DNA from: Pseudomonadota bacterium
GTDB lineage: Bacteria; Chloroflexota; UBA6077; JAJPGT01
DNA length: 64,000 nucleotides
Direction: 5' to 3'
Assembly (NCBI GenBank): GCA_021325655.1
Contig: JAJPGT010000020.1
Span: forward strand, 62,001 to 126,000
Each line of letters starts with the position of its first letter. Position 1 is the stretch's first letter. The translations under genes were made by a program, and so were the position numbers. Shown piece after piece: positions 1 through 64,000 of the stretch. The notes beneath the pieces are model-generated. The model was not told the DNA's origin. It worked only from the letters and a program-made list of their open reading frames with translations, and did not search any database.

Positions 1-1010
1 GTGCCCATCAGCGTGGTGAGGGTGGGAATCTCGGCGGTGCCCAGGTACAGGTAGGCGCCCAGGTCGGCCAGCAGCCGGCCTTTGAGCCCGAGCACCGTGC
101 CGTCGCGCTTACAGGCCATGCTGATGTAGTCGATCTGGTCGCGGCCGTGCGCCATCGTCGCCAGGTTCTCCCGGCGCTCCTCCAGCCAGCGCACCGGGCG
201 TCCGAGCTGCATCGCCAGCCAGGGGATGAGCACTTCGTCGGGATAGACGTTGCACTTGGCTCCGAAGCCGCCGCCGACCTCTGGCGCGATCACCCGGAGC
301 TGGTTTTCCCGCAGGCCGAGAATCTCGGCGAAGCGATGCCGCATCAGGTGCGGCGCCTGCGTCCCCAGGTAGAGCACGACGCTGCCCTCGCCGCGGCGAT
401 ACTCGGCCAGCGCGGCGCGGCACTCCATTGGCAGCGCGGCCACGCGCTGGTTCACGATCCGCCGCTCCACCACGGCGTCGGCTTGGGCGAACGCGGCATC
501 CACGTCGCCGTGTTTAACGACCTGCACGAAGCACTCGTTGGTCCCGAGCTCCTCGTGCACCAGTGGTGCGCCCGGGGAGAGCGCCGCCTCCAGATCGACC
601 ACCACCGGCAGCGGCTCGTAGTCCACCATAATGGCGTCGACGGCGTCGCGGGCGGCCGCTTGCGAATCGGCCACCACCACCGCCACCGGCTCCCCGACGA
701 ACCGTACCTTCCCTTCGGCGAGTGCCGTGCGGCGCGGGTTCTTCGCACCTTCCAGGTTCGAGGCGCCGGGCAGCGAATTCAGGTGTGGGTTGACGTCCTG
801 GCCGGTGTAGACCGCGACGACCCCGGGCCTCGCCCGAGCGGCCGAGGTGTCGATGCTCCGGATCCGCGCGTGGGCGTACGGACTGCGGACGAACTCTGCG
901 TGGAGCAACCCGAACGGCTGAAGATCGCCAATGTAGGTGGCGGAGCCGGTGATCAGCCGCGGGTCCTCCACGCGCTTGACCGCCGAGCCAATGAGGCGTG
1001 CTCGTGTCAT
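1..1010 (-). CDS. Molybdenum hydroxylase large subunit (xanthine/CO dehydrogenase family), 3' end cut by window edge
   Basis: Reading the minus strand from ATG at 1010 gives an open frame of about 336 codons that runs off the left edge, so only the N-terminal part is seen. It begins MTRARLIGSAVKRVEDPRLI and continues with the usual opening of the molybdopterin-binding subunit (a/b hammerhead domain: LHAEFVRSPYAHARIRSID, then VRFVGEPVAVVVADS) and the glycine-rich cofactor loop EVGGGFGAKCNVYPDE near residue 260. The family oxidises aldehydes, purines or CO using a Mo-cytosine dinucleotide cofactor, with FAD and Fe-S partner subunits, which are not visible here and may lie further left. The active-site loop that separates CO dehydrogenase from aldehyde/xanthine types lies outside the window, so the substrate cannot be called. 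The Mo transport locus at 40-44 kb would supply its metal (inference). Confidence 0.9.
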   Translation of the reverse strand, partial: MTRARLIGSAVKRVEDPRLITGSATYIGDLQPFGLLHAEFVRSPYAHARIRSIDTSAARARPGVVAVYTGQDVNPHLNSLPGASNLEGAKNPRRTALAEGKVRFVGEPVAVVVADSQAAARDAVDAIMVDYEPLPVVVDLEAALSPGAPLVHEELGTNECFVQVVKHGDVDAAFAQADAVVERRIVNQRVAALPMECRAALAEYRRGEGSVVLYLGTQAPHLMRHRFAEILGLRENQLRVIAPEVGGGFGAKCNVYPDEVLIPWLAMQLGRPVRWLEERRENLATMAHGRDQIDYISMACKRDGTVLGLKGRLLADLGAYLYLGTAEIPTLTTLMG

Positions 1011-1138
1011 CGCTTCTGTTCCTCGAGGCGTGGTTCAGCCTGGCCACTCAAGCGCAGCCGTCGGCGCGCTGCATCGTACCATGCCTCGCGCCCGGACGCG
1101 AGCAGGAGTGGGAGAGGGGAAAGCGGGCGAGCGGGGCG

Positions 1139-1465
1139 CTATTCGGGAACCGAGCGCCAGAGAAGGACGATGGCGATGATGACGCCGAGGAGCGTTCCGA
1201 TCATCAGGCCTGGCTGAGCCCAGAGGCGATCGCCGACCACCGCCGTGACCGCGACGATCGCGAGCGCCCGGAACAGGAAGAACAGATAGCGCCAGCCGGG
1301 GTACAGCCGACAGCCGTTGCAGAGGTCGTACAGGCCGCGGAAGACCGTCCCGCGGACCAGCCCGTGATCCGCGCAGAAGGCTTTGCCACACCGCCCGCAG
1401 GCGGCCTCCGGCGGGCGGGTACACTGGCGCTGAAAGCAGGTTTTCGGCTGGGCCTGGGCAACCAT
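1139..1465 (-). CDS. Small zinc-finger membrane protein
   Basis: This is a 108-residue protein. The N-terminal part has a Cys/His cluster (Cys10, Cys15, Cys23, Cys26, Cys31, His34, then Cys47 and Cys50), with the core CGRCGKAFCADHG resembling a short B-box/AN1-like zinc-binding segment. Two hydrophobic stretches follow (about residues 57-80 and 84-104) that would span the membrane. The ATG at 1465 is chosen because the longer upstream frame is low-complexity and lacks a good ribosome site. I do not recognise a named family; similar small Cys-rich two-helix proteins are common and uncharacterised. It lies 128 nt upstream of the Mo-hydroxylase gene on the same strand. Confidence 0.65.
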   Translation of the reverse strand: MVAQAQPKTCFQRQCTRPPEAACGRCGKAFCADHGLVRGTVFRGLYDLCNGCRLYPGWRYLFFLFRALAIVAVTAVVGDRLWAQPGLMIGTLLGVIIAIVLLWRSVPE

Positions 1466-1824
1466 GCGGGCCTTTTTCTCCCACGAGTTTCGCGCGCTCG
1501 CGCCCTCGCGCCTCCGCCAGAAGCACCCGCTCCCACCCACGCGGCGTCTGGCCCGGCGCGCCCGCGCGAAGTACGCACAGCATAGCCTCTTGACGTGGTA
1601 GCCGCGTGTATGCCACCCTTCGTGAGCGGCGGGCTGCTCGCCGCGTCCGTTCAACCGCTGCTCATGCCAGGCCCTGTGCCCTGAGCACACGGTCCAGGCG
1701 CACGGTACTCTTGGACGGTTGTGTGTAGTACTTATTTCCCATTGCTCGCCACTTTGTTGCATCCTACAGTGCCGAAGATACGTACTAGATCGTGAGACGC
1801 GCCGTGACGACTGGAGCACCCACC
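1466..1824. other. Intergenic region between divergent small genes
   Basis: About 360 nt separates the minus-strand zinc-finger membrane gene from the plus-strand gene at 1825. The right half (about 1720-1800) is clearly lower in GC than its surroundings, as expected for promoters firing in both directions, but I cannot assign a convincing -35/-10 pair. I see no gene or RNA here. Confidence 0.4.
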
Positions 1825-2076
1825 ATGAAGAGCCCCAAGCGCCCCCCCAAACCCGTTCGCTGTGAAGGCTGTGGGATCCTGGTTGGCCCGGGGTACCTGT
1901 CGGAGCAGGGGTGGCCGGCTCCTGATGGCCAGGGGATCATCTGCTGGTCGTGCCGCGACTACCTCTCCAACGCCGCGAAGCGCGGCCGGGACCCGCTCCA
2001 ATTGCTCAACGCCTGGCGCCGCGACCTGCGCACAGGCTTCGGGACGACCCCGTTCCTGTACAGCCGGGTCGGCTAA
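1825..2076 (+). CDS. Small zinc-ribbon-like protein
   Basis: This is an 83-residue hypothetical protein with two CxxC knuckles, CEGCG near residue 14 and CWSCRD near residue 41, spaced as in a zinc ribbon. The tail is basic and rich in Arg and Leu. The start at ATG 1825 (MKSPKRPPKPVRCEGCG) is preferred over an upstream GTG because it sits directly before the lysine-rich start of the zinc module. A zinc-dependent nucleic-acid or protein contact is possible, but no function can be named. Confidence 0.6.
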   Translation: MKSPKRPPKPVRCEGCGILVGPGYLSEQGWPAPDGQGIICWSCRDYLSNAAKRGRDPLQLLNAWRRDLRTGFGTTPFLYSRVG

Positions 2077-2212
2077 GGCACGCACTCCGGTACCACTGCC
2101 GGGGGCTCGCGCCTTCCGGACCGTCCACTCCGCGCCGATTCGTCGCGCGTTACCGCATCACGGTGTCGCGCACTCGGGCCCATTCCGCAGTAGAATGGCG
2201 GCGGGGTAGGCG

Positions 2213-2578
2213 ATGGAGCCCTCTGAGTACTGCCGGCTCGCGCTACGACGCCTCGGCGACTGGGTGCCGGGCGGCGCCGACCACGCGGCGGTTGCCGTGC
2301 TGCTGTCCCACTTCGTCCGGACGCGCCCTTCAGAGCCGTTGTTTCTGGCCAGCCTGCGAGCGCTGGCGCGCGACCCGGACAATGGCAGCCTCGCCGCGGC
2401 GGCCGTCGCCATCGCCGAAGGCTGGCGCGCGGCGAAGCAACGAGCCGCGGCGGAGGCACAGCCCATTACCCGGCGTCCGGAGGACCAGCCAGCGCCTGAA
2501 GCTGGCGGGGTTCCCGCGCAGTGGGAGACGGGCCAGAGCCGGCCGCCGCCGCGCCCGGGCTCCTGGCCGCGGCGCTGA
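2213..2578 (+). CDS. Hypothetical protein
   Basis: This is a 121-residue frame from an ATG preceded by a purine-rich GGGGTAGG. Residues 1-80 are helical and acidic/alanine-rich (LALRRLGDWVPGGADHAAVA); the last 40 are rich in Pro, Gln and Arg and probably disordered. It is convergent with prs, ending 36 nt before the prs stop. I see no motif. Codon choice matches real neighbours, but the gene is supported only by its frame and ribosome site. Confidence 0.45.
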   Translation: MEPSEYCRLALRRLGDWVPGGADHAAVAVLLSHFVRTRPSEPLFLASLRALARDPDNGSLAAAAVAIAEGWRAAKQRAAAEAQPITRRPEDQPAPEAGGVPAQWETGQSRPPPRPGSWPRR

Positions 2579-2613
2579 GCCTCGCTGCTCGGCCCGATCC
2601 TGCCGCCGCTCGT

Positions 2614-3609
2614 TCAAACAGGCTGCACCTCAGCCGCGCGGGGGAACACGGCGCTGATCGACTCGTGCGCGTGCAGCCGCCGCACGGTCTCGGCCAGCAG
2701 TGGTGCGACCGATACGGTGCGCAGGGTCGGAAGCTGCTTGTCGGGCGGGACCGACACGGTATCGGTGACAAGGATTTCCCGGATCGCCGGGTGCCCCAGC
2801 CGCTCGCCGATGGTCTCTGCCGGCCCGGCAAACAGGGGATGCGTCGCCACAATCGTGATCTCCGGGCGCGCGCCGGCCGCGAGCAGGGCGCGCACCGCCT
2901 GCGCCAGTGTCCCGCCAGTGGCAATGATGTCGTCAACGATCAGTGGGGCCCGCCCTTCGACCTCCCCGACCACCGCGGCTACATCCACGGCCGTGGCGCT
3001 CGAGCGGCGCTTGTGCAGGAACGCGATGGGTCGATCGCCCAGCAGGTGCGCGAACCGCTCTGCCATCTTCACCCGGCCGACGTCTGGGGCGACGATGACG
3101 CTATTCGGCCGCGGCCGGCCGGACAGCGCCTCCACCAGGAGTGGCACTGCGGTCAGATGATCCATCCCGATGTCGAAGAAGCCCTGAATGGCCGGCACGT
3201 GCAGGTCGATGGAGACGACGCGATTGGCACCCGCCGTGGTGAGCAGATTCGCCACCAGCTTGGCGGTGATCGGCTCGCGCCCCGTGGTCTTCTTCTCCTG
3301 CCGCGAGTAGCCGTAGTACGGGATGAGGCAGGTAATCCGCCCAGCCGAGGCCCGGCGGAACGCATCGATCATGATGAGCAGCTCCATGAGATGCTCGTTC
3401 ACCGGCGGGCTGGTTGACTGCACGATGTAGATGTCCTTGCCGCGGATGCTCTCCTCGATCTGGAAATGCACCTCGGAATCGGGGAACCGTCGCAGGAGGC
3501 GCCCGCCAAGCGGCAGGCCCAGCAGGTCGGCGACACTGGCTGCCAAGGCGGGGTTGGCGCTCCCGCAGTACAGTCCGATGTCCGAGTGGCTGTGGGTGTG
3601 GTCGTGCAC
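2614..3609 (-). CDS. prs: Ribose-phosphate pyrophosphokinase (PRPP synthetase)
   Basis: The enzyme makes PRPP from ribose 5-phosphate and ATP for purine, pyrimidine, His, Trp and NAD synthesis. The 331-residue length is normal for class I enzymes. Visible landmarks are the N-terminal YCGSANPALA, FPDSEVHFQIEESIRGKD (residues 42-59), the ATP/metal region LIPYYGYSRQEKKTTGREP (95-113), the flexible KRRSS loop near 200 and the PRPP-binding loop LIVDDIIATGGTL (223-235). The N-terminus is unusually His-rich (MHDHTHSHSD). The GTG start at 3609 is fixed by a strong GGAGGGGAG ribosome site just upstream. It stands alone on the minus strand. Confidence 0.95.
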   Translation of the reverse strand: MHDHTHSHSDIGLYCGSANPALAASVADLLGLPLGGRLLRRFPDSEVHFQIEESIRGKDIYIVQSTSPPVNEHLMELLIMIDAFRRASAGRITCLIPYYGYSRQEKKTTGREPITAKLVANLLTTAGANRVVSIDLHVPAIQGFFDIGMDHLTAVPLLVEALSGRPRPNSVIVAPDVGRVKMAERFAHLLGDRPIAFLHKRRSSATAVDVAAVVGEVEGRAPLIVDDIIATGGTLAQAVRALLAAGARPEITIVATHPLFAGPAETIGERLGHPAIREILVTDTVSVPPDKQLPTLRTVSVAPLLAETVRRLHAHESISAVFPRAAEVQPV

Positions 3610-3677
3610 CGCTCCCCTCCGACCGAAACGTCTGCCAGCCGCCGGCTACCGCGGACCAGAGACCTGGGCTCTCTTTC

Positions 3678-3685
3678 ATTGTACC
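3678..3685 (-). promoter_or_regulatory. Probable -10 element of the prs promoter
   Basis: The minus strand reads GGTACAAT about 70 nt upstream of the prs start. The same octamer lies upstream of other genes in the window. No good -35 hexamer is seen at 17 nt. Confidence 0.45.
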
Positions 3686-3855
3686 GGGCTGTACCAGGCA
3701 TGCTCCGGCTGGCCTGGTCAAGAAGCGGCCAGGCGAGCCGGAGCGCCAGCACCCAGGTTCAGCTTGTGCAGGCGCCGTCGTTGGCAGTGTCCTTCACGAA
3801 CGCGGCGTGGGCAGCGAGGGGAGTAGCCACCGCGATGCCCGGGCGCCCGCTGCCG

Positions 3856-4617
3856 CTACAGCGATGCCGCGGGTGCAAAGCGGAGCAGATTGCCGAGCAG
3901 GATGCCAGCGAAGGCCGAGGCGGTGGCGACGTAGAGCAGCCCGGTGGCCGCTTGCAGCGCCCGCCCGCGCGGCCACTCGCGGCAGCAGGAGCGGGCCGCC
4001 AGCGCCACTACCGTCGGCAGCACCAGCGCCGCGGCAACCCGCCCGATCTGCGCGAAATCGGCCAGGGTGCCGCGGCCGACCGCGATCGGACCCAGCAGCA
4101 CGAGCGCTTCGAGCGCGAGCCCGACCAGCAGGACGTCGACCAGACGGCGCAGCGGCCGGGCGCTCAGGCGCGGCGTCACCAGGTACCAGTGCCCGAGCGC
4201 CAGCCCCACCCCGGCGCCACCGAGCACAAGGGTATCCGCCAGCACCTCCACCAGCGGCAGCCCTGGCAGCTCCGTGCTGGGGAGGCGCAGGGCGAGCCCT
4301 GCGAGCGCGGCTCCGCCCGCGCCGATGGCAACGAGCGCCACCAGTCGCCGCGGCAACGTCGCCGTGGTGAGCAGCAGAACGAAGTACGCCAGAGCCGCCA
4401 GGGCGAACAGGACGACAAGCGGGCCAACCGGCCCGGGGCGCGCCCCGGGCGCCAGCAGCGTCAGCACCGCCAGCAGCAGCACCAGCAGTCCGCCCAACCG
4501 GAGGAAGCCGCTGGTCACCTCGCCGCACCACTCCGTGAGCAGCAGCGCGGCGAGGCCGCCGACCGTGGCTTCGAGTAGGGTCAGCAGCAGGGCATCGAGC
4601 GGAGATCCAGCCAGCAT
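3856..4617 (-). CDS. Polytopic membrane protein of unknown function
   Basis: This 253-residue protein is almost entirely hydrophobic, with roughly seven Leu/Ala/Val-rich transmembrane helices separated by short Arg-containing loops (TATLPRR, TPRLSARPLRRL, CREWPRG). No signal peptide, binding motif or named family is evident. It follows a small soluble gene (4675-4968) on the same strand with a 57-nt gap, so the two may be co-transcribed. The start at ATG 4617 opens directly into the first hydrophobic segment. Confidence 0.6.
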   Translation of the reverse strand: MLAGSPLDALLLTLLEATVGGLAALLLTEWCGEVTSGFLRLGGLLVLLLAVLTLLAPGARPGPVGPLVVLFALAALAYFVLLLTTATLPRRLVALVAIGAGGAALAGLALRLPSTELPGLPLVEVLADTLVLGGAGVGLALGHWYLVTPRLSARPLRRLVDVLLVGLALEALVLLGPIAVGRGTLADFAQIGRVAAALVLPTVVALAARSCCREWPRGRALQAATGLLYVATASAFAGILLGNLLRFAPAASL

Positions 4618-4674
4618 GGCAATAACTTCGCGCAGCTCCAGGCGGGCGCGAGTGACCGTGAGGGCGAGCAGGCC

Positions 4675-4968
4675 CTACCCGCGGCTCGCCAGGTTCTCTA
4701 CTATCTCCAGGGCGCGGGCATAGCTCTCGGTGTTCCACTGTTGGGTAGGCTCGTCGGAGCCTTCAGCGCCCACCATGACGACGAACTGGTCCTCTGGTAG
4801 AAACTGCAGCTTGATCCAGGTCGCCTCATCCCGGAGCTCTATCCAGTCCACCCCAACCGTCGTCCGCCACAGGTGCTGCCGGCCCAGTCGCGCCAGGTGC
4901 AGCACCGCCTCGTCCCACAGGTGCTGGCGAGGATTGGAGGACCGCTGCCGGCCCGGTTGCGGACTCAC
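4675..4968 (-). CDS. Small soluble protein of unknown function
   Basis: This is a 97-residue protein starting at GTG 4968 behind a clear GGAGG ribosome site. The basic N-terminus is followed by an alternating strand-like region (VGVDWIELRDEATWIKLQFLP) and an acidic C-terminus ending LEIVENLASRG. The pattern suggests a small alpha/beta fold, but I recognise no family. It is upstream of the membrane protein at 3856-4617 on the same strand. Confidence 0.6.
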   Translation of the reverse strand: MSPQPGRQRSSNPRQHLWDEAVLHLARLGRQHLWRTTVGVDWIELRDEATWIKLQFLPEDQFVVMVGAEGSDEPTQQWNTESYARALEIVENLASRG

Positions 4969-5189
4969 GCTCTGCCTCCGCGGCGCGTGGGGGACACGTA
5001 CCCGCCCGTGTCGGACATTCTACCGGGTGGCCGGCAGGGGCGGCGCCAGCGCGGCGTGGCCAGGGGCCGCGCCAAGTGTGACCGGCATGTAATGATCCGG
5101 CACGCCATTGTAGCGTAGATTCAGCGGCGGGCTGGGTACTGTGCACGGCAGAACGCTCCGCCAGGTAGGCGCACGAAGGAGCCGCGCCC

Positions 5190-6179
5190 ATGCCCGATAT
5201 CCCCCTCCGGCAGATCCAGCCAAACAGATTCAACCCGCACCTGCGGTTCTCGAAGGCCGGCCTTGACGAGCTTGCCGCCAGTATTCGCCAGTTCGGGATT
5301 GTCGAGCCGATCGTCGTCCGGCCCGAGAATGGCCACTACCAGGTCGTCGTCGGCGAGCGCCGCTATCGGGCCGCCCAGCAGGCAGGCCTCGAGGCCGTGC
5401 CTGTGATCATCCGCTCGTTCACCGACGAGGAAGTGATAGAGATCAGCCTCGTGGAGAACGTCCAGCGGGAAGACCTGTCGGCGGTCGAGAAGGCGAAGCT
5501 CTGCCGGGAGCTCCGCCGGCGCTATCCAGAGCGCTACCCTAGTTGGGAGAGCATCGCTCGCCGCGTCGGGGTAGAGCCCGAGACTGTGCGCGCCTGGATG
5601 CGCACGCTGGATCTGCCCGTAGAGGTGCAGGAAAAGATCGCCCCGCGCGAGCAGCAGCGGCGCGTACCGGAGGGCAAGATCGACTACCAGACCGCGCTTC
5701 GCGTGGCCGAGAAGATCAAGGACCCGCAGCGGCAGATCCAGGTGGTGCAGCGGCTGGTCGAGAAGCGGGTCCCGCATCGCGTGGCGAACGAGATCATCCG
5801 CCGCGCCGCGCTGGAGCCCGGTGGCGATGTCGCCTGCGAAGCAAGCCAGGTCCCGCAGCAGTCGGGCCCGTCACTGTCCTTCAGCCACCGTAACTATCGC
5901 GCGATTCTGGACGGCACCAAGACGCAGACCACCCGCCGGCGGCTCGATCCCGCCATCGCCCCGGGCCGCACCGTCACCGCTGCGCTGTCGCGCTTCGCCG
6001 AGCTGCGGGTCGAGGAGGTCGTCCCGCGCAAGCTCGGGGAGATTACCGAGGAAGACGCCCAACGGGAGGGCGCGTCAACACTACGGGAGTTTCGCGAGCA
6101 GTGGTGCCGCCAGTACGGTTCGTGGAACCCGGAGGAGACCGTGTACCTGCTCCGCTTCAGGCTCAGCCGGGTCCTGTAG
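5190..6179 (+). CDS. ParB/Spo0J-like protein fused to a C-terminal ASCH domain
   Basis: This 329-residue protein has two recognisable parts. Residues 1-95 are a ParB N-terminal nuclease/CTPase-type domain (IPLRQIQPNRFNPH, VVGERRYRAAQQ at 54-65, ISLVENVQREDLSAVEKA at 85-102). Residues 100-210 are the helical DNA-binding part with a helix-turn-helix around 118-140. After a short linker, residues 228-329 form an ASCH (PUA-like) domain: LSFSHRNYRAILDGTKTQTT with the GxKxxTxR signature, then LGEITEEDAQREG and WNPEETVYLLRF. ParB domains bind CTP and specific DNA; ASCH domains are thought to bind RNA or nucleotides. No parA partner or parS-like site is seen nearby, so chromosome partition is unlikely. 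AAGGAG at 5176 supports the start. Confidence 0.85.
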   Translation: MPDIPLRQIQPNRFNPHLRFSKAGLDELAASIRQFGIVEPIVVRPENGHYQVVVGERRYRAAQQAGLEAVPVIIRSFTDEEVIEISLVENVQREDLSAVEKAKLCRELRRRYPERYPSWESIARRVGVEPETVRAWMRTLDLPVEVQEKIAPREQQRRVPEGKIDYQTALRVAEKIKDPQRQIQVVQRLVEKRVPHRVANEIIRRAALEPGGDVACEASQVPQQSGPSLSFSHRNYRAILDGTKTQTTRRRLDPAIAPGRTVTAALSRFAELRVEEVVPRKLGEITEEDAQREGASTLREFREQWCRQYGSWNPEETVYLLRFRLSRVL

Positions 6180-6767
6180 GCGGACAGCCGCGCCCACGGA
6201 CTCCCCGGTGTCTCCCCCCGTTCCCCGCTCTGGCACGCCGTCCACGCGGCCGGGGCGCAGACGCCTCCAGCCGCGCCGACGATCGGCACCATGCCCGCTC
6301 TCCGCACCACATGCAACCCGAGCGGGTAACTCGCTGGAGCGGCACCCCGAAAGACAGACACCGGCGTGCTGGACCCCACCCGCTTGAGCGCGAGCGAACA
6401 CTCGCATTCGCCAGCAGAACAAACGTGCACGAGCCAGGACCGAGCAGCCACCCAATTCATTGCGGACTCCAGAACGAAGAGGCACCCCTCTCGTCAGCAG
6501 AGAGATCAGCAGACGCAGCAGCATAGTGCACGTCCGAACAAAGCCCGGGCACAACGATCCGAAGCAGGCACACGGGGCGAGCGGGTAGCGTGTGGGAGCA
6601 CCTGTGAACCGTCCTCATCGTCGCACAGAAGGTGCATCTGCTAGCGCTGGCGCAGAAGACGGCCGATGGCTCGCACCGCCAGGAGACGAAATCCCCAAAG
6701 CAGAGGCTTGCGGAGAGAAGACGTGCATTGGTATCGTAGGGTCATACTACCCGGGAGGAGCCCACTC
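6180..6767. other. Long intergenic region, no gene seen
   Basis: About 590 nt without a credible gene. Base composition is lower in GC than the flanks, especially 6360-6660, and all reading frames here are short and of unnatural composition (Ser/Arg/Gln runs). No tRNA, clear hairpin or long repeat was seen. It may hold the promoter for the small gene at 6768 or decayed sequence. Confidence 0.4.
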
Positions 6768-7022
6768 GTGCCGCAGTTCCGCCAATTGAGCCCGACCGAG
6801 CTGGAGCGATTCTTTCTGAAGCGAGGCCAGATGGACCTCACAGAGTACGAGAAAGTGCTTGCCCGCATGAAGAGCAACGAGGGCGCGGAAGTACAGATAG
6901 GCGAGGGGGAGACAGTGCGCGCCGTGAAGCGACGCCTGACCGTCGCGGCTAAGAACCAGGGGAAGCAGCTTCAGTATTCGAAGCGCGCCCCCGAAGGAAC
7001 CGTGGTCTTCCGCGTGAAGTAG
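6768..7022 (+). CDS. Small conserved-looking protein of unknown function
   Basis: This is an 84-residue protein. I place the start at GTG 6768 because GGGAGGAG ends 7 nt before it; the frame upstream is arginine-rich and unconvincing. The protein begins VPQFRQLSPTELERFFLKRG, then has a charged helical segment and a basic C-terminal part (AVKRRLTVAAKNQGKQLQYS) ending in a strand-like VVFRVK. The layout could suit a small nucleic-acid-binding protein, but no family is recognised. It converges with the ATC hydrolase gene. Confidence 0.6.
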   Translation: MPQFRQLSPTELERFFLKRGQMDLTEYEKVLARMKSNEGAEVQIGEGETVRAVKRRLTVAAKNQGKQLQYSKRAPEGTVVFRVK

Positions 7023-7055
7023 GTGCCAGATACCGGGCGGCGGGCGCGGCCACGC

Positions 7056-7559
7056 TCAGCCGCCCTCTCTCTTGCCCGGCTCCCTTAACCGGTAGCGGAA
7101 GTCGCAAAAGGGAGCCCCTTGCATAATAGTCTGTGTGCGCATAAGGCGCAGGTCGGGGTTGAACCCTTCTCCAAAGCTGAAGTCGCGATTGCAGGAGAGC
7201 ACGAATCCAAGCTCCGGGATACCGAGCTCCTTGTACATCTCCGCGTACCGGCAGCGGGTGACATTGTAATCGTAGACCGTTTCGCTCTGCTCGAGCGTGA
7301 CGGTCTCGAGCGCGTCATCCTTCCTCCAGGCCGCTGATCGCGCGACCAGCTCTGGAATTCCGTTTCCGCCGGCGCGCTCTGCGATCTGTCGCCCCTGCGC
7401 CCGGGCGATCTCCTTGATGGTGCGAGCGACGATCTCCAAGGTACGCTCGCGGCCAATCTCTGCCGCGAACGCTTCTACCAGCGGGGCTATGATGCGCGCC
7501 TCGATCTGGCGCCGCATGAGCACGCCCACGCGCTCATTGATCTCCGCATCTGATAGCAC
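7056..7559 (-). CDS. L-2-amino-thiazoline-4-carboxylic acid hydrolase family protein
   Basis: This 167-residue protein matches the ATC-hydrolase family fold. It has a helical N-terminal half (LSDAEINERVGVLMRRQIEA) and a C-terminal half with VTRCRYAEMYKELGIPELG, VLSCNRDFSFGEGFNPDL and a terminal CDFRYR, which carry the Cys residues conserved in the family. Characterised members open the thiazoline ring of ATC during cysteine-related metabolism, but many relatives have unproven substrates. GTG 7559 is chosen from the GGGGAGG ribosome site 8 nt upstream. Confidence 0.75.
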   Translation of the reverse strand: MLSDAEINERVGVLMRRQIEARIIAPLVEAFAAEIGRERTLEIVARTIKEIARAQGRQIAERAGGNGIPELVARSAAWRKDDALETVTLEQSETVYDYNVTRCRYAEMYKELGIPELGFVLSCNRDFSFGEGFNPDLRLMRTQTIMQGAPFCDFRYRLREPGKREGG

Positions 7560-7591
7560 CGCTGTTGCCTCCCCTCACCAGCTCCTGCACG

Positions 7592-7599
7592 AGTATACT
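7592..7599. promoter_or_regulatory. Palindromic -10-like element between divergent genes
   Basis: AGTATACT is a perfect 8-bp palindrome between the ATC-hydrolase gene (-) and the VanZ gene (+). It can act as a TATACT -10 box on either strand; starts lie about 30 nt away on the minus strand and about 70 nt on the plus strand. No strong -35 was found on either side. Confidence 0.35.
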
Positions 7600-7667
7600 G
7601 CCGCGCTCAAGCTGCTGTGTCCCACGCAGATACCGCCGCGCTGGCCGCTCTCCACCGCGGAGCGATC

Positions 7668-8057
7668 ATGATTCCCCCGTGGCTTCGCCTGCTGGCGCGC
7701 TGGATCCCGGCGCTGCTCTGGATGGCGGTAATCTACTACTGGTCCAGCCAGTCGAGCACGCCCTCGCCCGGCTGGCTGGTAAGCAAGCTCGCCCATGTGG
7801 GGGAATACAGCGTGCTGGCCGCGCTGCTAGCGTTCGCCCTGGCGCGCTCCCGCCGCTGGATGCTGCTCGCCTGGCTTCTCGCCACGCTGTACGCCGGGTC
7901 AGACGAGCTGCACCAGGCGTTCACGCCGCAGCGGCACCCGATGCTCAGCGATGTGGCGTTGGATAGCGCCGCCGCCATCCTGGGCCTGCAGGTCTCTCGC
8001 ACGCTCCGCTTCCGTTGGAGCTGGGCGAGCTCGCTGGCCCGCGGCGGACGGCGGTAG
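7668..8057 (+). CDS. VanZ-family membrane protein
   Basis: This 129-residue protein has four hydrophobic helices with the VanZ hallmarks: an N-terminal WIPALLWMAVIYYWSSQS, then KLAHVGEYSVLAALLAFAL, and the loop GSDELHQAFTPQRHPMLSDV, which carries the conserved D-E-xHQ-F-P-R residues. VanZ proteins are small membrane proteins tied to low-level glycopeptide tolerance in some hosts; most have unknown roles. ATG 7668 is preferred because GGAG lies 5 nt upstream and the protein then starts directly with MIPPWLRLLARW. Confidence 0.85.
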   Translation: MIPPWLRLLARWIPALLWMAVIYYWSSQSSTPSPGWLVSKLAHVGEYSVLAALLAFALARSRRWMLLAWLLATLYAGSDELHQAFTPQRHPMLSDVALDSAAAILGLQVSRTLRFRWSWASSLARGGRR

Positions 8058-8075
8058 GCTGGCGGCCGGCCGACC

Positions 8076-8083
8076 GGTACAAT
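8076..8083 (+). promoter_or_regulatory. Probable -10 element upstream of the NIPSNAP gene
   Basis: GGTACAAT lies about 35 nt before the likely NIPSNAP start at 8118. It overlaps an upstream ATG at 8082, which argues that this ATG is not the true start. Upstream sequence GCCGACC is shared with the same element at 31487-31494. Confidence 0.45.
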
Positions 8084-8117
8084 GACCGCGCCCGACCTGG
8101 GCGAGTGGAGCACGTTG

Positions 8118-8441
8118 GTGATCTACGAGCTGCGCACCTACTGGCCCGCCCCCGGCAAGATGCCGGCCCTGCACCGCCGCTTTCGAGATCACACCCTCCG
8201 GCTGTTCGACAAGCATGGAATAAAGGTGGTGGGTTTCTGGGAGACCTACATCGGCCCGGGGCCTTCGCTCGTGTACATCCTCGGTTACGAAGACCTGGGG
8301 CATCGCCAGCGGGCATGGGACAGCTTCAGCAACGACCCGGAGTGGATCGCCGCGCGGGAGGAGAGCGAGCGCGATGGTCCGCTGCTGGCACGGATTGAGT
8401 CGAGCATCCTGAAGGGCACGCCCTACGGACCGAACGCCTAG
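8118..8441 (+). CDS. NIPSNAP family protein
   Basis: This is a 107-residue ferredoxin-like (dimeric alpha/beta barrel) protein. Starting at GTG 8118 gives the typical family opening VIYELRTYWPAPGKMPALH, with GGAG 7 nt upstream. Further family features are the FxExHG-like FDKHGIKVVGFWE and the C-terminal WDSFSNDPEWIAAREESE. Bacterial NIPSNAP proteins are often near degradation enzymes but their reactions are mostly unknown. The gene precedes an SDR gene by 51 nt and may be co-transcribed with it. Confidence 0.85.
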   Translation: MIYELRTYWPAPGKMPALHRRFRDHTLRLFDKHGIKVVGFWETYIGPGPSLVYILGYEDLGHRQRAWDSFSNDPEWIAAREESERDGPLLARIESSILKGTPYGPNA

Positions 8442-8492
8442 CGGCGTGGCCGCCCGCGCGACGCCCCACATGAGGGACGGGAGGAGCGAGGT

Positions 8493-9275
8493 ATGGACCT
8501 GGGCTTGCGGGGCAAAGCCGCGCTCGTCACGGGGTCGAGCCGGGGGCTGGGCCGCGCCATCGCACTGGAGCTGGCACGGGAAGGCAGCCGGGTCTGCCTC
8601 AGCGCGCGGGGCCGGGAGGCCCTGGAGCAGACACTGGCAGAGGTTCAGGCGCTCGGCGTCGACGCCATCGCCGTCGCGGCCGATCTCACCACGAGCGAGG
8701 GCCTCCGCCAGGTCGTCGAGCGCACCCTGGAGGCGTTCGGCCAGATCGACATCCTGGTCAACAACGTCGGCGGCGCAACCGGCACCTCCTTCGAGCAGAC
8801 CAGCGAAGCGGACTGGGAGCGGGCGCTAGACTGGAATCTGCTCCCCGCCGTTCGCGCCTGCCAGCTTGTCGTGCCCCACATGAAGGCCCGGGGGAGCGGC
8901 GCCATCGTCAACATCGTGTCGATCTACGGTCGGGAATCGGCCAGCCCGCTGATCAACCGGCCCACGTACGTAGCCGCGAAGGCGGCGGAGATCGGGCTGG
9001 CGAAGTCGCTGGCGTTGGAGCTCGCGCCTTACGGCATCCGCGTCAACTCCGTTGCCCCCGGGTCGATCCTGTTCCCGGGGGGGAGCTGGGAGCGGCGGCA
9101 ACAGGCAGACCCGGAGTGGATCGAGCGGTTCATCCAGCGAGAGCTTCCGCTGGGGCGCTTTGGCCGGCCGGAGGAGATTGGTCGCGTGGTCGCCTTCCTG
9201 GTGTCCGAGGCGGCGAGCCTGATCGTCGGGGCGTGCCTGAACGTCGATGGCGGGCAGTCGCGCTCGCTGATCTAG
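8493..9275 (+). CDS. Short-chain dehydrogenase/reductase
   Basis: This 260-residue classical SDR uses NAD(P)(H) to oxidise or reduce a hydroxyl/keto group. It shows the Rossmann motif TGSSRGLG (residues 14-21), NNVGG near 90, the catalytic Ser in IVNIVSIYGRE, and the YxxxK pair in YVAAKAAEIGLAKSLALEL. The C-terminal part (LPLGRFGRPEEIGRVVAFLV and LNVDGGQSRSLI) is typical of the 3-oxoacyl-ACP-reductase-like branch. GGGAGG precedes ATG 8493. The substrate is not predictable. Confidence 0.9.
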   Translation: MDLGLRGKAALVTGSSRGLGRAIALELAREGSRVCLSARGREALEQTLAEVQALGVDAIAVAADLTTSEGLRQVVERTLEAFGQIDILVNNVGGATGTSFEQTSEADWERALDWNLLPAVRACQLVVPHMKARGSGAIVNIVSIYGRESASPLINRPTYVAAKAAEIGLAKSLALELAPYGIRVNSVAPGSILFPGGSWERRQQADPEWIERFIQRELPLGRFGRPEEIGRVVAFLVSEAASLIVGACLNVDGGQSRSLI

Positions 9276-9284
9276 AGGGAAAAC

Positions 9285-9556
9285 ACAGGACCGAGGGAAA
9301 TTCCCTCGGTCCCGGAAGCCTGCACGATCTTCGAAAGGAGAACTCCTGAAGCGCCACCCGGCTTCACTGAAGCCACACTCCCCGTTCTGCGGGATTTCTG
9401 GATGGCTCAGGAGCGTTGAGCCGCCCCGTCCCCCATGTGGGTCCGGGGCCTATCTGTCAACCTGGAACCTCACCAGGAAGGCTAGATTCGGCTTCTTGAG
9501 CATAGCGCAGACCCCCTCCTTATCGAAGGATCGGGGGCAGACCGCTCAGATCTGCC
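9285..9556 (-). ncRNA. Candidate structured RNA gene (6S-like layout, unidentified)
   Basis: The minus strand holds a promoter (9563-9591), about 260 nt of hairpin-rich sequence, and a strong terminator (9288-9312), with no protein frame. Helices I can draw on the minus strand include CCTGG/CCAGG, GCCCCG/CGGGGC, GGCTCA/TGAGCC, GGCTTCA/TGAAGCC and AGGAG/CTCCT. GAAGCC at 9490-9495 pairs with GGCTTC at 9315-9320 and closes a domain of about 180 nt right before the terminator, a layout like 6S RNA. A second TATGCT box at 9499-9504 could start a shorter transcript. I find no conserved core of RNase P, SRP RNA, tmRNA or a known riboswitch, so the identity is open. Confidence 0.45.
9288..9312 (-). 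terminator. Hairpin terminator (minus strand, possibly bidirectional)
   Basis: A 12-bp inverted repeat GGACCGAGGGAA / TTCCCTCGGTCC lies around a single central base. On the minus strand it is followed by TGTGTTTT, a usable U-rich tail, so it most likely ends the minus-strand RNA. It also lies 13 nt after the SDR stop codon and may help to end that transcript. Confidence 0.65.
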
Positions 9557-9562
9557 AGGCAC

Positions 9563-9591
9563 AGCATAGCACACCCGCGCCGCGGCCGCAA
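9563..9591 (-). promoter_or_regulatory. Sigma-70-type promoter for the candidate RNA
   Basis: On the minus strand TTGCGG (9586-9591) and TATGCT (9563-9568) are separated by exactly 17 nt. Transcription would start near 9556. Confidence 0.5.
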
Positions 9592-9774
9592 GGGCAATTG
9601 CTGGTCGAGATGTTGAGAGGGGCCTTTGAGCCGTCCCGGGCGTAGGAGTCCGCGGCGCCTGGTACCGGTGCTCTGAACGCGGCCTGCACAGCCCGACACC
9701 TTCCAATAGAGCCCATCCCAGGTGGAACGCGGCCTTGCTCCACTGGCCCGCGTTGTGTAGACTTCAAAAGCCAC

Positions 9775-9851
9775 GCGCGCGTAGCTCAGTGGATTAGAGC
9801 GCAGCCCTGCGGAGGCTGAGGCCGTGGGTTCGAATCCCGCCGCGCGTACCA
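9775..9851 (+). tRNA. tRNA-Arg, anticodon GCG
   Basis: A full cloverleaf is present: acceptor GCGCGCG/CGCGCGT (one G-U pair at 1-72), U8-A9, D-stem GCTC/GAGC, anticodon stem CAGCC/GGCTG with loop CTGCGGA (anticodon at 9809-9811), variable AGGCC, and T-arm GTGGG-TTCGAAT-CCCGC. CCA is encoded (9849-9851). Anticodon GCG reads CGC and CGU. Most bacteria use an ACG (inosine) tRNA for this box. Confidence 0.93.
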
Positions 9852-9866
9852 GAGCTCGGCTCCGCT

Positions 9867-9915
9867 GACCGCCGGTGTCCCTGCCAGCGCTGCTTGGCGG
9901 TTCACACCGGCGGTC
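9867..9915 (+). terminator. Long hairpin terminator after tRNA-Arg
   Basis: GACCGCCGGTGT (9867-9878) pairs perfectly with ACACCGGCGGTC (9904-9915); the loop has an inner GCCA/TGGC pair. The following GTCGTCTTCTTGT is pyrimidine-rich. It starts 16 nt after the tRNA CCA. Confidence 0.6.
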
Positions 9916-9973
9916 GTCGTCTTCTTGTCGGGCCGGCGTCGCTCTCCAGCGGGTGGGTGTGGGGCACGCGCGG

Positions 9974-10615
9974 ATGGAACGGAAGCGACTGGTTGCCGAG
10001 CGCTTTCGCCGTATCTGGCAGATCGTCGAGCACATCGCCCGCGAGCCCGGCCGGAGCCGCTCCGACCTCGCCCGGCACTTCTCCCTGAGCGAGCGCCAGG
10101 TCCAGGCTGACCTGAACATCATCCGCACCAGCATGCGCCTGCCGCTGGTCCGCCGGCAGGGCTACCGCTTCGCCGGCGACCAGACACCGGGCGACGAGTG
10201 CTTCAACCTCTCCGAGGCCCAGCTCCTGGTGATGGTGCTGCGCCGCGCCTCCCGCGATCGTTCGCTACCCGCCGACCGTGTCCAGGCGCTGCTGAGCAAG
10301 CTGCCGCTGCTGTTCCCGCCCCACCTGCGCCGGCTCGTCGAAAAGACGCTCGAGGCGGTCAACGATCCCCGTTCCGGGCGGCACCAGCAGGTCTTCGCCG
10401 CGCTTGCCGACGCGCTGCTGCAGCATACCGCGGTGAAGCTGCACTACCCACCCGGTGATCTCGCCTCCCCGCTGCAGGAGCCGATCGTCTACCCGGAACT
10501 GTTGCTGCCCTACGAGGATTCCTGGTACCTCATCGGTACGGTGAAGCAGCGCGGCCGGGTAATGATGTTTCCCCTGGACACCGTCCTGGCGGTCAGCCCC
10601 GCCGCTGACCTGTAA
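9974..10615 (+). CDS. HTH/WYL-domain transcriptional regulator, short form
   Basis: This 213-residue protein has an N-terminal winged helix (DLARHFSLSERQVQADLNII, about residues 36-55, then LVRRQGYRFAG) and a C-terminal region that includes the WYL signature itself (YEDSWYLIGTVKQRGRVMMF). The usual length of YafY-type WYL regulators is about 310 residues; here the frame ends soon after the WYL motif, so the C-terminal extension is missing and the ligand domain is minimal. WYL proteins sense nucleic-acid or nucleotide ligands and repress or activate nearby genes. ATG 9974 is chosen as the first start before the conserved helix. A sortase gene follows after 12 nt. Confidence 0.75.
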   Translation: MERKRLVAERFRRIWQIVEHIAREPGRSRSDLARHFSLSERQVQADLNIIRTSMRLPLVRRQGYRFAGDQTPGDECFNLSEAQLLVMVLRRASRDRSLPADRVQALLSKLPLLFPPHLRRLVEKTLEAVNDPRSGRHQQVFAALADALLQHTAVKLHYPPGDLASPLQEPIVYPELLLPYEDSWYLIGTVKQRGRVMMFPLDTVLAVSPAADL

Positions 10616-10627
10616 CAGCGCATTTTC

Positions 10628-11215
10628 ATGAGGGGCTCGACCACGCGCATCCTGGCTCGCAGCGCCGTCCGAGCGGCTCTCTTCGCGCTCGCGCTCGGGC
10701 TATACGCCGCGTCGGGCGCGCTGGCGCAGGCCGGCGCCCCGGCGCAGCCGTCGGACAGCCCGCTCTCGCCCGGCACCCCGCTGCGGCTGGTCCAGCCCAG
10801 GCTGGGGATCGACGCCCCGATCGTCCCACTCGGCCAGACAGATGATGGGGCGATGGCCGCCCCGAGCGACCCGGACACGATCGGCTGGTGGTCGCTGGGG
10901 GCCGACGCGAGCCAGGAGGGCAACGTGGTGCTGGCCGGCCACGTCAACTGGGCCGGACGGCTGCGTGTCTTCGGCCGGCTGGATCAGGCCGTGCCCGGGG
11001 ACGTGTTCTATCTGACCGATGCCTCAGGTACTGAATGGGGCTACGTGGTTATCTGGAAGCGCCTGTACGACGCCCAGAGCGCGCCGCTCGAGGAGATCTT
11101 CCTGCCCGACGCCCCCGGCCACCAGCTCACGCTGATCACCTGCGGCGGGCGCTATATCCCGGCCGCGCGGGAGTATCTCGACCGAATCATCGTCCGGGCT
11201 CAGCGGATCGAGTAG
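10628..11215 (+). CDS. Sortase, class F-like
   Basis: This 195-residue exported cysteine transpeptidase has an N-terminal signal/anchor (residues 12-34: ALFALALGLYAASGALAQA). The catalytic set is visible: His in VVLAGHVNWAG, Cys in LTLITCGGRY, and Arg in AAREYLDRIIV. Spacing and the TLITCGG motif fit class E/F sortases, which are found in Actinobacteria and Chloroflexota and attach proteins to surface polymers. No LPxTG substrate gene lies next to it. It converges with xseB, 9 nt apart. Confidence 0.85.
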   Translation: MRGSTTRILARSAVRAALFALALGLYAASGALAQAGAPAQPSDSPLSPGTPLRLVQPRLGIDAPIVPLGQTDDGAMAAPSDPDTIGWWSLGADASQEGNVVLAGHVNWAGRLRVFGRLDQAVPGDVFYLTDASGTEWGYVVIWKRLYDAQSAPLEEIFLPDAPGHQLTLITCGGRYIPAAREYLDRIIVRAQRIE

Positions 11216-11224
11216 CCCCGGGAC

Positions 11225-11452
11225 TCAGCGGTCGGCGGGCAGCTCACCGGGCTCCGGCTCGGACTCCTCGACCAGGCGCGTCACCCGCAGCTCGGCCTGG
11301 TCCAGCATTCGCTCACACAGGTGATACAGGGCGATGCCCCGCTCGAAGCTCGCCAGCGACTCATCAAGGGTGAGGCCCCCCTGCTCAAGCCGCGCGACCA
11401 TCTCCTGCAGCGCGGCAAACGCCTCTTCAAAGGTGAGCTGCTGCTCGTCCAT
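11225..11452 (-). CDS. xseB: Exodeoxyribonuclease VII small subunit
   Basis: This 75-residue protein has the family's helical hairpin: LTFEEAFAALQEMVARLEQG then LTLDESLASFERGIALYHLC. It pairs with XseA to form exonuclease VII, which degrades single-stranded DNA. ATG 11452 is chosen for the conserved MDEQQLTFEEA opening; it lies inside the last codons of xseA (26-nt overlap), so translation is probably coupled. It is the last gene of the dprA-to-xseB operon. Confidence 0.92.
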   Translation of the reverse strand: MDEQQLTFEEAFAALQEMVARLEQGGLTLDESLASFERGIALYHLCERMLDQAELRVTRLVEESEPEPGELPADR

Positions 11453-12686
11453 CGCGCTCCTGTTCTGGCATCGGCAGGGAACGCGCCTCGGCCGTTCGCA
11501 CGCGAACCCCCACCTGCCCGTCAATCACCCGGATCACCAGCTCCGCGTCGGGTGCGGCCGCCCGCCACGATCGAACCAGGGTGCCGTCCTCCGCGCACAC
11601 CAGACTATAGCCCCGCCGCATCGTCTGCGCCGGGCTCAGCGCCTGGAGCTGCGCCCCGGCCGCTTGCACGTCTCGCCTGGCGAGCGCGTACCGATGCCGC
11701 AGCGCCTGCCGCGCGCGCCGCAGTGTGTCCGACACCTGCCCTCGCAGCCGCGCCACCTCGGCGAGCGGTGAGCGGAGCATCAGCCGGTCCCGCGCGTCTT
11801 CCAGGTCCATCCGGTCCAGCCGCAGCCGCTCCCGCATCGCGCTGGCCAGCCACTCAGCCGCCTGGTCGATCTCCCGGCGCAGGACCGCTACGTCGGGAGC
11901 GATCAGCTCCGCCGCCGCCGAGGGCGTAGGCGCTCGCAGGTCCGCCACCAGGTCCAGCAAGGTGTAATCCGTCTCGTGGCCGATGGCGGAGACCAGCGGG
12001 ACACGCGAGGCGAATGCCGCCCGCACCACCCGCTCGTCGTTGAAGCAGGAGAGATCGCCCTCGGAGCCGCCGCCCCGGGCGACGACGATCAGGTCCAGGT
12101 GGGCCTGCTCCGCGTGGCGGTTGAGCCGGGCGAGAGCGTCGACGATCTCGCGGGGCGCCTGCTCGCCCTGCACCGAGGCCGGGGCGAAGATGACCTCCGC
12201 CAGCGGGTAGCGGCGGGCCAGCACGGTGAGGATGTCGTGGATGACGGCCCCGCCATCGGAGGAGATCACGCCGATGGCGCGCGGAAAGGCCGGCAGCGGT
12301 CGCTTGCGGCTTGGATCGAACAGCCCTTCCGCCTCGAGCTGCCGCTTGAGCGCCTCGAGCTGGATTCGGGCCAGGCCCATGCCTTCCGGATACACCTGGT
12401 CCACCAGCAGATCGCAGGAGCCGCGCGGCTCGTAGAAGCTCAGCACCCCGTGCAGCACCACCGCGTCGCCCGCTTCTGGCAGCGCTGCGAGGCGGGGGAG
12501 ATGGCCGCGAAACAGGATGCAGCGGAGCTGGGCGCCGTCGCCGCGGAGGCTGAAGTAGAGGTGCCCGCTGGGAGCGCGGGAGAGGTCGCCTACCTCGCCG
12601 CGCAGCCAGAGGTCGCTCAGCACCTCGTCCGTCTGGAACAGGTCGTTGATGTACCCGGTGATCTGAGCGACTTCGTAGACGCGCAT
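11427..12686 (-). CDS. xseA: Exodeoxyribonuclease VII large subunit
   Basis: The 419-residue length is normal for the family. An N-terminal OB-fold (YEVAQITGYINDLFQTDEVL, WLRGEVGDLSRAPSGHLYFSL) is followed by the catalytic core with GVISSDGGAVIHDILTVLAR, VVARGGGSEGDLSCFNDERV and SAIGHETDYTLLDLVADLRA, then APTPSAAAELIAPD, and a long coiled coil to the C-terminus. ATG 12686 gives the conserved MRVYEVAQIT start; the frame upstream is non-homologous. The end overlaps xseB by 26 nt. Confidence 0.95.
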   Translation of the reverse strand: MRVYEVAQITGYINDLFQTDEVLSDLWLRGEVGDLSRAPSGHLYFSLRGDGAQLRCILFRGHLPRLAALPEAGDAVVLHGVLSFYEPRGSCDLLVDQVYPEGMGLARIQLEALKRQLEAEGLFDPSRKRPLPAFPRAIGVISSDGGAVIHDILTVLARRYPLAEVIFAPASVQGEQAPREIVDALARLNRHAEQAHLDLIVVARGGGSEGDLSCFNDERVVRAAFASRVPLVSAIGHETDYTLLDLVADLRAPTPSAAAELIAPDVAVLRREIDQAAEWLASAMRERLRLDRMDLEDARDRLMLRSPLAEVARLRGQVSDTLRRARQALRHRYALARRDVQAAGAQLQALSPAQTMRRGYSLVCAEDGTLVRSWRAAAPDAELVIRVIDGQVGVRVRTAEARSLPMPEQERDGRAAAHL

Positions 12687-12759
12687 CGGGGCCCCCGCCG
12701 TGCGTGCGATTGTGCCTGCTCGGAGCCGCCCCGCGCCAGCGATAGAGGCTTGCCTGTTG

Positions 12760-13251
12760 TCAGGTCGACGGGCGGAGCAGCAGGATCGGCTGGCCGTACT
12801 CGACCGCGTGGCCGTCCTGCACCAGCACCCGCTCCAGGGTGCCCGCCACCGGCGCCTCGAGGAGGTGCGGGACGCGGAGCGCTTCGACGATCGCCAGCGG
12901 CTGTCCTGGCCGCACCGCCTCGCCCTCGCGGGCGAGCGCCTCTGCCCCCGGCTCTTTGCCACGGAAGAACAGGCCGACGAGCGACGAGCGGACGACGACC
13001 AGGCCGGCGAAGGGATCGTCCGCCGGCTCGACGCCGCGCGCCTCGGGCGCGGCCTGCCCGACTGGTGGCGGCGCGGCCGCCGCTCGGGTGGGCTCGCGCC
13101 GGATGAGCACCCGGGCCCCGTGATGCTCCACCTCCAGCTCTTCCACGTCCGTGCCGGCCACCAGGTCGAGCAGCGCGCGGACGTCCGCCGCGGGCAGGAG
13201 GTCCTCCGGGTCTTCAGCGGCACGCCTGGGTTCGAGATCGCGGTTCGGCAC
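12760..13251 (-). CDS. Acetyl-CoA carboxylase BCCP-like protein lacking the biotinyl lysine
   Basis: This 163-residue protein has the architecture of AccB: an N-terminal helical/strand region (VRALLDLVAGTDVEELEVEH, HHGARVLIRR), a Pro/Ala linker and a C-terminal biotinyl-like domain (residues about 85-163). The normal (E)AMKM site is VEALRVPHLLEA, so the lysine that is biotinylated in working carrier proteins is Arg. The rest of the fold is kept (VAGTLERVLVQDGHAVEYGQ). It follows efp by 3 nt, the classic efp-accB order, but accC is absent. Possibilities are a non-biotinylated structural or regulatory paralogue or a decaying gene. The start is GTG 13251. Confidence 0.8.
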   Translation of the reverse strand: MPNRDLEPRRAAEDPEDLLPAADVRALLDLVAGTDVEELEVEHHGARVLIRREPTRAAAAPPPVGQAAPEARGVEPADDPFAGLVVVRSSLVGLFFRGKEPGAEALAREGEAVRPGQPLAIVEALRVPHLLEAPVAGTLERVLVQDGHAVEYGQPILLLRPST

Positions 13252-13254
13252 GGA

Positions 13255-13812
13255 TTAGACTCGGGTAATGTAGCTGCCGTCGCGAGTGTCCACCCGGATC
13301 ACGTCGCCAACGTTCACGAATAGTGGCACCTGCACCGTCAGCCCGGTCTCCAGCGTGGCCGGCTTGGTTCCGCCTGTCGCCGTGTCGCCCTTGAAGCCGG
13401 GCTCGGTGTGGGTCACCCGCAGATCCACGGTAATCGGCAGCTCTACCCCGATCGGCTCGTCCTGGTAGAACTGCACCTCGAGCTGGAGCCCTTCCTTCAG
13501 GTAGTTCACCGCGTCACCGAGTTGCTCCCGGTTGAGCGCAAACTGGTCGTACGTCTCGACGTTCATGAAATGATACAGGTCGCCGTCGGCGTACAGGAAC
13601 TGCACGGTTTGCGTGTCGAGCCGAATGCGCGGGAACTTGCTCCCCGCCTGGACCGTCTTTTCGACGACAGCGCCGGAGCGGATATCGCGCAGCTTCATCC
13701 GCACCTGGGCGCTGCCGCGCCCGAGCTTCAGGTGCTGATAGTCGAGGACGTTGTACAGGGCGCCATCGATATCGATGATCACCCCCTTGCGGAGCTCACC
13801 GGTGGAGATCAT
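13255..13812 (-). CDS. efp: Elongation factor P
   Basis: This 185-residue, three-domain tRNA-mimic relieves ribosome stalling at polyproline. Domain I includes STGELRKGVIIDIDGALYNV, and the tip loop reads HLKLGRGSAQVRM, which places Arg32 where E. coli has modified Lys34. Domains II and III follow (VETYDQFALNREQLGDAVNY; VELPITVDLRVTHTEPGFKG; TVQVPLFVNVGDVIRVDTRD). AAGGAAGGAAG precedes ATG 13812. The gene sits between the M24 peptidase and the accB-like gene in the operon. Confidence 0.96.
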   Translation of the reverse strand: MISTGELRKGVIIDIDGALYNVLDYQHLKLGRGSAQVRMKLRDIRSGAVVEKTVQAGSKFPRIRLDTQTVQFLYADGDLYHFMNVETYDQFALNREQLGDAVNYLKEGLQLEVQFYQDEPIGVELPITVDLRVTHTEPGFKGDTATGGTKPATLETGLTVQVPLFVNVGDVIRVDTRDGSYITRV

Positions 13813-13822
13813 GCTTCCTTCC

Positions 13823-14929
13823 TTAGAGGGTCAACGACTTGGGCGACTGTGACAGCACCCGCGGGCCGTTCGCTTCCAGCACGACAAGGTCCTCGATTCT
13901 GACCCCGCCCCAGCCGGGCAGGTAGATGCCTGGCTCCACGCTGAAGACCATCCCGGGGCCGAGCCGGTGCGAGCCACGCGCGGGCGACAACCACGGCGGC
14001 TCGTGCACCTCCAGCCCGATACCATGCCCGGTGCCGTGGGTGAACTGGTCGCCGTAGCCCGCCTGCCGAATCACCTCGCGGGCGATCTGGTCCGCCTCGC
14101 GGCCGGTCATCCCCGGCCGGATCTCCCGCTCGGCTGTCTCCTGCGCCCGCAGGACCAGCGCGTGCAGCTCTCGCAGCCGCTCTGACGGCTCGCCAAGGCA
14201 GATGGTGCGGGTCATGTCGGAGCAGTACCCGTTCACCCTGGCGCCGATGTCGATCGTCAGCGGCTCGCCCGGGCGAATCTCGCGGTCGGTCAGCGGCGCA
14301 TGCGGGATCGCCGCGTTCGGGCCGCTGGCGATGATCGAGGGGAATGACGGCTCCGAGCCGTGCTGCTTGAGGTACGACTCGACCTCCCAGGCGATCTGGC
14401 GCTCCGTCAGCCCGGGCCGGAGCACGTTCCAGGTCAGGTGGCGGAAGCAGTCGTCGAGCACGGCTACCGCGGCTTCCAGCTCGCGGAGCTCCGCGGCGTC
14501 CTTCGAGATGCGGAGCTCGTCGATCAGCTCGTTCGCCGCCACTACCTCCGCCGCGCCCTCCAGGCGGCTGCAGAGCCGCTCCCAGATCAGGTATGGCAGG
14601 TGGATGTTCTCGAAGGCGACCCGGCGGACGCCGAGCTTGCGGGTGAGGTCCGCCACCGCGTCCATCGAGAGCTCGACGTTCGGGTAGACGATCACCTCGT
14701 AGTCGGGCGCCTCGGCCCGCGCCATCTCGGCAGTACGGCCATCGGTGAGCAGGTAGGCGGCATTGGCGGTGATGTAGAGATAGCCGGCCGGATCACGCGG
14801 CGGCAGGTCGTGCCCGGTGTAGCCGCTGAGATACTGGCGCGACTCCGGTTGTGAGACAAGGATGGCCTGCGCGCCGAGCCGTTCGAGGCCAGCACGCAGG
14901 CGGGCGAGTCTAGCCTGGTACACCGTCAT
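13823..14929 (-). CDS. M24B metallopeptidase (Xaa-Pro peptidase)
   Basis: This 368-residue protein has a creatinase-like N-terminal domain (ILVSQPESRQYLSGYTGHDL) and a pita-bread catalytic domain with the metal ligands in place: LTIDIGARVNGYCSDMTRTI (two Asp), THGTGHGIGLEVHEPPW (His), VFSVEPGIYLPGWGGVRIED (Glu and final Glu). It releases amino acids N-terminal to proline or cleaves Xaa-Pro dipeptides; the two cannot be separated from sequence alone. It lies 10 nt upstream of efp; the pairing of an M24 peptidase with efp is common in bacteria. Confidence 0.93.
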   Translation of the reverse strand: MTVYQARLARLRAGLERLGAQAILVSQPESRQYLSGYTGHDLPPRDPAGYLYITANAAYLLTDGRTAEMARAEAPDYEVIVYPNVELSMDAVADLTRKLGVRRVAFENIHLPYLIWERLCSRLEGAAEVVAANELIDELRISKDAAELRELEAAVAVLDDCFRHLTWNVLRPGLTERQIAWEVESYLKQHGSEPSFPSIIASGPNAAIPHAPLTDREIRPGEPLTIDIGARVNGYCSDMTRTICLGEPSERLRELHALVLRAQETAEREIRPGMTGREADQIAREVIRQAGYGDQFTHGTGHGIGLEVHEPPWLSPARGSHRLGPGMVFSVEPGIYLPGWGGVRIEDLVVLEANGPRVLSQSPKSLTL

Positions 14930-14986
14930 AGAGCAAACCTCACGGGGTGCGGCCAGGCGCGCTGCAAGCGGGCGCGCCGGGTGGCT

Positions 14987-17478
<2,492 letters not shown>

Positions 17479-17479
<1 letters not shown>

Positions 17480-18564
17480 TAGGCCCTACCTCGTACGTAC
17501 TGCATGCCGCCCACGTGGCGGACGAGTCCCTTCAGCTCCATCACTGTTAGGGTACTCGAAATGGTGGCCATCGGAAGCGCCACCGAGCGGCTGAGCAGAT
17601 CGATGTGCTGCGGCTCCAGCGACAGGTGCCGCAGCAGCTCTTCTTCAATTGGATCGGTCGGGACGGCCCGGGCAACCTCCTGCTGCTGGACCGCCTGCAT
17701 CATATTCAGCTCTTCCAGGACGTCCTGGGCGCAGGTCACCGGCCGAGCGCCATCGCGGATGAGCTGGTGGCAGCCCGCGCTCGCCTGGCTGAAGATGCTC
17801 CCGGGCACGGCGAAGACGTCGCGACCTTGCTCCAGCGCGAAGTCCGCAGTGATCAGCGCCCCGCTGGTCTCGCCCGCCTCCACCACGAGCGTCCCGACGC
17901 ACAGGCCCGCCACAATACGGTTCCGCCGGGGGAAGTTGACCGCGTCGGGCCGAACCCCCAGTGGAAACTCCGTCACCAGCGCGCCCTGCGCGGCGATCTC
18001 CGCCGCCAGCGCCCGATTCTCGGGCGGGTAGACCGTGTCCAGCCCGTTGCCCAGCACCGCGATGGTGCGCCCCCCGGCCTGGAGCGCGGCCCGGTGCGCG
18101 TAGGTGTCGATCCCGCGCGCCAGCCCGCTCACCACGGTCACGCCCGCCGCCGCCAGGTCTGCCGCGAGGCGCTCCGTTGCCTGGCGGCCGTAGGCGGTGG
18201 CCCGCCGGGTGCCGACGATCGCCACTGACCAGCGATCCACCGGCTCGAGCGTTCCCTTGACAAACAACAGTGGAGGCGGGTCCGCTATTTCCCGCAGCGC
18301 CGCCGGGTACTCGGGATCGTCAAGCGCCAGCACCTGGAGGCCGAGCGCCTGCAGTCGCTCCCACTCCCGCTCCGGGTCCAGCCGCTCGCGCAGCAGGAGC
18401 AGCGCCTCGAGCGTCTTGCGCTCCAGCCCGACACTGGCCAGCTCCGCGGGACGGGCGCGCCAGGCCGCCTCCGCCTCGCCGAACTGCTCCAGCAGGCGGC
18501 GGAATGCCGCCGGGCCGATCCCCGGCACCATGGTCAGTACCACCGAGAAGGCACGGGCGTCCAC
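17479..18564 (-). CDS. dprA: DNA-processing protein DprA
   Basis: This 361-residue protein loads RecA on incoming single-stranded DNA during natural transformation. It has an N-terminal helix-hairpin region (LTMVPGIGPAAFRRLLEQFG), a Rossmann core (VAIVGTRRATAYGRQATERL, VVSGLARGIDTYAHRAALQA, AVLGNGLDTVYPPENRALAA, FPRRNRIVAGLC) and a C-terminal winged helix (EELLRHLSLEPQHIDLLSRS). It starts with GTG 18564 and is first in the operon with topA, M24 peptidase, efp, accB-like and xseAB. The 273 nt upstream holds no gene I can support. Confidence 0.95.
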
Positions 18565-18837
18565 GCGTTCGTGCCTCCTGTGCGGTGTCAGAGTGAACAG
18601 GCGCTCGGCCCGGACGCCGATTCTACCACACGCCGAACAGGGTCCCTACCAGGAGCCACGGACTCGAAGTATCCCCGCCTCTCCTGCGCGCTTCGTTGTG
18701 GGATGCGCTCGCTCCTGCTCGCAACGCGCCGGCCACGGCGAGGCAGCCTGTCTCCCTGCCCAGCGGCTGCGCCTCGACCTGAACACCGAGGCGCGGCCAA
18801 CCGTTATGCTGGACAGAGGGGCATAGAGAAGCGGGCG

Positions 18838-19269
18838 ATGGCGGACACGGTACGGTCGCGGCCGGCGCGGTGGGAGCCGCTGGCAGAGGCACTGCCGGCC
18901 ACGGTGCGGAGCTGGAACCCGAGCGACGGCTGACTAGCGTTCCTGTTCACCTTGCCGACACTGGCGCTGCTCGGATTCGTCTTCGTCTTCCCGCTACTGT
19001 GGGCACTGGCACTCAGCTTCACCCGCTTCTCGGCCATCAAGCCCGCGCCGCCGGTCTGGATCGGCCTCGGCAACGAGGGCACGCTGCTGACGGACCCGGC
19101 CGTGTGGGCTGCCTTCGTCACCACCGCCCAGTTCGTCTTGATGGCGGTGAGCATCGAGCTCGTGCTCGGTCTTGGCCTGGTGCTGCTGCGACGGGGGGCG
19201 TTCTCCGGCCACGGGGTGCTTACGCCGGTGCTGCGGCCGATGATGATCGTGCCGGCACGCTTGCGCTGA
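18838..19269 (+). pseudogene. Decayed sugar ABC transporter permease (MalF/UgpA type)
   Basis: The frame from ATG 18838 (MADTVRSRPARWEPLAEALP) continues past an in-frame TGA at 18931-18933 into clear permease sequence: LAFLFTLPTLALLGFVFVFP, LSFTRFSAIKPAPPVWIG, GLGNEGTLLTDPAVWAAF and RPMMIVPAR. Functional homologues have about 290 residues; here the sequence stops after the first three helices, before the EAA loop. The TGA sits where a Trp codon (TGG) would fit. No partner permease, binding protein or ATPase is near. A TATGCT box 25 nt upstream may be a relic promoter. Confidence 0.75.
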
Positions 19270-19421
19270 CCAGCCAGTTCGTGCGCGCTCCGGCGGGCCG
19301 CGTAGCGGGGGTGCGTCCCAATAGCCGCCTCCAAGAGACTGATCCCGTTCCCGAAAGCTGCCCCCACTACTAGCGCGCACTGCGGGAACGTGCGATGATC
19401 ACCTCCTGTCAGGGAGGTGCT

Positions 19422-20297
19422 GTGTCCCGTCTGACCGCGCTTCGATCACTGCTGTACGTGCCCGGGAACCGGGAACGCTTCTTTGCGAAGCTGGGCGAGC
19501 TGCGCCCAGATGGGGTGATCTTCGACCTGGAAGACTCGGTTCCGATGGCCGAGAAGCCTGTCGCGCGGCAGATGGTCCGCGCGGCGCTCGCGGCGCTGGA
19601 CCGGACGCGGCTCGCGACGTTCGTCCGCATCAACCCGACGACGAGTGGGCTGGCGCGCGCCGACCTGGAGGCAGTGGCGTGCACCGAGCTGGATGGTCTG
19701 GTGGTGCCGAAGGTGGATTCCAGCGCCGACGTGCGGCTGGTCGCGGAGTGGCTGGACGAGATCGAGCCGGTAGCTGGCCTCGAGCAGGGCCGCATCTGCC
19801 TGGTGGCGATCCTGGAAACGGTGCGCGGGGCGCTGAACGCCATCGCGATCGCGGCGGCCGAGCCGCGGCTGCTCGGCCTGGCGTTTGGCGCCGAGGACTT
19901 CAGCCGCGACCTGGGGGTAGAGCGCAGCCCCGAGGGGATTGAGACGCTCTATCCGCGCGCCCACGTCGCGCTCGCCGCCCGGAGCATGGGGCTGCAGGCG
20001 TTCGATACGCCGTGGACGGACATCGCCGACACGGAGGGCCTGCGGCGCGAGGCGCGCCAGGGCCGGCAGCTCGGCTACACGGGCAAGCAGGTCATCCACC
20101 CCAGCCAGATCGAGATCGTCCACGCCGCCTACCGGCCCTCTGAGGCGGAGGTACAGTGGGCCCAGCGGGTCGTCGACGCCTACGAGCAGGCGGTGACGCG
20201 AGGGCTGGGCGCCATTCAGCTCGACGGCAAGCTGATCGACGTTCCGATGGTGGAGCGGGCCCGGGAGACGTTGGCCCGCGCCGGGGGCCGGGCGTGA
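19422..20297 (+). CDS. HpcH/HpaI aldolase / citrate lyase beta-like (CitE family)
   Basis: This TIM-barrel lyase of 291 residues starts at GTG 19422 behind a near-perfect AGGGAGGT ribosome site. CitE-family signatures are SLLYVPGNRERFF, GVIFDLEDSVPMAEK (metal/substrate region), FVRINPTTSG, LDGLVVPKVDS, LVAILETVRGALNA (Glu ligand), GLAFGAEDFSRDLG and YTGKQVIHPSQIEIVH. The family cleaves or forms C-C bonds in CoA thioesters such as citryl-, malyl- or methylmalyl-CoA; the exact substrate is unknown. It overlaps the next gene by GTGA. Confidence 0.9.
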   Translation: MSRLTALRSLLYVPGNRERFFAKLGELRPDGVIFDLEDSVPMAEKPVARQMVRAALAALDRTRLATFVRINPTTSGLARADLEAVACTELDGLVVPKVDSSADVRLVAEWLDEIEPVAGLEQGRICLVAILETVRGALNAIAIAAAEPRLLGLAFGAEDFSRDLGVERSPEGIETLYPRAHVALAARSMGLQAFDTPWTDIADTEGLRREARQGRQLGYTGKQVIHPSQIEIVHAAYRPSEAEVQWAQRVVDAYEQAVTRGLGAIQLDGKLIDVPMVERARETLARAGGRA

Positions 20298-21283
20298 GGG
20301 CCACGCTGTTGCTGTCGCGGCAGGACCTGAGCCGCCTGCTCGACCCAGCCTCGGTGATCCAGGCGGTTGAGCAGGGCTTTCGCGCCTACAGCCGCGGCGA
20401 CACGGTCACTCCAGTCCGCATCCAGCTCGAGCTCCCCGACCGCCACGACGTCCTGCTGGTGATGCCGTGCGCGGTGCGCGAGCCGGCGGCGCTAGGAACC
20501 AAGCTGGCGGCGGTCTACCGTGGCAACGCGGCGCGCGGCCTGCCCACCGTGCCCTCGGTCTACCTGCTCAGCGACCCTGACACCGGGCTGCCGCTCGCGG
20601 CGATGGACGGCACCTACCTGACCGCCATTCGCACTGCTGCCGCCTCCGCAGTGGCCACCCGCGTCCTCGCCCGGTCAGACAGCGAGGTGCTGGGCATCTT
20701 CGGAACCGGCACACTGGCCGAGTTCCACCTGCGGGTGCTGCCCGTCGTCCGCGCGTTCCACCGGGCGCTGGTCAAGGGCCGCACCACGGAGGCCGCGCAG
20801 CGCTTCGTCGAGCGCCTGCGTGCCGATGTCCCGCTCGACCTTCGGGTGGCGGCCTCGGCCGACGAGGTGGCGGCGCAGGCGGACGTGATCGTCACCGCCA
20901 CCACCGCGCTGGAGCCCCTGTTCGACGGGCGCCTGGTGCGCCCCGGCACCCATGTAAACGCGGTGGGCGCCTTCACCCCGACGACGCGCGAGGTCGATGG
21001 GAGGCTGGTGGCGCGCGCGATCCTGGTGGCCGACACCCACGCCGGGGTCCGGGCCGAGGCAGGCGATCTGCTGCTCGCCATCGCCGAGGGCGCGGTCGGG
21101 CCGGAGCACCTCCAGGCCGAGCTGGGCGAGATCCTGCTTGGAGTGAAGCCGGGCCGGCGCTCGGCGGACGATATCACTCTGTTCGAATCGGTCGGGGCGG
21201 CGTTCGAGGACGCAGTCACTGCCCGGCTGGCCTACGAGCGGGCACGAGCGCAGGCCATCGGGACGCCCTTCTCATTCTGGTAG
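20294..21283 (+). CDS. Ornithine cyclodeaminase / mu-crystallin family protein
   Basis: This 329-residue NAD(P)-binding protein starts at GTG 20294, overlapping the stop of the lyase gene by 4 nt. The family N-terminus (LSRQDLSRLLDPASVIQAVE, AYSRGDTVTPVRIQLELP), GTKLAAVYRGNAARGLPTV, LTAIRTAAASAVATRVLAR, the Rossmann loop GIFGTGTLAEFHL and HVNAVGAFTPTTREVD are present. Members include ornithine cyclodeaminase, alanine dehydrogenase and imine reductases; which applies here is open. Its last 12 nt overlap the convergent gene 21272-22567. Coupling with a CitE-like lyase suggests one catabolic pair. Confidence 0.88.
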   Translation: MRATLLLSRQDLSRLLDPASVIQAVEQGFRAYSRGDTVTPVRIQLELPDRHDVLLVMPCAVREPAALGTKLAAVYRGNAARGLPTVPSVYLLSDPDTGLPLAAMDGTYLTAIRTAAASAVATRVLARSDSEVLGIFGTGTLAEFHLRVLPVVRAFHRALVKGRTTEAAQRFVERLRADVPLDLRVAASADEVAAQADVIVTATTALEPLFDGRLVRPGTHVNAVGAFTPTTREVDGRLVARAILVADTHAGVRAEAGDLLLAIAEGAVGPEHLQAELGEILLGVKPGRRSADDITLFESVGAAFEDAVTARLAYERARAQAIGTPFSFW

Positions 21284-22567
21284 CCAGGGCTCCACCTCGT
21301 CCAGCCCGGTCTCCTCGCCCGGTAGCCAGAGCGTCTCTGAGGCCGCCTCGCCCTCGGTTGGTGACTTCGCGCGCAGCACGGCGGCGCGCTCCAGGCTGCG
21401 GCCGACCAGCGCAGTGGCGAACGGATTGCTGGTGATGGACGCCGCCTGAGAGAACGGGAGCAGGAGCGACGAGGTCGGTGGCGGCGCGGCGGCCTCGTCT
21501 TGCAGGGAGAGCGCAGCGGCGAGCGCGCGGCGTGCATCGACGAGCTGCTGCTGGTAGGCCAGGATGTAGGCCGTCTCTTCCAGGCGGCGCTTGAGCGCGT
21601 GGCGTACCTGCGGGGTGAACAGTTCCTGCACTGCCCGCCGGAAGATGCCGACCTCCCGCTCCTCTCGGCTCGCCCCCGGCAGCAGCACCCGGCTGGACCG
21701 GAGCTGCTCGAGCTCGTCGAGGTACGGCGCCACCTGGCTGGGCGGGAAGAACCAGGAGCGCACCTCGGGTCGCTCGAATAGCGCCGGCGACTCCGCCAGC
21801 GCCCGCGGGTCGAAGCGCGCCTCGAGCGGGCTGATCTGCTCATAGACCAGTGCCCGCTCATAAGGCTGCTCCGGCGGGCGCAGGGCCTCGCGGAACGGCT
21901 CCAGCCCGGCAGGCACGGGCGTTCCGCTGAAGCTGTTGAGCGCCAGCGCTTCGTGTACCAGGAAGCGCGCATAGTCGGGCGGAAGCGGCACCCAGGGCTG
22001 GTCCGGGGTATCGGCTCGGGCCTGCTCCAGTAGCTGCCGGAAGCGCCGGCGGTTCACGCCGCCGCTGTCCACCGCGATGATGCCCTTCTGGTCATTGAGC
22101 ACGAGCGCCAGCAGCGCCCCGCCGCGCCAGGGATGCTCGATGAACAGCCAGAGCGCCCGCGAGCCGCTGCCGTCGTAGGGCGTGGCCCACGCTTCCACCA
22201 CCTGCGCGGGGGTTGGCGGGGCGGTGACCCGGGCGACCACCGCCGGCGCTTCAAGGCGGATTCCGGCGCTACGCAGCCGGTGCAGCTCGCGGCGGGCCGC
22301 CTTCCGCGCCTCTTTCGAGATCCCCGGCGCCTCTTCGAGCGCCTGGAGCGCCTTCGCCGCCGCCACATTCGGCTGCCGACCCAGAGCAGCGATCACCGCA
22401 AGCAGCGTGGGCTGATCCCGGGCGACGACATCCTGAACTGCGGCCGGCAGCGCTTCACCCGAGCCGCTCGCGGCCGCGAGCAGCGCCGCGGCAGGCGCTT
22501 CGGCGTCGGGGGCGACTGTCGCGCCGGGCGCGGCGCTGGGGGGACGGTGCCTGGGCTGGTGCGACAT
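21272..22567 (-). CDS. Large hypothetical protein with HEAT-like N-terminal region
   Basis: This is a 431-residue protein I do not recognise. An Ala/Pro-rich N-terminus is followed by a helical repeat-like stretch (QPTLLAVIAALGRQPNVAAA, KALQALEEAPGISKEARKAA) that resembles a HEAT-type pair, then a central alpha/beta part (ALWLFIEHPWRGGALLALVL, NDQKGIIAVDSGGVNRRRF) and a long helical C-terminal half. No signal peptide or transmembrane helix is evident. It is monocistronic, divergent from the CDF exporter gene and convergent with the cyclodeaminase gene. Confidence 0.7.
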   Translation of the reverse strand: MSHQPRHRPPSAAPGATVAPDAEAPAAALLAAASGSGEALPAAVQDVVARDQPTLLAVIAALGRQPNVAAAKALQALEEAPGISKEARKAARRELHRLRSAGIRLEAPAVVARVTAPPTPAQVVEAWATPYDGSGSRALWLFIEHPWRGGALLALVLNDQKGIIAVDSGGVNRRRFRQLLEQARADTPDQPWVPLPPDYARFLVHEALALNSFSGTPVPAGLEPFREALRPPEQPYERALVYEQISPLEARFDPRALAESPALFERPEVRSWFFPPSQVAPYLDELEQLRSSRVLLPGASREEREVGIFRRAVQELFTPQVRHALKRRLEETAYILAYQQQLVDARRALAAALSLQDEAAAPPPTSSLLLPFSQAASITSNPFATALVGRSLERAAVLRAKSPTEGEAASETLWLPGEETGLDEVEPWLPE

Positions 22568-22643
22568 ACGAGGATTGTATCAGCCCGCGGCGCGGCCCCC
22601 GCGCCTGGTCCACCGGGGGGCAATCTTCCCACGCGCCCCCGGT

Positions 22644-22690
22644 CGTTGCCTATCATTCGAATGTGGAGTCGATCGTTGCCCATCCTTTCA
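22644..22690 (+). promoter_or_regulatory. Repeats and palindrome upstream of the CDF exporter gene
   Basis: Two imperfect direct repeats, CGTTGCCTATCATTC (22644) and CGTTGCCCATCCTTT (22674), lie 30 nt apart, and the perfect 10-bp palindrome CATTCGAATG (22654-22663) sits in the first. They lie between divergent genes and 16-60 nt before the exporter ATG, a plausible site for a metal-responsive repressor. Confidence 0.35.
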
Positions 22691-22705
22691 TCTCGGCAGG
22701 CGCCC

Positions 22706-23671
22706 ATGGCTAGCTATCAGAGCGCCGCCGGACGGCACAGCGGGCGCCTGAGCCTGGCCCTGGCGCTGAGCGCCGCCATCCTGCTCCTGGAAGCGCTCGG
22801 CGGGGTGCTCACGGGCAGCCTGGCGCTGCTCGCCGACGCCGGGCACGTGCTGGCGGACGTCGCCGGGCTGTCGCTGGCGCTGCTGGCGATCTGGTTCGCC
22901 CGGCGCCCAGCCTCGCCCCGCAACACATTCGGTTACTACCGGCTGGAGATTCTGGCTGCGCTGGCGAACGGGCTGCTGCTGCTGGGGGTGGCCGCGTTTA
23001 TCCTGCTGGAGGCGTGGCGCCGTCTGGGGCACCCCCGTGAGGTCGCCTCAGCGCCAATGCTGGCGCTGGCGCTGCTCGCGCTGGCGGCGAACCTGACCAG
23101 TCTGAAGCTGCTGCACGGCGCCGGAGAGCACAGCCTGACCCTCCAGGCCGCCAGCCTGGAGGTAGGCGCCGACGCGCTGGGCTCGCTGGCGGTCGTCGTC
23201 GCCGCGGTAGCGATTTACCTGACGGGCTGGGAGAGCGTGGACACACTGTTCAGCGTGGCGCTGGCGCTGTTCATGATTCCGCGCACGCTCCACCTGCTCC
23301 AGGCGACGGTGCAGGTGCTGCTTGAGGCGACCCCGGCGCACATCGAGCTCCGCGAGCTGGAGCGGGCGTTGAGCCGCGTGCCCGGTGTCGCCCGCATCCA
23401 CGATCTGCACGTCTGGACGATCACCTCGGGGTTCGTCGCGATGAGCGGCCACGCCGTCCTTGTCCAGCCGAGCGACGCGAACCAGGTGCTCGCGGCGCTC
23501 CGAGGGGTGCTGGAGCGAGACTTTGGGATCAGCCACTCGACCATTCAACTCGAGCGCGCCGGCCCGGCTGGCGCAGAGCCGTGCACGGACGAGGCGTGCG
23601 TGGTATTCGACACGACTGCTCGGGACAGCGCGCGCTCGCCCTCCGCACCCCCGGCGGTCCCTTCCCGCTAG
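22706..23671 (+). CDS. Cation diffusion facilitator (zinc/cobalt/cadmium exporter, CzcD-like)
   Basis: This 321-residue inner-membrane antiporter exports divalent metal using the proton gradient. Six helices are visible. TM2 carries the metal site HxxxD in LLADAGHVLADVAGLSLALL. In TM5 the matching motif reads LEVGADALGSLAVVV, with Glu where ZitB/CzcD-type proteins often have His. A cytoplasmic ferredoxin-like C-terminal domain follows (RVPGVARIHDLHVWTITSGF) and then a short Cys-containing tail (EPCTDEACVVFD). ATG 22706 is chosen just before the first helix; an upstream in-frame ATG at 22661 is possible. Confidence 0.92.
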   Translation: MASYQSAAGRHSGRLSLALALSAAILLLEALGGVLTGSLALLADAGHVLADVAGLSLALLAIWFARRPASPRNTFGYYRLEILAALANGLLLLGVAAFILLEAWRRLGHPREVASAPMLALALLALAANLTSLKLLHGAGEHSLTLQAASLEVGADALGSLAVVVAAVAIYLTGWESVDTLFSVALALFMIPRTLHLLQATVQVLLEATPAHIELRELERALSRVPGVARIHDLHVWTITSGFVAMSGHAVLVQPSDANQVLAALRGVLERDFGISHSTIQLERAGPAGAEPCTDEACVVFDTTARDSARSPSAPPAVPSR

Positions 23672-23766
23672 CCTGCCAGCCCAGGGGCCAGTCCCTCCGG
23701 CGCGGCGCGCCTCCTGGCCCAAGGGCGGGTGAGGGGGACAGGGGAGGGCGGCTAGGAGCCGCCGGG

Positions 23767-24900
23767 CTAGGGCGAGGCGGCGCGGGCGCTGGTCAGCGGC
23801 GGGAACACCTGCGCGACGCGAGTGCGGATCCCGGGCCAGTCCGGCAGCAGCACGTCGGCACCCTGCGCGGTGACGAACGGGCGCGCCACGCGCTCGTCCA
23901 GCACGACGGTGTTGATGTGCTGGACGTCAATCTGGCGCGCGGCCATACCCAGCGCAATGATGTCGGCCACGCTCAGGTCGCTGCGGGAGCCCCAGCAGGC
24001 GCGGATGATGCTGGGGACCGCAGTCAGCGCCGCTGGGCGCAGCAGCCGCTCGCGTAGCGCGAGGATGATCTGCTGCTGCCGGCGCATCCGATTGAAGTCG
24101 TTGTCCGCGTGGCGCGTGCGCGCGTATTCGAGCGCCCGCTCGCCGTCTAGCACCTGCCAGCCGGGGAAGAATTCCACCGTCTTGTAGCCGTAATCGTCGG
24201 TAGGATAGGCCCGGTCGATCAGGTGGGTGGGGACGTCCACGGCAACCCCGCCCACGCCGTCGACGATGCCACGGAAGCAGGAGAAGTCGATGACGGCGTA
24301 GTGGTCAATGGGCACCTGGAAGTTGCGCAGGATGGTCGCTTTCAGCGTCTCCATCCCGCCCGCCTTGGTATAGAGCTCCCCGTATACATAGGCGCTATTG
24401 ACGCGGTCGCGGCCGAAACCAGGGATGTCGACGACCAGGTCGCGCGGGATGGAGAGCACCCCGGCGGTGTGATGATCGAGGTCAATCCGGGCCAGGATAA
24501 TGGTGTCGGTGCGGCCGATCTGCTCATCCGGCCGGCGGTCCAGCCCGACCAGCAGTAGGTTCATCTGCCGCGCCCCCTGCCAGGTGGGCAGCGCCGGAGC
24601 CCGCGGCGGAGCGCTTGTGGAGATCGTCGGGGCGGGCGTTGGGACTGGGGGGCGCGGTCGTTCGTCGGCCGGGGGCGGGGCGCTTTTCGCCGCGCTGGCC
24701 CGAGCGCTGGGCGTGGACGTGGGCAGGGGTGGGGGAGGGGCCTGGAGTACCGGGACGAGCGCTGATGCGGGTGGCGCTTCCGCTGCTGGCAGCAGCTCCG
24801 TTGCGCTGAGACGGAGCCCGACAACGATGCCAGCGCCGCTGATCACGGCGACCAGCAGTGCGACGCCAAGGAGACGGACCAAACGGGCTCTGGAAAACAT
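23767..24900 (-). CDS. LytR-CpsA-Psr (LCP) family glycopolymer transferase
   Basis: This 377-residue protein has one N-terminal membrane anchor (residues 10-30), a Pro/Ser/Thr-rich linker of about 75 residues, and an extracellular LCP domain. Family motifs present are LLVGLDRRPDEQIGRTDTII, VLSIPRDLVVDIPGFGRDRV, FQVPIDHYAVIDFSCFRGIV and the Arg-rich ALEYARTRHADNDFNRMRRQ. LCP enzymes move lipid-linked glycopolymers onto peptidoglycan or similar acceptors, which fits a cell with a Gram-positive-like wall. It lies tail to tail with the CDF gene. Confidence 0.9.
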   Translation of the reverse strand: MFSRARLVRLLGVALLVAVISGAGIVVGLRLSATELLPAAEAPPASALVPVLQAPPPPLPTSTPSARASAAKSAPPPADERPRPPVPTPAPTISTSAPPRAPALPTWQGARQMNLLLVGLDRRPDEQIGRTDTIILARIDLDHHTAGVLSIPRDLVVDIPGFGRDRVNSAYVYGELYTKAGGMETLKATILRNFQVPIDHYAVIDFSCFRGIVDGVGGVAVDVPTHLIDRAYPTDDYGYKTVEFFPGWQVLDGERALEYARTRHADNDFNRMRRQQQIILALRERLLRPAALTAVPSIIRACWGSRSDLSVADIIALGMAARQIDVQHINTVVLDERVARPFVTAQGADVLLPDWPGIRTRVAQVFPPLTSARAASP

Positions 24901-25053
24901 ACCCCTCGAGCCGGCGCACGCGAGCGCGTCGGCGGCTCAGGACAACGGCGGCGTTGCCAGACGGCGTGCGCCTCCAGGAAGCAGCTCGCGAGGCCAGTGT
25001 AGCAGGCAGCGTACCAGCGCCTCAGCCAATAGTGAGTCGTGCGCGCTGATCGT

Positions 25054-25689
25054 TCACGCCAGGCGCTGGTGAGCGCGGCGCCGAACCGCCTCCGCCTGTT
25101 CGAACCGTCCAGCGCGCATCTGCTCGAGCTGCCGCCGCGTCGCGGCGACGTAGTCAGCGTCGTGGATCAGCGCCAGATTGACCTCCACGTTTTCGGCGGC
25201 ACCCTCCAGCGCCGCCACGGCCAGTGTCGCCGCGACGGCGATATCGCTGATGGCGCTCGGGTTGACGAGCTCTACCGCCTGCTGACCCAGATCGAGCACC
25301 GCGGCGCAGTCCTGGGCAACCGCGAGCGGCGGCTGCGCCGCGGCTCGGAGCGCGGCTTGGATCGCGGCCGTGCGGGCCTGCGCTGCCGCCGCGTCGGCCC
25401 TGGGCAGACGGGTCGCTTCGATCACCGTGCGGAAGGCGGCTGCGTCCGCGTCGATCGCTGCCTGCAACCGGCTCCGAGCGGCCTCGGCTGCCTGGAGCAG
25501 CCGCTGCACATCGGGTTCGACCGCCGCGAACTTCGGCCGGCCGAGCGTGAGGTGGCAGGTCATCGCGACCAGTGCCGCCGCCAGGGCGCCGGCGAGCGCC
25601 GCCGCCGCGCCGCCGCCCGGGGTTGGCTCGCCCGAAGCGAGCGCGACGAGAAACTCATCCAGCCGAAGCGTAGTCAGCGAGCGGTCCAT
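25054..25689 (-). CDS. fchA: Formimidoyltetrahydrofolate cyclodeaminase
   Basis: This is a roughly 211-residue helical protein of the FTCD C-terminal family, which converts formimino-THF to methenyl-THF and ammonia. The diagnostic N-terminal stretch is LRLDEFLVALASGEPTPGGG followed by a small-residue helix (AAAALAGALAAALVAMTCHL); AVELVNPSAISDIAVAATLA and the C-terminal helix are also typical. ATG 25689 is preferred to an ATG at 25722 because the latter lies inside a -10-like TATGCT and 25689 has GGGAG just upstream. It is divergent from the formiminotransferase gene at 25771. Confidence 0.88.
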   Translation of the reverse strand: MDRSLTTLRLDEFLVALASGEPTPGGGAAAALAGALAAALVAMTCHLTLGRPKFAAVEPDVQRLLQAAEAARSRLQAAIDADAAAFRTVIEATRLPRADAAAAQARTAAIQAALRAAAQPPLAVAQDCAAVLDLGQQAVELVNPSAISDIAVAATLAVAALEGAAENVEVNLALIHDADYVAATRRQLEQMRAGRFEQAEAVRRRAHQRLA

Positions 25690-25717
25690 CTCCCACTCCA
25701 CAGCCGGCGCTTCACTG

Positions 25718-25725
25718 AGCATACT
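25718..25725. promoter_or_regulatory. Shared promoter region of fchA and ftcD
   Basis: The minus strand reads TATGCT (25718-25723) and the plus strand CATACT (25720-25725), each placed to act as a -10 box for the gene it faces, with leaders of about 20 and 40 nt. No strong -35 boxes are seen. Confidence 0.35.
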
Positions 25726-25770
25726 TCAGTTGGCCACCGTGCAGGCGTCAGGCGGCCAGCGAGAGGACAG

Positions 25771-26697
25771 ATGCAACTGGTCGAATGCGTTCCCAACATC
25801 AGCGAAGGCCGGCGGCCAGAGGTAATCGCGGCGATCCGGGCCGCGGCCGAGAGCCCGCCAGGGGTGGCGGTGCTCGACGTCCACCAGGATAGCGCGCACA
25901 ACCGGAGCGTGCTCACCCTGGCCGGAGAGGCCGAGGCGGTGCTGGAGGCGGCGTTTCGCTGCGTCCGCGCGGCCGTGGAACGTATCGACCTGCGCCAGCA
26001 CCGGGGCGAGCACCCGCGTATTGGCGCCGCGGACGTCGTCCCGTTCGTGCCGCTGGGCGACACGCCGATGGCCGACTGCGTGGCGCTGGCGCGGCGGCTG
26101 GGAGCCCGGCTGGGCCAGGAGCTGGGCCTGCCGGTGTACCTGTACGGTGAGGCCGCCACCCGGCCCGAACGGCGGCTGCTGCCCAACATCCGCCGGCCCC
26201 AGTTCGAGGGGCTACAGGCGCTGATCGCCAGCGACCCAACCTATGCGCCCGACTTCGGCCCAGCCCGGCTCGGCCCCGCTGGCGCCACTGCGGTCGGCGC
26301 GCGCCCCTTCCTGATCGCCTTCAACGTCAATCTCGCCACCTCGGACCTCGGCGTCGCCCGCGCCATCGCCCGCGCGGTGCGGACCTCCAGCGGCGGGCTT
26401 CCGGCGGTGCAGGCGCTGGGGATGCGCACCCCCGACCCGAACGTCGTCCAGGTGTCGATGAACCTGCTGGATTTTCGGGTCACCCCGCTGGGGGTGCTGT
26501 TTCAGGCGGTGCGGGAGGCAGCGGAGCAGCGTGGCGTGCGAGTGCTGGAGAGCGAGCTGGTGGGGCTGGCGCCCACCGCCGCGCTCGCAGCCGTCGCGCA
26601 GTCGGTCCTGTCCGTGCGCCACCTCAGCGCCGAGCAGACGATCGAGACGCGGCTGCTGGAGATGCTGCTGCAGCAGCGTTCGGCGGGCGACCCCTGA
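25771..26697 (+). CDS. ftcD: Glutamate formimidoyltransferase
   Basis: This 308-residue protein matches the N- and intermediate domains of formiminotransferase: LVECVPNISEGRRPEVIAAI, VLDVHQDSAHNRSVLTLAGE, QHRGEHPRIGAADVVPFVPL, VYLYGEAATRPERRLLPNIR, FGPARLGPAGATAVGARPFL and FNVNLATSDLGVARAIARAV. It moves the formimino group from N-formimino-glutamate (from histidine breakdown) to tetrahydrofolate. GAGAGGA precedes ATG 25771. In vertebrates the two activities are one fused protein; here they are two divergent genes. No hut genes are in the window. Confidence 0.93.
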   Translation: MQLVECVPNISEGRRPEVIAAIRAAAESPPGVAVLDVHQDSAHNRSVLTLAGEAEAVLEAAFRCVRAAVERIDLRQHRGEHPRIGAADVVPFVPLGDTPMADCVALARRLGARLGQELGLPVYLYGEAATRPERRLLPNIRRPQFEGLQALIASDPTYAPDFGPARLGPAGATAVGARPFLIAFNVNLATSDLGVARAIARAVRTSSGGLPAVQALGMRTPDPNVVQVSMNLLDFRVTPLGVLFQAVREAAEQRGVRVLESELVGLAPTAALAAVAQSVLSVRHLSAEQTIETRLLEMLLQQRSAGDP

Positions 26698-26709
26698 GCA
26701 TCGGGCCGA

Positions 26710-27447
26710 TCAGGTTCCCGCGAGCACGGCGACGCGGGTCTGAATCTGCAGCACTGTCTCGAGCCCGCCGCGCATGTCGCCCAGCGTCACCCACTGGCCG
26801 TGCAACCAGGTGTCCGTGAGCATCCCCTTGTTCCAGTCGAGGCGGAGATTGGCATCTGGATCCCACCAGACCCGGGTCGATCCCGGCCGCGGCCGCAGGC
26901 TGATCGGTCGCAGCGCAGTGACGGTGAGGTCGGCGGTGGCCTCCCGAGGCAGCCCGTTGACGAAGTAGACCACGTGCCCCCGCACCGTCTGCAGCGTCCG
27001 CGGCGCGGAATCGACGTCGAGTCGGACCGTGACGCCCTGTGCGACAAGGTCGTTGGACCAGTTGTGCGCCTCCAGGTAGAGGGTCAGGAGATCGCCCGGC
27101 CGGGCGAAGACCCGGGCCGACCAGCGGCGCATGGACGGCTGGAAGGCGAACAGGTAGGCGGTGACGTAGGGCTCCGTGGTCGAGCGCAGGGCCAGCGGCA
27201 GCGGCGGCTGCAGGACCTGTGTCCGAACCGGCTGCATCCCGTCGTTCACCTCCTGCGTGACAACTGGCGTCGCTACAGGCCCCGGCGCGCGCGGCAGATC
27301 GCCGACGGGGATCGCGCTTGGGCCAAGCGTCCAGACGATCGCGGTGAGCGCCACTACAGCCAGCGCCCCTGAGAGCGCTGCCCGGTAGCGCCGCCAGCCG
27401 GGAGCCGGCGGAAGCGCGGCATGAATGTGGTTCGACGTGGCAGGCAT
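26710..27447 (-). CDS. Membrane-anchored extracellular protein of unknown function
   Basis: This is a roughly 245-residue protein with one N-terminal transmembrane segment (AALSGALAVVALTAIVWTLG) after a short basic cytoplasmic stretch. The rest is extracytoplasmic and strand-rich with two immunoglobulin-like stretches: ARPGDLLTLYLEAHNWSNDL and LQTVRGHVVYFVNGLPREAT. It ends in a small domain rich in Trp and Asp (RVWWDPDANLRLDWNKGML). I recognise no named family. ATG 27447 with GAGG upstream is preferred; GTG 27468 is the alternative. Confidence 0.6.
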   Translation of the reverse strand: MPATSNHIHAALPPAPGWRRYRAALSGALAVVALTAIVWTLGPSAIPVGDLPRAPGPVATPVVTQEVNDGMQPVRTQVLQPPLPLALRSTTEPYVTAYLFAFQPSMRRWSARVFARPGDLLTLYLEAHNWSNDLVAQGVTVRLDVDSAPRTLQTVRGHVVYFVNGLPREATADLTVTALRPISLRPRPGSTRVWWDPDANLRLDWNKGMLTDTWLHGQWVTLGDMRGGLETVLQIQTRVAVLAGT

Positions 27448-27530
27448 GCGCTGCCTCACGGCGGTCACCCCGGCCGAGCGCTCCTGCCGCTGCCCCAGCA
27501 GGCAACGCGTTCCGCCCGGCCTTCCTCCCG

Positions 27531-27869
27531 CTATACGAAAAAGTCCTGCACCTTCCAGAGTTCGACCCAGGCGAACGCCTCGGCCAGCGCCGCCTCCAGA
27601 GCCTCTGGCGCAGGATCGGCGGGGAGCGAGGCGATCTTCAGGGAGCGATCCTTCCGCGCTTTGGACGCCGTCGCCCAGACGTCGACCCCGGCCGGTTCCT
27701 GAGTGGCGAGCTGGAGCTCGAGCGCGCGCTTCACCCCCCGGCTCTCCCAGCGCGCGTAGAGGCTATACCCGAACGGCCGCGGCACTACCTCGAGCTCAGC
27801 GCCCTCGATCCGCTGCGCGAAGTGCTCGAGCATCCCTTGCAGGGCATCAAGCGGAGCGATCTGGCTCAT
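27531..27869 (-). CDS. Small hypothetical protein
   Basis: This 112-residue soluble protein begins MSQIAPLDALQGMLEHFAQR. It alternates helices with strand-like segments (LEVVPRPFGYSLYARWESRG, LELQLATQEPAGVDVWATAS) and ends in aromatic residues (WVELWKVQDFFV). No motif is recognised. The start is fixed by the 4-nt ATGA overlap with the upstream gene (27866-28072), which also supports both genes being real and co-translated. Confidence 0.6.
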   Translation of the reverse strand: MSQIAPLDALQGMLEHFAQRIEGAELEVVPRPFGYSLYARWESRGVKRALELQLATQEPAGVDVWATASKARKDRSLKIASLPADPAPEALEAALAEAFAWVELWKVQDFFV

Positions 27870-28072
27870 CGCTTCGGCCGCCTCATCTGGCCAAGCCGAG
27901 CTCGAGCACGTTCGGCCCGCTCCTCCCGCAAGCGCTGAATCAGGAAAACCCCCTTGCCGCTCACCCGCATCCGGCTGGCGCCGAGCTTCCGCTCCCGCCG
28001 GGTCGCCCGGAGCCGCGCCCGCCGCGCCGCCGGCAGGTCCTCTTCCAGGTCCTCCTCGCTGTCCCGCTCCAT
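27866..28072 (-). CDS. Small, highly charged hypothetical protein
   Basis: This 68-residue protein starts with an acidic patch (MERDSEEDLEEDLPAARRAR) and turns strongly basic (LRATRRERKLGASRMRVSGK, REERAERARARLGQMRRPKR). The sequence resembles small nucleic-acid- or ribosome-associated proteins by charge only. It overlaps the next gene by ATGA. The ATG at 28072 is preferred over an upstream in-frame start because it opens the charged core. Confidence 0.55.
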   Translation of the reverse strand: MERDSEEDLEEDLPAARRARLRATRRERKLGASRMRVSGKGVFLIQRLREERAERARARLGQMRRPKR

Positions 28073-28153
28073 GGTTCGCTCCGTCGAACAGAGTGGGCGT
28101 GTTACCAGCAGGATAGCGCGCGCTGCCTCCGCCAACCACCATCCTCGGCGCGC

Positions 28154-28768
28154 CTACCCCTGGCCGGTGGCGACCAGGCGGCCGGACTGGACGTCGATCC
28201 TGGTGAGCTGTGCCGGGAGATCACCCAGCGCCTGCTCCACGGCGGCCTGTGCCGCCTGCTCGATCTGCTGCTGCGCCGGTCTCGGCAGCGGCACCCCGCC
28301 GAGGTCCGCCGAGCGGAGCGAGAGCACCGCGCGGCCCTGGGGTGACACCGACACCCCAAAGGAGGCTCGCAACGGTGCTTCGATCGCTCCCATCGCGGCG
28401 CGGCTCTCCAGCAGCGCCTCGCCTGGGGTGAAGCGGACTCGCGGATCGCGCACCTCGGCTGTCCCAAGGACCGTCTCCACCCGCCCCAGCGTCGGGCCGG
28501 CGTCGGCGAGCCGCGCGTTGGCCTCGGCCTCCGTGACGACCACCGTAAACGGCTGGTGGTTTGCCACTCGCGTCGCCGCGGCCGCCACCTGCGCATCCAA
28601 ACTGGGAACTGGCACGGAGGCGGGCGCCTCCGTGGCCGGGGCGGAGGCGCTCCCACGCCCCGGCGTGCTGGTGGCCCGTCCGCGTGGCCCCGCTGCCCCG
28701 GAGAGCTGGAAGCCAAGGTACAGGCCGAGGACGATCAGCACAAGAAACAGGACGACAATTCTCCCCAC
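28154..28768 (-). CDS. LmeA-like (DUF2993) phospholipid-binding envelope protein
   Basis: This 204-residue protein has an N-terminal signal/anchor helix (RIVVLFLVLIVLGLYLGFQL), a Pro/Ser/Thr linker and a lipid-binding TULIP-like domain. Typical features are PFTVVVTEAEANARLADAGP, DPRVRFTPGEALLESRAAMG and the closing strand pattern LPAQLTRIDVQSGRLVATGQ. LmeA in mycobacteria binds phosphoinositides and supports mannan assembly; that role is not shown here. The start is GTG 28768. Confidence 0.65.
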   Translation of the reverse strand: MGRIVVLFLVLIVLGLYLGFQLSGAAGPRGRATSTPGRGSASAPATEAPASVPVPSLDAQVAAAATRVANHQPFTVVVTEAEANARLADAGPTLGRVETVLGTAEVRDPRVRFTPGEALLESRAAMGAIEAPLRASFGVSVSPQGRAVLSLRSADLGGVPLPRPAQQQIEQAAQAAVEQALGDLPAQLTRIDVQSGRLVATGQG

Positions 28769-28937
28769 CCGACGCCCCCGACTCTCGACGCTGGTGCTTC
28801 ACCTCGTCTGGTGTACCCGACACGACGATCGGTGTGCTGGCATTTTGCATTGGAGCCCACTGTGGCACACCAGTTGCGTTACTGGTCGGCGGTGGCTGGA
28901 AGGCACAGCTTCCAATCTTAGGAGAGAGGCAAGACGG

Positions 28938-29300
28938 ATGCCTGAGATCATCGACCGCGAGACCACCACGACGACCGGCACCCCGGTGGTTGTGACGAAC
29001 GATCGCGGCGGCGCAGGAGCAGCCCTGGCGATCATCCTGGCGCTGCTCATCGTCGGCGCTATCCTGTTCTTCGCCGTGTTCGGGGGCGCTCGGTACTTCA
29101 GCGGCGGAACCGCCGGGAGCAACGGCGGCACCACCGTGAACGTACAGCCGCCGAACCAGGGTCCGAGCATCAACATCGAGAAGCCGAATGTCCAGGTGAA
29201 CCCGCCGGCTAACAGCGGCCAGAGCGGGGCGACGGGCGGCACGAGCGGTAGCAACACCGGGACGAGCGGTGGCTCTGGGACGAGCCAGTCTGGCGGCTAA
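28938..29300 (+). CDS. Single-pass membrane protein with Gly/Ser/Thr-rich tail
   Basis: This 120-residue protein has a short cytoplasmic head (MPEIIDRETTTTTGTPVVVT), one transmembrane helix (ALAIILALLIVGAILFFAVF) and an extracellular low-complexity tail rich in Gly, Asn, Ser, Thr and Pro with repeated PN/NV steps (VNVQPPNQGPSINIEKPNVQ). Small proteins of this type are common and unassigned in monoderm bacteria. AGGAGAG lies upstream and a strong terminator follows 13 nt after the stop, so it forms a complete one-gene unit. Confidence 0.7.
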   Translation: MPEIIDRETTTTTGTPVVVTNDRGGAGAALAIILALLIVGAILFFAVFGGARYFSGGTAGSNGGTTVNVQPPNQGPSINIEKPNVQVNPPANSGQSGATGGTSGSNTGTSGGSGTSQSGG

Positions 29301-29313
29301 CGGAAGCGCAGGA

Positions 29314-29337
29314 GCAGCCCCGGAGTTCCGGGGCTGC
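29314..29337 (+). terminator. Rho-independent terminator
   Basis: GCAGCCCCGG pairs perfectly with CCGGGGCTGC around a 4-nt AGTT loop, followed by GCTCTTTGCTG. It lies 13 nt after the stop of the membrane protein gene. Confidence 0.75.
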
Positions 29338-29382
29338 GCTCTTTGCTGCGCCAGCGCGTAGGCAGGCGGCCGTCGGGTCGAG

Positions 29383-29388
29383 TACAAT
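29383..29388 (+). promoter_or_regulatory. Probable -10 box of the tRNA gene
   Basis: TACAAT lies 31 nt before the tRNA 5' end, in the context AGTACAATAT; -35 sequence is weak. Confidence 0.4.
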
Positions 29389-29419
29389 ATGGGGCGCGGC
29401 GGGCATGCCCGCCGCGCTT

Positions 29420-29491
29420 GGCGAGGTAGCTCAGCGGTAGAGCAGGGGACACATAAGCCCTTGGCCGGGAGTTCGAATCTCCCCCTCGCCA
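29420..29491 (+). tRNA. tRNA with CAU anticodon (elongator Met or Ile2), abnormal anticodon loop
   Basis: Acceptor GGCGAGG/CCTCGCC, U8-A9, D-arm GCTC-AGCGGTA-GAGC and T-arm GGGAG-TTCGAAT-CTCCC are perfect; the discriminator is A and the CCA is not fully encoded (ACCC). The anticodon arm is GGGGA-CACATAA-GCCCT: position 33 is A instead of the near-universal U, and 31-39 is an A-G mismatch. G1-C72 argues against an initiator. It may be a working tRNA with unusual loop, a tRNA relic, or contain sequence errors. Confidence 0.75.
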
Positions 29492-29497
29492 CCCCAC

Positions 29498-29539
29498 GAC
29501 CAGGCCGGGGCGGCCGGTCCGGGCCGCCCCGGCCTGGTC
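29498..29539 (+). terminator. Very strong 18-bp hairpin after the CAU tRNA
   Basis: An 18-bp perfect inverted repeat (29498-29515 with 29522-29539) encloses a 6-nt loop and is followed by TTCTGC. It begins 7 nt after the tRNA 3' end. Confidence 0.7.
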
Positions 29540-29734
29540 TTCTGCGGCACGGAGCTGGAGCAACGCGCTGTGCACCAGGGGGCAGATGATTCGGTGGATG
29601 CCCTTGGCAGCGCTGTTCGGCCCCGTCGCTGACTCCGTGGCTCCTGGGCACGAAGCCCGCCCCAGCGGGCGCAGCACGGTGGCAATTCACGGCCAGCCGG
29701 ATAAGCTGCGCGGCTGAGGACCCGAGCGTCGAGC

Positions 29735-30100
29735 TCAGGCGGTGAAGTCGGCCAGGGTGAGCCGCTCGGTTTCGCCGCCGGGCAGCGCCTGCACCTCCAC
29801 CTGCTTGGTCCGGTACAGCTCCAGGAGCTGGCGCTGCCGTTCCAGCGCGGCGCGGGTCTCCGCGAGCGGCTTGCTCGCCTCCTCCGCGTCGCGCATCGCG
29901 TTGATCGTCTCGATGTGTCCTTCGCCGAAGCGCTCGCGCAGCAGCGCCAGCCGCAACACCTGGCGGTCGAGCTCAGCCTGGTGCTCATCGAGCTGCGCGC
30001 GCAGCCGCTTCACGACCTGCTCCTGGGTAGCAACGAGCGCATCGATCGCCCGGCGCAGTCGGGCTGTGTCGGCAAAGAGCTGCTCCTGCAAGCTACTCAT
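29735..30100 (-). CDS. Coiled-coil protein of unknown function
   Basis: This 121-residue protein is almost wholly heptad-patterned helix: SSLQEQLFADTARLRRAIDA, QEQVVKRLRAQLDEHQAELD, then after a short break AETRAALERQRQLLELYRTK. It ends with a short strand-like VQALPGGETERLTLADFTA. No family is recognised. It lies 132 nt downstream of the metallo-hydrolase operon on the same strand and could be its last gene. Confidence 0.6.
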   Translation of the reverse strand: MSSLQEQLFADTARLRRAIDALVATQEQVVKRLRAQLDEHQAELDRQVLRLALLRERFGEGHIETINAMRDAEEASKPLAETRAALERQRQLLELYRTKQVEVQALPGGETERLTLADFTA

Positions 30101-30232
30101 GCGTGCATCCGCTTCCTACCAGTATCCCCCGCCCACCCCCTTACGCAGGTCGCTTGATCGCTCGGGCGAGCAGTTCACCCCTATGATCTCACTCGAGAGT
30201 GCCCTCGGTCGAGCGAGCCACCGCCGATGGGC

Positions 30233-30646
30233 TCACTCGGGGCCGAGCTTGCGGTCGATGGAGCGGAGTACGGCGAGCACCTCATCGAGCTGGCGGGAAA
30301 GGCGCTCCAGCAGCGCCTGGGTGGTCGGTTCGGCGACCGCCGGCGGGCTGGGAGCGGCGCCGCTCGGCTGGATGGGCTCGCAGGGGGCGAAGGTGTCGTA
30401 GCGGCCGGAGGGGCTGCCGCGCTGAACGCGCCCCTGGCGGGCGAGCAGATCCAGTGCGGCCAGCAAGCTGGCACGCTCCGGGCTTTGCTCGAATTCGGCG
30501 TAGCTGTATTGGGTGATGCCGAGCCGGCGGGCCAGTTCGTACTCGCTCAGCGAGCGGGTGCGTGATTTCATCCCTTCGCGCGCCTGGTAGGTCTCCACCA
30601 GGCAGGCGAGCACCCGAGCGGCGAAGGCGTCCAGATCACTTGGCAT
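30233..30646 (-). CDS. Hypothetical protein with a winged-helix-like N-terminal half
   Basis: This is a roughly 137-residue protein. The first 75 residues have a helix-turn-helix look (SLSEYELARRLGITQYSYAE, then ASLLAALDLLARQGRVQRG), followed by a Pro-rich linker and a C-terminal helix (ALLERLSRQLDEVLAVLRSI) that could form a coiled coil. It may bind DNA, but nothing proves it. ATG 30646 overlaps the end of the upstream 65-residue gene by 11 nt, so the genes are probably one operon. Confidence 0.55.
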   Translation of the reverse strand: MPSDLDAFAARVLACLVETYQAREGMKSRTRSLSEYELARRLGITQYSYAEFEQSPERASLLAALDLLARQGRVQRGSPSGRYDTFAPCEPIQPSGAAPSPPAVAEPTTQALLERLSRQLDEVLAVLRSIDRKLGPE

Positions 30647-30833
30647 CAGGAGGATCAAGCGTGGCCGGCAGGCGCTGGCCGTAGACGAAGGTCAGGCAGC
30701 GCTCGGTGAAGGCACGAAAGTAAGGGTCGTCGCGCCGGTCGAACTGTGGCACCGGCTGCGGCGTTTCGGGCTGGCCCCGGCCCAGCAGCAGGTTCAGCAG
30801 GCGAGCCGCCAGCCAGGAGACAGGCCCCCTCAT
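30636..30833 (-). CDS. Small hypothetical protein
   Basis: This 65-residue protein has an amphipathic start (MRGPVSWLAARLLNLLLGRG), a Pro/Gln linker and a C-terminal helix (DDPYFRAFTERCLTFVYGQR). Its ATG overlaps the stop of the metallo-hydrolase gene by 4 nt (ATGA), and its own end overlaps the next gene. No family is recognised. Confidence 0.55.
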   Translation of the reverse strand: MRGPVSWLAARLLNLLLGRGQPETPQPVPQFDRRDDPYFRAFTERCLTFVYGQRLPATLDPPDAK

Positions 30834-31468
30834 CGCCGGTAGTCGAGCACCACCACGGTCGTCTCTTCGGGGATGTTCGACCGGTTCACGACCAGCCGCG
30901 GCTGCGGCTGCGCCTCGGTGACCGCCATCTCACTGCAGAAGCGGTCCAGCGACTCCAACGGCAAATTCACCGCCGGCGTCCTGTAGTGCATCGGGACCAC
31001 GATCCTGGGCTCGAGCTGGGCGATGACCTCCGCCGCCTCGGCGGCGTTGATGGTGCAGTGGCCGCCGACCGGAACGAGCAACACGTCGGGGTCCTTCAAG
31101 GCCTCGACCTGCTCGGCGGTCAGCGTGCTGCCCAGATCGCCGAGGTGGCAGACGACGAGGTCGTCGATCCGAATGCTGTACGCGGTGTTGCGGCTGGCCC
31201 CCGCCGCCTTCTGCTGCCCGCCCCGGGTGGCGACCCCCTGAATCATCACCCCGGCGATCTCGTACTCGCCCGGGCCATCGACGGTCTTCGGCATGCCCGC
31301 CAGCACCGCCAGGGCGGCGTGGTTCGGCTCGTCGTGAGAGATCGTGACCACGTCGGGCGCCAACTTAGGAAGCGGATAGCCGAGCTCTTTTCCGAATGGA
31401 TCGGTCACGATCGTGGAATCGCGACCCTTCAGCCGAAAGCAGGAATGTCCCAGCCAGGTAATCTCCAC
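30830..31468 (-). CDS. Metallo-beta-lactamase-fold protein (UPF0173-like) with altered metal motif
   Basis: This 212-residue protein has the fold opening VEITWLGHSCFRLKGRDSTI and the later GGHCTINAAEAAEVIAQLEP and IVVPMHYRTP segments of the UPF0173/MBL branch. The first metal motif, normally HxHxDH, reads SHDEPNHAAL: the outer His residues are kept but the second His is Glu and the Asp is Asn. The protein may bind one metal or have lost hydrolase activity. The GTG start at 31468 follows a GGTACAAT box by about 20 nt. It leads an overlapping gene set with the 65- and 137-residue proteins. Confidence 0.8.
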   Translation of the reverse strand: MEITWLGHSCFRLKGRDSTIVTDPFGKELGYPLPKLAPDVVTISHDEPNHAALAVLAGMPKTVDGPGEYEIAGVMIQGVATRGGQQKAAGASRNTAYSIRIDDLVVCHLGDLGSTLTAEQVEALKDPDVLLVPVGGHCTINAAEAAEVIAQLEPRIVVPMHYRTPAVNLPLESLDRFCSEMAVTEAQPQPRLVVNRSNIPEETTVVVLDYRR

Positions 31469-31486
31469 AGATGCTCTCCCCAGTGC

Positions 31487-31494
31487 ATTGTACC
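31487..31494 (-). promoter_or_regulatory. Probable -10 element of the MBL operon
   Basis: The minus strand reads GGTACAAT in the context GCCGACCCGGTACAATG, about 20 nt before the GTG start. The context matches the element at 8076-8083 closely. Confidence 0.45.
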
Positions 31495-31571
31495 GGGTCG
31501 GCTGTGCCCGAGCGGCAGGAGTCGCTCGGAAGCTCCAGCCCGTCCGGCCGGCTGTGGTATGCTCCGGCAGG

Positions 31572-32939
31572 GTGAAGCCCGTGCCAAGACTCCGCCTCAT
31601 CCAGCGCCTCCTCCCGCTGCTCCTTCTGCTCGTGTTCATCGCCGGCCTGCTGGCGCCCGCGGCCGGCGCGGCTTCCGCCCAGGGCGCCCCCTCCAGCGCG
31701 ACGATCAAGCAGGCATTGGATCTCCTGCTGGACCACTTCGTCCATCCACCCCCCTCGTCCGCGCTGCTCGGCGCCGCCTGGAACGGGGCGCGGGCAGCGG
31801 CCGGGGCAGATACCCCGGCGCCGCCGCTAACGGGCGACCGTGACGCGGACTGGCAGGCGTTCTCCGCTGCACTGGCGGGACTGCTCCAGCGCCCCGGCGT
31901 GGATAGCGGCGCGGTGACCGGCGCGGCAATCCGGGCGATGGCCGAGTCGGTGAACGAGAGCCACACCTACTATCTGTCCCCGGACCGCTATCAGGAGTAC
32001 CAGAGCTGGCTGCGCGGCGACGTCCGCTACAGCGGGATCGGGGCGCGGCTGGACGGTAGCTCGCTGACCGTAGTGGAAGTGTTCGACGAGAGCCCGGCGG
32101 CGAGGGCCGGGCTGAAACCCGGCGACACCGTCATTGCAGTAGATGGCCAGTCCGTGGTCGGCATGCCCCAGGAGCGCGCAGTCTCGCTCGTGCGCGGCCC
32201 GAGCGGGACCCCGGTCACCCTCACCGTAACACGCGACGGTGTGCCGCGGCCGCTGGTCCTGACCATGACCCGAGCCACGGTGCAGATCGCCTTCGTCCAC
32301 GATGAGCTGCTCCCGGGCGGGGTTGGCTACCTGCGGCTGCGCGGCTTTCCTGATATGCATGTGGCGGACACCTTCGAGGCGGCGCTGGACGACCTCCAGC
32401 GCCAAGGGGCCACTTCCCTGGTCCTCGACCTGCGCGGCAACTCCGGTGGGCGGCTGGACGTCGGCACCCGGCTGCTCAGCCTGTTCATTCAAAGCGGTCC
32501 GCTCTACCACCAGGTGCCGCGGGACGGCACTCCACGCACGGTCCTGGCGGATGGACACTACCGCACCCCGGCACTCCCACTGGCGGTGCTGGTGGACAGC
32601 GGCACAGCCTCGATGGGAGAGATCTTCGCCGCGGCGATCCAGGATGACCACCGCGGGACGCTCGTCGGAACGACGACCGCGGGCAGCGTCGCGGGCGCCC
32701 AGGTATTCGGGCTGCAGGATGGCTCGGGACTCCAGGTGACCGTCATGGACATCACCTCGGCCGGCGGGCGGGTGCTCAACGGCGTCGGCGTGGTCCCCGA
32801 CCAGATGGTACCGCGCGACCCAGCCTCGCTGCGGAGCGGGCACGACCCACAGCTCGACGCCGCGGTAGCGGCGCTGCCACAGCCCGCGCTGCCGACCCCG
32901 ACGCCGAGTAGCGCCTGGCTCGAGCGGCTGGCGGCGTAG
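31572..32939 (+). CDS. S41-family C-terminal-processing-like protease
   Basis: This is a roughly 455-residue exported protease homologue: signal peptide (LIQRLLPLLLLLVFIAGLLA), helical region with AMAESVNESHTYYLSPDRYQ, a PDZ domain (YSGIGARLDGSSLTVVEVFD, AGLKPGDTVIAVDGQSVVGM) and the S41 core (VGYLRLRGFPDMHVADTFEA, LVLDLRGNSGGRLDVGTRLL, VLVDSGTASMGEIFAAAIQD with the Ser nucleophile). The lysine of the usual GKG/FGKG motif is not seen; the segment reads GTTTAGSVAGAQVFG. It probably trims or degrades envelope proteins if active. A TATGCT box at 31558 would start RNA close to GTG 31572; GTG 31581 is the alternative start. Confidence 0.85.
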   Translation: MKPVPRLRLIQRLLPLLLLLVFIAGLLAPAAGAASAQGAPSSATIKQALDLLLDHFVHPPPSSALLGAAWNGARAAAGADTPAPPLTGDRDADWQAFSAALAGLLQRPGVDSGAVTGAAIRAMAESVNESHTYYLSPDRYQEYQSWLRGDVRYSGIGARLDGSSLTVVEVFDESPAARAGLKPGDTVIAVDGQSVVGMPQERAVSLVRGPSGTPVTLTVTRDGVPRPLVLTMTRATVQIAFVHDELLPGGVGYLRLRGFPDMHVADTFEAALDDLQRQGATSLVLDLRGNSGGRLDVGTRLLSLFIQSGPLYHQVPRDGTPRTVLADGHYRTPALPLAVLVDSGTASMGEIFAAAIQDDHRGTLVGTTTAGSVAGAQVFGLQDGSGLQVTVMDITSAGGRVLNGVGVVPDQMVPRDPASLRSGHDPQLDAAVAALPQPALPTPTPSSAWLERLAA

Positions 32940-33037
32940 CACCCGACGTGTGTGGCGGGCAGTGCTACCTGCCACCCGGGCTACTGGCGCGGCTGGGCGC
33001 GACCCGACGCTCGGATCGAGCCCCCCAGCACCGGCGG

Positions 33038-33553
33038 CTATCGGTGGCGCGCCAGGCGGTACGCGCGGCGGCGCTCCGCCTGCTCCCAGGCGCCGAGCCC
33101 CTCTCGGGCGTCGACGAGCAGCGGGGGCACCGGGCACGGCCTGCCGTCTGGCCCGAGCGCGACGTAGACGAAGTACGCGGTTGACAGATGGCGGCGCTCG
33201 CCGCTGACTACGTCCTCGGCGTCGATCCGGACCTCCGTCTCGATGCTGGTGCGCCCCACCCAGGTTACGCGGGCGTGGACGGTGACCAGGTTGCCGACGT
33301 ACGCCGGCTGCTCGAAGGTCATGGAGTCCATCACCACCGTCACCACCCGCGTTCCAGCATGCCGGATCGCCGCCACGCCGCCAGCGGTGTCCGCCAGCTT
33401 CATCAGGCTGCCGCCGTGGACGTTGCCGCTCGGGTTGGCGTCGCTGGGAAGCATCACCTGGGCCAGAAGCACCTCCGTCGCGGCGGGATCGCGCGGCGGC
33501 AGGGAGGGATCGCCTCCGCGCGCCACGCGCCCCTCGTCCTTGCCGTCGCGCAT
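33038..33553 (-). CDS. Acyl-CoA thioesterase (hotdog fold, YciA/BACH-like)
   Basis: This 171-residue protein hydrolyses acyl-CoA to free acid and CoA. Family signatures are MLPSDANPSGNVHGGSLMKL (with the Asn and Asp/His region), ADTAGGVAAIRHAG, VVMDSMTFEQPAYVGNLVTV and RTSIETEVRIDAEDVVSGER, then STAYFVYVALGPDGRPCPVP. ATG 33553 is chosen because GGAGA lies 8 nt upstream; the frame beyond is implausible. It is divergent from the DapA-like gene. Confidence 0.9.
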   Translation of the reverse strand: MRDGKDEGRVARGGDPSLPPRDPAATEVLLAQVMLPSDANPSGNVHGGSLMKLADTAGGVAAIRHAGTRVVTVVMDSMTFEQPAYVGNLVTVHARVTWVGRTSIETEVRIDAEDVVSGERRHLSTAYFVYVALGPDGRPCPVPPLLVDAREGLGAWEQAERRRAYRLARHR

Positions 33554-33635
33554 CACGCTCGTCTCCACGCTCCCGAGAGCCGGTTCGTGTACTCTAGCCT
33601 GAGTACCGCCAGGGCATTCGGAGGGAGTGTACCAG

Positions 33636-34541
33636 GTGCAAGCGACGCTCCTACGCGGCGTGTTCCCCATGCTGCCCACCCCGTTTTACGGCGACGGGGC
33701 GCTGGCTCTGGACGACGTGCCGCGCCTGGTCGACTTCGCGCTCGCCCAGGGCAGCGCGGGGGTTGCCGCCCTCGGGCTTGGCGGCGAGGCGTCCTTCCTC
33801 ACCCCAGAGGAGCGCAAGGAGGTCGCGCGGGAGGTGCTGCGTGCGGTCGCGGGTCGGGCGCCGGTCATCGTCGGCTGCACTGCGGAGGACACCGCCACCG
33901 CCTGTGCGCTGGCGGCGCATGCAGCCGGCCACGGCGCGGCGGTAGTGATGGTCGCCCCACCGAATCGGGCCGGCATCTCGTCGGCCGAGCTGGAGGCGCA
34001 CTACAGCCAGGTGGCGCTGGCGGCCCAGCCGGCGGCGCTGATGGTACAGGACGCCCCATCGTTCCTCGCGGTGGAGCTAGGCCCGGCGCTGGCACTGCGG
34101 CTGGCGGAGCGCAACGACAACGTCCGCTACGTGAAGACCGAAGCGGTGCCGGCCGGGGTGAAGGTCAGCGCAATGGTCGAGGCGCTCCAGGGCCGGCTGG
34201 CCGTCTTCGGTGGCCACGGCGGGCTGCACCTGCTGGAGGAGCTGGACGCGGGAGCGATCGGGACGATCCCGGGCACAGAGGTCGTGGATGCCTGCGTGGC
34301 GATCGTCGCGGCACACCAGGCAGGGCGGCGGGCCGAGGCGGAGGAGCGCTATCGCCAGGTGCTGCCGCTGCTCGTCTATACGTTCCAGAGTCTGCCGTTC
34401 TTCCTGGCCTGCGCCAAGGAGGTGCTGCGACGCCGGGGCGCCCTGCGCGCCACCGGCCTGCGCATCCCCGGCGCGACACTGGATGGGCGGGCGCTACGCG
34501 GGCTGGAACGGCACGCCCGCCTGGCGGGCTACTCCTGGTAA
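33636..34541 (+). CDS. Dihydrodipicolinate synthase (DapA)-superfamily lyase
   Basis: This is a TIM-barrel class I aldolase of about 301 residues. Starting at GTG 33636 places GGAGGGAG 8 nt upstream. It has the family opening RGVFPMLPTPFYGDGALALD, the pyruvate loop in modified form (GLGGEASFLTPEERKEVARE) and the Schiff-base Lys in NVRYVKTEAVPAG. The Tyr of the YNxP motif that relays protons in DapA is missing (LMVQDAPSF), so lysine synthesis is unlikely. Relatives act on 2-keto-3-deoxy sugar acids and similar compounds; the substrate here is unknown. Confidence 0.85.
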   Translation: MQATLLRGVFPMLPTPFYGDGALALDDVPRLVDFALAQGSAGVAALGLGGEASFLTPEERKEVAREVLRAVAGRAPVIVGCTAEDTATACALAAHAAGHGAAVVMVAPPNRAGISSAELEAHYSQVALAAQPAALMVQDAPSFLAVELGPALALRLAERNDNVRYVKTEAVPAGVKVSAMVEALQGRLAVFGGHGGLHLLEELDAGAIGTIPGTEVVDACVAIVAAHQAGRRAEAEERYRQVLPLLVYTFQSLPFFLACAKEVLRRRGALRATGLRIPGATLDGRALRGLERHARLAGYSW

Positions 34542-34581
34542 GCCCGGCGGTTCGCTGCAAGGCGCCGCCACCAGGAGAACA

Positions 34582-34589
34582 GGTACAAT
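34582..34589 (+). promoter_or_regulatory. -10-like element before the ABC-F pseudogene
   Basis: GGTACAAT lies about 80 nt upstream of GTG 34669. No clear -35 is visible. Confidence 0.35.
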
Positions 34590-34668
34590 GCTGTCGGCCC
34601 GCCGTCGCCCGGCGGGCTTTGCGCGCCCACAGGGATCCGCGCGGTGCGGCTGGCGAGTGGGAGCGACG

Positions 34669-35715
34669 GTGCTACGGTTCCAGCAGGTCGAGAAGAGCTT
34701 TGGCGCCCAGCCCGTGCTGCGTGGTGTGACGCTCGACGTGCCCAGCGGGCAGACGGCCGCGCTGGTGGGCGCCAACGGGGCCGGCAAGTCCACTCTGCTG
34801 CACATCGCCATCGGCGAGCTAGCGGCCGACCGCGGCCAGGTGCTGCTCCCTCCGGGCAGCCGCGCCGCCTACCTGCCACAGGACGCCGGGGTCCATGGCA
34901 ACCGCACCCTGAAGAACTGGCAGCGGTGGAGGTGGGGCTGGCGGCCGGGGCGGATGGTGGTGCCGGGCTGCACGCGCTGGTGGAGCGCCAGAGACATCTG
35001 CTGGAGTGGTTCCAGGCGCTCGGCGGCTACCGGGTGGAAGCAGAGATCCATGCGGTACTCTCCGGGCTCGGGTTCCGCCCAGAGGATCAGCAGAAGCCGA
35101 CGCTGGAATTCCCCGGCGGCTGGCAGATGCGCATCGCGCTGGCCGAGCGGCTGGTGCAGCGTCCGGATGTGCTGCTGCTGGATGAGCCGACCAACCACCT
35201 GGATCCGCTCACCCGCGAGCGGCTGGAGGAGGCACTGCAACGCTTCAAGGGCACCGTGGTGATCGCCTCGCACGACCGCTTTCTGCTTGACCGGGTCGTG
35301 ACCAGGGTGGCCGAGGTCGCCAACGGGACAGTGCGGCTCTACCTGGGCCGCTACACCCAGTACCGCGAGCGCAAGGCGACGCTGGCGGGTGCGCCGCACG
35401 GGGTCAGCCAGGCGGGGCCGCTCCAGCCCGGGCGCCAGGCACCCGCCAGCCCCCTCGCCCCAGCGTCCAGCCGAACTCGGTCGCGCCCAGGTCCAACCGG
35501 GCGGGAAGCGTGGTGGGCGAGCGATCTCGCCGCTGGCGCAGATCGAAGCGGAGCTGGAGCAGCGTATCCGCGCACGCGAGGCGCTGGCGGAGCGGCTGGC
35601 CAGCCCGGCCGGCGAAGACGTCGCCGCCCTGGGCGAGGGCTACGTCGCGCTCGACCGGGCGATTGTCGAGCTGGAACGGCGCTGGGAGCTGCTGGCAGAG
35701 GAAGCGACGGCCTGA
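34669..35715 (+). pseudogene. ABC-F family ATPase, broken by frameshifts and missing the second ATPase domain
   Basis: GTG 34669 behind GGGAG opens a normal ABC-F start (LRFQQVEKSFGAQPVLRGVT, Walker A GANGAGKST, Q-loop AYLPQD). The frame is lost near 34905 by one missing base; the next frame carries RHLLEWFQALGGYRVEAEIH, the signature LEFPGGWQMRIALAERL, Walker B DVLLLDEPTNHLD, SHDRFLLDRV and the linker YLGRYTQYRERK. A second shift between 35390 and 35530 returns to the first frame for the C-terminal coiled coil (QIEAELEQRIRAREALAERL). The whole second ATPase cassette, about 200 codons, is absent. Intact ABC-F proteins act on the ribosome. Confidence 0.85.
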
Positions 35716-35722
35716 CGAGCAG

Positions 35723-37102
35723 TCAGAAGCCGAGGCGGAGGGGCTCCTGCAGCAGCCGCTTGAACGCCTGCAGGAAGCGCGCCCCGACATCGCCCGAGTA
35801 GGCGCGATGATCGCCGGACAGGGTGACGCGCATCCGGGGGCGGATGACGACCTGTCCGTCGACCGCGACCGGCTTGTCGACGACCGTCCCCACCGCAAGC
35901 AGGCCCGCCTCAGGCGGGTTGATGATTCCCTGGAACACCTCGACGTCGAACATTCCGAGGTTCGTCACGCTGAAGGTGCTCCCCGACATCTCCGCCAGGG
36001 TGAGCTTGCCCTCACGCGCCTTGGCAGCCAGCGCCCGCGCCTCGGCAGCAATCTGATGGAGCGGCTTCTGGTCGGCGTCTCGAATAACCGGCACCAGTAG
36101 CCCATCTGGAATCGCCACCGCGAAGCCGAGGTGGACATGCTTGTGCAGGGCGAGCTGCCCATCGCGCCAGGAGCTGTTGACCTCGGGCACTTCGCGCAGC
36201 GCCAGGGCGGCGGCGCGCAGGACCAGATCATTGATGCTGATCTTGGTCTCCTCGCCGAAGACCGCCTGGAGCTGCTTGCGCAGCTCCAGCGCCGCCGCCA
36301 TGTCGATCTCGGTGGTCAGGTAGAACTGGGGGATGGTCGTGGCGCTCTCGAGCATCCGCCGCGCCATCACCTGGTGGACGCGACTGACCGGGCGGAGCTC
36401 GACCTCGGGGCCAGCGGGAGCCGGAGCGGGCTGGGGCACGGCCGGCGCCACGGGGTGCTCGCGTAGGTAGCGTTCGACGTCCGCCTGGACGATCCGGCCA
36501 CCGGGGCCGGAGCCGCTGCCGGCCAGGGCGCGCAGGTCCAGGTGGTGCTCCTCCGCCAGCCGCCGGGCGACGGGGCTCGCGCGCAGCGGCGCGCCATCGT
36601 GCCGCTCTGCCGGGGCTGGAGCCGGCGCCGCGGCCGGCCCGGCCCCGCTCGGGGACACCGCCCAGGGTGGCGGGCCTTCGGAGATGTCCTCGGCCGTCCG
36701 CTCCTTCTGCGCCTCGGCCTGGCGGTCGACCGGCGCCGCCTGCTGGGTGGTGTCGAGCGCCGCCGGGCCGCCACTCACGGTCGCCGGGCGCTGGCTCACC
36801 TCCTCCACCCGCGGCTTCGGCTCCTCCTTCGGCACGGGCTGCGCCGACGGAGCTGCCTCCTCGCCAGGCCTGGTCAGCACCGCGATCGGGGCTCCCAGCG
36901 GGACGGTGGTGCCTTCCGGGACGAGGATCTTGCTCAGCACCCCATCACTGTAGGCTTGCAGCTCCATCGTCGCCTTGTCGGTCTCTACCTCCAGGATCGG
37001 CTCGCCCTTGTGTATCGCGTCGCCCTCATGCTTCAGCCAGCGGGCGACCGTGCCCTCCTCCATCGTGTCGGACAGCCGGGGCATGACGAGATCCTCTGGC
37101 AT
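35723..37102 (-). CDS. pdhC: Pyruvate dehydrogenase E2, dihydrolipoamide acetyltransferase
   Basis: This 459-residue protein has one lipoyl domain (lipoylated Lys in VETDKATMELQ, about residue 42), a long Pro/Ala linker, a peripheral subunit-binding domain (RASPVARRLAEEHHLDLRAL) and the catalytic domain (SRVHQVMARRMLESATTIPQ). It moves the acetyl group from E1 to CoA. The catalytic HxxxDG motif reads DHRAYSGDVGARF: His is present but Ser replaces the Asp four residues on. It ends the pdhA-pdhB-pdhC operon; no E3 gene is next to it. Confidence 0.93.
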   Translation of the reverse strand: MPEDLVMPRLSDTMEEGTVARWLKHEGDAIHKGEPILEVETDKATMELQAYSDGVLSKILVPEGTTVPLGAPIAVLTRPGEEAAPSAQPVPKEEPKPRVEEVSQRPATVSGGPAALDTTQQAAPVDRQAEAQKERTAEDISEGPPPWAVSPSGAGPAAAPAPAPAERHDGAPLRASPVARRLAEEHHLDLRALAGSGSGPGGRIVQADVERYLREHPVAPAVPQPAPAPAGPEVELRPVSRVHQVMARRMLESATTIPQFYLTTEIDMAAALELRKQLQAVFGEETKISINDLVLRAAALALREVPEVNSSWRDGQLALHKHVHLGFAVAIPDGLLVPVIRDADQKPLHQIAAEARALAAKAREGKLTLAEMSGSTFSVTNLGMFDVEVFQGIINPPEAGLLAVGTVVDKPVAVDGQVVIRPRMRVTLSGDHRAYSGDVGARFLQAFKRLLQEPLRLGF

Positions 37103-37107
37103 GACGA

Positions 37108-38115
37108 CTACCTTCCCAGGCCGACCGCCAGCAGCCCGCTCTGCGCCAGCGTGGCGCGCGCGGCGCGCTCGATCTTATCGTCGCTCGCCAGCGCCAGGCG
37201 CTCCAGCGGCTTGGCGTAGGGCATCGGCACCTCTGCCCCACCCACCCGCTCGACGGGAGCATCCAGGTCGTCGAAGCACGCCTTCTGGATGCGCGCCGCC
37301 AGCTCCGCGGTCACGCCGAAGCTTGGCCAGCCCTCTTCGGCGCACACCACCCGATGGGTCTTGCGCACGGACTCGGCGACCGTGGCCATGTCCAGCGGGC
37401 GGAGCGAGCGCAGGTCGACCACCTCCACGCTGATCCCTTCTCTGGCAAGGCGATCCGCGACCGCCAGTGCGCGGTGGACGGTGAAGGAGTGGGTGACGAT
37501 CGTCAGGTCCTCCCCCTCGCGGGCGATACGGGCCAGCCCGATCGGGGTGGTGTAGTCGCCCTCGGGCACCTCGCCCTTCACGTTGTAGAGCACCAGGTTC
37601 TCCAGCACCAGCACCGGGTCATCGTCGCGGATGGCGGCCTTCAGCAGCCCCTTGGCGTCTTCGGGCGTGGCCGGGGCGACGACCTTGAGCCCGGGCGTGC
37701 CGGCGAACCAGGCCTCCAGGCTCTGCGAGTGCTGGGCGGTGAGCTGGCTGCCCGCGCCGCCCGGGGTGCGGATCACCAGCGGAACGTTCACCTCCCCGCC
37801 GAACATGTAGCGCACCTTGGCGGCGTGGTTGATCACCTGGTCCATCGCCACCAGGATGAAGTTGATAGTCATGATCTCGACCACTGGGCGCAGCCCGAGC
37901 ATGGCGGCGCCGATCGCCGCGCCGGTGAAACCCTCTTCGGAGATCGGCATCTCGCGCACCCGACGCGGCCCGAAATCCTTGAATAGGCCGGCGGTCACCT
38001 TGTACGAGCCCTCGAAGCGGCCGATCTCCTCGCCCAGGAGGAAGACGTTCGGATCGCGCGTCAGCTCTTCGCGCAGCGCCTGGCGCAGCGCCTCGCGGTA
38101 GGTGATCTCGGGCAT
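37108..38115 (-). CDS. pdhB: Pyruvate dehydrogenase E1 component, beta subunit
   Basis: This 335-residue protein has the transketolase-like pyrimidine and C-terminal domains: ITYREALRQALREELTRDPN, VFLLGEEIGRFEGSYKVTAG, MPISEEGFTGAAIGAAMLGL, NHAAKVRYMFGGEVNVPLVI and VEVVDLRSLRPLDMATVAES. With the alpha subunit it decarboxylates pyruvate on thiamine diphosphate and acetylates the lipoyl group of E2. Its ATG shares one base with the pdhA stop (TGATG), and pdhC follows after 5 nt. Confidence 0.95.
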   Translation of the reverse strand: MPEITYREALRQALREELTRDPNVFLLGEEIGRFEGSYKVTAGLFKDFGPRRVREMPISEEGFTGAAIGAAMLGLRPVVEIMTINFILVAMDQVINHAAKVRYMFGGEVNVPLVIRTPGGAGSQLTAQHSQSLEAWFAGTPGLKVVAPATPEDAKGLLKAAIRDDDPVLVLENLVLYNVKGEVPEGDYTTPIGLARIAREGEDLTIVTHSFTVHRALAVADRLAREGISVEVVDLRSLRPLDMATVAESVRKTHRVVCAEEGWPSFGVTAELAARIQKACFDDLDAPVERVGGAEVPMPYAKPLERLALASDDKIERAARATLAQSGLLAVGLGR

Positions 38116-39224
38116 CAGCGCGGCTCCCGCAGGCAGGCCTCGAAGGCCTCCGCCTCCTCAAAGGGGGCGCCGACACACATCCGCTGGAACTGCTCGCGCG
38201 CCTGCGGGCCATAGACATGCTCGTAGAGCGTGGTCGGAGCCGGATCCGGTGCTTCCAGCGCCACCTGGATCGCCTGCTCCACCCGCTGCTCGACTCGCTG
38301 GCGGATCTCCTGAACCTTCTGGTCGTCGAGCATTCCGCGGCGGCGGAGCTCCTGCTCGAACAGGACGATCGGGTCGCGCTTGCGCCAGCGCTCCAGCTCC
38401 TCGGGCGTCCGGTAGGACTTGCCCGGGTCGGCCACCGAGTGGCCACGGAAGCGATAGGTGACACACTCCAGCAGCCCGGGCTGGCGCTCCTCGCGGGCGA
38501 CCTTGAGGAAACGGCGGGTAGCGTCGCGCACCGCCAGCACGTCCATGCCGTCCACCCGCTCGCCCGGCATCCGGTAGGCGCAGGCACGCTTATACAGCTC
38601 CGGCTCGGCGCTGACCAACTCCACCGAGCTACCCATCCCGTACTGGTTGTTCTCGATCAGGAAGACGATCGGGAGGTGCGAGATCGCGGCCAGGTTGAGC
38701 GACTCATGGAACGTCCCGATGTTCGTCGCACCATCGCCAAGAGTGCAGAGCACGCCGCCGGGCTGGCCTTTGTAATCGAGCGCCAGCGCCACGCCAACGG
38801 CGATAGGGAGATGCCCGCCCACAATCCCCCAGCCGCCCAGGAAGTGCCGCTTGGGGTCCAGCAGATGCATCGAGCCGCCGCGGCCGTGGGCCACCCCGAT
38901 CTCCTTGCCGAACAGCTCGGCCATGACCGCAGTCGGGTCGGAGCCGAGCGCCAGCGCGGTACCGTGGTCGCGGTAGCTGGACAGGACGTAGTCGTCCGCC
39001 GTGGTGGCGGCGATCGCCCCCACTACGGTCGCCTCTTCACCGATCTGGAGGTGCAGATAACCGCCGATCCGGGCGCGGGTGTACTGCTCCTCCGCCCGCT
39101 CTTCGAAGACGCGGATCAGCACCATCTGCTCGTAGAGGGCGCGAAGCTCATCGGGAGTATCGCCCGAGCGTACGTCCGGCTCCTTGGTGCGGGCCTTGGT
39201 GGAGCCTTCGCGGGTAGCTGTCAT
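38115..39224 (-). CDS. pdhA: Pyruvate dehydrogenase E1 component, alpha subunit
   Basis: This roughly 369-residue ThDP-binding subunit shows LRALYEQMVLIRVFEERAEE, IGGYLHLQIGEEATVVGAIA, SSYRDHGTALALGSDPTAVM, HGRGGSMHLLDPKRHFLGGW and the ThDP motif GDGATNIGTFHESLNLAAIS...NN. The phosphorylation-type loop YRFRGHSVADPGKSYRTPEE is also present. I start at ATG 39224 (MTATREGSTKARTKE); a longer in-frame start at 39284 is less likely. It leads the operon; a promoter/operator candidate lies about 100 nt upstream. Confidence 0.94.
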   Translation of the reverse strand: MTATREGSTKARTKEPDVRSGDTPDELRALYEQMVLIRVFEERAEEQYTRARIGGYLHLQIGEEATVVGAIAATTADDYVLSSYRDHGTALALGSDPTAVMAELFGKEIGVAHGRGGSMHLLDPKRHFLGGWGIVGGHLPIAVGVALALDYKGQPGGVLCTLGDGATNIGTFHESLNLAAISHLPIVFLIENNQYGMGSSVELVSAEPELYKRACAYRMPGERVDGMDVLAVRDATRRFLKVAREERQPGLLECVTYRFRGHSVADPGKSYRTPEELERWRKRDPIVLFEQELRRRGMLDDQKVQEIRQRVEQRVEQAIQVALEAPDPAPTTLYEHVYGPQAREQFQRMCVGAPFEEAEAFEACLREPR

Positions 39225-39321
39225 GTCACTAGCCCCATGGGGCGAATTCTGGCGGTTGGAGCTCAGCGCTTCACGTCGAGGCATCTGCCGATCCCATCTC
39301 GCGCCCGGATCTCACCGTACC

Positions 39322-39350
39322 GGTATAGCAGCATGGACCGGTCCACGCTG
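39322..39350 (-). promoter_or_regulatory. Promoter with overlapping palindrome upstream of pdhABC
   Basis: On the minus strand TATACC (39322-39327) can serve as -10; the -35 position (39345-39350) is poor (CAGCGT). A perfect 12-bp palindrome TGGACCGGTCCA (39334-39345) fills the spacer, a typical repressor or activator site. RNA would start near 39314, about 90 nt before pdhA. Confidence 0.4.
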
Positions 39351-39796
39351 GCGCCACTGCCCCACTAGCCGGCGCCGGGCTGGAAGCGCTGATCCGGCGC
39401 GGCAGCACGCAACATTCACCGGGCATTCGCCACACGCGCGCTTACTCGATCAGGGAAAGCGTAACACAATTAGGAGTCGGCAGATACGCACCGTCGGGTG
39501 AAGTCGGCGCTCCCTGAACTGTGTGTTCGTCAGCCAGCGCGCACGCAACAGGCCAGATGTGCGCTCACGCCACAGGAAATTATCGCTCCGGCGGCCTGGC
39601 AGAGCCAGAATCTGCTCCCCGCCACATGCGCCACCCATGGATGGCACGGGCGCAACGAGATGCGGGGAGCGAGAAGAGCCTCGAAATGCCGCTGCACGGG
39701 CCTCGGCCTCAGCACGAGCGCGGCCAGGCCAGCATCGCCACAGAGCCCAGCCAGCCGACGGGCGATCTGGCTCGCTCGCCGGCCGACGTTCTCAGC
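39351..39796. other. Intergenic region between pdhA and the KGG-repeat gene, no gene seen
   Basis: About 450 nt with lower GC than the flanks and only short, compositionally odd frames. I see no RNA gene, strong hairpin or repeat. The right end is the 3' flank of the KGG gene. Confidence 0.4.
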
Positions 39797-40075
39797 CTAT
39801 ACCGCAGCCTTGGTGCCATCCCGGCGGGCCATACGGCGACCGTTGCCGCGCGCCCGCCCGCCGCGACGTCCGATCTCCGCCATATGCTCTCGGTTGGCGC
39901 TGATCGCCATCCCACCCTTGCGGCCAGCCGCGCGGGCCTCCTCAGGGGTGAACTCATGCGCGGTGCCCTTCCTGTGCGCCGCCTGACCGCCCCTACTTGC
40001 AATCTCTCGCTGCCGAGATGCGTCCAGGGAGGCAAAGCCTCGGCCGCGGGTATCGGTAACGCTCTGGCTCGCCAT
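39797..40075 (-). CDS. KGG-motif stress-induced protein
   Basis: This 92-residue hydrophilic protein carries the KGG/stress-induced acidophilic repeat motif twice: GFASLDASRQREIASRGGQA and EFTPEEARAAGRKGGMAISA, followed by HMAEIGRRGGRARGNG. Such proteins (Con-10, YciG, GsiB-like) accumulate under desiccation, starvation or acid stress and are thought to be disordered protectants. ATG 40075 follows two tandem copies of ACGGAGACA, each a usable ribosome site. It is divergent from the molybdenum regulator gene. Confidence 0.85.
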   Translation of the reverse strand: MASQSVTDTRGRGFASLDASRQREIASRGGQAAHRKGTAHEFTPEEARAAGRKGGMAISANREHMAEIGRRGGRARGNGRRMARRDGTKAAV

Positions 40076-40099
40076 AGCTGTCTCCGTAGTTGTCTCCGT

Positions 40100-40129
40100 G
40101 TAGAACAGGTGATCTATCGGCCATGTCAA
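40100..40129 (-). promoter_or_regulatory. Probable promoter of the KGG-repeat gene
   Basis: On the minus strand a consensus TTGACA (40124-40129) and TTCTAC (40100-40105) are 18 nt apart, about 25 nt before the start codon. Confidence 0.45.
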
Positions 40130-40307
40130 CCCGGCCAGCGGCAGTGGCTCGACGGGCGATGGTGGTGGCGACGGGGAGCACTCGCCCGGGCTCGAGAACG
40201 GACGCAGGGAACGCTCTCCCCGCATCCCGACCGCGCTCCTCGCCGTCCAGCAGCCTCGCTCATCACGGCCATCGACCGCGTAGCGGGCCTTGCAGTTTCT
40301 ATACCAG

Positions 40308-40338
40308 CCTAGGCTGTGCCTAGGCTTGAGAGCAAGCC
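40308..40338 (+). promoter_or_regulatory. Two adjacent inverted repeats upstream of the Mo regulator
   Basis: CCTAGGC-TGT-GCCTAGG (40308-40324) and GGCTTG-AGAG-CAAGCC (40323-40338) abut each other about 25-50 nt before the -35 box of the regulator gene. They are plausible binding sites for this regulator or another protein. Confidence 0.45.
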
Positions 40339-40359
40339 TCTCTCACTTGCCATGTGTAC

Positions 40360-40388
40360 TTGACGTTCTGGCATGTCTTCCGTACTAT
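40360..40388 (+). promoter_or_regulatory. Sigma-70 promoter giving a leaderless regulator mRNA
   Basis: TTGACG (40360-40365) and TACTAT (40383-40388) are exactly 17 nt apart. The ATG of the regulator begins 7 nt after the -10 box, so transcription should start at or next to the start codon. Confidence 0.7.
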
Positions 40389-40395
40389 TGGCGCG

Positions 40396-41511
40396 ATGAG
40401 CGAGGCGGTTCAGGTCTTCGTCCGCGCGGCGCGCCTGGCGGCGGGGCTATCGCAGGAGGCGCTTGCCGCCCGGGCTGGCATCTCCCGCCAGGCCTATCTG
40501 GCGGTGGAGAGTGGTCGGGCGACGCCCTCCACCGAGGTCGCGCTGCGCCTCGCCCGCGCGCTGGGTCGCTCGGTGGAGGAGCTGTTCCGCCTGCCGGGCG
40601 AGTCCGACGAGGTCGAGGCCGAGGTGGTCGACGGCGCGCTTCCGCCGGAGCGCGCCGTCCGCGTCCGCCTGGCGCGGGTGAATGAGCGGCTGCTCGCCTG
40701 GCCACTGCTCGGCACACGCGGCCTGGCGCGGATCATCCCGCGCGCCGACGGGTTGGCACGCGCCGCTGGCCCGGGGCACGGCCGGGTCCGACTGCTGGTC
40801 GACCCCGGCCGACTGGCGCGGACGGTCGTCGCGGTCGGGTGCGACCCGGCGCTGGCGCTGGTGGCCGAGCACCTGCGGCGTCGGGCGCAGGTCGAGCTGC
40901 TCTGGAGTGAGGCGGGCAGTCGCGCCGCGCTCGAGGCGCTCGCCCGTGGCCAGGCCCACCTGGCTGGCTGCCACCTGCGCGATCCGACCAGCGGAGCGTT
41001 CAACCTCCCGTTCGTCCGCCAGCTTGTCCCGTTCTCCTGCACCGTCGTCTCATTCGCGGTCTGGGAGCAGGGGCTGCTGGTCGCGCCCGGCAATCCGAAA
41101 GGGCTGCGTGGCATCGAAGACCTCGCCCGCCCCGGGATCCGCCTGGCGAACCGCGAGCCGGGCAGCGGCAGCCGGGCACTGCTGGACGCTGAGCTGGACC
41201 GGCTCCACCTCCCCGGCAGTACTATCGCCGGCTACGAGACGGGTCTGCCGGGCCACCTGGCAGTTGCGGAAGCAGTCGCGCTCGGCCTGGCGGACGTGGG
41301 GATTGCGATCCGCGCCGCCGCCAATGCGCTGGGGCTCGACTTCATTCCGCTGGAAGAGGAGCGCTACGACCTGGTCGTCCCGAACGTGCACCTGGACCAC
41401 CCGGGTGTCCAGGCGCTGCTGGAGGCGCTCAAGCGGCGCGGGCTGCGAACGCAGATCGAGGCGCTGGGGGGCTACGACCTGCACGACATGGGGAGCCTGC
41501 GCGCCGCCTGA
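40396..41511 (+). CDS. XRE-type HTH regulator fused to a periplasmic-binding-like (molybdate/tungstate sensor) domain
   Basis: This 371-residue protein has an N-terminal XRE helix-turn-helix (RAARLAAGLSQEALAARAGI, SRQAYLAVESGRATPSTEVA, residues 10-55) and a C-terminal PBP-like domain related to ModA/TupA-type binding proteins (VAVGCDPALALVAEHLRRRA, GCHLRDPTSGAFNLPFVRQL, IRLANREPGSGSRALLDAEL, GLADVGIAIRAAANALGLDF). The family senses oxyanions or Mo-cofactor status in the cytoplasm and controls Mo genes. It leads the genes for Mop, a TupA-like protein, ModA and ModB. The mRNA is probably leaderless, and two inverted repeats lie upstream. Confidence 0.9.
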   Translation: MSEAVQVFVRAARLAAGLSQEALAARAGISRQAYLAVESGRATPSTEVALRLARALGRSVEELFRLPGESDEVEAEVVDGALPPERAVRVRLARVNERLLAWPLLGTRGLARIIPRADGLARAAGPGHGRVRLLVDPGRLARTVVAVGCDPALALVAEHLRRRAQVELLWSEAGSRAALEALARGQAHLAGCHLRDPTSGAFNLPFVRQLVPFSCTVVSFAVWEQGLLVAPGNPKGLRGIEDLARPGIRLANREPGSGSRALLDAELDRLHLPGSTIAGYETGLPGHLAVAEAVALGLADVGIAIRAAANALGLDFIPLEEERYDLVVPNVHLDHPGVQALLEALKRRGLRTQIEALGGYDLHDMGSLRAA

Positions 41512-41540
41512 GGGCGCCACTACCGTCTGTGGAGAGACCA

Positions 41541-41744
41541 ATGGAGCTCAGCGCACGCAACCAGCTCAAGGGCACTGTCACCGCCGTCACGCATGGCCAG
41601 GTGATGAGCGAGGTGGCGGTCGACATCGGCGGCCAGACCATCGTCTCCGCCATTACCCGCTCGTCCGCGGAGCGCCTGAATCTCGCCCCGGGCGACCAGG
41701 TCACGGTGATCATCAAGGCGACCGAGGTCATAATCGGCAAGTGA
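41541..41744 (+). CDS. mop: Molbindin (Mop domain molybdopterin/molybdate-binding protein)
   Basis: This 67-residue protein is a single Mop/TOBE domain: MELSARNQLKGTVTAVTHGQ, VMSEVAVDIGGQTIVSAITR, SSAERLNLAPGDQVTVIIKA, TEVIIGK. Molbindins form hexamers that store molybdate or tungstate in the cytoplasm. GGAGAGA precedes ATG 41541. The stop overlaps the next start (GTGA). Confidence 0.95.
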   Translation: MELSARNQLKGTVTAVTHGQVMSEVAVDIGGQTIVSAITRSSAERLNLAPGDQVTVIIKATEVIIGK

Positions 41745-42565
41745 GCGGCGTGCGGGTTCGGCTCGCCTCGACCATCGGCCTGATCGATTCCGGCATCGTC
41801 CCGGCGCTGGCGGAGCAGTATCGTCGCCGGAGCGGGGTCGAGGTGGGGTACGCTGGCGCCGGGACGAGCGCGGCGCTGGAACGGGCCAAGCGCGGTGGCT
41901 TCGAGCTCGTCCTGGCCCACGCCCCATCGCTTGAGGAGCAGTTCGTCCGCGACGGCTACGGGCTGGCGCGCTACGAGCTGATGCAGAACGACTTCGTCCT
42001 GTTCGGGCCACGCTCGGACCCGGCCGGTATTCGTACTGCCAACTCCGCGGCCGAAGCGGTTCGTCGCATTGCGGCGAGCCGAGCCGTGTTCCTGACGCGT
42101 GGCGATGGGAGCGGGACGCACGTCAAAGAGCTGGACGTGTGGGCTGCTGCGGAGATCGATCCGCGCGGGCAGCCCTGGTACCGGACAGACCGCTCCGGAG
42201 CGCTCGGGAACTCGGCTGCGGCCGAAGCAGCCGACGCGCTGGAAGCCTATATCCTCGTGGACCGGGCGACGGCGCTGGCTGTCGCGCCGCGGCTGCGCAC
42301 CCTCGCGCCGCTATACGACGGCGATCCGCTTCTGCTGAACGTCATCTCCGCCATCCCGATCGATCCCACCCGAGTGCCAGACGTAGACGGAGAGCAGGGC
42401 GCTCGGCTGCTCGCCTGGCTGCTAGGACCCGAGGCGCGCCAGCTCATCGCAACGTTCGGTGTCGATCGCTTCGGCCGCCCGCTCTACGTTCCACGGACAG
42501 GCAGGATTGAGCGAGCAGCGACCGATGCCAGCAAGCGACGAGGAGGTGAGCGAAGGGATCCATGA
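41741..42565 (+). CDS. TupA-like tungstate/molybdate-binding protein without signal peptide
   Basis: This 274-residue protein matches the TupA family: VRLASTIGLIDSGIVPALAE, YAGAGTSAALERAKRGGFEL, VLAHAPSLEEQFVRDGYGLA, MQNDFVLFGPRSDPAGIR, VFLTRGDGSGTHVKELDVWA. In the usual transporter this is an exported protein, but the frame starts at GTG 41741 (overlapping mop by GTGA) and goes straight into the first strand; no hydrophobic leader exists in frame upstream. It is therefore probably cytoplasmic, or has lost its leader. Its end overlaps the modA start by ATGA. Confidence 0.85.
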   Translation: MSGVRVRLASTIGLIDSGIVPALAEQYRRRSGVEVGYAGAGTSAALERAKRGGFELVLAHAPSLEEQFVRDGYGLARYELMQNDFVLFGPRSDPAGIRTANSAAEAVRRIAASRAVFLTRGDGSGTHVKELDVWAAAEIDPRGQPWYRTDRSGALGNSAAAEAADALEAYILVDRATALAVAPRLRTLAPLYDGDPLLLNVISAIPIDPTRVPDVDGEQGARLLAWLLGPEARQLIATFGVDRFGRPLYVPRTGRIERAATDASKRRGGERRDP

Positions 42566-43443
42566 CCGCACGGCCGTTTCTCGGCCTCCTGCTTGTCATG
42601 GCGCTGCTGCTCGGCGCCTGCGCTCCCGTCTCGGTGAATGGAGGGCAAGCACCGGCAGGGGATGGAGCTGCGGCGCCCGCCGGTACGCCGGCAGGCCAGC
42701 CCACCGCGCCGTCCGCTGGCGACGCTCTCACCGTATATGCCGCGTCGTCGCTAACCGACGCCTTCACCGAGCTGGGCGCGCTGTTCGGGCGCCGGACCGG
42801 AACGCGGGTGGAGCTCAACTTCGGCGCCTCCAGTGCGCTGTGGACGCAGATCGAGCAGGGCGCAGCCGCTGACGTCTTCGCCTCCGCCAGCATGGCCGAT
42901 ATGCAGGCGTTGGAGCGGGCCGGGCTCCTGCGCGGCGACCCGGCGGTGTTCGCCAACAACCGACTGGTGATCGTCGTGCCCCGTGATAACCCGGCTGGCA
43001 TCAACGCTCCGCGTGACCTCGCCAAGCCCGGGGTCAAGTTCGTCGCCGCCCAGCCAGGCGTGCCGGTCGGGCAGTACGCCGCGACTGCGCTGGAGCGGAT
43101 GAGCGCCGATCCCGCCTACGGCGCAGACTTCAAAGCCCGGGGCGACGCGAACACTGTCTCGCGGGAGGACAATGTGCGCACAGTGCTGGCCAAGGTCACG
43201 CTCGGCGAGGCGGACGCGAGCATCGTCTACGCCTCCGATGTGCCCCCGGCGGTCCGCGACAAAGTGGCGACTGTGGCGATTCCCGATCCGTTCAACCCTC
43301 TGGCCACCTATCCGATCGCCGCGGTCAGGAACGAGTCCACGGGCCACGGGCCGAGCAGTTCGTGGCGCTGGTCCTGTCGCCAGACGGCCAAGCGATCCTG
43401 GCCCGGTACGGCTTCCTTCCCGCGCGCGCCTGAGGTTCGGTGA
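42562..43443 (+). pseudogene. modA: Molybdate-binding lipoprotein ModA with a C-terminal frameshift
   Basis: MTARPFLGLLLVMALLLGAC is a lipoprotein signal with lipobox LGAC. The mature part is ModA: LTVYAASSLTDAFTELGALF, LNFGASSALWTQIEQGAAAD, VFASASMADMQALERAGLL, NRLVIVVPRDNPAG, SREDNVRTVLAKVTLGEADA, SIVYASDVPP. After YPIAAVRNESTG the frame is lost between 43340 and 43353; the next frame gives the normal ending EQFVALVLSPDGQAILARYG and stops at 43433. As written the protein ends in 30 foreign residues, so ModA is impaired unless this is a sequence error. It overlaps the TupA-like gene by ATGA. Confidence 0.85.
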
Positions 43444-43454
43444 AGGAGGTGCAC

Positions 43455-44300
43455 GTGGCGGTCCGAGCTGAAGCGAGGGCGCGGGCAGGGCAGGTGCGCG
43501 TCGCCCGGCCGCACGTCCCCTGGCTCGTGGTCGGCAGCGGCTGGATCGTGGCGTTGCTGGCGCTGCCGCTCATCGGGCTGCTATACCGCGCGGGAGGCAG
43601 CGGCGGCCTGCTTGCTGCCCTCGGCCGCCCAGTCGTCCTGGAGGCGCTGCGGCTGAGCGCGCTGACCAGCGCGGCTGCGCTGGTGGCCTGCGTGACGCTC
43701 GGGACGCCGCTGGCGTTGCTGCTGGCCCGCCAGCGCTGCCCGGGCCAGCGGGTGGTGGACACACTGGTGGATCTGCCGATGGTGCTCCCGCCCACCGCGG
43801 CCGGCCTGGCGCTGCTGCTCACGCTGGGCCGGCGGGGGCTCCTGGGCGACGCGCTCGGCTTGTTCGGGATCAGCCTCCCCTTCACCACTGCCGCCGTCGT
43901 CGTCGCCCAGGTGTTCGTCGCCGCGCCGTTCTTCATCCGCGCCGCCCGAGCCGGCTTCCAGGCCGTGCCGGCCGAGGTGGAGGATGCCGCGGCGCTGGAC
44001 GGCGCCAGCGGCCTGACCCAGCTTCGCCACGTCACCGCCCCCCTGGCCTGGCCGAGCCTGGCCGCTGGGGCAGTGATGGCCTGGGCGCGGGCGCTGGGCG
44101 AGTTCGGCGCCACCGTGATGTTCGCCGGGAACTTCCCCGGACGCACCCAGACGCTGCCGCTGGCGATCTATGCCGCGCTGGAGAGCGACCTGGACGCCGC
44201 GCTCGGCATCGCAGTGGTGCTGCTGGCGGCCTCCTTCGCCGTCCTGCTGCTGTTCCGCGCCCTGCTCGGCGACCGCCTGGACCGCGCCCCAGGCGGCTAA
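43455..44300 (+). CDS. modB: Molybdate ABC transporter permease
   Basis: This roughly 281-residue inner-membrane permease has about six helices. AAGGAGGT just before GTG 43455 sets the start. Family features are LVDLPMVLPPTAAGLALLLT, FTTAAVVVAQVFVAAPFFIR, and the EAA loop VEDAAALDGASGLTQLRHVT that docks the ATPase, then GAVMAWARALGEFGATVMFA. No ModC ATPase follows; the next gene is on the other strand and overlaps by 4 nt. The ATPase must come from elsewhere or the transporter is not functional. Confidence 0.95.
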   Translation: MAVRAEARARAGQVRVARPHVPWLVVGSGWIVALLALPLIGLLYRAGGSGGLLAALGRPVVLEALRLSALTSAAALVACVTLGTPLALLLARQRCPGQRVVDTLVDLPMVLPPTAAGLALLLTLGRRGLLGDALGLFGISLPFTTAAVVVAQVFVAAPFFIRAARAGFQAVPAEVEDAAALDGASGLTQLRHVTAPLAWPSLAAGAVMAWARALGEFGATVMFAGNFPGRTQTLPLAIYAALESDLDAALGIAVVLLAASFAVLLLFRALLGDRLDRAPGG

Positions 44301-45118
44301 TACTGGCGATCCTCCTGCCCGGGCGCAGCCGCTGGGGGCGTTCGGCGGAGCCTGCTCCGCAGCAGCCCGGCGAGCGCCAGCAGCAGTGCCAGTCCGAGCA
44401 CGCCCAGGATCACCAGCGCCTGCTGGGTGCGCGCACCCAGGAGCCCTGCCCGGCTGGTGACAGAGAGCGTGTGGGGCTGGCTGAGGCCCTCGTAATCGAA
44501 GAACCAGGTCGCGGTGCTGCCCTCTCGCCGGTCGGCGTTGGTATCTTCGATCTCGCCGGGCACCGTGGCGCTGATCGTGAAGGAGACCATGCCGTTCACC
44601 AGTCGGCGCGCCTGCTCGTCGTTCAGCAAAGGATTTCCCTTTAGGTCGTCGAAGCTGGCCTCTGTTTTGTCGATTAGCGGCGGCATCTGCATCCGGACCC
44701 GGTAGGTGCTGGAGAGCAGCCCGGGCTCGCGCTGGTAGTCGAACGTCTCGAAGAGCCCCTCTTGCGCGCCGGGCTTGCGGATGACGCTGGCCGGATCCAG
44801 CATCTCCAGCGTCGCGTGCAGCGTGCTGCGACCGCCGGCGCGGTCCAGCGCCACCTTCCAGCCCCGCTTCTCGAGCGAGCTACGGGTGCTCCCGTTGATC
44901 ACCATGTCGCCGACCGGGCCATCGCCCTCGAACGTCGCCTCGACCCCGGTTGTGCCATCCGGGCGGAAGATGAAGTGCAGGTTCGCGTTCACCGAGCCAC
45001 AGCCGGCTAGGAGCAGCGCTAGACCTCCCAGGAGCATCAGGCCGAAGCGTCTGGCTCCATCGTGCTGCTCCCGGCCGAGCCGTGACCGAGACGTAAACCG
45101 ATGGACCAACTGATACAT
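44297..45118 (-). CDS. LppM-domain lipoprotein
   Basis: This 273-residue protein has a lipoprotein signal with lipobox (LMLLGGLALLLAGCGSVNAN), an extracytoplasmic LppM/DUF3153-like domain (LHFIFRPDGTTGVEATFEGD, GLFETFDYQREPGLLSSTYR, GMVSFTISATVPGEIEDTNA, DRREGSTATWFFDYE) and a C-terminal transmembrane helix (ALVILGVLGLALLLALAGLL) with a basic end. LppM in mycobacteria is linked to lipomannan/cell-surface lipid handling; the role here is inferred only. GGAGGGA precedes ATG 45118. Confidence 0.8.
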   Translation of the reverse strand: MYQLVHRFTSRSRLGREQHDGARRFGLMLLGGLALLLAGCGSVNANLHFIFRPDGTTGVEATFEGDGPVGDMVINGSTRSSLEKRGWKVALDRAGGRSTLHATLEMLDPASVIRKPGAQEGLFETFDYQREPGLLSSTYRVRMQMPPLIDKTEASFDDLKGNPLLNDEQARRLVNGMVSFTISATVPGEIEDTNADRREGSTATWFFDYEGLSQPHTLSVTSRAGLLGARTQQALVILGVLGLALLLALAGLLRSRLRRTPPAAAPGQEDRQY

Positions 45119-45585
45119 CTTGTATCCCTCCCTGCTCCCACCGCGCTCCGCCATGCGCGTCTGGTTGCCCTGCCGTAACGCGGCTGCGTGCCAGCTATCT
45201 GTCACAGCCGCACTCCCGTCAGCCGTGCCACGGCATGCAAGGACGGGGAGGCGGTGGCGGCGCGCACAGCCCCAGCAGGGTGGGGAGAAGGGACGCGGCG
45301 GGGTGAGGATCTGACGCGGCCGCGATGGATAAGACGCCGCGACTCACTGCGGCAGGCGCCGTCAAGTGAGAAGCCTGCCAGGAGCGGCTCGGAGATGCTC
45401 TCTGGTCGTGCCGCTTCTTCGAGCGGTCAGGCCACGCTCAGCGCCGGGTCGCCCGGATCAGATGGGGAGTAGCTGCGCCAGAGCGCTCTGTCGAAAGCCG
45501 GTTGGAAGCTGAATTCAGCCAGCCAAGCGGCGGAGCGCGTCGGCATCAGCGCACGGCCGACGTCCCGCCCCTTTCAGCCCCGGGG
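45119..45585. other. Intergenic region, no gene seen
   Basis: About 470 nt between the LppM-like gene and the sugar-acid kinase 3' end, both on the minus strand. Frames are short. The 12-bp palindrome AGCCCCGGGGCT at 45577-45588 overlaps the stop of the kinase gene and could be part of a terminator, but has no U-run. Confidence 0.4.
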
Positions 45586-47025
45586 CTAAGGAGCGCTGCC
45601 GCGCAGGCGCAGGACGACCTGTGCCAGCGTGTCCGGGCCGCCCACGTTGCCCGGGAATACGACGTACGGCAGCCCCGGGAAGGGCGTCTCCGGCCCGAGC
45701 AGCCAGACCGGGACCCCGGGCGCCACCTGCCCGGGCACCCAGACCCGCCGCACCCCGAGCGCCTGGGTGCCCAGGTCGCTGGCGGTGATCCCTCCCTTGG
45801 CGACCAGGAAGCGCGGCCGCTGACGCACCTGGCGGACCAGCGCCACCAGCGCCGCCGAAACTGCCCGCGCCAGCGCGAGGCTGGCTTCAGGGCTGGCTCC
45901 CTCCTGCCGCTGCCGACTGGTGAACAGCACCACGTCACGCGGCGGCTCCGCTGCCAGCGCCGCGTTGAGCGCGTCGGCCGCGCGCTGCAGCGCCGCCGCC
46001 CGGCGCGTGTCGTCCAGCACCTCAGGTACCGACAGCTCCAGGGCCGTTACATCCGGCAGCTCCAGCAGCCGCGCCAGTTGCTGGCTGGTGCGCTGAACGT
46101 GGGAGCCGACCACGATCAGCCCGCCCGGGCCGGGCGCCTGCCCCGGCAGCAGCTCCGCCGCGTCCAGCAGGGGCCGCGGCGCCTGCCCGCTGCGCACCCG
46201 GTAGAACGAGGCCGCGGTTCGATACACGAAGCGGCGCCCGGTCGCCTCCGCCCGCAGCAGCCCTAGGACGAGCACCTCCAGGTCGCGCTCGGCGACCGCG
46301 TCGGCCACCACCACCTGCCTGTCGCGCACCTCGGCCAGCCGCTGGGCGACCGCGTCTGGCCCGCCCTGGCGTAGCAACCCCAGGTCCAGGTGCAGGACTG
46401 CGGCCGCTGGGAGCTGGCCGCCGCTCTTCTCCTGGACCCACTCGGGCAGGGCCGAGGCGCGATAGCCGAAGGTGGCATCGCGGGCGAACTCCGTCTCCCC
46501 GGCAGGAACGAGCTGCTCCCCCTCGGTCACGTAGTGCACCCCGTGCAGCGTTAGCCGCCCGCCCTCCGCGAAGAACGGCACCAGCAGGTGGCCATCCACC
46601 GGCCGCCCCCAGGCGGCGGCCAGTGCAGCCGCCAGCGCCGCGTCCTCGACCGGGAAATGGCCGCGCAGGGTGGAATCGCCGCGAATCCCCACCAGCACCT
46701 GGCGCCCGGCGGCGCGGGCGGCGCGCCCCACCAGCTCGCCCAGCCGACCGGCCAGCGCGGCGGCCTCGGGGCCGGGCAGGCTGCGGGAGTTGGTCAGCAC
46801 GTACAGCAGCGTCTCCGCCCGGCGCAGCGCCGCGGCCAGCTCCGCCTCCTCCCAGACCGTCACGACCGGCACGTCGTGCACCGTCTGGGTCCCGGTCGGG
46901 TCGTCGTCCAGCACGACCACCACCCGCCCCTCCGCGGCCAGTTGCGCCCGGATCGCCGGCAACAGCGCCTCCGACCACTCAGGCGGCAGGTCCGCCAGCA
47001 GCGCCGCGCGTGTCTGCCCGGCCAT
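45586..47025 (-). CDS. Four-carbon acid sugar kinase family (OtnK/DtnK-like)
   Basis: This 479-residue protein has the DUF1537 N-terminal (VVVVLDDDPTGTQTVHDVPV, LVGIRGDSTLRGHFPVEDAA, LVPFFAEGGRLTLHGVHYVT) and nucleotide-binding C-terminal parts (FLVAKGGITASDLGTQALGV, VWVPGQVAPGVPVWLLGPET, LPYVVFPGNVGGPDTLAQVV). Known members phosphorylate 3-oxo-tetronate, threonate or erythronate with ATP. AAGGAGGAG sets ATG 47025. The usual partners (decarboxylase, PdxA2, isomerase) are not adjacent, so the substrate is open. Confidence 0.92.
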   Translation of the reverse strand: MAGQTRAALLADLPPEWSEALLPAIRAQLAAEGRVVVVLDDDPTGTQTVHDVPVVTVWEEAELAAALRRAETLLYVLTNSRSLPGPEAAALAGRLGELVGRAARAAGRQVLVGIRGDSTLRGHFPVEDAALAAALAAAWGRPVDGHLLVPFFAEGGRLTLHGVHYVTEGEQLVPAGETEFARDATFGYRASALPEWVQEKSGGQLPAAAVLHLDLGLLRQGGPDAVAQRLAEVRDRQVVVADAVAERDLEVLVLGLLRAEATGRRFVYRTAASFYRVRSGQAPRPLLDAAELLPGQAPGPGGLIVVGSHVQRTSQQLARLLELPDVTALELSVPEVLDDTRRAAALQRAADALNAALAAEPPRDVVLFTSRQRQEGASPEASLALARAVSAALVALVRQVRQRPRFLVAKGGITASDLGTQALGVRRVWVPGQVAPGVPVWLLGPETPFPGLPYVVFPGNVGGPDTLAQVVLRLRGSAP

Positions 47026-47235
47026 TGCTCCTCCTTGCACCACGCCGCGCGTACACCAGCGCAGATTCCAGGGGCCTCGCCCTCCGTTCAGGGTAGATCA
47101 GCGGGGAGACAGGCCGCCACAGGCCCGCGCCCGCGGCCGCCGGCCGAGCTCGGCGACGGCCGGGTCGAAGCGCTAGAAGCGGGCGGGAGGAGTGTGGGCC
47201 CGCCAGTGGCGAGCCCCGCGTCGAGCAACTGTTGA

Positions 47236-47268
47236 CGCGCTCCACCCCGCTGTACGGGGTGGAGCGCG
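47236..47268 (-). terminator. 14-bp perfect hairpin downstream of the NHL gene
   Basis: CGCGCTCCACCCCG (47236-47249) pairs with CGGGGTGGAGCGCG (47255-47268) around the loop CTGTA. There is no U-run, so it may be a Rho-type or RNA-stabilising hairpin rather than a classic terminator. Confidence 0.45.
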
Positions 47269-47281
47269 AACACGCACGCAC

Positions 47282-47328
47282 TCCCGCGCAGGCTGCCTGC
47301 AACGTAGCGGCCAGAAGCCTGCGCGGGA
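47282..47328 (-). terminator. 12-bp inverted repeat downstream of the NHL gene
   Basis: TCCCGCGCAGGC (47282-47293) pairs perfectly with GCCTGCGCGGGA (47317-47328), loop 23 nt. It lies 37 nt after the NHL stop and 13 nt from the second hairpin. Confidence 0.4.
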
Positions 47329-47364
47329 CGGCTAGATCACGGTCGGCCCTGGCTGCGCGCGTGG

Positions 47365-48588
47365 CTAGCTATGCCGCGACACGCGCAGCACCAGGGGTCC
47401 ATCGAACCGCAGGACGCGGTTGTTGAAGGCATCCGCCACGTACACGTTGCCCGCGCTATCCACTCCAAGCCCGCGAGCCCGGCACAGCCCCCGGGCGCTC
47501 ACACTCCCACCGAAGTTGCAGGCCGCGGTCGTGAACCTGGGCTGGCCAATGACAACGTCGGCGACCGTGTCGCTGGTGGCCGGGGTCGCGTAGATCAGCA
47601 CTCGGTTGTTTACCGAATCGGCGATGTACACATTGCCGGCGTTGTCTACCGCCACGTCGCGCGGCCCGCACAGGCTGCGGGCCGAGATGCCCCCGCTATT
47701 GCACTGGTTGCTGGTGAAGTTCGGCTGTCCGAACACGCGGTCGGCAACCGCGTCCGTGGTGAGGGGGCTCAGGTACTCCAGGACCCGCTGGTTGCCGAGA
47801 TCAGCGACGTAGAGGTTGCCGGCACTGTCCACCGCGAGGTTCCGTGGCTCGCACAGGCCGGTCGGGCCGCTCGCACAGCCCTGCTGCTGAAAATTCGGCT
47901 GCCCGAAGACGTGGTCGGCGACAGCGTCCGTGCTCAGGGCGCTGTCGTACTCCACTACCCGAGCCACCACTTCATCGGAGACATAGAGGTTGCCATTGCT
48001 GTCCACCACCACGCCCCGCGGCGCACAGAGGCTGGAGGCGGAGATGCCCCCGTTGTTACAGCGGTTGCTGGAGAAGTCGGGCTGGCCGAAGACGCGATCC
48101 GCCACCGTGTCCGTCGTGGCGGGGCTGTCGTACTCCAGCACCCGAGAGTTCTTGCGGTCCGCCACGTAGAGATTGCCCGCCTGATCGACCGCGACGCCAG
48201 CCGGGTTACACAGGCCGCTGGCGGTCGGGATGTGGGATCCCTGGTTGCACTTTTTCTGAACGAAATCGGGCTGGCCGATAACGAGATCGGCAGGGGCGCC
48301 GTTGGCAAAACCCGCCGCGCTCGGCCAGCTCAGCACGCGGTTGTCGATGTCAGTCGCCACGTACAGGCGACCGGAGATCGGATCCACCGCGGCATCGATG
48401 GGATCACAGAGGCTGCCAGGGGTAAGCTGTCCGTTGATACAGGTGTTGCTGGAGAAGTCGGGCTGGCCGAGCACCGCGTCGGCGATCGTGTCGCCGCTCG
48501 CGGCAAAGCCCAGGTGGAAACACGCCAGGAACAGCACCAGCGCCGCCCCAGCCTGCGCGGCGCGCTTGAACCCTGATGGCCAGACCAT
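47365..48588 (-). CDS. Secreted NHL-repeat beta-propeller protein
   Basis: This 407-residue protein has a signal peptide ([17 protein letters not shown]) and six tandem repeats of about 60 residues. Each repeat starts VFGQPDF-like (for example [20 protein letters not shown]), then a Cys-rich loop with a pair of Cys 10-12 residues apart, then an NHL core such as [16 protein letters not shown] and RVLEYDSP. Six blades would close a propeller. Secreted NHL proteins bind ligands or carbohydrates; some are lyases. AAGGAG precedes ATG 48588. Confidence 0.85.
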
Positions 48589-48882
48589 CGGTCGCTCCTT
48601 CCTTCCGGCTGTCGCCGCAACTGGCGCCCCTGCCCGCGGATCGCCCCCAGAGTGTATGGCCGTGGGTCCGCGGCCAACGTTTCAGCTCGCGTACAAGCCC
48701 GTTACAAACCAGAACACGAGGCGCTGGACGCGACTTGTACCGCCGCGGGACGAACAGGCGTCGGATCTGTTACTCGCATATCACTGCCGTCGTGCATACT
48801 CGGCGTTGTGCAGCACCTCTCCGGTGCCGCGCGCTCGGCAGTGAGTCAGCTTTCGACAGATCGGGAGAGCAGGAGGGCCACG

Positions 48883-50331
48883 ATGCCCACCTCGTGCCGC
48901 AGGCACCACGGTCCATTCGGGAGCACTCGGCTGGCGGCTTCCCTCGCCGTTGCCCTGGTCCTCTCCGTGCTGGCGGCCCTGCCCTTATCGGCGCGCGCGG
49001 GCGCTGACCTGCACAAGATCCAGCATGTGGTGATCATCCTCCAGGAGAACCGCTCCTTCGACCACTACTTCGGGACGTTCCCGGGGGCGGACGGCATCCC
49101 AACGGACGGCAGCGGCAATTTCACAGTCTGCTCGCCCGATCCACGCACGGGCATCTGCGTGAAGCCGTACCACGCTGGGGACATTGCTGACCTGGGCGGG
49201 CCGCATGGCCATAGCAACGAGGTGGCCGACGTGGACGGAGGGAAGATGGACGGCTTCGTCGGCCAGTTCGTCCAGCAAGAGTGTGCGCTCCACCCGGATA
49301 CGTGCCAGACCGAGCCGGCCGGGGTGATGGCCTATCACGATGCCCGCGAGATCCCGAACTACTGGACCTACGCCCGGCAGTTCGTGCTCCAGGACCGCCT
49401 GTTCGAGCCGGTTTCATCCTGGAGCTTGCCGGCGCATCTCTACATCGTGTCCGCCTGGTCGGCCCGTTGCTCCCGACTCGCGGATCCGACGAGCTGTGTA
49501 AGCTGGGTGGGCAATGTCCCGCGGCAAGCACGGACGAACTACGCCTGGACCGACCTGACCTACCTGCTACACAAGAACGGAGTGAGCTGGGCGTACTACG
49601 GTGTGTCGCCGAGCTCGGGGCTGATCGCCACCCCCAACATGTGGAACCCGCTGCTGCAGTTCACCACCGTCATTCAGAACAAGCAGACAGGCAACATCCA
49701 GGACACCTCCGCCTTCTGCCAAGCAGCTCAGAATGGCACCTTGCCAGCGGTCTCCTGGGTGGTGCCCGACATGCCGGTCAGCGAGCATCCGAACTCGCAG
49801 CAGCCACCGAGCGTTGGTGAAGCCTATGTCACCAGCTTGATCAACGCCATCATGCAGGGGCCGAACTGGAACAGCACCGCCATCTTCCTCACCTGGGACG
49901 ACTGGGGCGGGTTTTACGACCACGTCGTCCCGCCGGTGGTGGACGGCAACGGCTATGGAATTCGCGTCCCCGGCCTGGTGATCAGCCCCTATGCCAGGCA
50001 GGGCTATATCGACCACCAGACGCTCAGCTTCGACGCCTACCTGAAGCTCATCGAAGACCTGTTCCTCGGTGGCCAGCGGCTGGACCCGGCTACCGATGGC
50101 CGGCCGGATCCACGTCCCACAGTCCGGGAAAACGCCTCACAGTTGGGGGACCTGGCTCAGGACTTCAACTTCTCCCAGGCGCCTCGCGCGCCGCTGCTGC
50201 TGCCGACCGACGCCCCGCCACCTGGCTGCGCGAATGGAGCGCACCACGGCGCGGCTCACCGAACACCGCGGTACCCGACGTATCGGAGCCCCACGCAGAC
50301 GAGCGCCGACCTGGTGGATCCTGACGATTGA
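48883..50331 (+). CDS. Secreted phosphoesterase (phospholipase C / acid phosphatase family)
   Basis: This 482-residue exported enzyme has a signal peptide ([20 protein letters not shown]). The family opening [20 protein letters not shown] holds the metal-binding Glu/Asn, and [52 protein letters not shown] and [17 protein letters not shown] carry the remaining conserved residues. It hydrolyses phosphate esters, perhaps phospholipids, outside the cell. AGGAGGG sets ATG 48883. The C-terminal 60 residues are disordered-looking. A membrane protein gene follows after 7 nt. Confidence 0.9.
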
Positions 50332-50338
50332 GCGCCGA

Positions 50339-51460
50339 ATGTCTGCTTACTCGGCGCCCCGCTCGTCTCCCGATCGGCCCCCAGGCCGGCCACCTCCGCG
50401 CCCCCTTACGCCGGCCGTGGTGCTCCGGGCGGCGCTGCTGACGGTGCTGCTACAAGTGGTGATGCAAGCGTGCATGGCCTGGGATGTAGCCTGGCACACC
50501 ACCCCGGCGATGCGCGTGCCCTTTCTCGGGCTGCCACACCCCTTGATCCTGCCCCATTTCGGGATCGTGGCCACCCTGCCCATCATGGCGCTCCTGATGG
50601 CCTCGCTCCTCCGGCCTGCATCCCGAAAGAGTGACGACGGCGGCGGGCTGAAGCTGGCCAGCGTGCTCGGCAGGCGGGGGCCGGTCGGGGCCCTGGCGGT
50701 GCTCGGCTCGCTTGGACTGTTCCTCGTCGCGCTGGGAGTCGATAGCCTGTACCACCTGGTCCGGGGACCCGCCGAGCCACTGCTGGCACCGGCTCACCTG
50801 CTGGGCTTTCTGGCTCACATCCTGCTCAGCCTGAGCCTGGTGGCACTGCTGGACGATCTGACGTTCTGCCCGGCCCTGGGCGCCCGGGCTGATCAGCGGC
50901 TCGCTCGGGCCGGGCTGGTGCTGGCCCTCATCTGGCTGCTCGGGTCGCTGTCGATCGTGTTCCCATTCCAGCCCCACGTCTATTCGGCCCACTACTTGAC
51001 GTCCTGGCTGGCGCTGGCCATGGGGACCGGCCTGCTCGTGGCGGCCCAGGTGCTGCCCTGGCGCTTCGCCACGTCGATGATCCTGGGCCTGTATCTCTCA
51101 TTCCGGGTCGCCGTCGCCGCCGTGCTCGTGCAGGTCGGCTACACCGGCGCGACGATCCCGCCGGAATCACTGCTGGTGGCCAGTCTGGCGGCAGACCTCT
51201 GGCTGCTGCTTCCGTTCAACCGGCGGCGCGGTAGGCTGGCGCTGGCCGGGGTTGGGCTGGTCTTCGGGCTGGTCTGGGCGCCACTCGGCTACCATTCTTT
51301 CCTGCCCATCGCCGATCCGGCGCGCGCGTCGCTCCCCAAGGCCTTTCTTGGGTCCGAGGTGATGGCGCTGGCGGCGGCCGGCCTGGCCCTGGCGATGGTC
51401 GCGGTCGCTGCCAGGGGGAACGGTCGCCGCCCCGGGAGCGGCCGTTGCTCTCACCCCTAA
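50339..51460 (+). CDS. Polytopic membrane protein of unknown function
   Basis: This 373-residue protein has a Pro/Arg-rich N-terminal tail and about nine hydrophobic helices. Notable segments are MQACMAWDVAWHTTPAMRVP, HPLILPHFGIVATLPIMALL, VDSLYHLVRGPAEPLLAPAH and FQPHVYSAHYLTSWLALAMG; several helices carry His (WHTT, PHFGI, LYHLV, APAHLL, SAHYL), which might bind metal or haem. No family name is recognised. It starts 7 nt after the phosphoesterase stop, so the two are likely one operon. Confidence 0.65.
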   Translation: MSAYSAPRSSPDRPPGRPPPRPLTPAVVLRAALLTVLLQVVMQACMAWDVAWHTTPAMRVPFLGLPHPLILPHFGIVATLPIMALLMASLLRPASRKSDDGGGLKLASVLGRRGPVGALAVLGSLGLFLVALGVDSLYHLVRGPAEPLLAPAHLLGFLAHILLSLSLVALLDDLTFCPALGARADQRLARAGLVLALIWLLGSLSIVFPFQPHVYSAHYLTSWLALAMGTGLLVAAQVLPWRFATSMILGLYLSFRVAVAAVLVQVGYTGATIPPESLLVASLAADLWLLLPFNRRRGRLALAGVGLVFGLVWAPLGYHSFLPIADPARASLPKAFLGSEVMALAAAGLALAMVAVAARGNGRRPGSGRCSHP

Positions 51461-51525
51461 CCACTCCCCTCCCCAGCGACTGACCCACCCAGCAGTCGGG
51501 ACCCGCTGGCCGCGTGCACTTCGGT

Positions 51526-51912
51526 TCAAGCCCGCTGGCCGTGAGCAGCCGCCGCGCCCTCCGGGGCTCCGGCCAGCGCGAGCGCCGCGCCGATCAGCGA
51601 CAGGTTCTTGAAGAAATGAACCCGATGGCCGTTGCGGGACGGTCCGGGCTCCAGCTCCCAGAACCGGTGCCCGACGAACGTGATCGGGACAAGCTGGAGC
51701 GCCAGCAGCAGGGCTGCCAGCCGGCGCAGGGGAGCGATCTGGAGCGCGAGCGCCGCGCCGATCATCGCCGCCCCGCTCGCCTGAACCAGCTCGTCTGGGA
51801 CCGGCAGGCCGAGCTTCCTGGCTTGATCGGCGCGCTGGGTCGGCTGCTGAATCTGCGCCCAGCCGCCAGTCACGAAGATGCTCGCGAACAGTAGCAGCCC
51901 CAATCGTTGCAT
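51526..51912 (-). CDS. DoxX-family membrane protein
   Basis: This 128-residue protein has four helices in the DoxX pattern: MQRLGLLLFASIFVTGGWAQ, PVPDELVQASGAAMIGAALA, AALLLALQLVPITFVGHRFW and HRVHFFKNLSLIGAALALAG. DoxX proteins are linked to quinone/thiol redox in some species; many are unassigned. ATG 51912 is chosen as the natural start of the first helix. Confidence 0.85.
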   Translation of the reverse strand: MQRLGLLLFASIFVTGGWAQIQQPTQRADQARKLGLPVPDELVQASGAAMIGAALALQIAPLRRLAALLLALQLVPITFVGHRFWELEPGPSRNGHRVHFFKNLSLIGAALALAGAPEGAAAAHGQRA

Positions 51913-52068
51913 TGCGCTGCCTCGCCGTGTCACTGCGTCGTCGGCCCGAGGCCAACGCAAGGATGACTGTACCGCGAGCGGGAGACGGCAACCAGGACAG
52001 ACACGCTGCCCCCGTTGCCCCCGCGCAGTGGCGTAGACGGCGCGCGGCAATCCCGACACAATCGAGGT

Positions 52069-53442
52069 ATGCGCTTTCACGCCCTGGCCACCGACTTCGA
52101 CGGGACGCTCGCCGCCGATGGCCGAGTTGACCAGACGACGCTTGCGGCGTTGGAGCGGCTACGCGCCTCGGGACGGCGGCTGATCCTGGTGACCGGCCGC
52201 GAGCTGGAGGACCTGGAGCAGGTCTTCCCCCACCTGGAGCTGTTCGACCGCGTCGTCGCCGAGAACGGCGCGCTGCTGTGCCGCCCGCGCAGTCGCGAGG
52301 TAAAGCTGCTGCACGCGCCGCCGCCACGCGCCTTCGCGGAGGCGCTGCGGGCCCGCGGCGTCCAGCCGCTCGCCGTCGGCCGAGTGATCGTCGCCACCCG
52401 TGAGCCGCACCAGGCGACGGTGCTCGACGTCATTCGCCAGCTCGGGCTGGAGCTGCAGGTGATCTTCAACAAGGGCGCGGTGATGGTGCTGCCGCCCGGG
52501 GTGAACAAGGCGACGGGGCTCGGCACAGCGCTGAAGGAGCTGCGGCTGTCGCTCCACAACACGGTGGGAGTCGGGGACGCGGAGAACGACCACGCCTTCC
52601 TGCGCGTCTGCGAGTGCGCCGTCGCGGTGGCCAACGCGCTGCCGGCGATCAAGGAGCAGGTGGACCTGGTCACCAGCGGAGCGGACGGGGCAGGGGTGGT
52701 CGAGCTGATCGAGGCGCTGCTGCGGGACGACCTGCGCCAGGTCGCACCCGCGCTGGTGCGGCACGACCCGCTGCTCGGAACGACACCAGCGGGCGATGAG
52801 GTGCGGCTGCCCTACGGCTCGCGGGCATTGCTGCTGGATGATCCCGGCCGCGTTTCCGGCGTCGTCATGCACCTGCTCGGGCAGCTCTCGGAGCGGGGCT
52901 ACCAGTATTGCCTGATCGACCCGCGTGGAACCTATCAGGAGCTCGGGGAATCCGTCAGCCTCGGTAGCCGCAGCCGTCCTCCGGGCGAGGACGACCTGCT
53001 GCACCTGCTCCAGCAGCCAGACCAGAGCGCGACTGTCGACCTGTGTCGGCTGCGTCCCGGCGACCGCCAGGCGTTCTTCACCCGCGCGCTGGCGCGGCTG
53101 GGCGAGCTCGGGGCGACCACCGGCCGGCCGCACCTGCTCGCGCTCAACGCCGCGCACGAGCTGCTGCCCGCGGCCGGTGCTGCCGCTCCGCCGGCCGCAG
53201 CCCTGATCGCGGGCAGCCTGCTCCTGGTCACCGCGCAGCCGGAGCAGCTCGCCGGCGCGATGCTCAGCGCCGTCGACACCGTCATCGCCAGCGGGACACA
53301 TGCCCGGCGGGACCTGGAGCGAGCCAGCGCTGTGCTCGGGCGTACCCCGCCTCGCATCCCAGCGGGCCATCCCGCGCCGCACCAGGGACTGGTGTGGGAG
53401 CGCGGCCGGCCGGAGGCGATCGGCGTGCGCCTCGCCACCTGA
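52069..53442 (+). CDS. HAD-family phosphatase fused to a degenerate HerA/VirB4-like P-loop domain
   Basis: This 457-residue protein has a Cof-type HAD phosphatase at residues 1-230 (HALATDFDGTLAADGRVDQT with nucleophile Asp, LILVTGRELEDLEQV, NKATGLGTALKEL, NTVGVGDAENDHAFL). Residues 245-457 form a second domain like the ATPase part of HerA/VirB4 proteins: YGSRALLLDDPGRVSGVVMH, YQYCLIDPRGTYQELGE and LLALNAAHELLP. The position of Walker A has no GK(S/T) and the Walker B-like Asp-Glu pair is missing, so ATP use is doubtful. The HAD part may dephosphorylate a sugar phosphate. Confidence 0.85.
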   Translation: MRFHALATDFDGTLAADGRVDQTTLAALERLRASGRRLILVTGRELEDLEQVFPHLELFDRVVAENGALLCRPRSREVKLLHAPPPRAFAEALRARGVQPLAVGRVIVATREPHQATVLDVIRQLGLELQVIFNKGAVMVLPPGVNKATGLGTALKELRLSLHNTVGVGDAENDHAFLRVCECAVAVANALPAIKEQVDLVTSGADGAGVVELIEALLRDDLRQVAPALVRHDPLLGTTPAGDEVRLPYGSRALLLDDPGRVSGVVMHLLGQLSERGYQYCLIDPRGTYQELGESVSLGSRSRPPGEDDLLHLLQQPDQSATVDLCRLRPGDRQAFFTRALARLGELGATTGRPHLLALNAAHELLPAAGAAAPPAAALIAGSLLLVTAQPEQLAGAMLSAVDTVIASGTHARRDLERASAVLGRTPPRIPAGHPAPHQGLVWERGRPEAIGVRLAT

Positions 53443-53706
53443 TCATCCCATCGCCGCCAGCGGCCTGCTCAGGCACGCCTCTTGCACCCTCGGTGCGCCA
53501 TGGAGGGGCGGCAGGAAGGTTCAGTGTGACAAGGCAACACCGCGTCCCCCGGTCCAGCCCGCGCCGCCTGGCCCCACGACACCGGCCCGAGCCGTCGGAC
53601 ACGCCGGGCCTCCGTGCCCGCTCTACCCGGTTCGCAGCATGGCGGTCCTTCCTGCCTCGCACCACTCAGCCGTCAGGCACCAGACCCAGAGGATCAGGGT
53701 GACACT

Positions 53707-55596
53707 ATGGCAAAGACAGCCAGTAACTTGTTGATCGAGCGGCTTCTCGACTGGGGCGTTGACACCGTCTTCGGACTGCCCGGCGACGGGATCAACGGGA
53801 TCATGGAAGCGCTGCGCCAGGCGCGCGACCGGATCCGCTTCGTCCAGGTTCGGCACGAGGAAGCGGCCGCGTTTGCCGCCTGCGGCTATGCCAAGTTCAG
53901 CGGCCGGCTGGGCGTCTGCCTCGCCACCTCCGGCCCCGGCGCGATTCACCTGCTCAACGGCCTGTACGACGCCAAGATGGACCAGGCCCCGGTCCTGGCG
54001 CTGACCGGGATGACCTACCACGACCTGATCGGCACCTACTACCAGCAGGACGTCAATACCGACTATCTGTTCCAAGACGTGGCGCTGTTCAACCAGCGGG
54101 TCATGGGTGCGGCCCATGTCTATCCCCTCGTCGACCTCGCGGTCCGGAACGCGCTGACCCGCTTCGGCGTCGCCCACATCACCTTCCCGAACGATCTTCA
54201 GGAGCAGGAGGTCGGGGAGGACGAGCGCTCGGAGAAGAACATCAAGGGCCACAGCTCCACCGCTTTCCAGCCGCCGATCCGGGTTCCGCTCCAGAGCGAG
54301 ATCGAGCGTGCCGCCCGGCTGTTCGAGGGCAAGCGCCGGATCGTCATCCTCGCCGGGAGCGGCGCGCGCGGGGCGACGGAAGAGCTCGAGGCGGCAGCGG
54401 AGAAGCTCGCTGCCCCCATCGTCAAGCCGCTGCTCGGCAAAGACGTTGTCCCGGACGACAGCCCGTACACCACGGGAGGGATCGGGCTGCTCGGCACCCG
54501 TCCCTCCCAGGAGGCGCTGGAGAACTGCGACGCGCTGCTCATTGTCGGCAGCTCGTTCCCCTACATCGATTACCTGCCCGAGCCCGGGCAGGCGACAGCG
54601 GTGCAGATCGACCGCGACCCGGCCCGGCTCGGGCTGCGCTACCCGATCGAGGTCGGGCTGGCAGGCGACGCGAGGGCGACTCTGCAAGCACTGCTCCCGC
54701 TGCTCCCGCGCAACCCGGACCGCTCATTCCTGGAGATGGCGCAACGTGGGATGCGCGACTGGTGGGAGCTGATGCGCGAGCGCGGCTCCCGCACGGACGT
54801 TCCGATGAAGCCACAGGTCGTGTCGTGGAACCTGGGCGAGCTGCTGCGGGACGACGCGATCATCACCTCGGACTCCGGCACGATCGCCACCTGGTCGGCG
54901 CGACAGATCAAGATCCGGCGCGGACAGCGCTTCTCCCTCAGCGGCAACCTGGCCAGCATGGCCAACGGCCTGCCCTACGCCATCGGCGCGCAGATCGCCT
55001 TCCCGAACCGGCAGTGCGTGGCGTTCGTCGGCGACGGCGGCCTGAGCATGCTCATGGCCGAGTTCTCCACCTGCGTCAAGTACAAGCTGCCGGTGAAGGT
55101 CGTCGTTATCAAGAACAACACGCTCGGCCAGATCAAGTGGGAGCAGATGGTGTTCCTGGGCAACCCGGAGTACGGGGTGGACCTGCAGCCGATCGACTTC
55201 GTGAAATTCGCCGAGGCGTGCGGCGGGCGCGGGGTCCATATCGAAGACCCGCGCCGCTGTCGGGAGCAGCTCGCGCAGGCCCTCTCCATGGACGGCCCGG
55301 TCATCATCGAGGCAGTGGTCGATCCGTCCGAGCCGCCGCTGCCACCCAAGATCCGGCCCCAGCAGGCGCTGCACATGGCCGAGGCGCTCGCCCGCGGCGA
55401 ACCGAACCGAACGCGGATCGGGATCACCCTCTTCCGCGACGTGGTCGACGAGACGGCCTACGCCGCCGCACCTTCGGGCGTGCTGGAGCGGGTCAAGGAG
55501 ACCGTCGAGGAGGCGGTGGGACTGGGCGGCTCCTCGGACCAGGGGACACCGAGCGAGCGCGAGGCAGTCCGGGAGCGGGGCGGGCCGACCGACTGA
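53707..55596 (+). CDS. Thiamine-diphosphate enzyme, pyruvate oxidase/dehydrogenase-like
   Basis: This 629-residue protein of the acetolactate-synthase-like superfamily has an N-terminal ThDP domain (LIERLLDWGVDTVFGLPGDG, VRHEEAAAFAACGYAKFSGR with catalytic Glu, LATSGPGAIHLLNGLYDAKM), a central FAD-type domain (RRIVILAGSGARGATEELEA) and a C-terminal ThDP domain with GDGGLSMLMAEFSTC...NN. Similarity is strongest to PoxB/pyruvate oxidase types, which turn pyruvate to acetate plus CO2 or acetyl phosphate; other 2-keto acids are possible. The C-terminal 60 residues are charged, as in membrane-associated PoxB. It lies upstream of the enolase-superfamily operon. Confidence 0.88.
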   Translation: MAKTASNLLIERLLDWGVDTVFGLPGDGINGIMEALRQARDRIRFVQVRHEEAAAFAACGYAKFSGRLGVCLATSGPGAIHLLNGLYDAKMDQAPVLALTGMTYHDLIGTYYQQDVNTDYLFQDVALFNQRVMGAAHVYPLVDLAVRNALTRFGVAHITFPNDLQEQEVGEDERSEKNIKGHSSTAFQPPIRVPLQSEIERAARLFEGKRRIVILAGSGARGATEELEAAAEKLAAPIVKPLLGKDVVPDDSPYTTGGIGLLGTRPSQEALENCDALLIVGSSFPYIDYLPEPGQATAVQIDRDPARLGLRYPIEVGLAGDARATLQALLPLLPRNPDRSFLEMAQRGMRDWWELMRERGSRTDVPMKPQVVSWNLGELLRDDAIITSDSGTIATWSARQIKIRRGQRFSLSGNLASMANGLPYAIGAQIAFPNRQCVAFVGDGGLSMLMAEFSTCVKYKLPVKVVVIKNNTLGQIKWEQMVFLGNPEYGVDLQPIDFVKFAEACGGRGVHIEDPRRCREQLAQALSMDGPVIIEAVVDPSEPPLPPKIRPQQALHMAEALARGEPNRTRIGITLFRDVVDETAYAAAPSGVLERVKETVEEAVGLGGSSDQGTPSEREAVRERGGPTD

Positions 55597-55733
55597 AGGC
55601 GCCCTGCCGGGACGGACAGCGACGTTGCAGGCGTGTCCCGGGGACGTGGACTCTCCAGCCCCCAGGACACGCGCAGCACCGGACGGTGGGGGAACGGGCC
55701 GAGCATCGGGCAGGGTCAGCGAGACGGCGCAGC

Positions 55734-56831
55734 ATGAACATTGCTCAGCTCCAGACGCGGGTGTATCGCGTCCCGACCGATCTGCCGGAGGCAGACGGCA
55801 CCTTTGCCTGGAACGCCACCACCATGGTCCTGGTCGAGGCGGTGGCGGAGTCCGGACAGCGCGGGCTTGGCTTCACCTACGCCGCTGCCGAGGCGGCGAA
55901 TCTCATTCGCTGCACGCTGGCCGAGCAGGTCGTCGGGCGTGATGTGGACCACGTCGGCGCGGCCTGGGAGGCGATGGTGCGCAGCGTCCGCAACATGGGC
56001 CGGCCGGGGATCGCCTCGACGGCGATCTCCGCCGTTGACATCGCCCTTTGGGATCTCAAGGCGCGCCTCGCCGGGCAGCCGCTGTATCGCCTGCTCGGCG
56101 CCTGGCGGGACGAGGTGCCCATCTACGGCAGCGGCGGCTTCACCAGCTACGACGACGAGACGCTCCGCAAGCAGTTCACGGGCTGGGTGGAGCAGGGCAT
56201 CCGCATGGTGAAGATGAAGATCGGCAAGGACTGGGGCACCCAGCCCGAGAGCGACGTCCACCGGGTGCAGGTGGCGCGCCAGGCAATCGGCCCGGACGTG
56301 GAGCTGTTCGTCGACGCCAACGGCGCCTACTCGCCCCGCCAGGCGATCGCGATGGCGCAGCGATTCGCGGAGCAGGGGGTGAGCTACTTCGAAGAGCCGG
56401 TCTCGTCCGATCACCTGGCGGAGCTGGCGTTCGTCCGGCAGCACGTCCCGATGGCAGTGGCCGCCGGCGAGTATGGCTACGACCCCTGGTACTTCCGCGA
56501 CATGCTCCAGGCTGGGGCGGTGGACATCCTCCAGGCAGACGTCACCCGCTGCCTGGGCGTCACGGGCTGGCTGGAGGCGGCCCACCTGGCGCACAGCTTC
56601 GCGGTGCCGTTCTCGGCGCACACTGCGCCGTCCATCCACGCCCAGATCGGCTGCGCCGTCCCGCGCCTGGCGCACGTCGAGTACTTCCACGACCATGCGC
56701 GGATCGAGCGGATGTTCTTCGACGGCGCGCCGCAGCCCGTGAACGGCTGCCTGCGGCCGGACCCGACCCGGCCCGGGCTGGGGCTAGAGCTGAAGGCGCA
56801 GGACGCCGAACGCTGGAGGATCGAGGCATGA
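55734..56831 (+). CDS. Enolase-superfamily dehydratase/racemase (mandelate racemase/muconate lactonizing type)
   Basis: This 365-residue protein has a capping domain (LQTRVYRVPTDLPEADGTFA) and a barrel with KxK in RMVKMKIGKDWG, metal ligands in LFVDANGAYSP, YFEEPVSSDH and AAGEYGYDPW, and His in FSAHTAPSIHAQIGC. This set fits acid-sugar dehydratases, and the neighbouring GMC dehydrogenase supports a sugar-acid pathway (inference). It overlaps the next gene by ATGA and is the first gene of a six-gene overlapping set. Confidence 0.88.
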   Translation: MNIAQLQTRVYRVPTDLPEADGTFAWNATTMVLVEAVAESGQRGLGFTYAAAEAANLIRCTLAEQVVGRDVDHVGAAWEAMVRSVRNMGRPGIASTAISAVDIALWDLKARLAGQPLYRLLGAWRDEVPIYGSGGFTSYDDETLRKQFTGWVEQGIRMVKMKIGKDWGTQPESDVHRVQVARQAIGPDVELFVDANGAYSPRQAIAMAQRFAEQGVSYFEEPVSSDHLAELAFVRQHVPMAVAAGEYGYDPWYFRDMLQAGAVDILQADVTRCLGVTGWLEAAHLAHSFAVPFSAHTAPSIHAQIGCAVPRLAHVEYFHDHARIERMFFDGAPQPVNGCLRPDPTRPGLGLELKAQDAERWRIEA

Positions 56832-57037
56832 GCTGGGATGGGCTGGAGCGCGAGGCGCTCCTGGAAGCCGGGCTGCTGGTCTTCGCCGCCGGGCTGGCGA
56901 CTGCCATCGGGACGCTCGTCGTGGCGCGCGCCACGGGCCAGGCGCAGCGAGGCAGCCGGCACGCCGAGCCGCCACCGTCGGTCGGCAGCATTCCCGCCTC
57001 GCGCCACCAGCACATTCAGTCGGCGGCGCCCCGATGA
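56828..57037 (+). CDS. Tiny single-pass membrane protein
   Basis: This 69-residue protein is joined by ATGA overlaps to the genes on both sides. MSWDGLEREALLEAGLLVFA leads into one helix (GLLVFAAGLATAIGTLVVAR), followed by a short hydrophilic tail (TGQAQRGSRHAEPPPSVGSI). It may be a subunit or assembly factor of the membrane dehydrogenase complex (inference). Confidence 0.6.
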   Translation: MSWDGLEREALLEAGLLVFAAGLATAIGTLVVARATGQAQRGSRHAEPPPSVGSIPASRHQHIQSAAPR

Positions 57038-58014
57038 GCGCGCTGTTTCGCGAGTCAACCGCCGCGCACCCGCTGGAGCTGATCGGCAGCGAGCTGCGCC
57101 TGGCCCGGCGTGAGATCCGCGAGGGCCGCTTCCAGCGGACGATGGCGCTGATCGCGGCGTTCTCCGCGCTTGTCAGCGGCTTCGAGGCCTACACCCAGCA
57201 CCTGCGCGGCGCCTTCAACCACTGGCTGATGTGGACTCCGGTCTGGCTCACTCCCCCGACGATGCTCGCCGCCGGCGCGGCGATCGCGAGCGAGCGGATC
57301 GCCCGGCGGGTGCTGCCGCTGGTCGCGCTGATCTCGCTGGCCGACGGCGTGGTCGGCTTCGTCTACCACCTGCGGGGCATCCAGCGCATGCCCGGCGGCT
57401 TCAAGCTGGGCCAGTACAACGTAGTGATGGGGCCGCCGATCTTCGCCCCGCTGCTGATGTGCAGCGTCGGGGTGATCACGCTGCTGGCGGGGCTCCTGCG
57501 CCGGGAGCGGCTCAGCGATGGCGTGGTCCCGCCGGCCGCTGCGCGCCTGTCCGATCTCGTCCGCCCGGCCCCGTCGCGCACTGGCCTGGTCTCCCGCGCC
57601 GAGGCCGCAGTGGCGCACGGCCGCTTCCAGCAAGGGCTGGCACTCACCTCGGCGGTGTTCGCGGTGCTGGCCGGCGGCGAGGCCTACTTCGAGCATCTGC
57701 GCGGCAGCTTCAATCAGCAGTGGATGTGGACTCCAGTCTGGGTGACGCCGCCGATGGTCGCCGCCGGGATCGGCGCGGCCCGGAGCGAGCGCGTCGCCCG
57801 CACGGCCCTGCCGGCGATGGCCGTGGTGACCTTCCTGGATGGCCTGCTGGGCTTCGGACTGCACCTGCGGGGCATCCGCCGCATGCCGGGCGGATTCGGC
57901 AACCTGCAGTTCAACATCACCATGGGGCCGCCGCTCTTCGCGCCGCTGCTGTTCTGCTCGGTCGGCCTGCTCGGGTTCATCGCCTCGCTGCTCCGCCGGG
58001 AGAGAGCCCCATGA
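57034..58014 (+). CDS. Membrane protein built of two tandem copies of a four-helix unit
   Basis: This 326-residue protein has an internal duplication: residues about 30-150 and 190-320 are clearly similar. Both start GRFQ, and share AY-HLRGAFN/HLRGSFN, MWTPVWLTPP/MWTPVWVTPP, HLRGIQRMPGGF/HLRGIRRMPGGF, MGPPIFAPLL/MGPPLFAPLL and LLRRER. Each copy has about four helices and two HLRG motifs. The four His could ligate haem or metal and carry electrons (inference). The gene overlaps both neighbours by ATGA. I know of no named family. Confidence 0.75.
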   Translation: MSALFRESTAAHPLELIGSELRLARREIREGRFQRTMALIAAFSALVSGFEAYTQHLRGAFNHWLMWTPVWLTPPTMLAAGAAIASERIARRVLPLVALISLADGVVGFVYHLRGIQRMPGGFKLGQYNVVMGPPIFAPLLMCSVGVITLLAGLLRRERLSDGVVPPAAARLSDLVRPAPSRTGLVSRAEAAVAHGRFQQGLALTSAVFAVLAGGEAYFEHLRGSFNQQWMWTPVWVTPPMVAAGIGAARSERVARTALPAMAVVTFLDGLLGFGLHLRGIRRMPGGFGNLQFNITMGPPLFAPLLFCSVGLLGFIASLLRRERAP

Positions 58015-58640
58015 CGATCTGGAACCGTTACCCCGACTCCGACATCCTGGCCCAGCGCGGCCATTGGGATGACGCCACCCGCCGGGTGGTGCTCGACCGC
58101 GTCTACAACGTCCCGCCGTTTCGCACCCTGAACCCGCACGAGCGCGAGACACTGGAAGCGCTGTGCGACCGGGTGATCCCGCAGGATTGGAAGCCCGCGG
58201 AGCGGCGGGTGCCGATCGCCCCCTGGATCGACCAGAACATGAGCCAGTCGGCCGTCGAGGGCTTTCGGTTCGAGGACATGCCGCCGAATACCGAGGCCTG
58301 GCGCCAGGGGCTGGCCGGGCTGGACCAGACCGCTCAGGCCCTGTTCGGTCAGCAGTTCGCGGTGCTGCCGCCCGAGCAGCAGGACCAGGTGCTGCACACC
58401 ATTCGCGGGGGCAGCCCGCCCGGCGAGATCTGGCGGCGGCTGCCCGCCAGCCGCTGGTGGAGGTACGTCGCGCTGCGGCAGATCACCGGCGTCTACTACG
58501 CCCACCCTTACGCCTGGGACGAGATCGGCTTTGGCGGACCCGCCTATCCGCGCGGCTACTTCGCGCTCAACTTCGGCGCCCCCGAGCCGTGGGAGGCGCG
58601 CGAGGTCCCGCCGCCCGGGCGGAATGGAGCCCGGCGATGA
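58011..58640 (+). CDS. Gluconate 2-dehydrogenase subunit 3-like protein
   Basis: This 209-residue protein has the family core: NVPPFRTLNPHERETLEALC, DRVIPQDWKPAERRVPIAPW, EAWRQGLAGLDQTAQALFGQ, LPPEQQDQVLHTIRGGSPPG, VYYAHPYAWDEIGFGGPAYP. In known gluconate and FAD-glucose dehydrogenases this small subunit helps to fold and export the GMC flavoprotein via a Tat signal, but no Tat or Sec signal is visible here. It overlaps both neighbours by ATGA. Confidence 0.88.
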   Translation: MTIWNRYPDSDILAQRGHWDDATRRVVLDRVYNVPPFRTLNPHERETLEALCDRVIPQDWKPAERRVPIAPWIDQNMSQSAVEGFRFEDMPPNTEAWRQGLAGLDQTAQALFGQQFAVLPPEQQDQVLHTIRGGSPPGEIWRRLPASRWWRYVALRQITGVYYAHPYAWDEIGFGGPAYPRGYFALNFGAPEPWEAREVPPPGRNGARR

Positions 58641-60301
58641 GGCTGCACGTCCACCTATCGTCAAACTGGGTGCTCGACCGGGAGATGCGGGAATATTCGC
58701 CCGACGAGGAGGTCGACTTCTGCATCGTCGGGACCGGTGCGGGCGGTGGGGTGCTGGCGCAGCGGCTGGCCCGCTACGGCTTCTCAGTCGTCGCCCTGGA
58801 AGCGGGGCCGTGGCACGACAGCGAGACGGACATGGTGTCTGACGAGGCCGGCTCCAGCCGGCTGTACTGGAACGACCTGCGGATCACCGGCGGCCGCGAG
58901 CCCCTGGAGCTGGGTGCCAACAACTCCGGCCGCGGGGTCGGCGGCAGCACCGTTCACTACGCCGCGTTCTGCCCCCGCTTCCATCCCTCTGACTTCCGGG
59001 TGCGAACGCTGGATGGCGTCGCCGTGGACTGGCCGATCAGCTACGACGACCTGGAGCCGTACTACGTCCAGATGGAGCAGGAGTACCCCGTCTCCGGCCC
59101 GGCCTATTATCCGTGGGGCAAGCCGCACGGCTACCCCTACACCCCGCTCCAGGCCGGCACCGCTGGGCAGAAACTGATCGAGGGTTGTGTCAAGCTCGGG
59201 ATCCCGGTCGTCGCCGGAGGCCCGGTCGCCATTCCGGCCGGGGCGTTCGGCAAGCGCCCGCACTGCATCATGCGCGGCTTCTGCCTGCTCGGCTGCAAGG
59301 TCGGCGCCAAGAGCAGCATCCTGGTCAGCCATATTCCCGATGCGATCGAGCACGGCGCCGAGATCCGGGCGCAGTGCATGGCCTACGAGATCCCGATCGA
59401 CGGCGAGGGCCGAGCGATCGGCGTCCGCTACTACGAGACGGACGCCCAGGGGCGCATCCACGACCGCCAGCAGCGGGCCAAGGCGGTGGTGGTGGCCGGC
59501 TACGCGATTGAGTCGCCGCGGCTGCTGCTGAACTCCACGTCCAGCCGCTTTCCTCACGGCCTGGCGAACTCCAGCGGGCTGGTCGGCAAGTTCCTGATGG
59601 CGCAGGCGGCACCCGTAGTCTGGGGGCGCTTCGAAGAGTTGATCCGCCAGTACAAGGCGCCGCCAGCCTGCGCCTGCAGCGAGGAGTTCTACGAGACCGA
59701 CCCGCGGAACGACTTCGTCCGCGGCTACTCGCTGCAGACCGTGGCGCCGCTGCCGATCGCGATGGCGCACCTGATTGTGGACGAGGACGGCCGCTTTGGC
59801 GAAGAACTGGTCGTGGCGATGCAGGAGTACAACCACTACGCCGCGATCGGAGTGCTGGGCGAGATTCTGCCCGATGAGCGCAACGCGGTCACGCTCCACC
59901 CCATCTTCAGGGACCAGTACGGCATCCCGGTCCCCTATGTCCACTTCAACCTGTTCGAGAATGACCAGAAGCTGCTGCGGGCCGGGATCCGCCGGGCCGA
60001 GGAGGTGCTGCAGGCCGCGGGCGCGGTGGAGACGCACGCGGTCCACCGCTACGCCCACCTGGTGGGCACCTGCCGGATGGGATTCTCGCCGAGCGACTCT
60101 GTGGTCGACCAGTGGTGCCGAAGCTGGGACGTCCCGAACCTGTTCGTCTGCGACGGGAGCGTGCTGCCGACGCAGGGTTCGGCCAACCCGGCGCTGACGA
60201 TCTCGGCGCTAGCGGCCCGAACGGCAGACTGGCTGCGCCAGGCGGCCCCGCGCGGCGAGTTGGCGCAGCGGCCGGTGGCGGCCAGGCGAGGTGGGCGATG
60301 A
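58637..60301 (+). CDS. GMC flavoprotein dehydrogenase with a predicted 3Fe-4S site
   Basis: This 554-residue FAD enzyme is the catalytic subunit of a gluconate/FAD-glucose dehydrogenase type complex. It shows the Rossmann motif VDFCIVGTGAGGGVLAQRLA (residues 27-46), GVGGSTVHYAAFCPRFHPSD, and the C-terminal pair HRYAHLVGTCRMG (His) and GSANPALTISALAARTADW (Asn). Cys210, Cys216 and Cys220 form C-x5-C-x3-C, the spacing that holds the 3Fe-4S cluster in FAD-glucose dehydrogenase. The start is ATG 58637 (ATGA overlap with subunit 3). The sugar or alcohol substrate is unknown. Confidence 0.9.
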   Translation: MRLHVHLSSNWVLDREMREYSPDEEVDFCIVGTGAGGGVLAQRLARYGFSVVALEAGPWHDSETDMVSDEAGSSRLYWNDLRITGGREPLELGANNSGRGVGGSTVHYAAFCPRFHPSDFRVRTLDGVAVDWPISYDDLEPYYVQMEQEYPVSGPAYYPWGKPHGYPYTPLQAGTAGQKLIEGCVKLGIPVVAGGPVAIPAGAFGKRPHCIMRGFCLLGCKVGAKSSILVSHIPDAIEHGAEIRAQCMAYEIPIDGEGRAIGVRYYETDAQGRIHDRQQRAKAVVVAGYAIESPRLLLNSTSSRFPHGLANSSGLVGKFLMAQAAPVVWGRFEELIRQYKAPPACACSEEFYETDPRNDFVRGYSLQTVAPLPIAMAHLIVDEDGRFGEELVVAMQEYNHYAAIGVLGEILPDERNAVTLHPIFRDQYGIPVPYVHFNLFENDQKLLRAGIRRAEEVLQAAGAVETHAVHRYAHLVGTCRMGFSPSDSVVDQWCRSWDVPNLFVCDGSVLPTQGSANPALTISALAARTADWLRQAAPRGELAQRPVAARRGGR

Positions 60302-60492
60302 GCGAGCGGGCGACCCGGCCGCTGCTGGTGTCCGCCTCGGGTCGCCCGCTCGCGGAGTTCTGGGCGGCGCTCCGCTGGGCGCTGCGCTCCTGGCTTCGGC
60401 CGGCCGACACTCCGGCCCACTGGGAGCAGGACACCGCGACCACCCGCCAGACAACGCGGCCGGCCAAGCCGAAGAACGTCCGGCCCGGCTGA
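60298..60492 (+). CDS. Small basic protein at the end of the dehydrogenase operon
   Basis: This 64-residue protein overlaps the GMC gene by ATGA. It begins MSERATRPLLVSASGRPLAE, has a short helix with Trp residues (FWAALRWALRSWLRP), and ends in a charged tail. No motif is recognised; its firm coupling suggests a complex component or accessory factor. Confidence 0.5.
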   Translation: MSERATRPLLVSASGRPLAEFWAALRWALRSWLRPADTPAHWEQDTATTRQTTRPAKPKNVRPG

Positions 60493-60525
60493 CCGCGATG
60501 CCCATGGCAGGACGAGGAGAGCAGC

Positions 60526-60966
60526 GTGCAGTTTCAGCAGTTCGAAGACCGCTACATCACCCGGCTCCGGAGCGGCGAGCGCGCGCTGGCGACGCTCACC
60601 GACTTCCTCCGGGCCCAGGGAGTCTCGTTCGCCAACCTCAGCGGCGCCGGGGCGGTGGAATGGGTCGAGCTCGGCTACTGGAATGCCGAGACCAGGCAGT
60701 ATGAATACCGCCGCTTCGACGAGCAGCTCGAAGTGGTCAGCTTCCAGGGGAACTGCGCCCGCAAGGACGGCCAGCCGTTCCTGCACATCCACGGCGTGTT
60801 CGCCCGGCGCGACTACTCGGTGGTCGGCGGCCACGTGAAGGAGGCGGGCGTCCACCCGACGCTGGAGGTCTGGCTCCGGACCGAGTGGCTCGACGTTCAC
60901 CGCTCGCGCGATCCGGAGAGTGGGCTGGACCTGCTCGACCTGCCGGGCCGCTCCCAGAGCGGGTAG
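60526..60966 (+). CDS. PPC (DUF296) domain protein
   Basis: This 146-residue protein forms the PPC domain (plant and prokaryote conserved; DUF296): YITRLRSGERALATLTDFLR, VSFANLSGAGAVEWVELGYW, LEVVSFQGNCARKDGQPFLH, IHGVFARRDYSVVGGHVKEA, TLEVWLRTEWLDVHRSRDP. Bacterial members are trimeric and of unknown function; the AT-hook of plant homologues is absent. AGGAGA sets GTG 60526. It follows the dehydrogenase operon by 33 nt and may belong to it. Confidence 0.9.
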   Translation: MQFQQFEDRYITRLRSGERALATLTDFLRAQGVSFANLSGAGAVEWVELGYWNAETRQYEYRRFDEQLEVVSFQGNCARKDGQPFLHIHGVFARRDYSVVGGHVKEAGVHPTLEVWLRTEWLDVHRSRDPESGLDLLDLPGRSQSG

Positions 60967-61089
60967 AACACCGTAGCTGCTGCATAGCGCCAGCCGAGCG
61001 GCCGCCAGGGGTGACGCACGTCTCCGCCAGGCGAGCTGAGCGATAGTTCTGGCGCCCCGGGCTCTGGCACACCAGAGGGGGAGGAGTCG

Positions 61090-63051
61090 GTGAGCGACAG
61101 CGGGCCGTGCCCAGAGCGCTATCGACCGATCAGCGCCTACGCGCTGATCGGGGACTGCCACACCGCGGCGCTGGTCTCGGACCACGGCTCCATCGACTGG
61201 TACTGTCCTACCCGGTTCGACGCGCCGGCGGTGTTCTGCCGGCTGCTCGACGACCAGCGCGGCGGCTTGTTCCAGATCGCCCCACCGCCACCATTCTCCA
61301 CCCGGCGGCGCTACGTGGAGGCCAGCAACGTACTGGAGACCACCTTTGCCACCGCGCACGGCCGGGTCCGCCTGACTGATCTCCTGCCCGTGCAGCGGCG
61401 CACCGCGGACCACGCCGGCTACGACGTCAGCTCCTGCGGGCGAATCCTGCGCCGGGTGGAGGCGCTGGCGGGCGACGCCGAGGTGGAGCTGCGCTTCCGG
61501 CCGACGTTCGACTTCGCCCGCCCGAACGTGGGCGAGCTGGCCGCGACGGCGTTCGGGGCGTTGGCACGGCACGGGCAGCAGCAGCTCGAGCTGCATTGCC
61601 CCGGGGTGGAGCTTACCGCGGATGGCCAGGGCGGGCTGCAGGGGCGGCTGCGCCTGGGCGCCGGCGAGCAGTGCTGGATTGTGCTTTCGGACCTTTGCCA
61701 GGCCGAGGGACGCGAGCCGCCAGATCCAGACCAGTGCCAGGAGCAGCTCGCGCAGACACTTGAGTACTGGCAGGAATGGGCCGAGAGCTGTACCTACCGC
61801 GGACCCTACCGCGACCAGGTGCTGCGCAGCGCCCTGGCGCTCAAGCTGCTGACCTATGAGCCGACGGGCGCGCTCGTCGCCGCTCCCACCACCTCGCTGC
61901 CGGAGGACCTCGGCGGCGAGCGCAACTGGGACTACCGCTACACCTGGCTGCGCGACAGCTCGCTGATCCTGTTCGCTCTGCTGACCGTCGGCTACGAGGA
62001 GGAGGCTCAGGACTTCATCCAGTGGCTGGAGGGTGTGACCCAGCGGGATCCGCACCGGCCGCTCCAGGTGCTGTACACCGTGGACGGCGAGCGCGAGGTG
62101 CCCGAGCGCACGCTGGACCATCTCGCCGGCTATGCCTGCTCGCGCCCGGTCCGCGTCGGCAACGCGGCCGCCTCGCAGCGGCAGTTCGACATCTATGGCT
62201 CAGTGTTGAACGCGGCGGAGCTGCACTACCGCGCGCACGGGCTGCGAGACCAGCGCCACCAGGCGGGACTGCTCTGCCCGACGCCAGAGGTCTGGGCGCT
62301 GCTCCGTGACCTCGTCGAGCAGGCCGCGCAGCGTTGGGAGGAGCCCGACAACGGCATCTGGGAGGTCCGCGGGCGCCAGCAGCAGTTCCTCTACTCGCGG
62401 CTCATGTGCTGGGCGGCGCTGGATCGCGGGATTCGGCTCGCCCAGGCCCATCAGCTCCCCGCGCCCCTGGCGCGCTGGCAGCGGATCCGTGAGGAGATCC
62501 GGGCCGCGATCCTGGAGCGGGGCTACGACCGGCGGCTGGGCGCCTTCACCCAGGCGTTCGGGAGCCAGGCGCTGGACGCCAGCGCGCTGGCGATCCCGCG
62601 CATCGGCTTCCTGCCAGCCACCGATCCGCGGGTGCGCTCGACCGTAGAGCGCATCCGCCAGGCGCTCACGCAGAATGGACTGGTGTACCGCTATTGCACG
62701 GACGATGGGATCGCCGGCGGAGAAGCGACCTTCGCGCTCTGCAGCTTCTGGCTGGTCGACGCGCTCGCGCTGCAAGGCCGGCTGGATGAGGCGACCGAGC
62801 TGTTCGAGCGCGTGATTGGCTACGCCAACGACGTCGGGCTGCTGTCCGAGGAGATCGACCCGGTGCAGGGGCTCCTGCTCGGCAACTTCCCTCAGGGGTT
62901 CACCCATCTGGGCCTGATCCAGTCGGCCGTGCTGCTGGCCCAGGCGGCCAGGCACGGACCCGAGGAGGAAGCCCAGTCCGAAGCGGACCGGGCCGGGCGG
63001 GCCGGGCGCGCAGCGGCGGGCGGCCATCCGCGGCATCGCGGGGGCACGTAG
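61090..63051 (+). CDS. Glycoside hydrolase family 15 (glucoamylase/trehalase-like)
   Basis: This 653-residue cytoplasmic-type enzyme with no signal peptide has an N-terminal beta-sandwich (RPISAYALIGDCHTAALVSD, HGSIDWYCPTRFDAPAVFCR, VLETTFATAHGRVRLTDLLP) and an (alpha/alpha)6 barrel (AAPTTSLPEDLGGERNWDYR, YTWLRDSSLILFALLTVGYE, DNGIWEVRGRQQQFLYSRLM, LLSEEIDPVQGLLLGNFPQG with the second catalytic Glu). GH15 enzymes of this bacterial branch hydrolyse trehalose or alpha-1,4 glucans. GTG 61090 follows GGGGGAGGAG. Confidence 0.92.
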   Translation: MSDSGPCPERYRPISAYALIGDCHTAALVSDHGSIDWYCPTRFDAPAVFCRLLDDQRGGLFQIAPPPPFSTRRRYVEASNVLETTFATAHGRVRLTDLLPVQRRTADHAGYDVSSCGRILRRVEALAGDAEVELRFRPTFDFARPNVGELAATAFGALARHGQQQLELHCPGVELTADGQGGLQGRLRLGAGEQCWIVLSDLCQAEGREPPDPDQCQEQLAQTLEYWQEWAESCTYRGPYRDQVLRSALALKLLTYEPTGALVAAPTTSLPEDLGGERNWDYRYTWLRDSSLILFALLTVGYEEEAQDFIQWLEGVTQRDPHRPLQVLYTVDGEREVPERTLDHLAGYACSRPVRVGNAAASQRQFDIYGSVLNAAELHYRAHGLRDQRHQAGLLCPTPEVWALLRDLVEQAAQRWEEPDNGIWEVRGRQQQFLYSRLMCWAALDRGIRLAQAHQLPAPLARWQRIREEIRAAILERGYDRRLGAFTQAFGSQALDASALAIPRIGFLPATDPRVRSTVERIRQALTQNGLVYRYCTDDGIAGGEATFALCSFWLVDALALQGRLDEATELFERVIGYANDVGLLSEEIDPVQGLLLGNFPQGFTHLGLIQSAVLLAQAARHGPEEEAQSEADRAGRAGRAAAGGHPRHRGGT

Positions 63052-63203
63052 GCGCCCGCTCGGCAAGCTTCCTGCAGCAGCGTGCTTGCTTGAATGCGCC
63101 CTCGCCGCGCCGCTGGCAGCCAGCCCCGCGCAGCGCGTATCTTGCCCCAGGGAGCCCCGTTCGTGGTCTCCCGCCTAACCCGTTAGCACATCAGGAACGC
63201 AGG

Positions 63204-64000
63204 GTGAGCCCCCTGAGACGCTCCCTTAGCGCCGGCTTGCTCGGCCTCACGGTGTCGGGCTGCCAGGCACCGCTCGACAGCTTCGCGCCCGTCACCACCC
63301 AGGGCCAGTCGATCGTCGGGCTGTTCACGCTCGCTCTCGCCATCTCGGCGCTCATCTTCCTGCTGGTCATCGTGGTGCTCACGGTAGTGCTCGTCCGCTT
63401 TCGCGCCCGGCCCGGGGACGAGGAGCCGCCACAGGTCGAGGGTAACCAGCGGCTGGAGATCGGCTGGACCGCCGCGCCAGCGCTCATCCTGGCTGTGATG
63501 TTTGTGTTGACCCTCCGCACCATGACCAGCGTGAACGCCAGCCCGCCGTCCGCGCTGCGGGTGCGGGTTATCGGGCATCAGTGGTGGTGGGAGTACCAGT
63601 ACCCGGACCTGGGGATCGTGACCGCCAACGAGCTCCATCTGCCTGCCGGCACCCCTGCCCAGCTCGAGCTGACCGGAGCGGACGTTATCCACAGCTTCTG
63701 GGTGCCCCAGTTCGGCTGGAAGCGCGATACGATCCCCGGCAAGATCAACCTGCTGCCGGTGCAGATCGACCAGCCCGGCATCTACGACGGCGCCTGCACC
63801 GAGTACTGCGGCACGCAGCACGCCTGGATGCGGATCCGCGTGGTGGGCCAGAGCCCGAGCGACTTCGACGCCTGGGTGCAGCAGCAGCGCACCCCGGCCC
63901 TGCCACCGAGCGGGGATCTGGCCAGCCGGGGGCAGAGTCTCTACCTCTCGAACACTTGCGTCAACTGCCACACCATCCAGGGCACCCCTTCCAACGGTCG
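63204..64000 (+). CDS. ctaC: Cytochrome c oxidase subunit II with fused cytochrome c domain, 3' end cut by window edge
   Basis: The first 265 codons are seen. A lipoprotein-type leader (LSAGLLGLTVSGCQAP) precedes two transmembrane helices (SIVGLFTLALAISALIFLLV; AAPALILAVMFVLTLRTMTS), the QWWWEYQYPDLGI and DVIHSFWVPQFGWKRDTIPG segments, and the CuA site DGACTEYCGTQHAWMRIRV. Residues after 230 open a class I cytochrome c (SRGQSLYLSNTCVNCHTIQG), so this is a caa3-type subunit. It passes electrons from a donor to subunit I. The start is GTG 63204 after AGGAA. The 152 nt upstream holds no gene I can support. Confidence 0.95.
   Translation, partial: MSPLRRSLSAGLLGLTVSGCQAPLDSFAPVTTQGQSIVGLFTLALAISALIFLLVIVVLTVVLVRFRARPGDEEPPQVEGNQRLEIGWTAAPALILAVMFVLTLRTMTSVNASPPSALRVRVIGHQWWWEYQYPDLGIVTANELHLPAGTPAQLELTGADVIHSFWVPQFGWKRDTIPGKINLLPVQIDQPGIYDGACTEYCGTQHAWMRIRVVGQSPSDFDAWVQQQRTPALPPSGDLASRGQSLYLSNTCVNCHTIQGTPSNG

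Follow-up and report, generated by a model that had tools for sequence, protein, structure and literature searches.

An orphan ParB-family protein with a C-terminal ASCH domain in Chloroflexota and Bathyarchaeia

In canonical ParB proteins, NTP binding dimerizes the N-domains and holds the protein on DNA. Domains of the ASCH fold typically serve as readers of RNA or of modified bases. CTP-type switches beyond chromosome segregation constitute a new and open field of study. Fusions of the ParB-CTPase fold to ASCH were reported in 2025 as enriched in archaea (Kaljevic et al., PMC12704722). The same survey describes prophage ParB-CTPase-DUF3850 fusions, one of which bound CTP, as well as some ParB folds whose nucleotide is ATP or GTP rather than CTP.

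Within the window (the whole stretch of DNA analyzed here, 64 kb), a gene on the forward strand encodes PF02195 and PF04266 in one protein, by definition a ParB-CTPase-fold/ASCH fusion. This ParB-ASCH protein shares its ParB N-domain and ASCH domain (PF04266) with the fusions of Kaljevic et al.; because such fusions are listed there, the novelty of the fusion type is less than the initial annotation implied. That text presents pairwise domain fusions and does not describe a ParB_N-HTH-ASCH family of Bathyarchaeia and Chloroflexota or its residue signatures. ParB-ASCH is thus of a known kind, while the family and its signatures appear undescribed. The prophage ParB-CTPase-DUF3850 proteins likewise join a ParB fold to a PUA-like domain, but they are phage-borne with an adjoining parA, whereas ParB-ASCH lies on a chromosomal contig without parA. 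Added here are the Bathyarchaeia/Chloroflexota family, its single origin, and its residue pattern. As an archaeal and bacterial protein, ParB-ASCH offers a clean test case for such switches: the predicted nucleotide site is intact, the hydrolysis residue is changed, the helix that would read DNA looks reprogrammed, and ASCH, a putative base-reading domain, replaces the dimerization domain. We assign its architecture and orphan status with high confidence: it is an orphan ParB-family paralogue rather than the chromosome-segregation ParB. The NTP identity, DNA binding, ASCH ligand, and function discussed below are what we infer.

Domain architecture and the nucleotide-binding core

The fusion gene (5190..6179, forward strand, as are its parts listed below) is an ORF of 329 amino acids with an ATG start, no internal stop, and AAGGAG closely upstream of the ATG. 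The initial annotation placed the gene correctly, and the motifs it named (GERRYR, NVQREDL, GTKTQTTRR, and VYLLRF) are present in the ORF; the ParB core, helix-turn-helix (HTH), and ASCH domain that it read in one frame all score above their Pfam cut-offs. ParB_N, the predicted NTP-binding domain (residues 3-92; 5196..5465), was assigned from Pfam PF02195 (8e-31; 106 bits versus a cut-off of 26.3), conservation, and alignment to solved ParBs. It carries G55-E-R-R-Y-R and E89-N-V-Q-R-E, with N15 at the usual position of the catalytic Gln. The predicted DNA-binding domain, HTH_ParB (residues 94-205; 5469..5804), was assigned from PF17762 (2.3e-6; 28.1 bits versus 22.6) and alignment to Caulobacter ParB (6t1f). 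A lower-confidence linker follows (residues 206-228; 5805..5873), with AlphaFold pLDDT values of 71 for residues 211-220 and 64 for residues 221-230. The HMM search on which the initial annotation had staked its claim recovered ASCH at residues 229-325 (5874..6164; PF04266, 3.7e-7; 31.2 bits versus 21.2), an assignment shared by VIA-align and by profile alignment to YqfB. The general ASCH motif GxKxxxxR (PMC5615036) is present as G242-x-K244-x4-R249. ASCH occupies the place of the ParB_C dimerization domain (PF23552), which was absent from the window protein in a Pfam search at E up to 1; as a control, ParB_C was detected in three canonical Chloroflexota ParBs, and it is present in the canonical ParB of the same genome.

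Structural comparison gave the same picture. A phmmer search against solved structures matched the core of the fusion protein to ParB/Spo0J/Noc. The AlphaFold2 model, built with an 11-sequence alignment, has a mean pLDDT of 85 and a pTM of 0.58, values at which the single domains are confident and their mutual orientation is not. Using VIA-align, Caulobacter ParB (6t1f) superimposed on model residues 1-206 (Z 19.0, rmsd 2.7, 184 residues), and E. coli YqfB (9kyf) superimposed on residues 224-326 (Z 12.9, rmsd 2.1, 97 residues), ranking above other ASCH structures. Relative to canonical ParB/Noc, ParB-ASCH is alike in its N-domain and HTH fold and in its GERR and ENxxR motifs, but lacks ParB_C, the parS contacts, and parA, and has an Asn at the hydrolysis Gln and an ASCH tail.

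Across 32 aligned family members, G55, E56, R57, R58, E89, N90, and R93 are invariant, such that both nucleotide motifs (GERR and ENxxR) are retained throughout. All 32 members have Asn at position 15, which aligns opposite the Gln of "NPDQPR" in Caulobacter ParB. By residue counting, this Gln is the residue altered in the Myxococcus ParB variant Q52A, which is without CTPase activity (PMC12462528). The invariant Q-to-N replacement at a hydrolysis residue argues for altered hydrolysis in ParB-ASCH, as judged from the alignment. Given that Gln occupies the equivalent position in those canonical Chloroflexota ParBs that were compared and that orphan ParBs on IMG/VR contigs (L025-L037) mostly have Asn, the Asn is an orphan-ParB trait and not unique to this family. 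The initial annotation had suggested that the protein may be a CTP switch with a nucleic-acid or nucleotide sensor; the invariant nucleotide motifs and the PUA-like C-terminus uphold that reading in part, with the CTP role standing as a prediction. In several of the IMG/VR orphan ParBs, the Glu of GERR is replaced by His, Ala, or Asn.

DNA-reading helix, genome context, and distribution

In Caulobacter ParB, parS is contacted by Q162, K171, S172, R173, and N178 (PMC7383237). The corresponding residues of the window protein are W119, V128, E129, P130, and A135, which leaves the recognition helix without the canonical contacts to parS; only Caulobacter G170 is kept. If these contacts carry the same weight here as in ParB, their loss means that the DNA site of ParB-ASCH must differ from parS. 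Sequence-specific DNA binding is itself not certain, owing to the modest Pfam match of the HTH and a recognition helix that differs between Chloroflexota and Bathyarchaeia. As the initial annotation had observed, no parS is visible nearby: the 64-kb window contains no parS-like 16-mer within 3 mismatches. The window's assembly has no exact TGTTNCACGTGNAACA but also encodes a canonical parA-parB pair (L109, G000 contig C26), so the genome's own parS may differ, being either divergent or missing from the assembly. Palindromes upstream of the fusion genes (16-mers with at least 7/8 pairs) numbered 8 compared with 4.8 in shuffles, and none was common to the upstream regions; an autoregulatory palindrome was accordingly rejected.

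The reported absence of parA holds across the family: the 32 loci, about 395 kb in total, contain no ParA-like ORF at E up to 0.01. On another contig, the window's genome has a separate pair in which parA precedes the gene for a canonical ParB. For two Bathyarchaeia genomes, the fusion was the only ParB_N protein detected and may therefore show a ParB-fold role in archaea without ParABS. No conserved neighbor gene was common to the Chloroflexota and Bathyarchaeia loci, and a conserved operon partner was rejected because neighbors differ between the phyla and between Bathyarchaeia subclades, the latter featuring HD and radical-SAM genes upstream, a convergent topoisomerase IB, or HSP20 and arginyl-tRNA synthetase. 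The topoisomerase IB, found in one subclade (L085:6881-8383, L083:4730-6232), is of eukaryote type and overlaps the fusion gene by 4 bases. In four Bathyarchaeia loci, about 3-6 kb separate the start of the fusion gene from a CTP synthase gene (L042:12967-14628), a proximity that is probably lineage synteny. In one Chloroflexota relative, a phosphoribosyltransferase gene (L004:928-1443) reads in the same direction 54 bases after the fusion gene and may form an operon with it, an arrangement not seen in the others. Further orphan Bathyarchaeal ParBs (L111:528-1712, L112:209-1993, L118:1195-1977) have as their C-terminal domains DUF488, a DNA methyltransferase of N6/N4 type, and a ribbon-helix-helix (RHH_1) domain.

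Full-length ParB-ASCH occurs in 5 of 29 genomes of the window's class, including the window's own, and the relatives in the other four are 60-63% identical to the window protein. A draw of 400 genomes from the window's phylum returned the same five carriers only. A scan of GTDB species genomes matched three of those Chloroflexi MAGs and seven Bathyarchaeota MAGs, and a profile search retrieved full-length copies from 31 of 256 Bathyarchaeia genomes, one copy each; among 300 genomes drawn from the phylum of Bathyarchaeia, matches were confined to already known carriers. The total is 36 genomes, the window's own included, from two domains of life. Pairwise identity between the window protein and Bathyarchaeal members is about 40-45% over the whole length.

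ParB-ASCH is under purifying selection. For pairs with unsaturated dS, dN/dS (Nei-Gojobori) is about 0.01-0.13 in the N-domain plus HTH and reaches 0.27 in ASCH. A tree of 63 ParB cores places all ParB-ASCH proteins in a single clade (support 100/99) apart from canonical ParBs; inside this clade, Chloroflexota (100/99) and Bathyarchaeia (96/79) are sister groups. From these sequences, the topology indicates that the fusion arose once and that the gene crossed between domains of life at least once, with the sister relationship leaving the direction undecided. A phage or plasmid origin was rejected, as no record in the phage and plasmid collections covers 80% of the window protein; 13 IMG/VR relatives match the ParB core only.

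The ASCH domain and competing readings

YqfB uses a Thr-Lys-Glu triad plus Arg26 (PMC6972931). By profile alignment, YqfB K21, T24, R26, and E74 correspond to K244, T247, R249, and E293 of the window protein, which shares the fold and has all four key catalytic residues. This quartet is complete in the window protein, yet in only 11 of the 32 members; the Thr is Ile in ten, and three of the four closest Chloroflexota relatives are among the 21 with an incomplete set. Two residues are invariant in 32/32, namely E293, aligned with YqfB Glu74, and D289, aligned with His70, such that the His position is Asp in every member. A264, G294, W305, W312, and F323 are also invariant, as is F231 with one X set aside. 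Unlike YqfB, which is free-standing, the domain here is fused, and the window protein scores 16.2 bits against a cut-off of 93 for the YqfB-type amidohydrolase model NF003443. The pocket is conserved but its nucleophile has decayed, a pattern suggesting that the shared function is binding rather than catalysis. ASCH in ParB-ASCH is therefore, on residue conservation, more likely a reader than an enzyme, although the window protein may itself have kept activity. The "sensor" of the initial annotation would, we infer, fit such a degraded YqfB active site.

With about even confidence, we read ParB-ASCH as a regulator-like protein whose DNA binding would be gated by an NTP and whose tail would read a base or a nucleotide. 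By analogy with ParB, the N-domain would bind an NTP (CTP being the default guess), the HTH would bind DNA at a site unlike parS, and NTP binding would close or stabilize the protein on DNA. The YqfB-like ASCH would recognize, and not cut, a base or nucleotide, be it in RNA, in modified DNA, or as a free nucleoside. The tail would supply specificity or a signal coupled to DNA occupancy, and the protein would probably act in gene regulation or nucleoid organization. Counting against this reading are the modest HTH match with its variable recognition helix, the lack of an upstream palindrome common to the genes, and the lack of a neighbor conserved in both phyla that would point to a pathway.

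Other readings weigh the same features differently. One possibility, which we regard as doubtful, is an NTP-regulated transcription factor whose ASCH domain is a ligand-free structural or dimerization stand-in for ParB_C: ASCH does sit at the usual ParB_C position, and other Bathyarchaeal orphan ParBs carry other C-termini (RHH_1, DUF488, methyltransferase), but the invariance of D289 and E293 in all 32 members goes beyond what a scaffold needs. We consider it unlikely that ASCH is a catalyst, either an N4-acetylcytidine-type amidohydrolase or a ribonuclease, placed on DNA by the ParB part. The intact quartet of the window protein and the standing of YqfB as its closest solved ASCH structure speak for such an enzyme, against which count the incomplete quartet in 21/32 members, the universal Asp at His70, and the NF003443 score. 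A more elaborate and improbable proposal is a two-input cytidine device, in which the ParB part, with its invariant Asn at the catalytic Gln, would bind CTP without normal hydrolysis and the YqfB-like ASCH would read or remove a modified cytidine, such as N4-acetylcytidine; if true, DNA clamping in archaea and bacteria alike would answer to CTP as well as to a cytidine mark.

An ordinary partition ParB or Noc acting at parS/NBS sites is very improbable. The best database names of the window protein are ParB/Noc and its core fold matches Caulobacter ParB at Z 19, but the Noc model TIGR04285 scores 140 bits against a cut-off of 315, the parS contacts and ParB_C are gone, no parA lies near any member, and a canonical parAB pair is encoded elsewhere in the genome. 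The probability that two genes were joined by chance or by assembly error, the latter a refuting condition named in the initial annotation, is negligible. Although the contamination of the source MAG is estimated at 7.8%, nothing was found in favor of an artefact; artefact and contamination were rejected on the full-length relatives that 35 other genomes, spanning two domains of life, encode, on purifying selection, and on codon-position GC, third position included, that is like that of neighboring genes. As for the ASCH tail, Bathyarchaeia also encode free-standing ASCH proteins of 107-156 amino acids (L119, L120, L121, L122), whose matches to the fused ASCH have E-values of about 1e-18 to 1e-20; they are a possible source of that domain.

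Follow-up and report, generated by a model that had tools for sequence, protein, structure and literature searches.

Dehydrogenases of the GMC type that carry a [3Fe-4S] cluster have been known as exported enzymes that are linked to cytochrome c, and are used in glucose biosensors. The locus analysed here, at positions 55734-60492 of a stretch of 64,000 nucleotides from a Pseudomonadota bacterium (GCA_021325655.1, JAJPGT010000020.1:62001-126000; "the window"), encodes a GMC flavoprotein and its small subunit next to a duplicated membrane protein, and a multiheme cytochrome c subunit is not encoded in any of its six genes. The question that is raised by this arrangement is where the electrons of the flavoprotein would go. 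An earlier note on the window had read the six genes as a possible membrane GMC dehydrogenase; we consider it somewhat probable, judging from gene content and conservation, that they encode a respiratory dehydrogenase complex, in which the membrane protein would take the electrons and reduce quinone, in place of cytochrome c.

Organization of the operon and the surrounding cassette

The six open reading frames, all on the plus strand, encode an enolase-superfamily (MR/MLE) enzyme of 365 residues (55734-56831), a single-pass protein of 69 residues (56828-57037), the membrane protein of 326 residues (57034-58014), a subunit 3 protein of 209 residues (58011-58640), the GMC flavoprotein of 554 residues (58637-60301) and a protein of 64 residues (60298-60492). 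Direct reading of the sequence bears out the six-gene operon of the earlier note, with all reading frames in place and consecutive genes joined by 4-nt ATGA overlaps at 56828, 57034, 58011, 58637 and 60298. Since adenine is the third base in only 3.3% of the codons here (GC3 is 91%), five consecutive ATGA junctions are not due to chance; a codon-independent chance model gives a probability of about 4e-8. Of 27 plasmid cases, 24 likewise have overlapping junctions between the membrane protein, subunit 3 and GMC genes. Pfam agrees with the assignments that had been made for the enolase-superfamily enzyme, for subunit 3 (Gluconate_2-dh3, hitchhiker-like; PF13618, E=1.1e-26) and for the GMC protein (PF00732/PF05199), while the proteins of 69, 326 and 64 residues have no match in Pfam or NCBIfam.

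The conserved unit begins one gene before the six-gene set, with a TPP-dependent, pyruvate-oxidase-like enzyme (53707-55596; Pfam and NCBIfam, closest to PRK08273) that is adjacent in many relatives, and runs on through a PCC/PPC-domain protein of 146 residues (60526-60966; PF03479), the position of which is taken in some other cassettes by an ASRT-family sensor, and a glucoamylase/trehalase-like GH15 glycoside hydrolase (61090-63051; Pfam and NCBIfam), which is a recurrent neighbour. The enolase-family enzyme keeps the MR_MLE domains and the KxK, metal-ligand D/E/E and D-H motifs, i.e. the features of MR/MLE acid-sugar dehydratases; its closest solved relative is PDB 3cyj (E=1.9e-109), an MR/MLE protein from Rubrobacter xylanophilus. 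As the description of this entry goes no further than MR/MLE-like, the likeness does not fix the substrate. The two smallest genes are real, but limited to close relatives: tblastn finds the 69-residue protein at 35-40% identity in three of them (loci L004, L005 and L006), and the motif W.LRSW..P.....WEQ of the 64-residue protein is kept in relatives (tblastn: L004, L005 and L049-L052). Elsewhere in the same genome, a second subunit 3 match (L081:901-1812; G000:C10, approximately 5192-5503) is broken, with an internal TGA, and is located beside the remnant of a GMC C-terminus.

The FAD motif, the sequence VGGSTVHY and the His and Asn motifs of the catalytic region are all present in the GMC protein, and its closest relatives in the PDB are the catalytic subunits of fructose dehydrogenase and of the Burkholderia glucose dehydrogenase. 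The likeness to the FAD-dependent fructose, glucose and gluconate dehydrogenases (Burkholderia cepacia FAD-GDH; fructose dehydrogenase, 7w2j and 8k6k) extends over most of the length of the GMC protein, and includes the cysteine spacing of the [3Fe-4S] cluster and a small subunit of the PF13618 type. In the Burkholderia glucose dehydrogenase, the cluster is held by Cys212, Cys218 and Cys222 (PMC6719666); the same C-x5-C-x3-C spacing occurs here in the motif CIMRGFCLLGC (59264-59296), and all complete GMC proteins of the membrane-linked type that we have inspected retain it, which points to a [3Fe-4S] cluster in this protein as well. Unlike the known complexes, the small subunit here is without a Tat signal, and a two-repeat membrane protein occurs instead of a multiheme cytochrome c. 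As judged from the sequences, the set thus lacks two defining features of the fructose/glucose dehydrogenase type, the Tat signal and the cytochrome c subunit, and would be a variant that works like this type.

The N-termini of subunit 3 and of the GMC protein are indeed free of Tat signals, as had been claimed, and the subunit 3 proteins that are linked to the membrane gene have short, hydrophilic N-termini, none of them with a Tat signal. Clear Tat signals are found on subunit 3 at loci L112, L113, L114 and L119, all four without the membrane gene; however, Tat-less pairs of GMC and subunit-3-like proteins also occur without it (L110, L117, L118 and L120), and therefore the absence of a Tat signal does not, by itself, demand a membrane gene: the two traits are imperfectly coupled.

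Recurrence of the membrane gene beside GMC and subunit 3

The 326-residue protein and subunit 3 have each been sought in the same 400 Chloroflexota genomes, where the membrane gene is present in all 31 genomes that have a strong subunit 3 match (E<1e-30). In the Chloroflexota loci that we have fetched, it adjoins subunit 3, and the GMC gene too where the contig allows; a single further match of the cassette type, in genome G236, stops at a contig edge. Beyond Chloroflexota, the distribution is based on plasmid records, 12 of which matched the membrane protein: plasmids of Deinococcota, Actinomycetota, Acidobacteriota and Pseudomonadota carry the same gene order, so that no fewer than five bacterial phyla have the gene set. 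The membrane protein, subunit 3 and GMC genes are contiguous on plasmids of Deinococcus, Frondihabitans, Granulicella, Paraburkholderia, Caballeronia, Rhizobium, Lichenicola, Komagataeibacter and Croceicoccus; in Deinococcus sp. D7000, subunit 3 and GMC form one fusion protein of 865 residues (L069:7440-10037). The search for the 326-residue protein beside GMC and subunit 3 genes, which the earlier note had suggested, is therefore strongly positive, in the 31 Chloroflexota genomes as well as in four other phyla.

A plasmid search that started from the GMC protein has given a concordant division: in every inspected record at 43% identity or more, the membrane gene is located upstream, while it is present in none of the nine inspected records at 40% identity or less (L117-L120 by annotation only). 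In a tree of 52 GMC proteins, those with the membrane gene sit on one side of a single branch (support 90/75), i.e. the presence of the membrane gene requires one change, a value as low as which was reached in none of 500 shuffles.

In the usual cassette, the TPP enzyme comes first, followed by the enolase-family enzyme, the membrane protein, subunit 3 and GMC, and an SDR, a GH15 and an ASRT or PPC protein are frequent extras; many Chloroflexota cassettes add a fused FAD/Fe-S protein that resembles 2-hydroxyacid dehydrogenases. The association of the membrane gene with the GMC/subunit 3 pair is stricter than that with the genes for the enolase-family enzyme, the TPP enzyme or GH15. Embleya, which had been considered as a case of the membrane gene without GMC, has been rejected as a counterexample, as only a relict is present (L078:6158-8866): it consists of a TPP-enzyme fragment in fusion with the C-terminal 43 residues of the membrane protein, and the rest of the cassette is gone. 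A coxA-like gene is located approximately 3 kb from this relict.

Conserved histidines and family of the membrane protein

The duplication that had been noticed in the membrane protein is a tandem one, with 75 of 136 residues (55%) identical between repeat 1 (residues 24-159; 57103-57510) and repeat 2 (residues 189-324; 57598-58005), each with four predicted transmembrane helices. An AlphaFold model (pLDDT 82, pTM 0.75) likewise has four long helices per repeat. Foldseek comparison of this model with the PDB has given nothing at E<=0.001, a profile search of PDB sequences with the family has given no match, and PADLOC has returned none; across Pfam, NCBIfam, PDB sequences and Foldseek, there is no sequence or fold match to the described cytochrome b or quinone-reductase subunit families.

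Among the 25 columns that are invariant in 36 two-repeat proteins from four phyla are four histidines, His56 (57199-57201) and His112 (57367-57369) in repeat 1, and His221 (57694-57696) and His277 (57862-57864) in repeat 2; these are the only invariant histidines, they may be located at the ends of the transmembrane helices of the AlphaFold model, and the two histidines per repeat are kept in 82 of 82 repeats, remote homologues included. The family also occurs in single-repeat forms (Deinococcus, Frondihabitans, and genomes G127 and G276) and in forms split over two genes (G105, G153, G201 and G233), besides the fused two-repeat forms, which suggests a history that leads from homodimer to fusion. 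In the Deinococcus cassettes, the single-repeat membrane gene is preceded by a gene for a small VKOR-like membrane protein (L069:6595-6993 and L070:6592-6981), which overlaps its start.

The earlier note had set homologues apart from GMC genes against its proposal, and the outcome is divided: the members of the cassette are found with GMC, whereas remote members in G088, G240 and G128 are found without it. The homologues in G088 and G240 directly adjoin octaheme cytochromes c (PF13447), and the one in G088 is also near a cytochrome b-ferredoxin fusion; since such neighbours speak for a redox role that is independent of GMC, the family looks like a general redox-linked module, not one exclusive to GMC enzymes. 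The homologue in G128 has one repeat and no redox neighbour. The proposal of a membrane GMC dehydrogenase thus stands as far as the recurrent unit of GMC, subunit 3 and membrane protein is concerned, without a dedicated cytochrome c or a Tat signal, but not with respect to a family that would serve GMC enzymes only.

Remote homologues that keep all four histidines beside PF13447 octaheme cytochromes c (L068:5683-10279, where a cytochrome b-ferredoxin fusion is adjacent as well, and L115:6512-9119) possibly represent a separate, undescribed respiratory module. At L116:9231-9803, a single-repeat relative keeps both histidines and has no obvious redox neighbour, which suggests that the membrane family is broader.

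Proposed electron outlet of the dehydrogenase

In the proposed complex, the GMC flavoprotein would oxidize a sugar or a sugar acid, a substrate class that we infer from the neighbouring genes, and the electrons would pass from FAD to the [3Fe-4S] cluster at C-x5-C-x3-C, the region of which would be covered and stabilized by subunit 3, in the manner of glucose dehydrogenase. The two-repeat membrane protein would anchor the GMC-subunit 3 pair and take over the electrons at a single site or at two sites, formed by the histidine pair of each repeat and perhaps binding heme b or quinone, and would then reduce the quinone pool; a redox role of this protein is suggested by its co-localization with the other genes and by its invariant histidines. 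Reoxidation of the quinol would fall to the bc complex and the caa3 oxidase that are encoded just downstream, and the oxidized product would be handled further in the cytoplasm by the enolase-family and TPP enzymes. The order of a flavin or catalytic subunit, an Fe-S relay, a His-rich membrane subunit and quinone is known from fumarate reductase/succinate dehydrogenase and from NarGHI; the analogy is one of working principle only, the membrane subunit here being without sequence or fold match.

The respiratory cluster starts shortly past the end of the GH15 gene, with cytochrome c oxidase subunit II and its fused cytochrome c at 63090, which continues past the end of the window at 64000, and comprises caa3 coxB with cytochrome c, a fused coxA/III-like protein of 761 residues, a Rieske protein and a cytochrome b-cytochrome c fusion (L088:1091-6789). 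The order GH15-coxB-ctaD is the same in Caballeronia SBC1, and oxidase or bc genes also flank the cassettes of Deinococcus, Frondihabitans, other Caballeronia and genome G025. The linkage to a terminal oxidase is genuine at this locus and at those of some relatives, but, being confined to a minority of loci, it has been rejected as a general trait.

Alternatively, the GMC protein could belong to an ordinary cytochrome c-linked dehydrogenase with its cytochrome subunit encoded elsewhere, since the genome has several cytochrome c domains, one of them in the nearby subunit II of the caa3 oxidase. We regard this as very improbable: a search for such a subunit has returned, near the operon, only matches that are part of the caa3 and bc complexes; no cytochrome subunit gene recurs beside this GMC type at the inspected loci; and, in the absence of a Tat signal, a periplasmic cytochrome could not meet the GMC protein by the known route.

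Two further readings concern the membrane protein itself. That it would be a permease or channel, bringing the substrate in or letting the product out while the GMC-subunit 3 pair passes its electrons to a soluble acceptor, agrees with its wealth of conserved Gly and Pro residues and its internal duplication, which occur in transporters, with its weak Foldseek matches, mostly transporters and all insignificant, and with the Tat-less GMC pairs that have no membrane gene; it is nevertheless unlikely, as the neighbours of the remote homologues are octaheme cytochromes c and not sugar genes, the invariant histidines are confined to two per repeat, and the enolase, TPP and GH15 genes follow the membrane gene less strictly than GMC and subunit 3 do. 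The strict adjacency and the subunit 3-GMC fusion would fit any structural partner, and thus also a mere anchor or assembly factor, with the electrons passing from the [3Fe-4S] cluster directly to quinone; such a protein would not need the two invariant histidines of each repeat, which are kept in five phyla and also where GMC is absent, and we think that this reading, too, has a low probability.

The main weakness of the quinone-reducing complex that we favour is its sidedness. Counts of Lys and Arg near the helices are lower in the histidine-bearing loops of 48 of 52 repeats of the Chloroflexota type, and higher in none, which, by the positive-inside rule, places the histidines outside; when net charge is considered, however, the bias between the two sides nearly vanishes, so that the topology is uncertain. 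The Tat-less GMC and subunit 3 proteins should be inside, and direct transfer from there to a heme at outward histidines would be too far; this conflict is real. The earlier suggestion that the complex may face the cytoplasm is accordingly in line with the missing Tat signals, but at odds with the charge-based topology.

De Souza, Iyer and Aravind (2009; PMC2739507), in the part of the article available, describe ASRT genes together with pyruvate decarboxylase/oxidase, dehydratase/racemase and glycolate-oxidase-like genes, including those of Rubrobacter xylanophilus, a neighbourhood that apparently corresponds to parts of this cassette; in that part, the authors neither mention the trio of GMC, subunit 3 and membrane protein nor propose a dehydrogenase complex. 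We have found no description of the cassette or of the trio in the open-access literature. We tentatively raise the possibility, in which we place less than even confidence, that the membrane protein founds a novel family of membrane redox proteins with histidine pairs, perhaps cytochromes of the b type, which would link different dehydrogenases, both GMC/[3Fe-4S] enzymes in the cytoplasm and octaheme cytochromes that are exported, to the quinone pool in single-repeat, split and fused forms. If the proposed complex is real, there would be a widespread, Tat-less branch of the GMC [3Fe-4S] dehydrogenases with a different electron outlet; a family of respiratory membrane subunits would be added, giving a name to a protein that, in five phyla, bears the annotation "hypothetical", and the cassette would point to an oxidative sugar pathway that is carried on plasmids.
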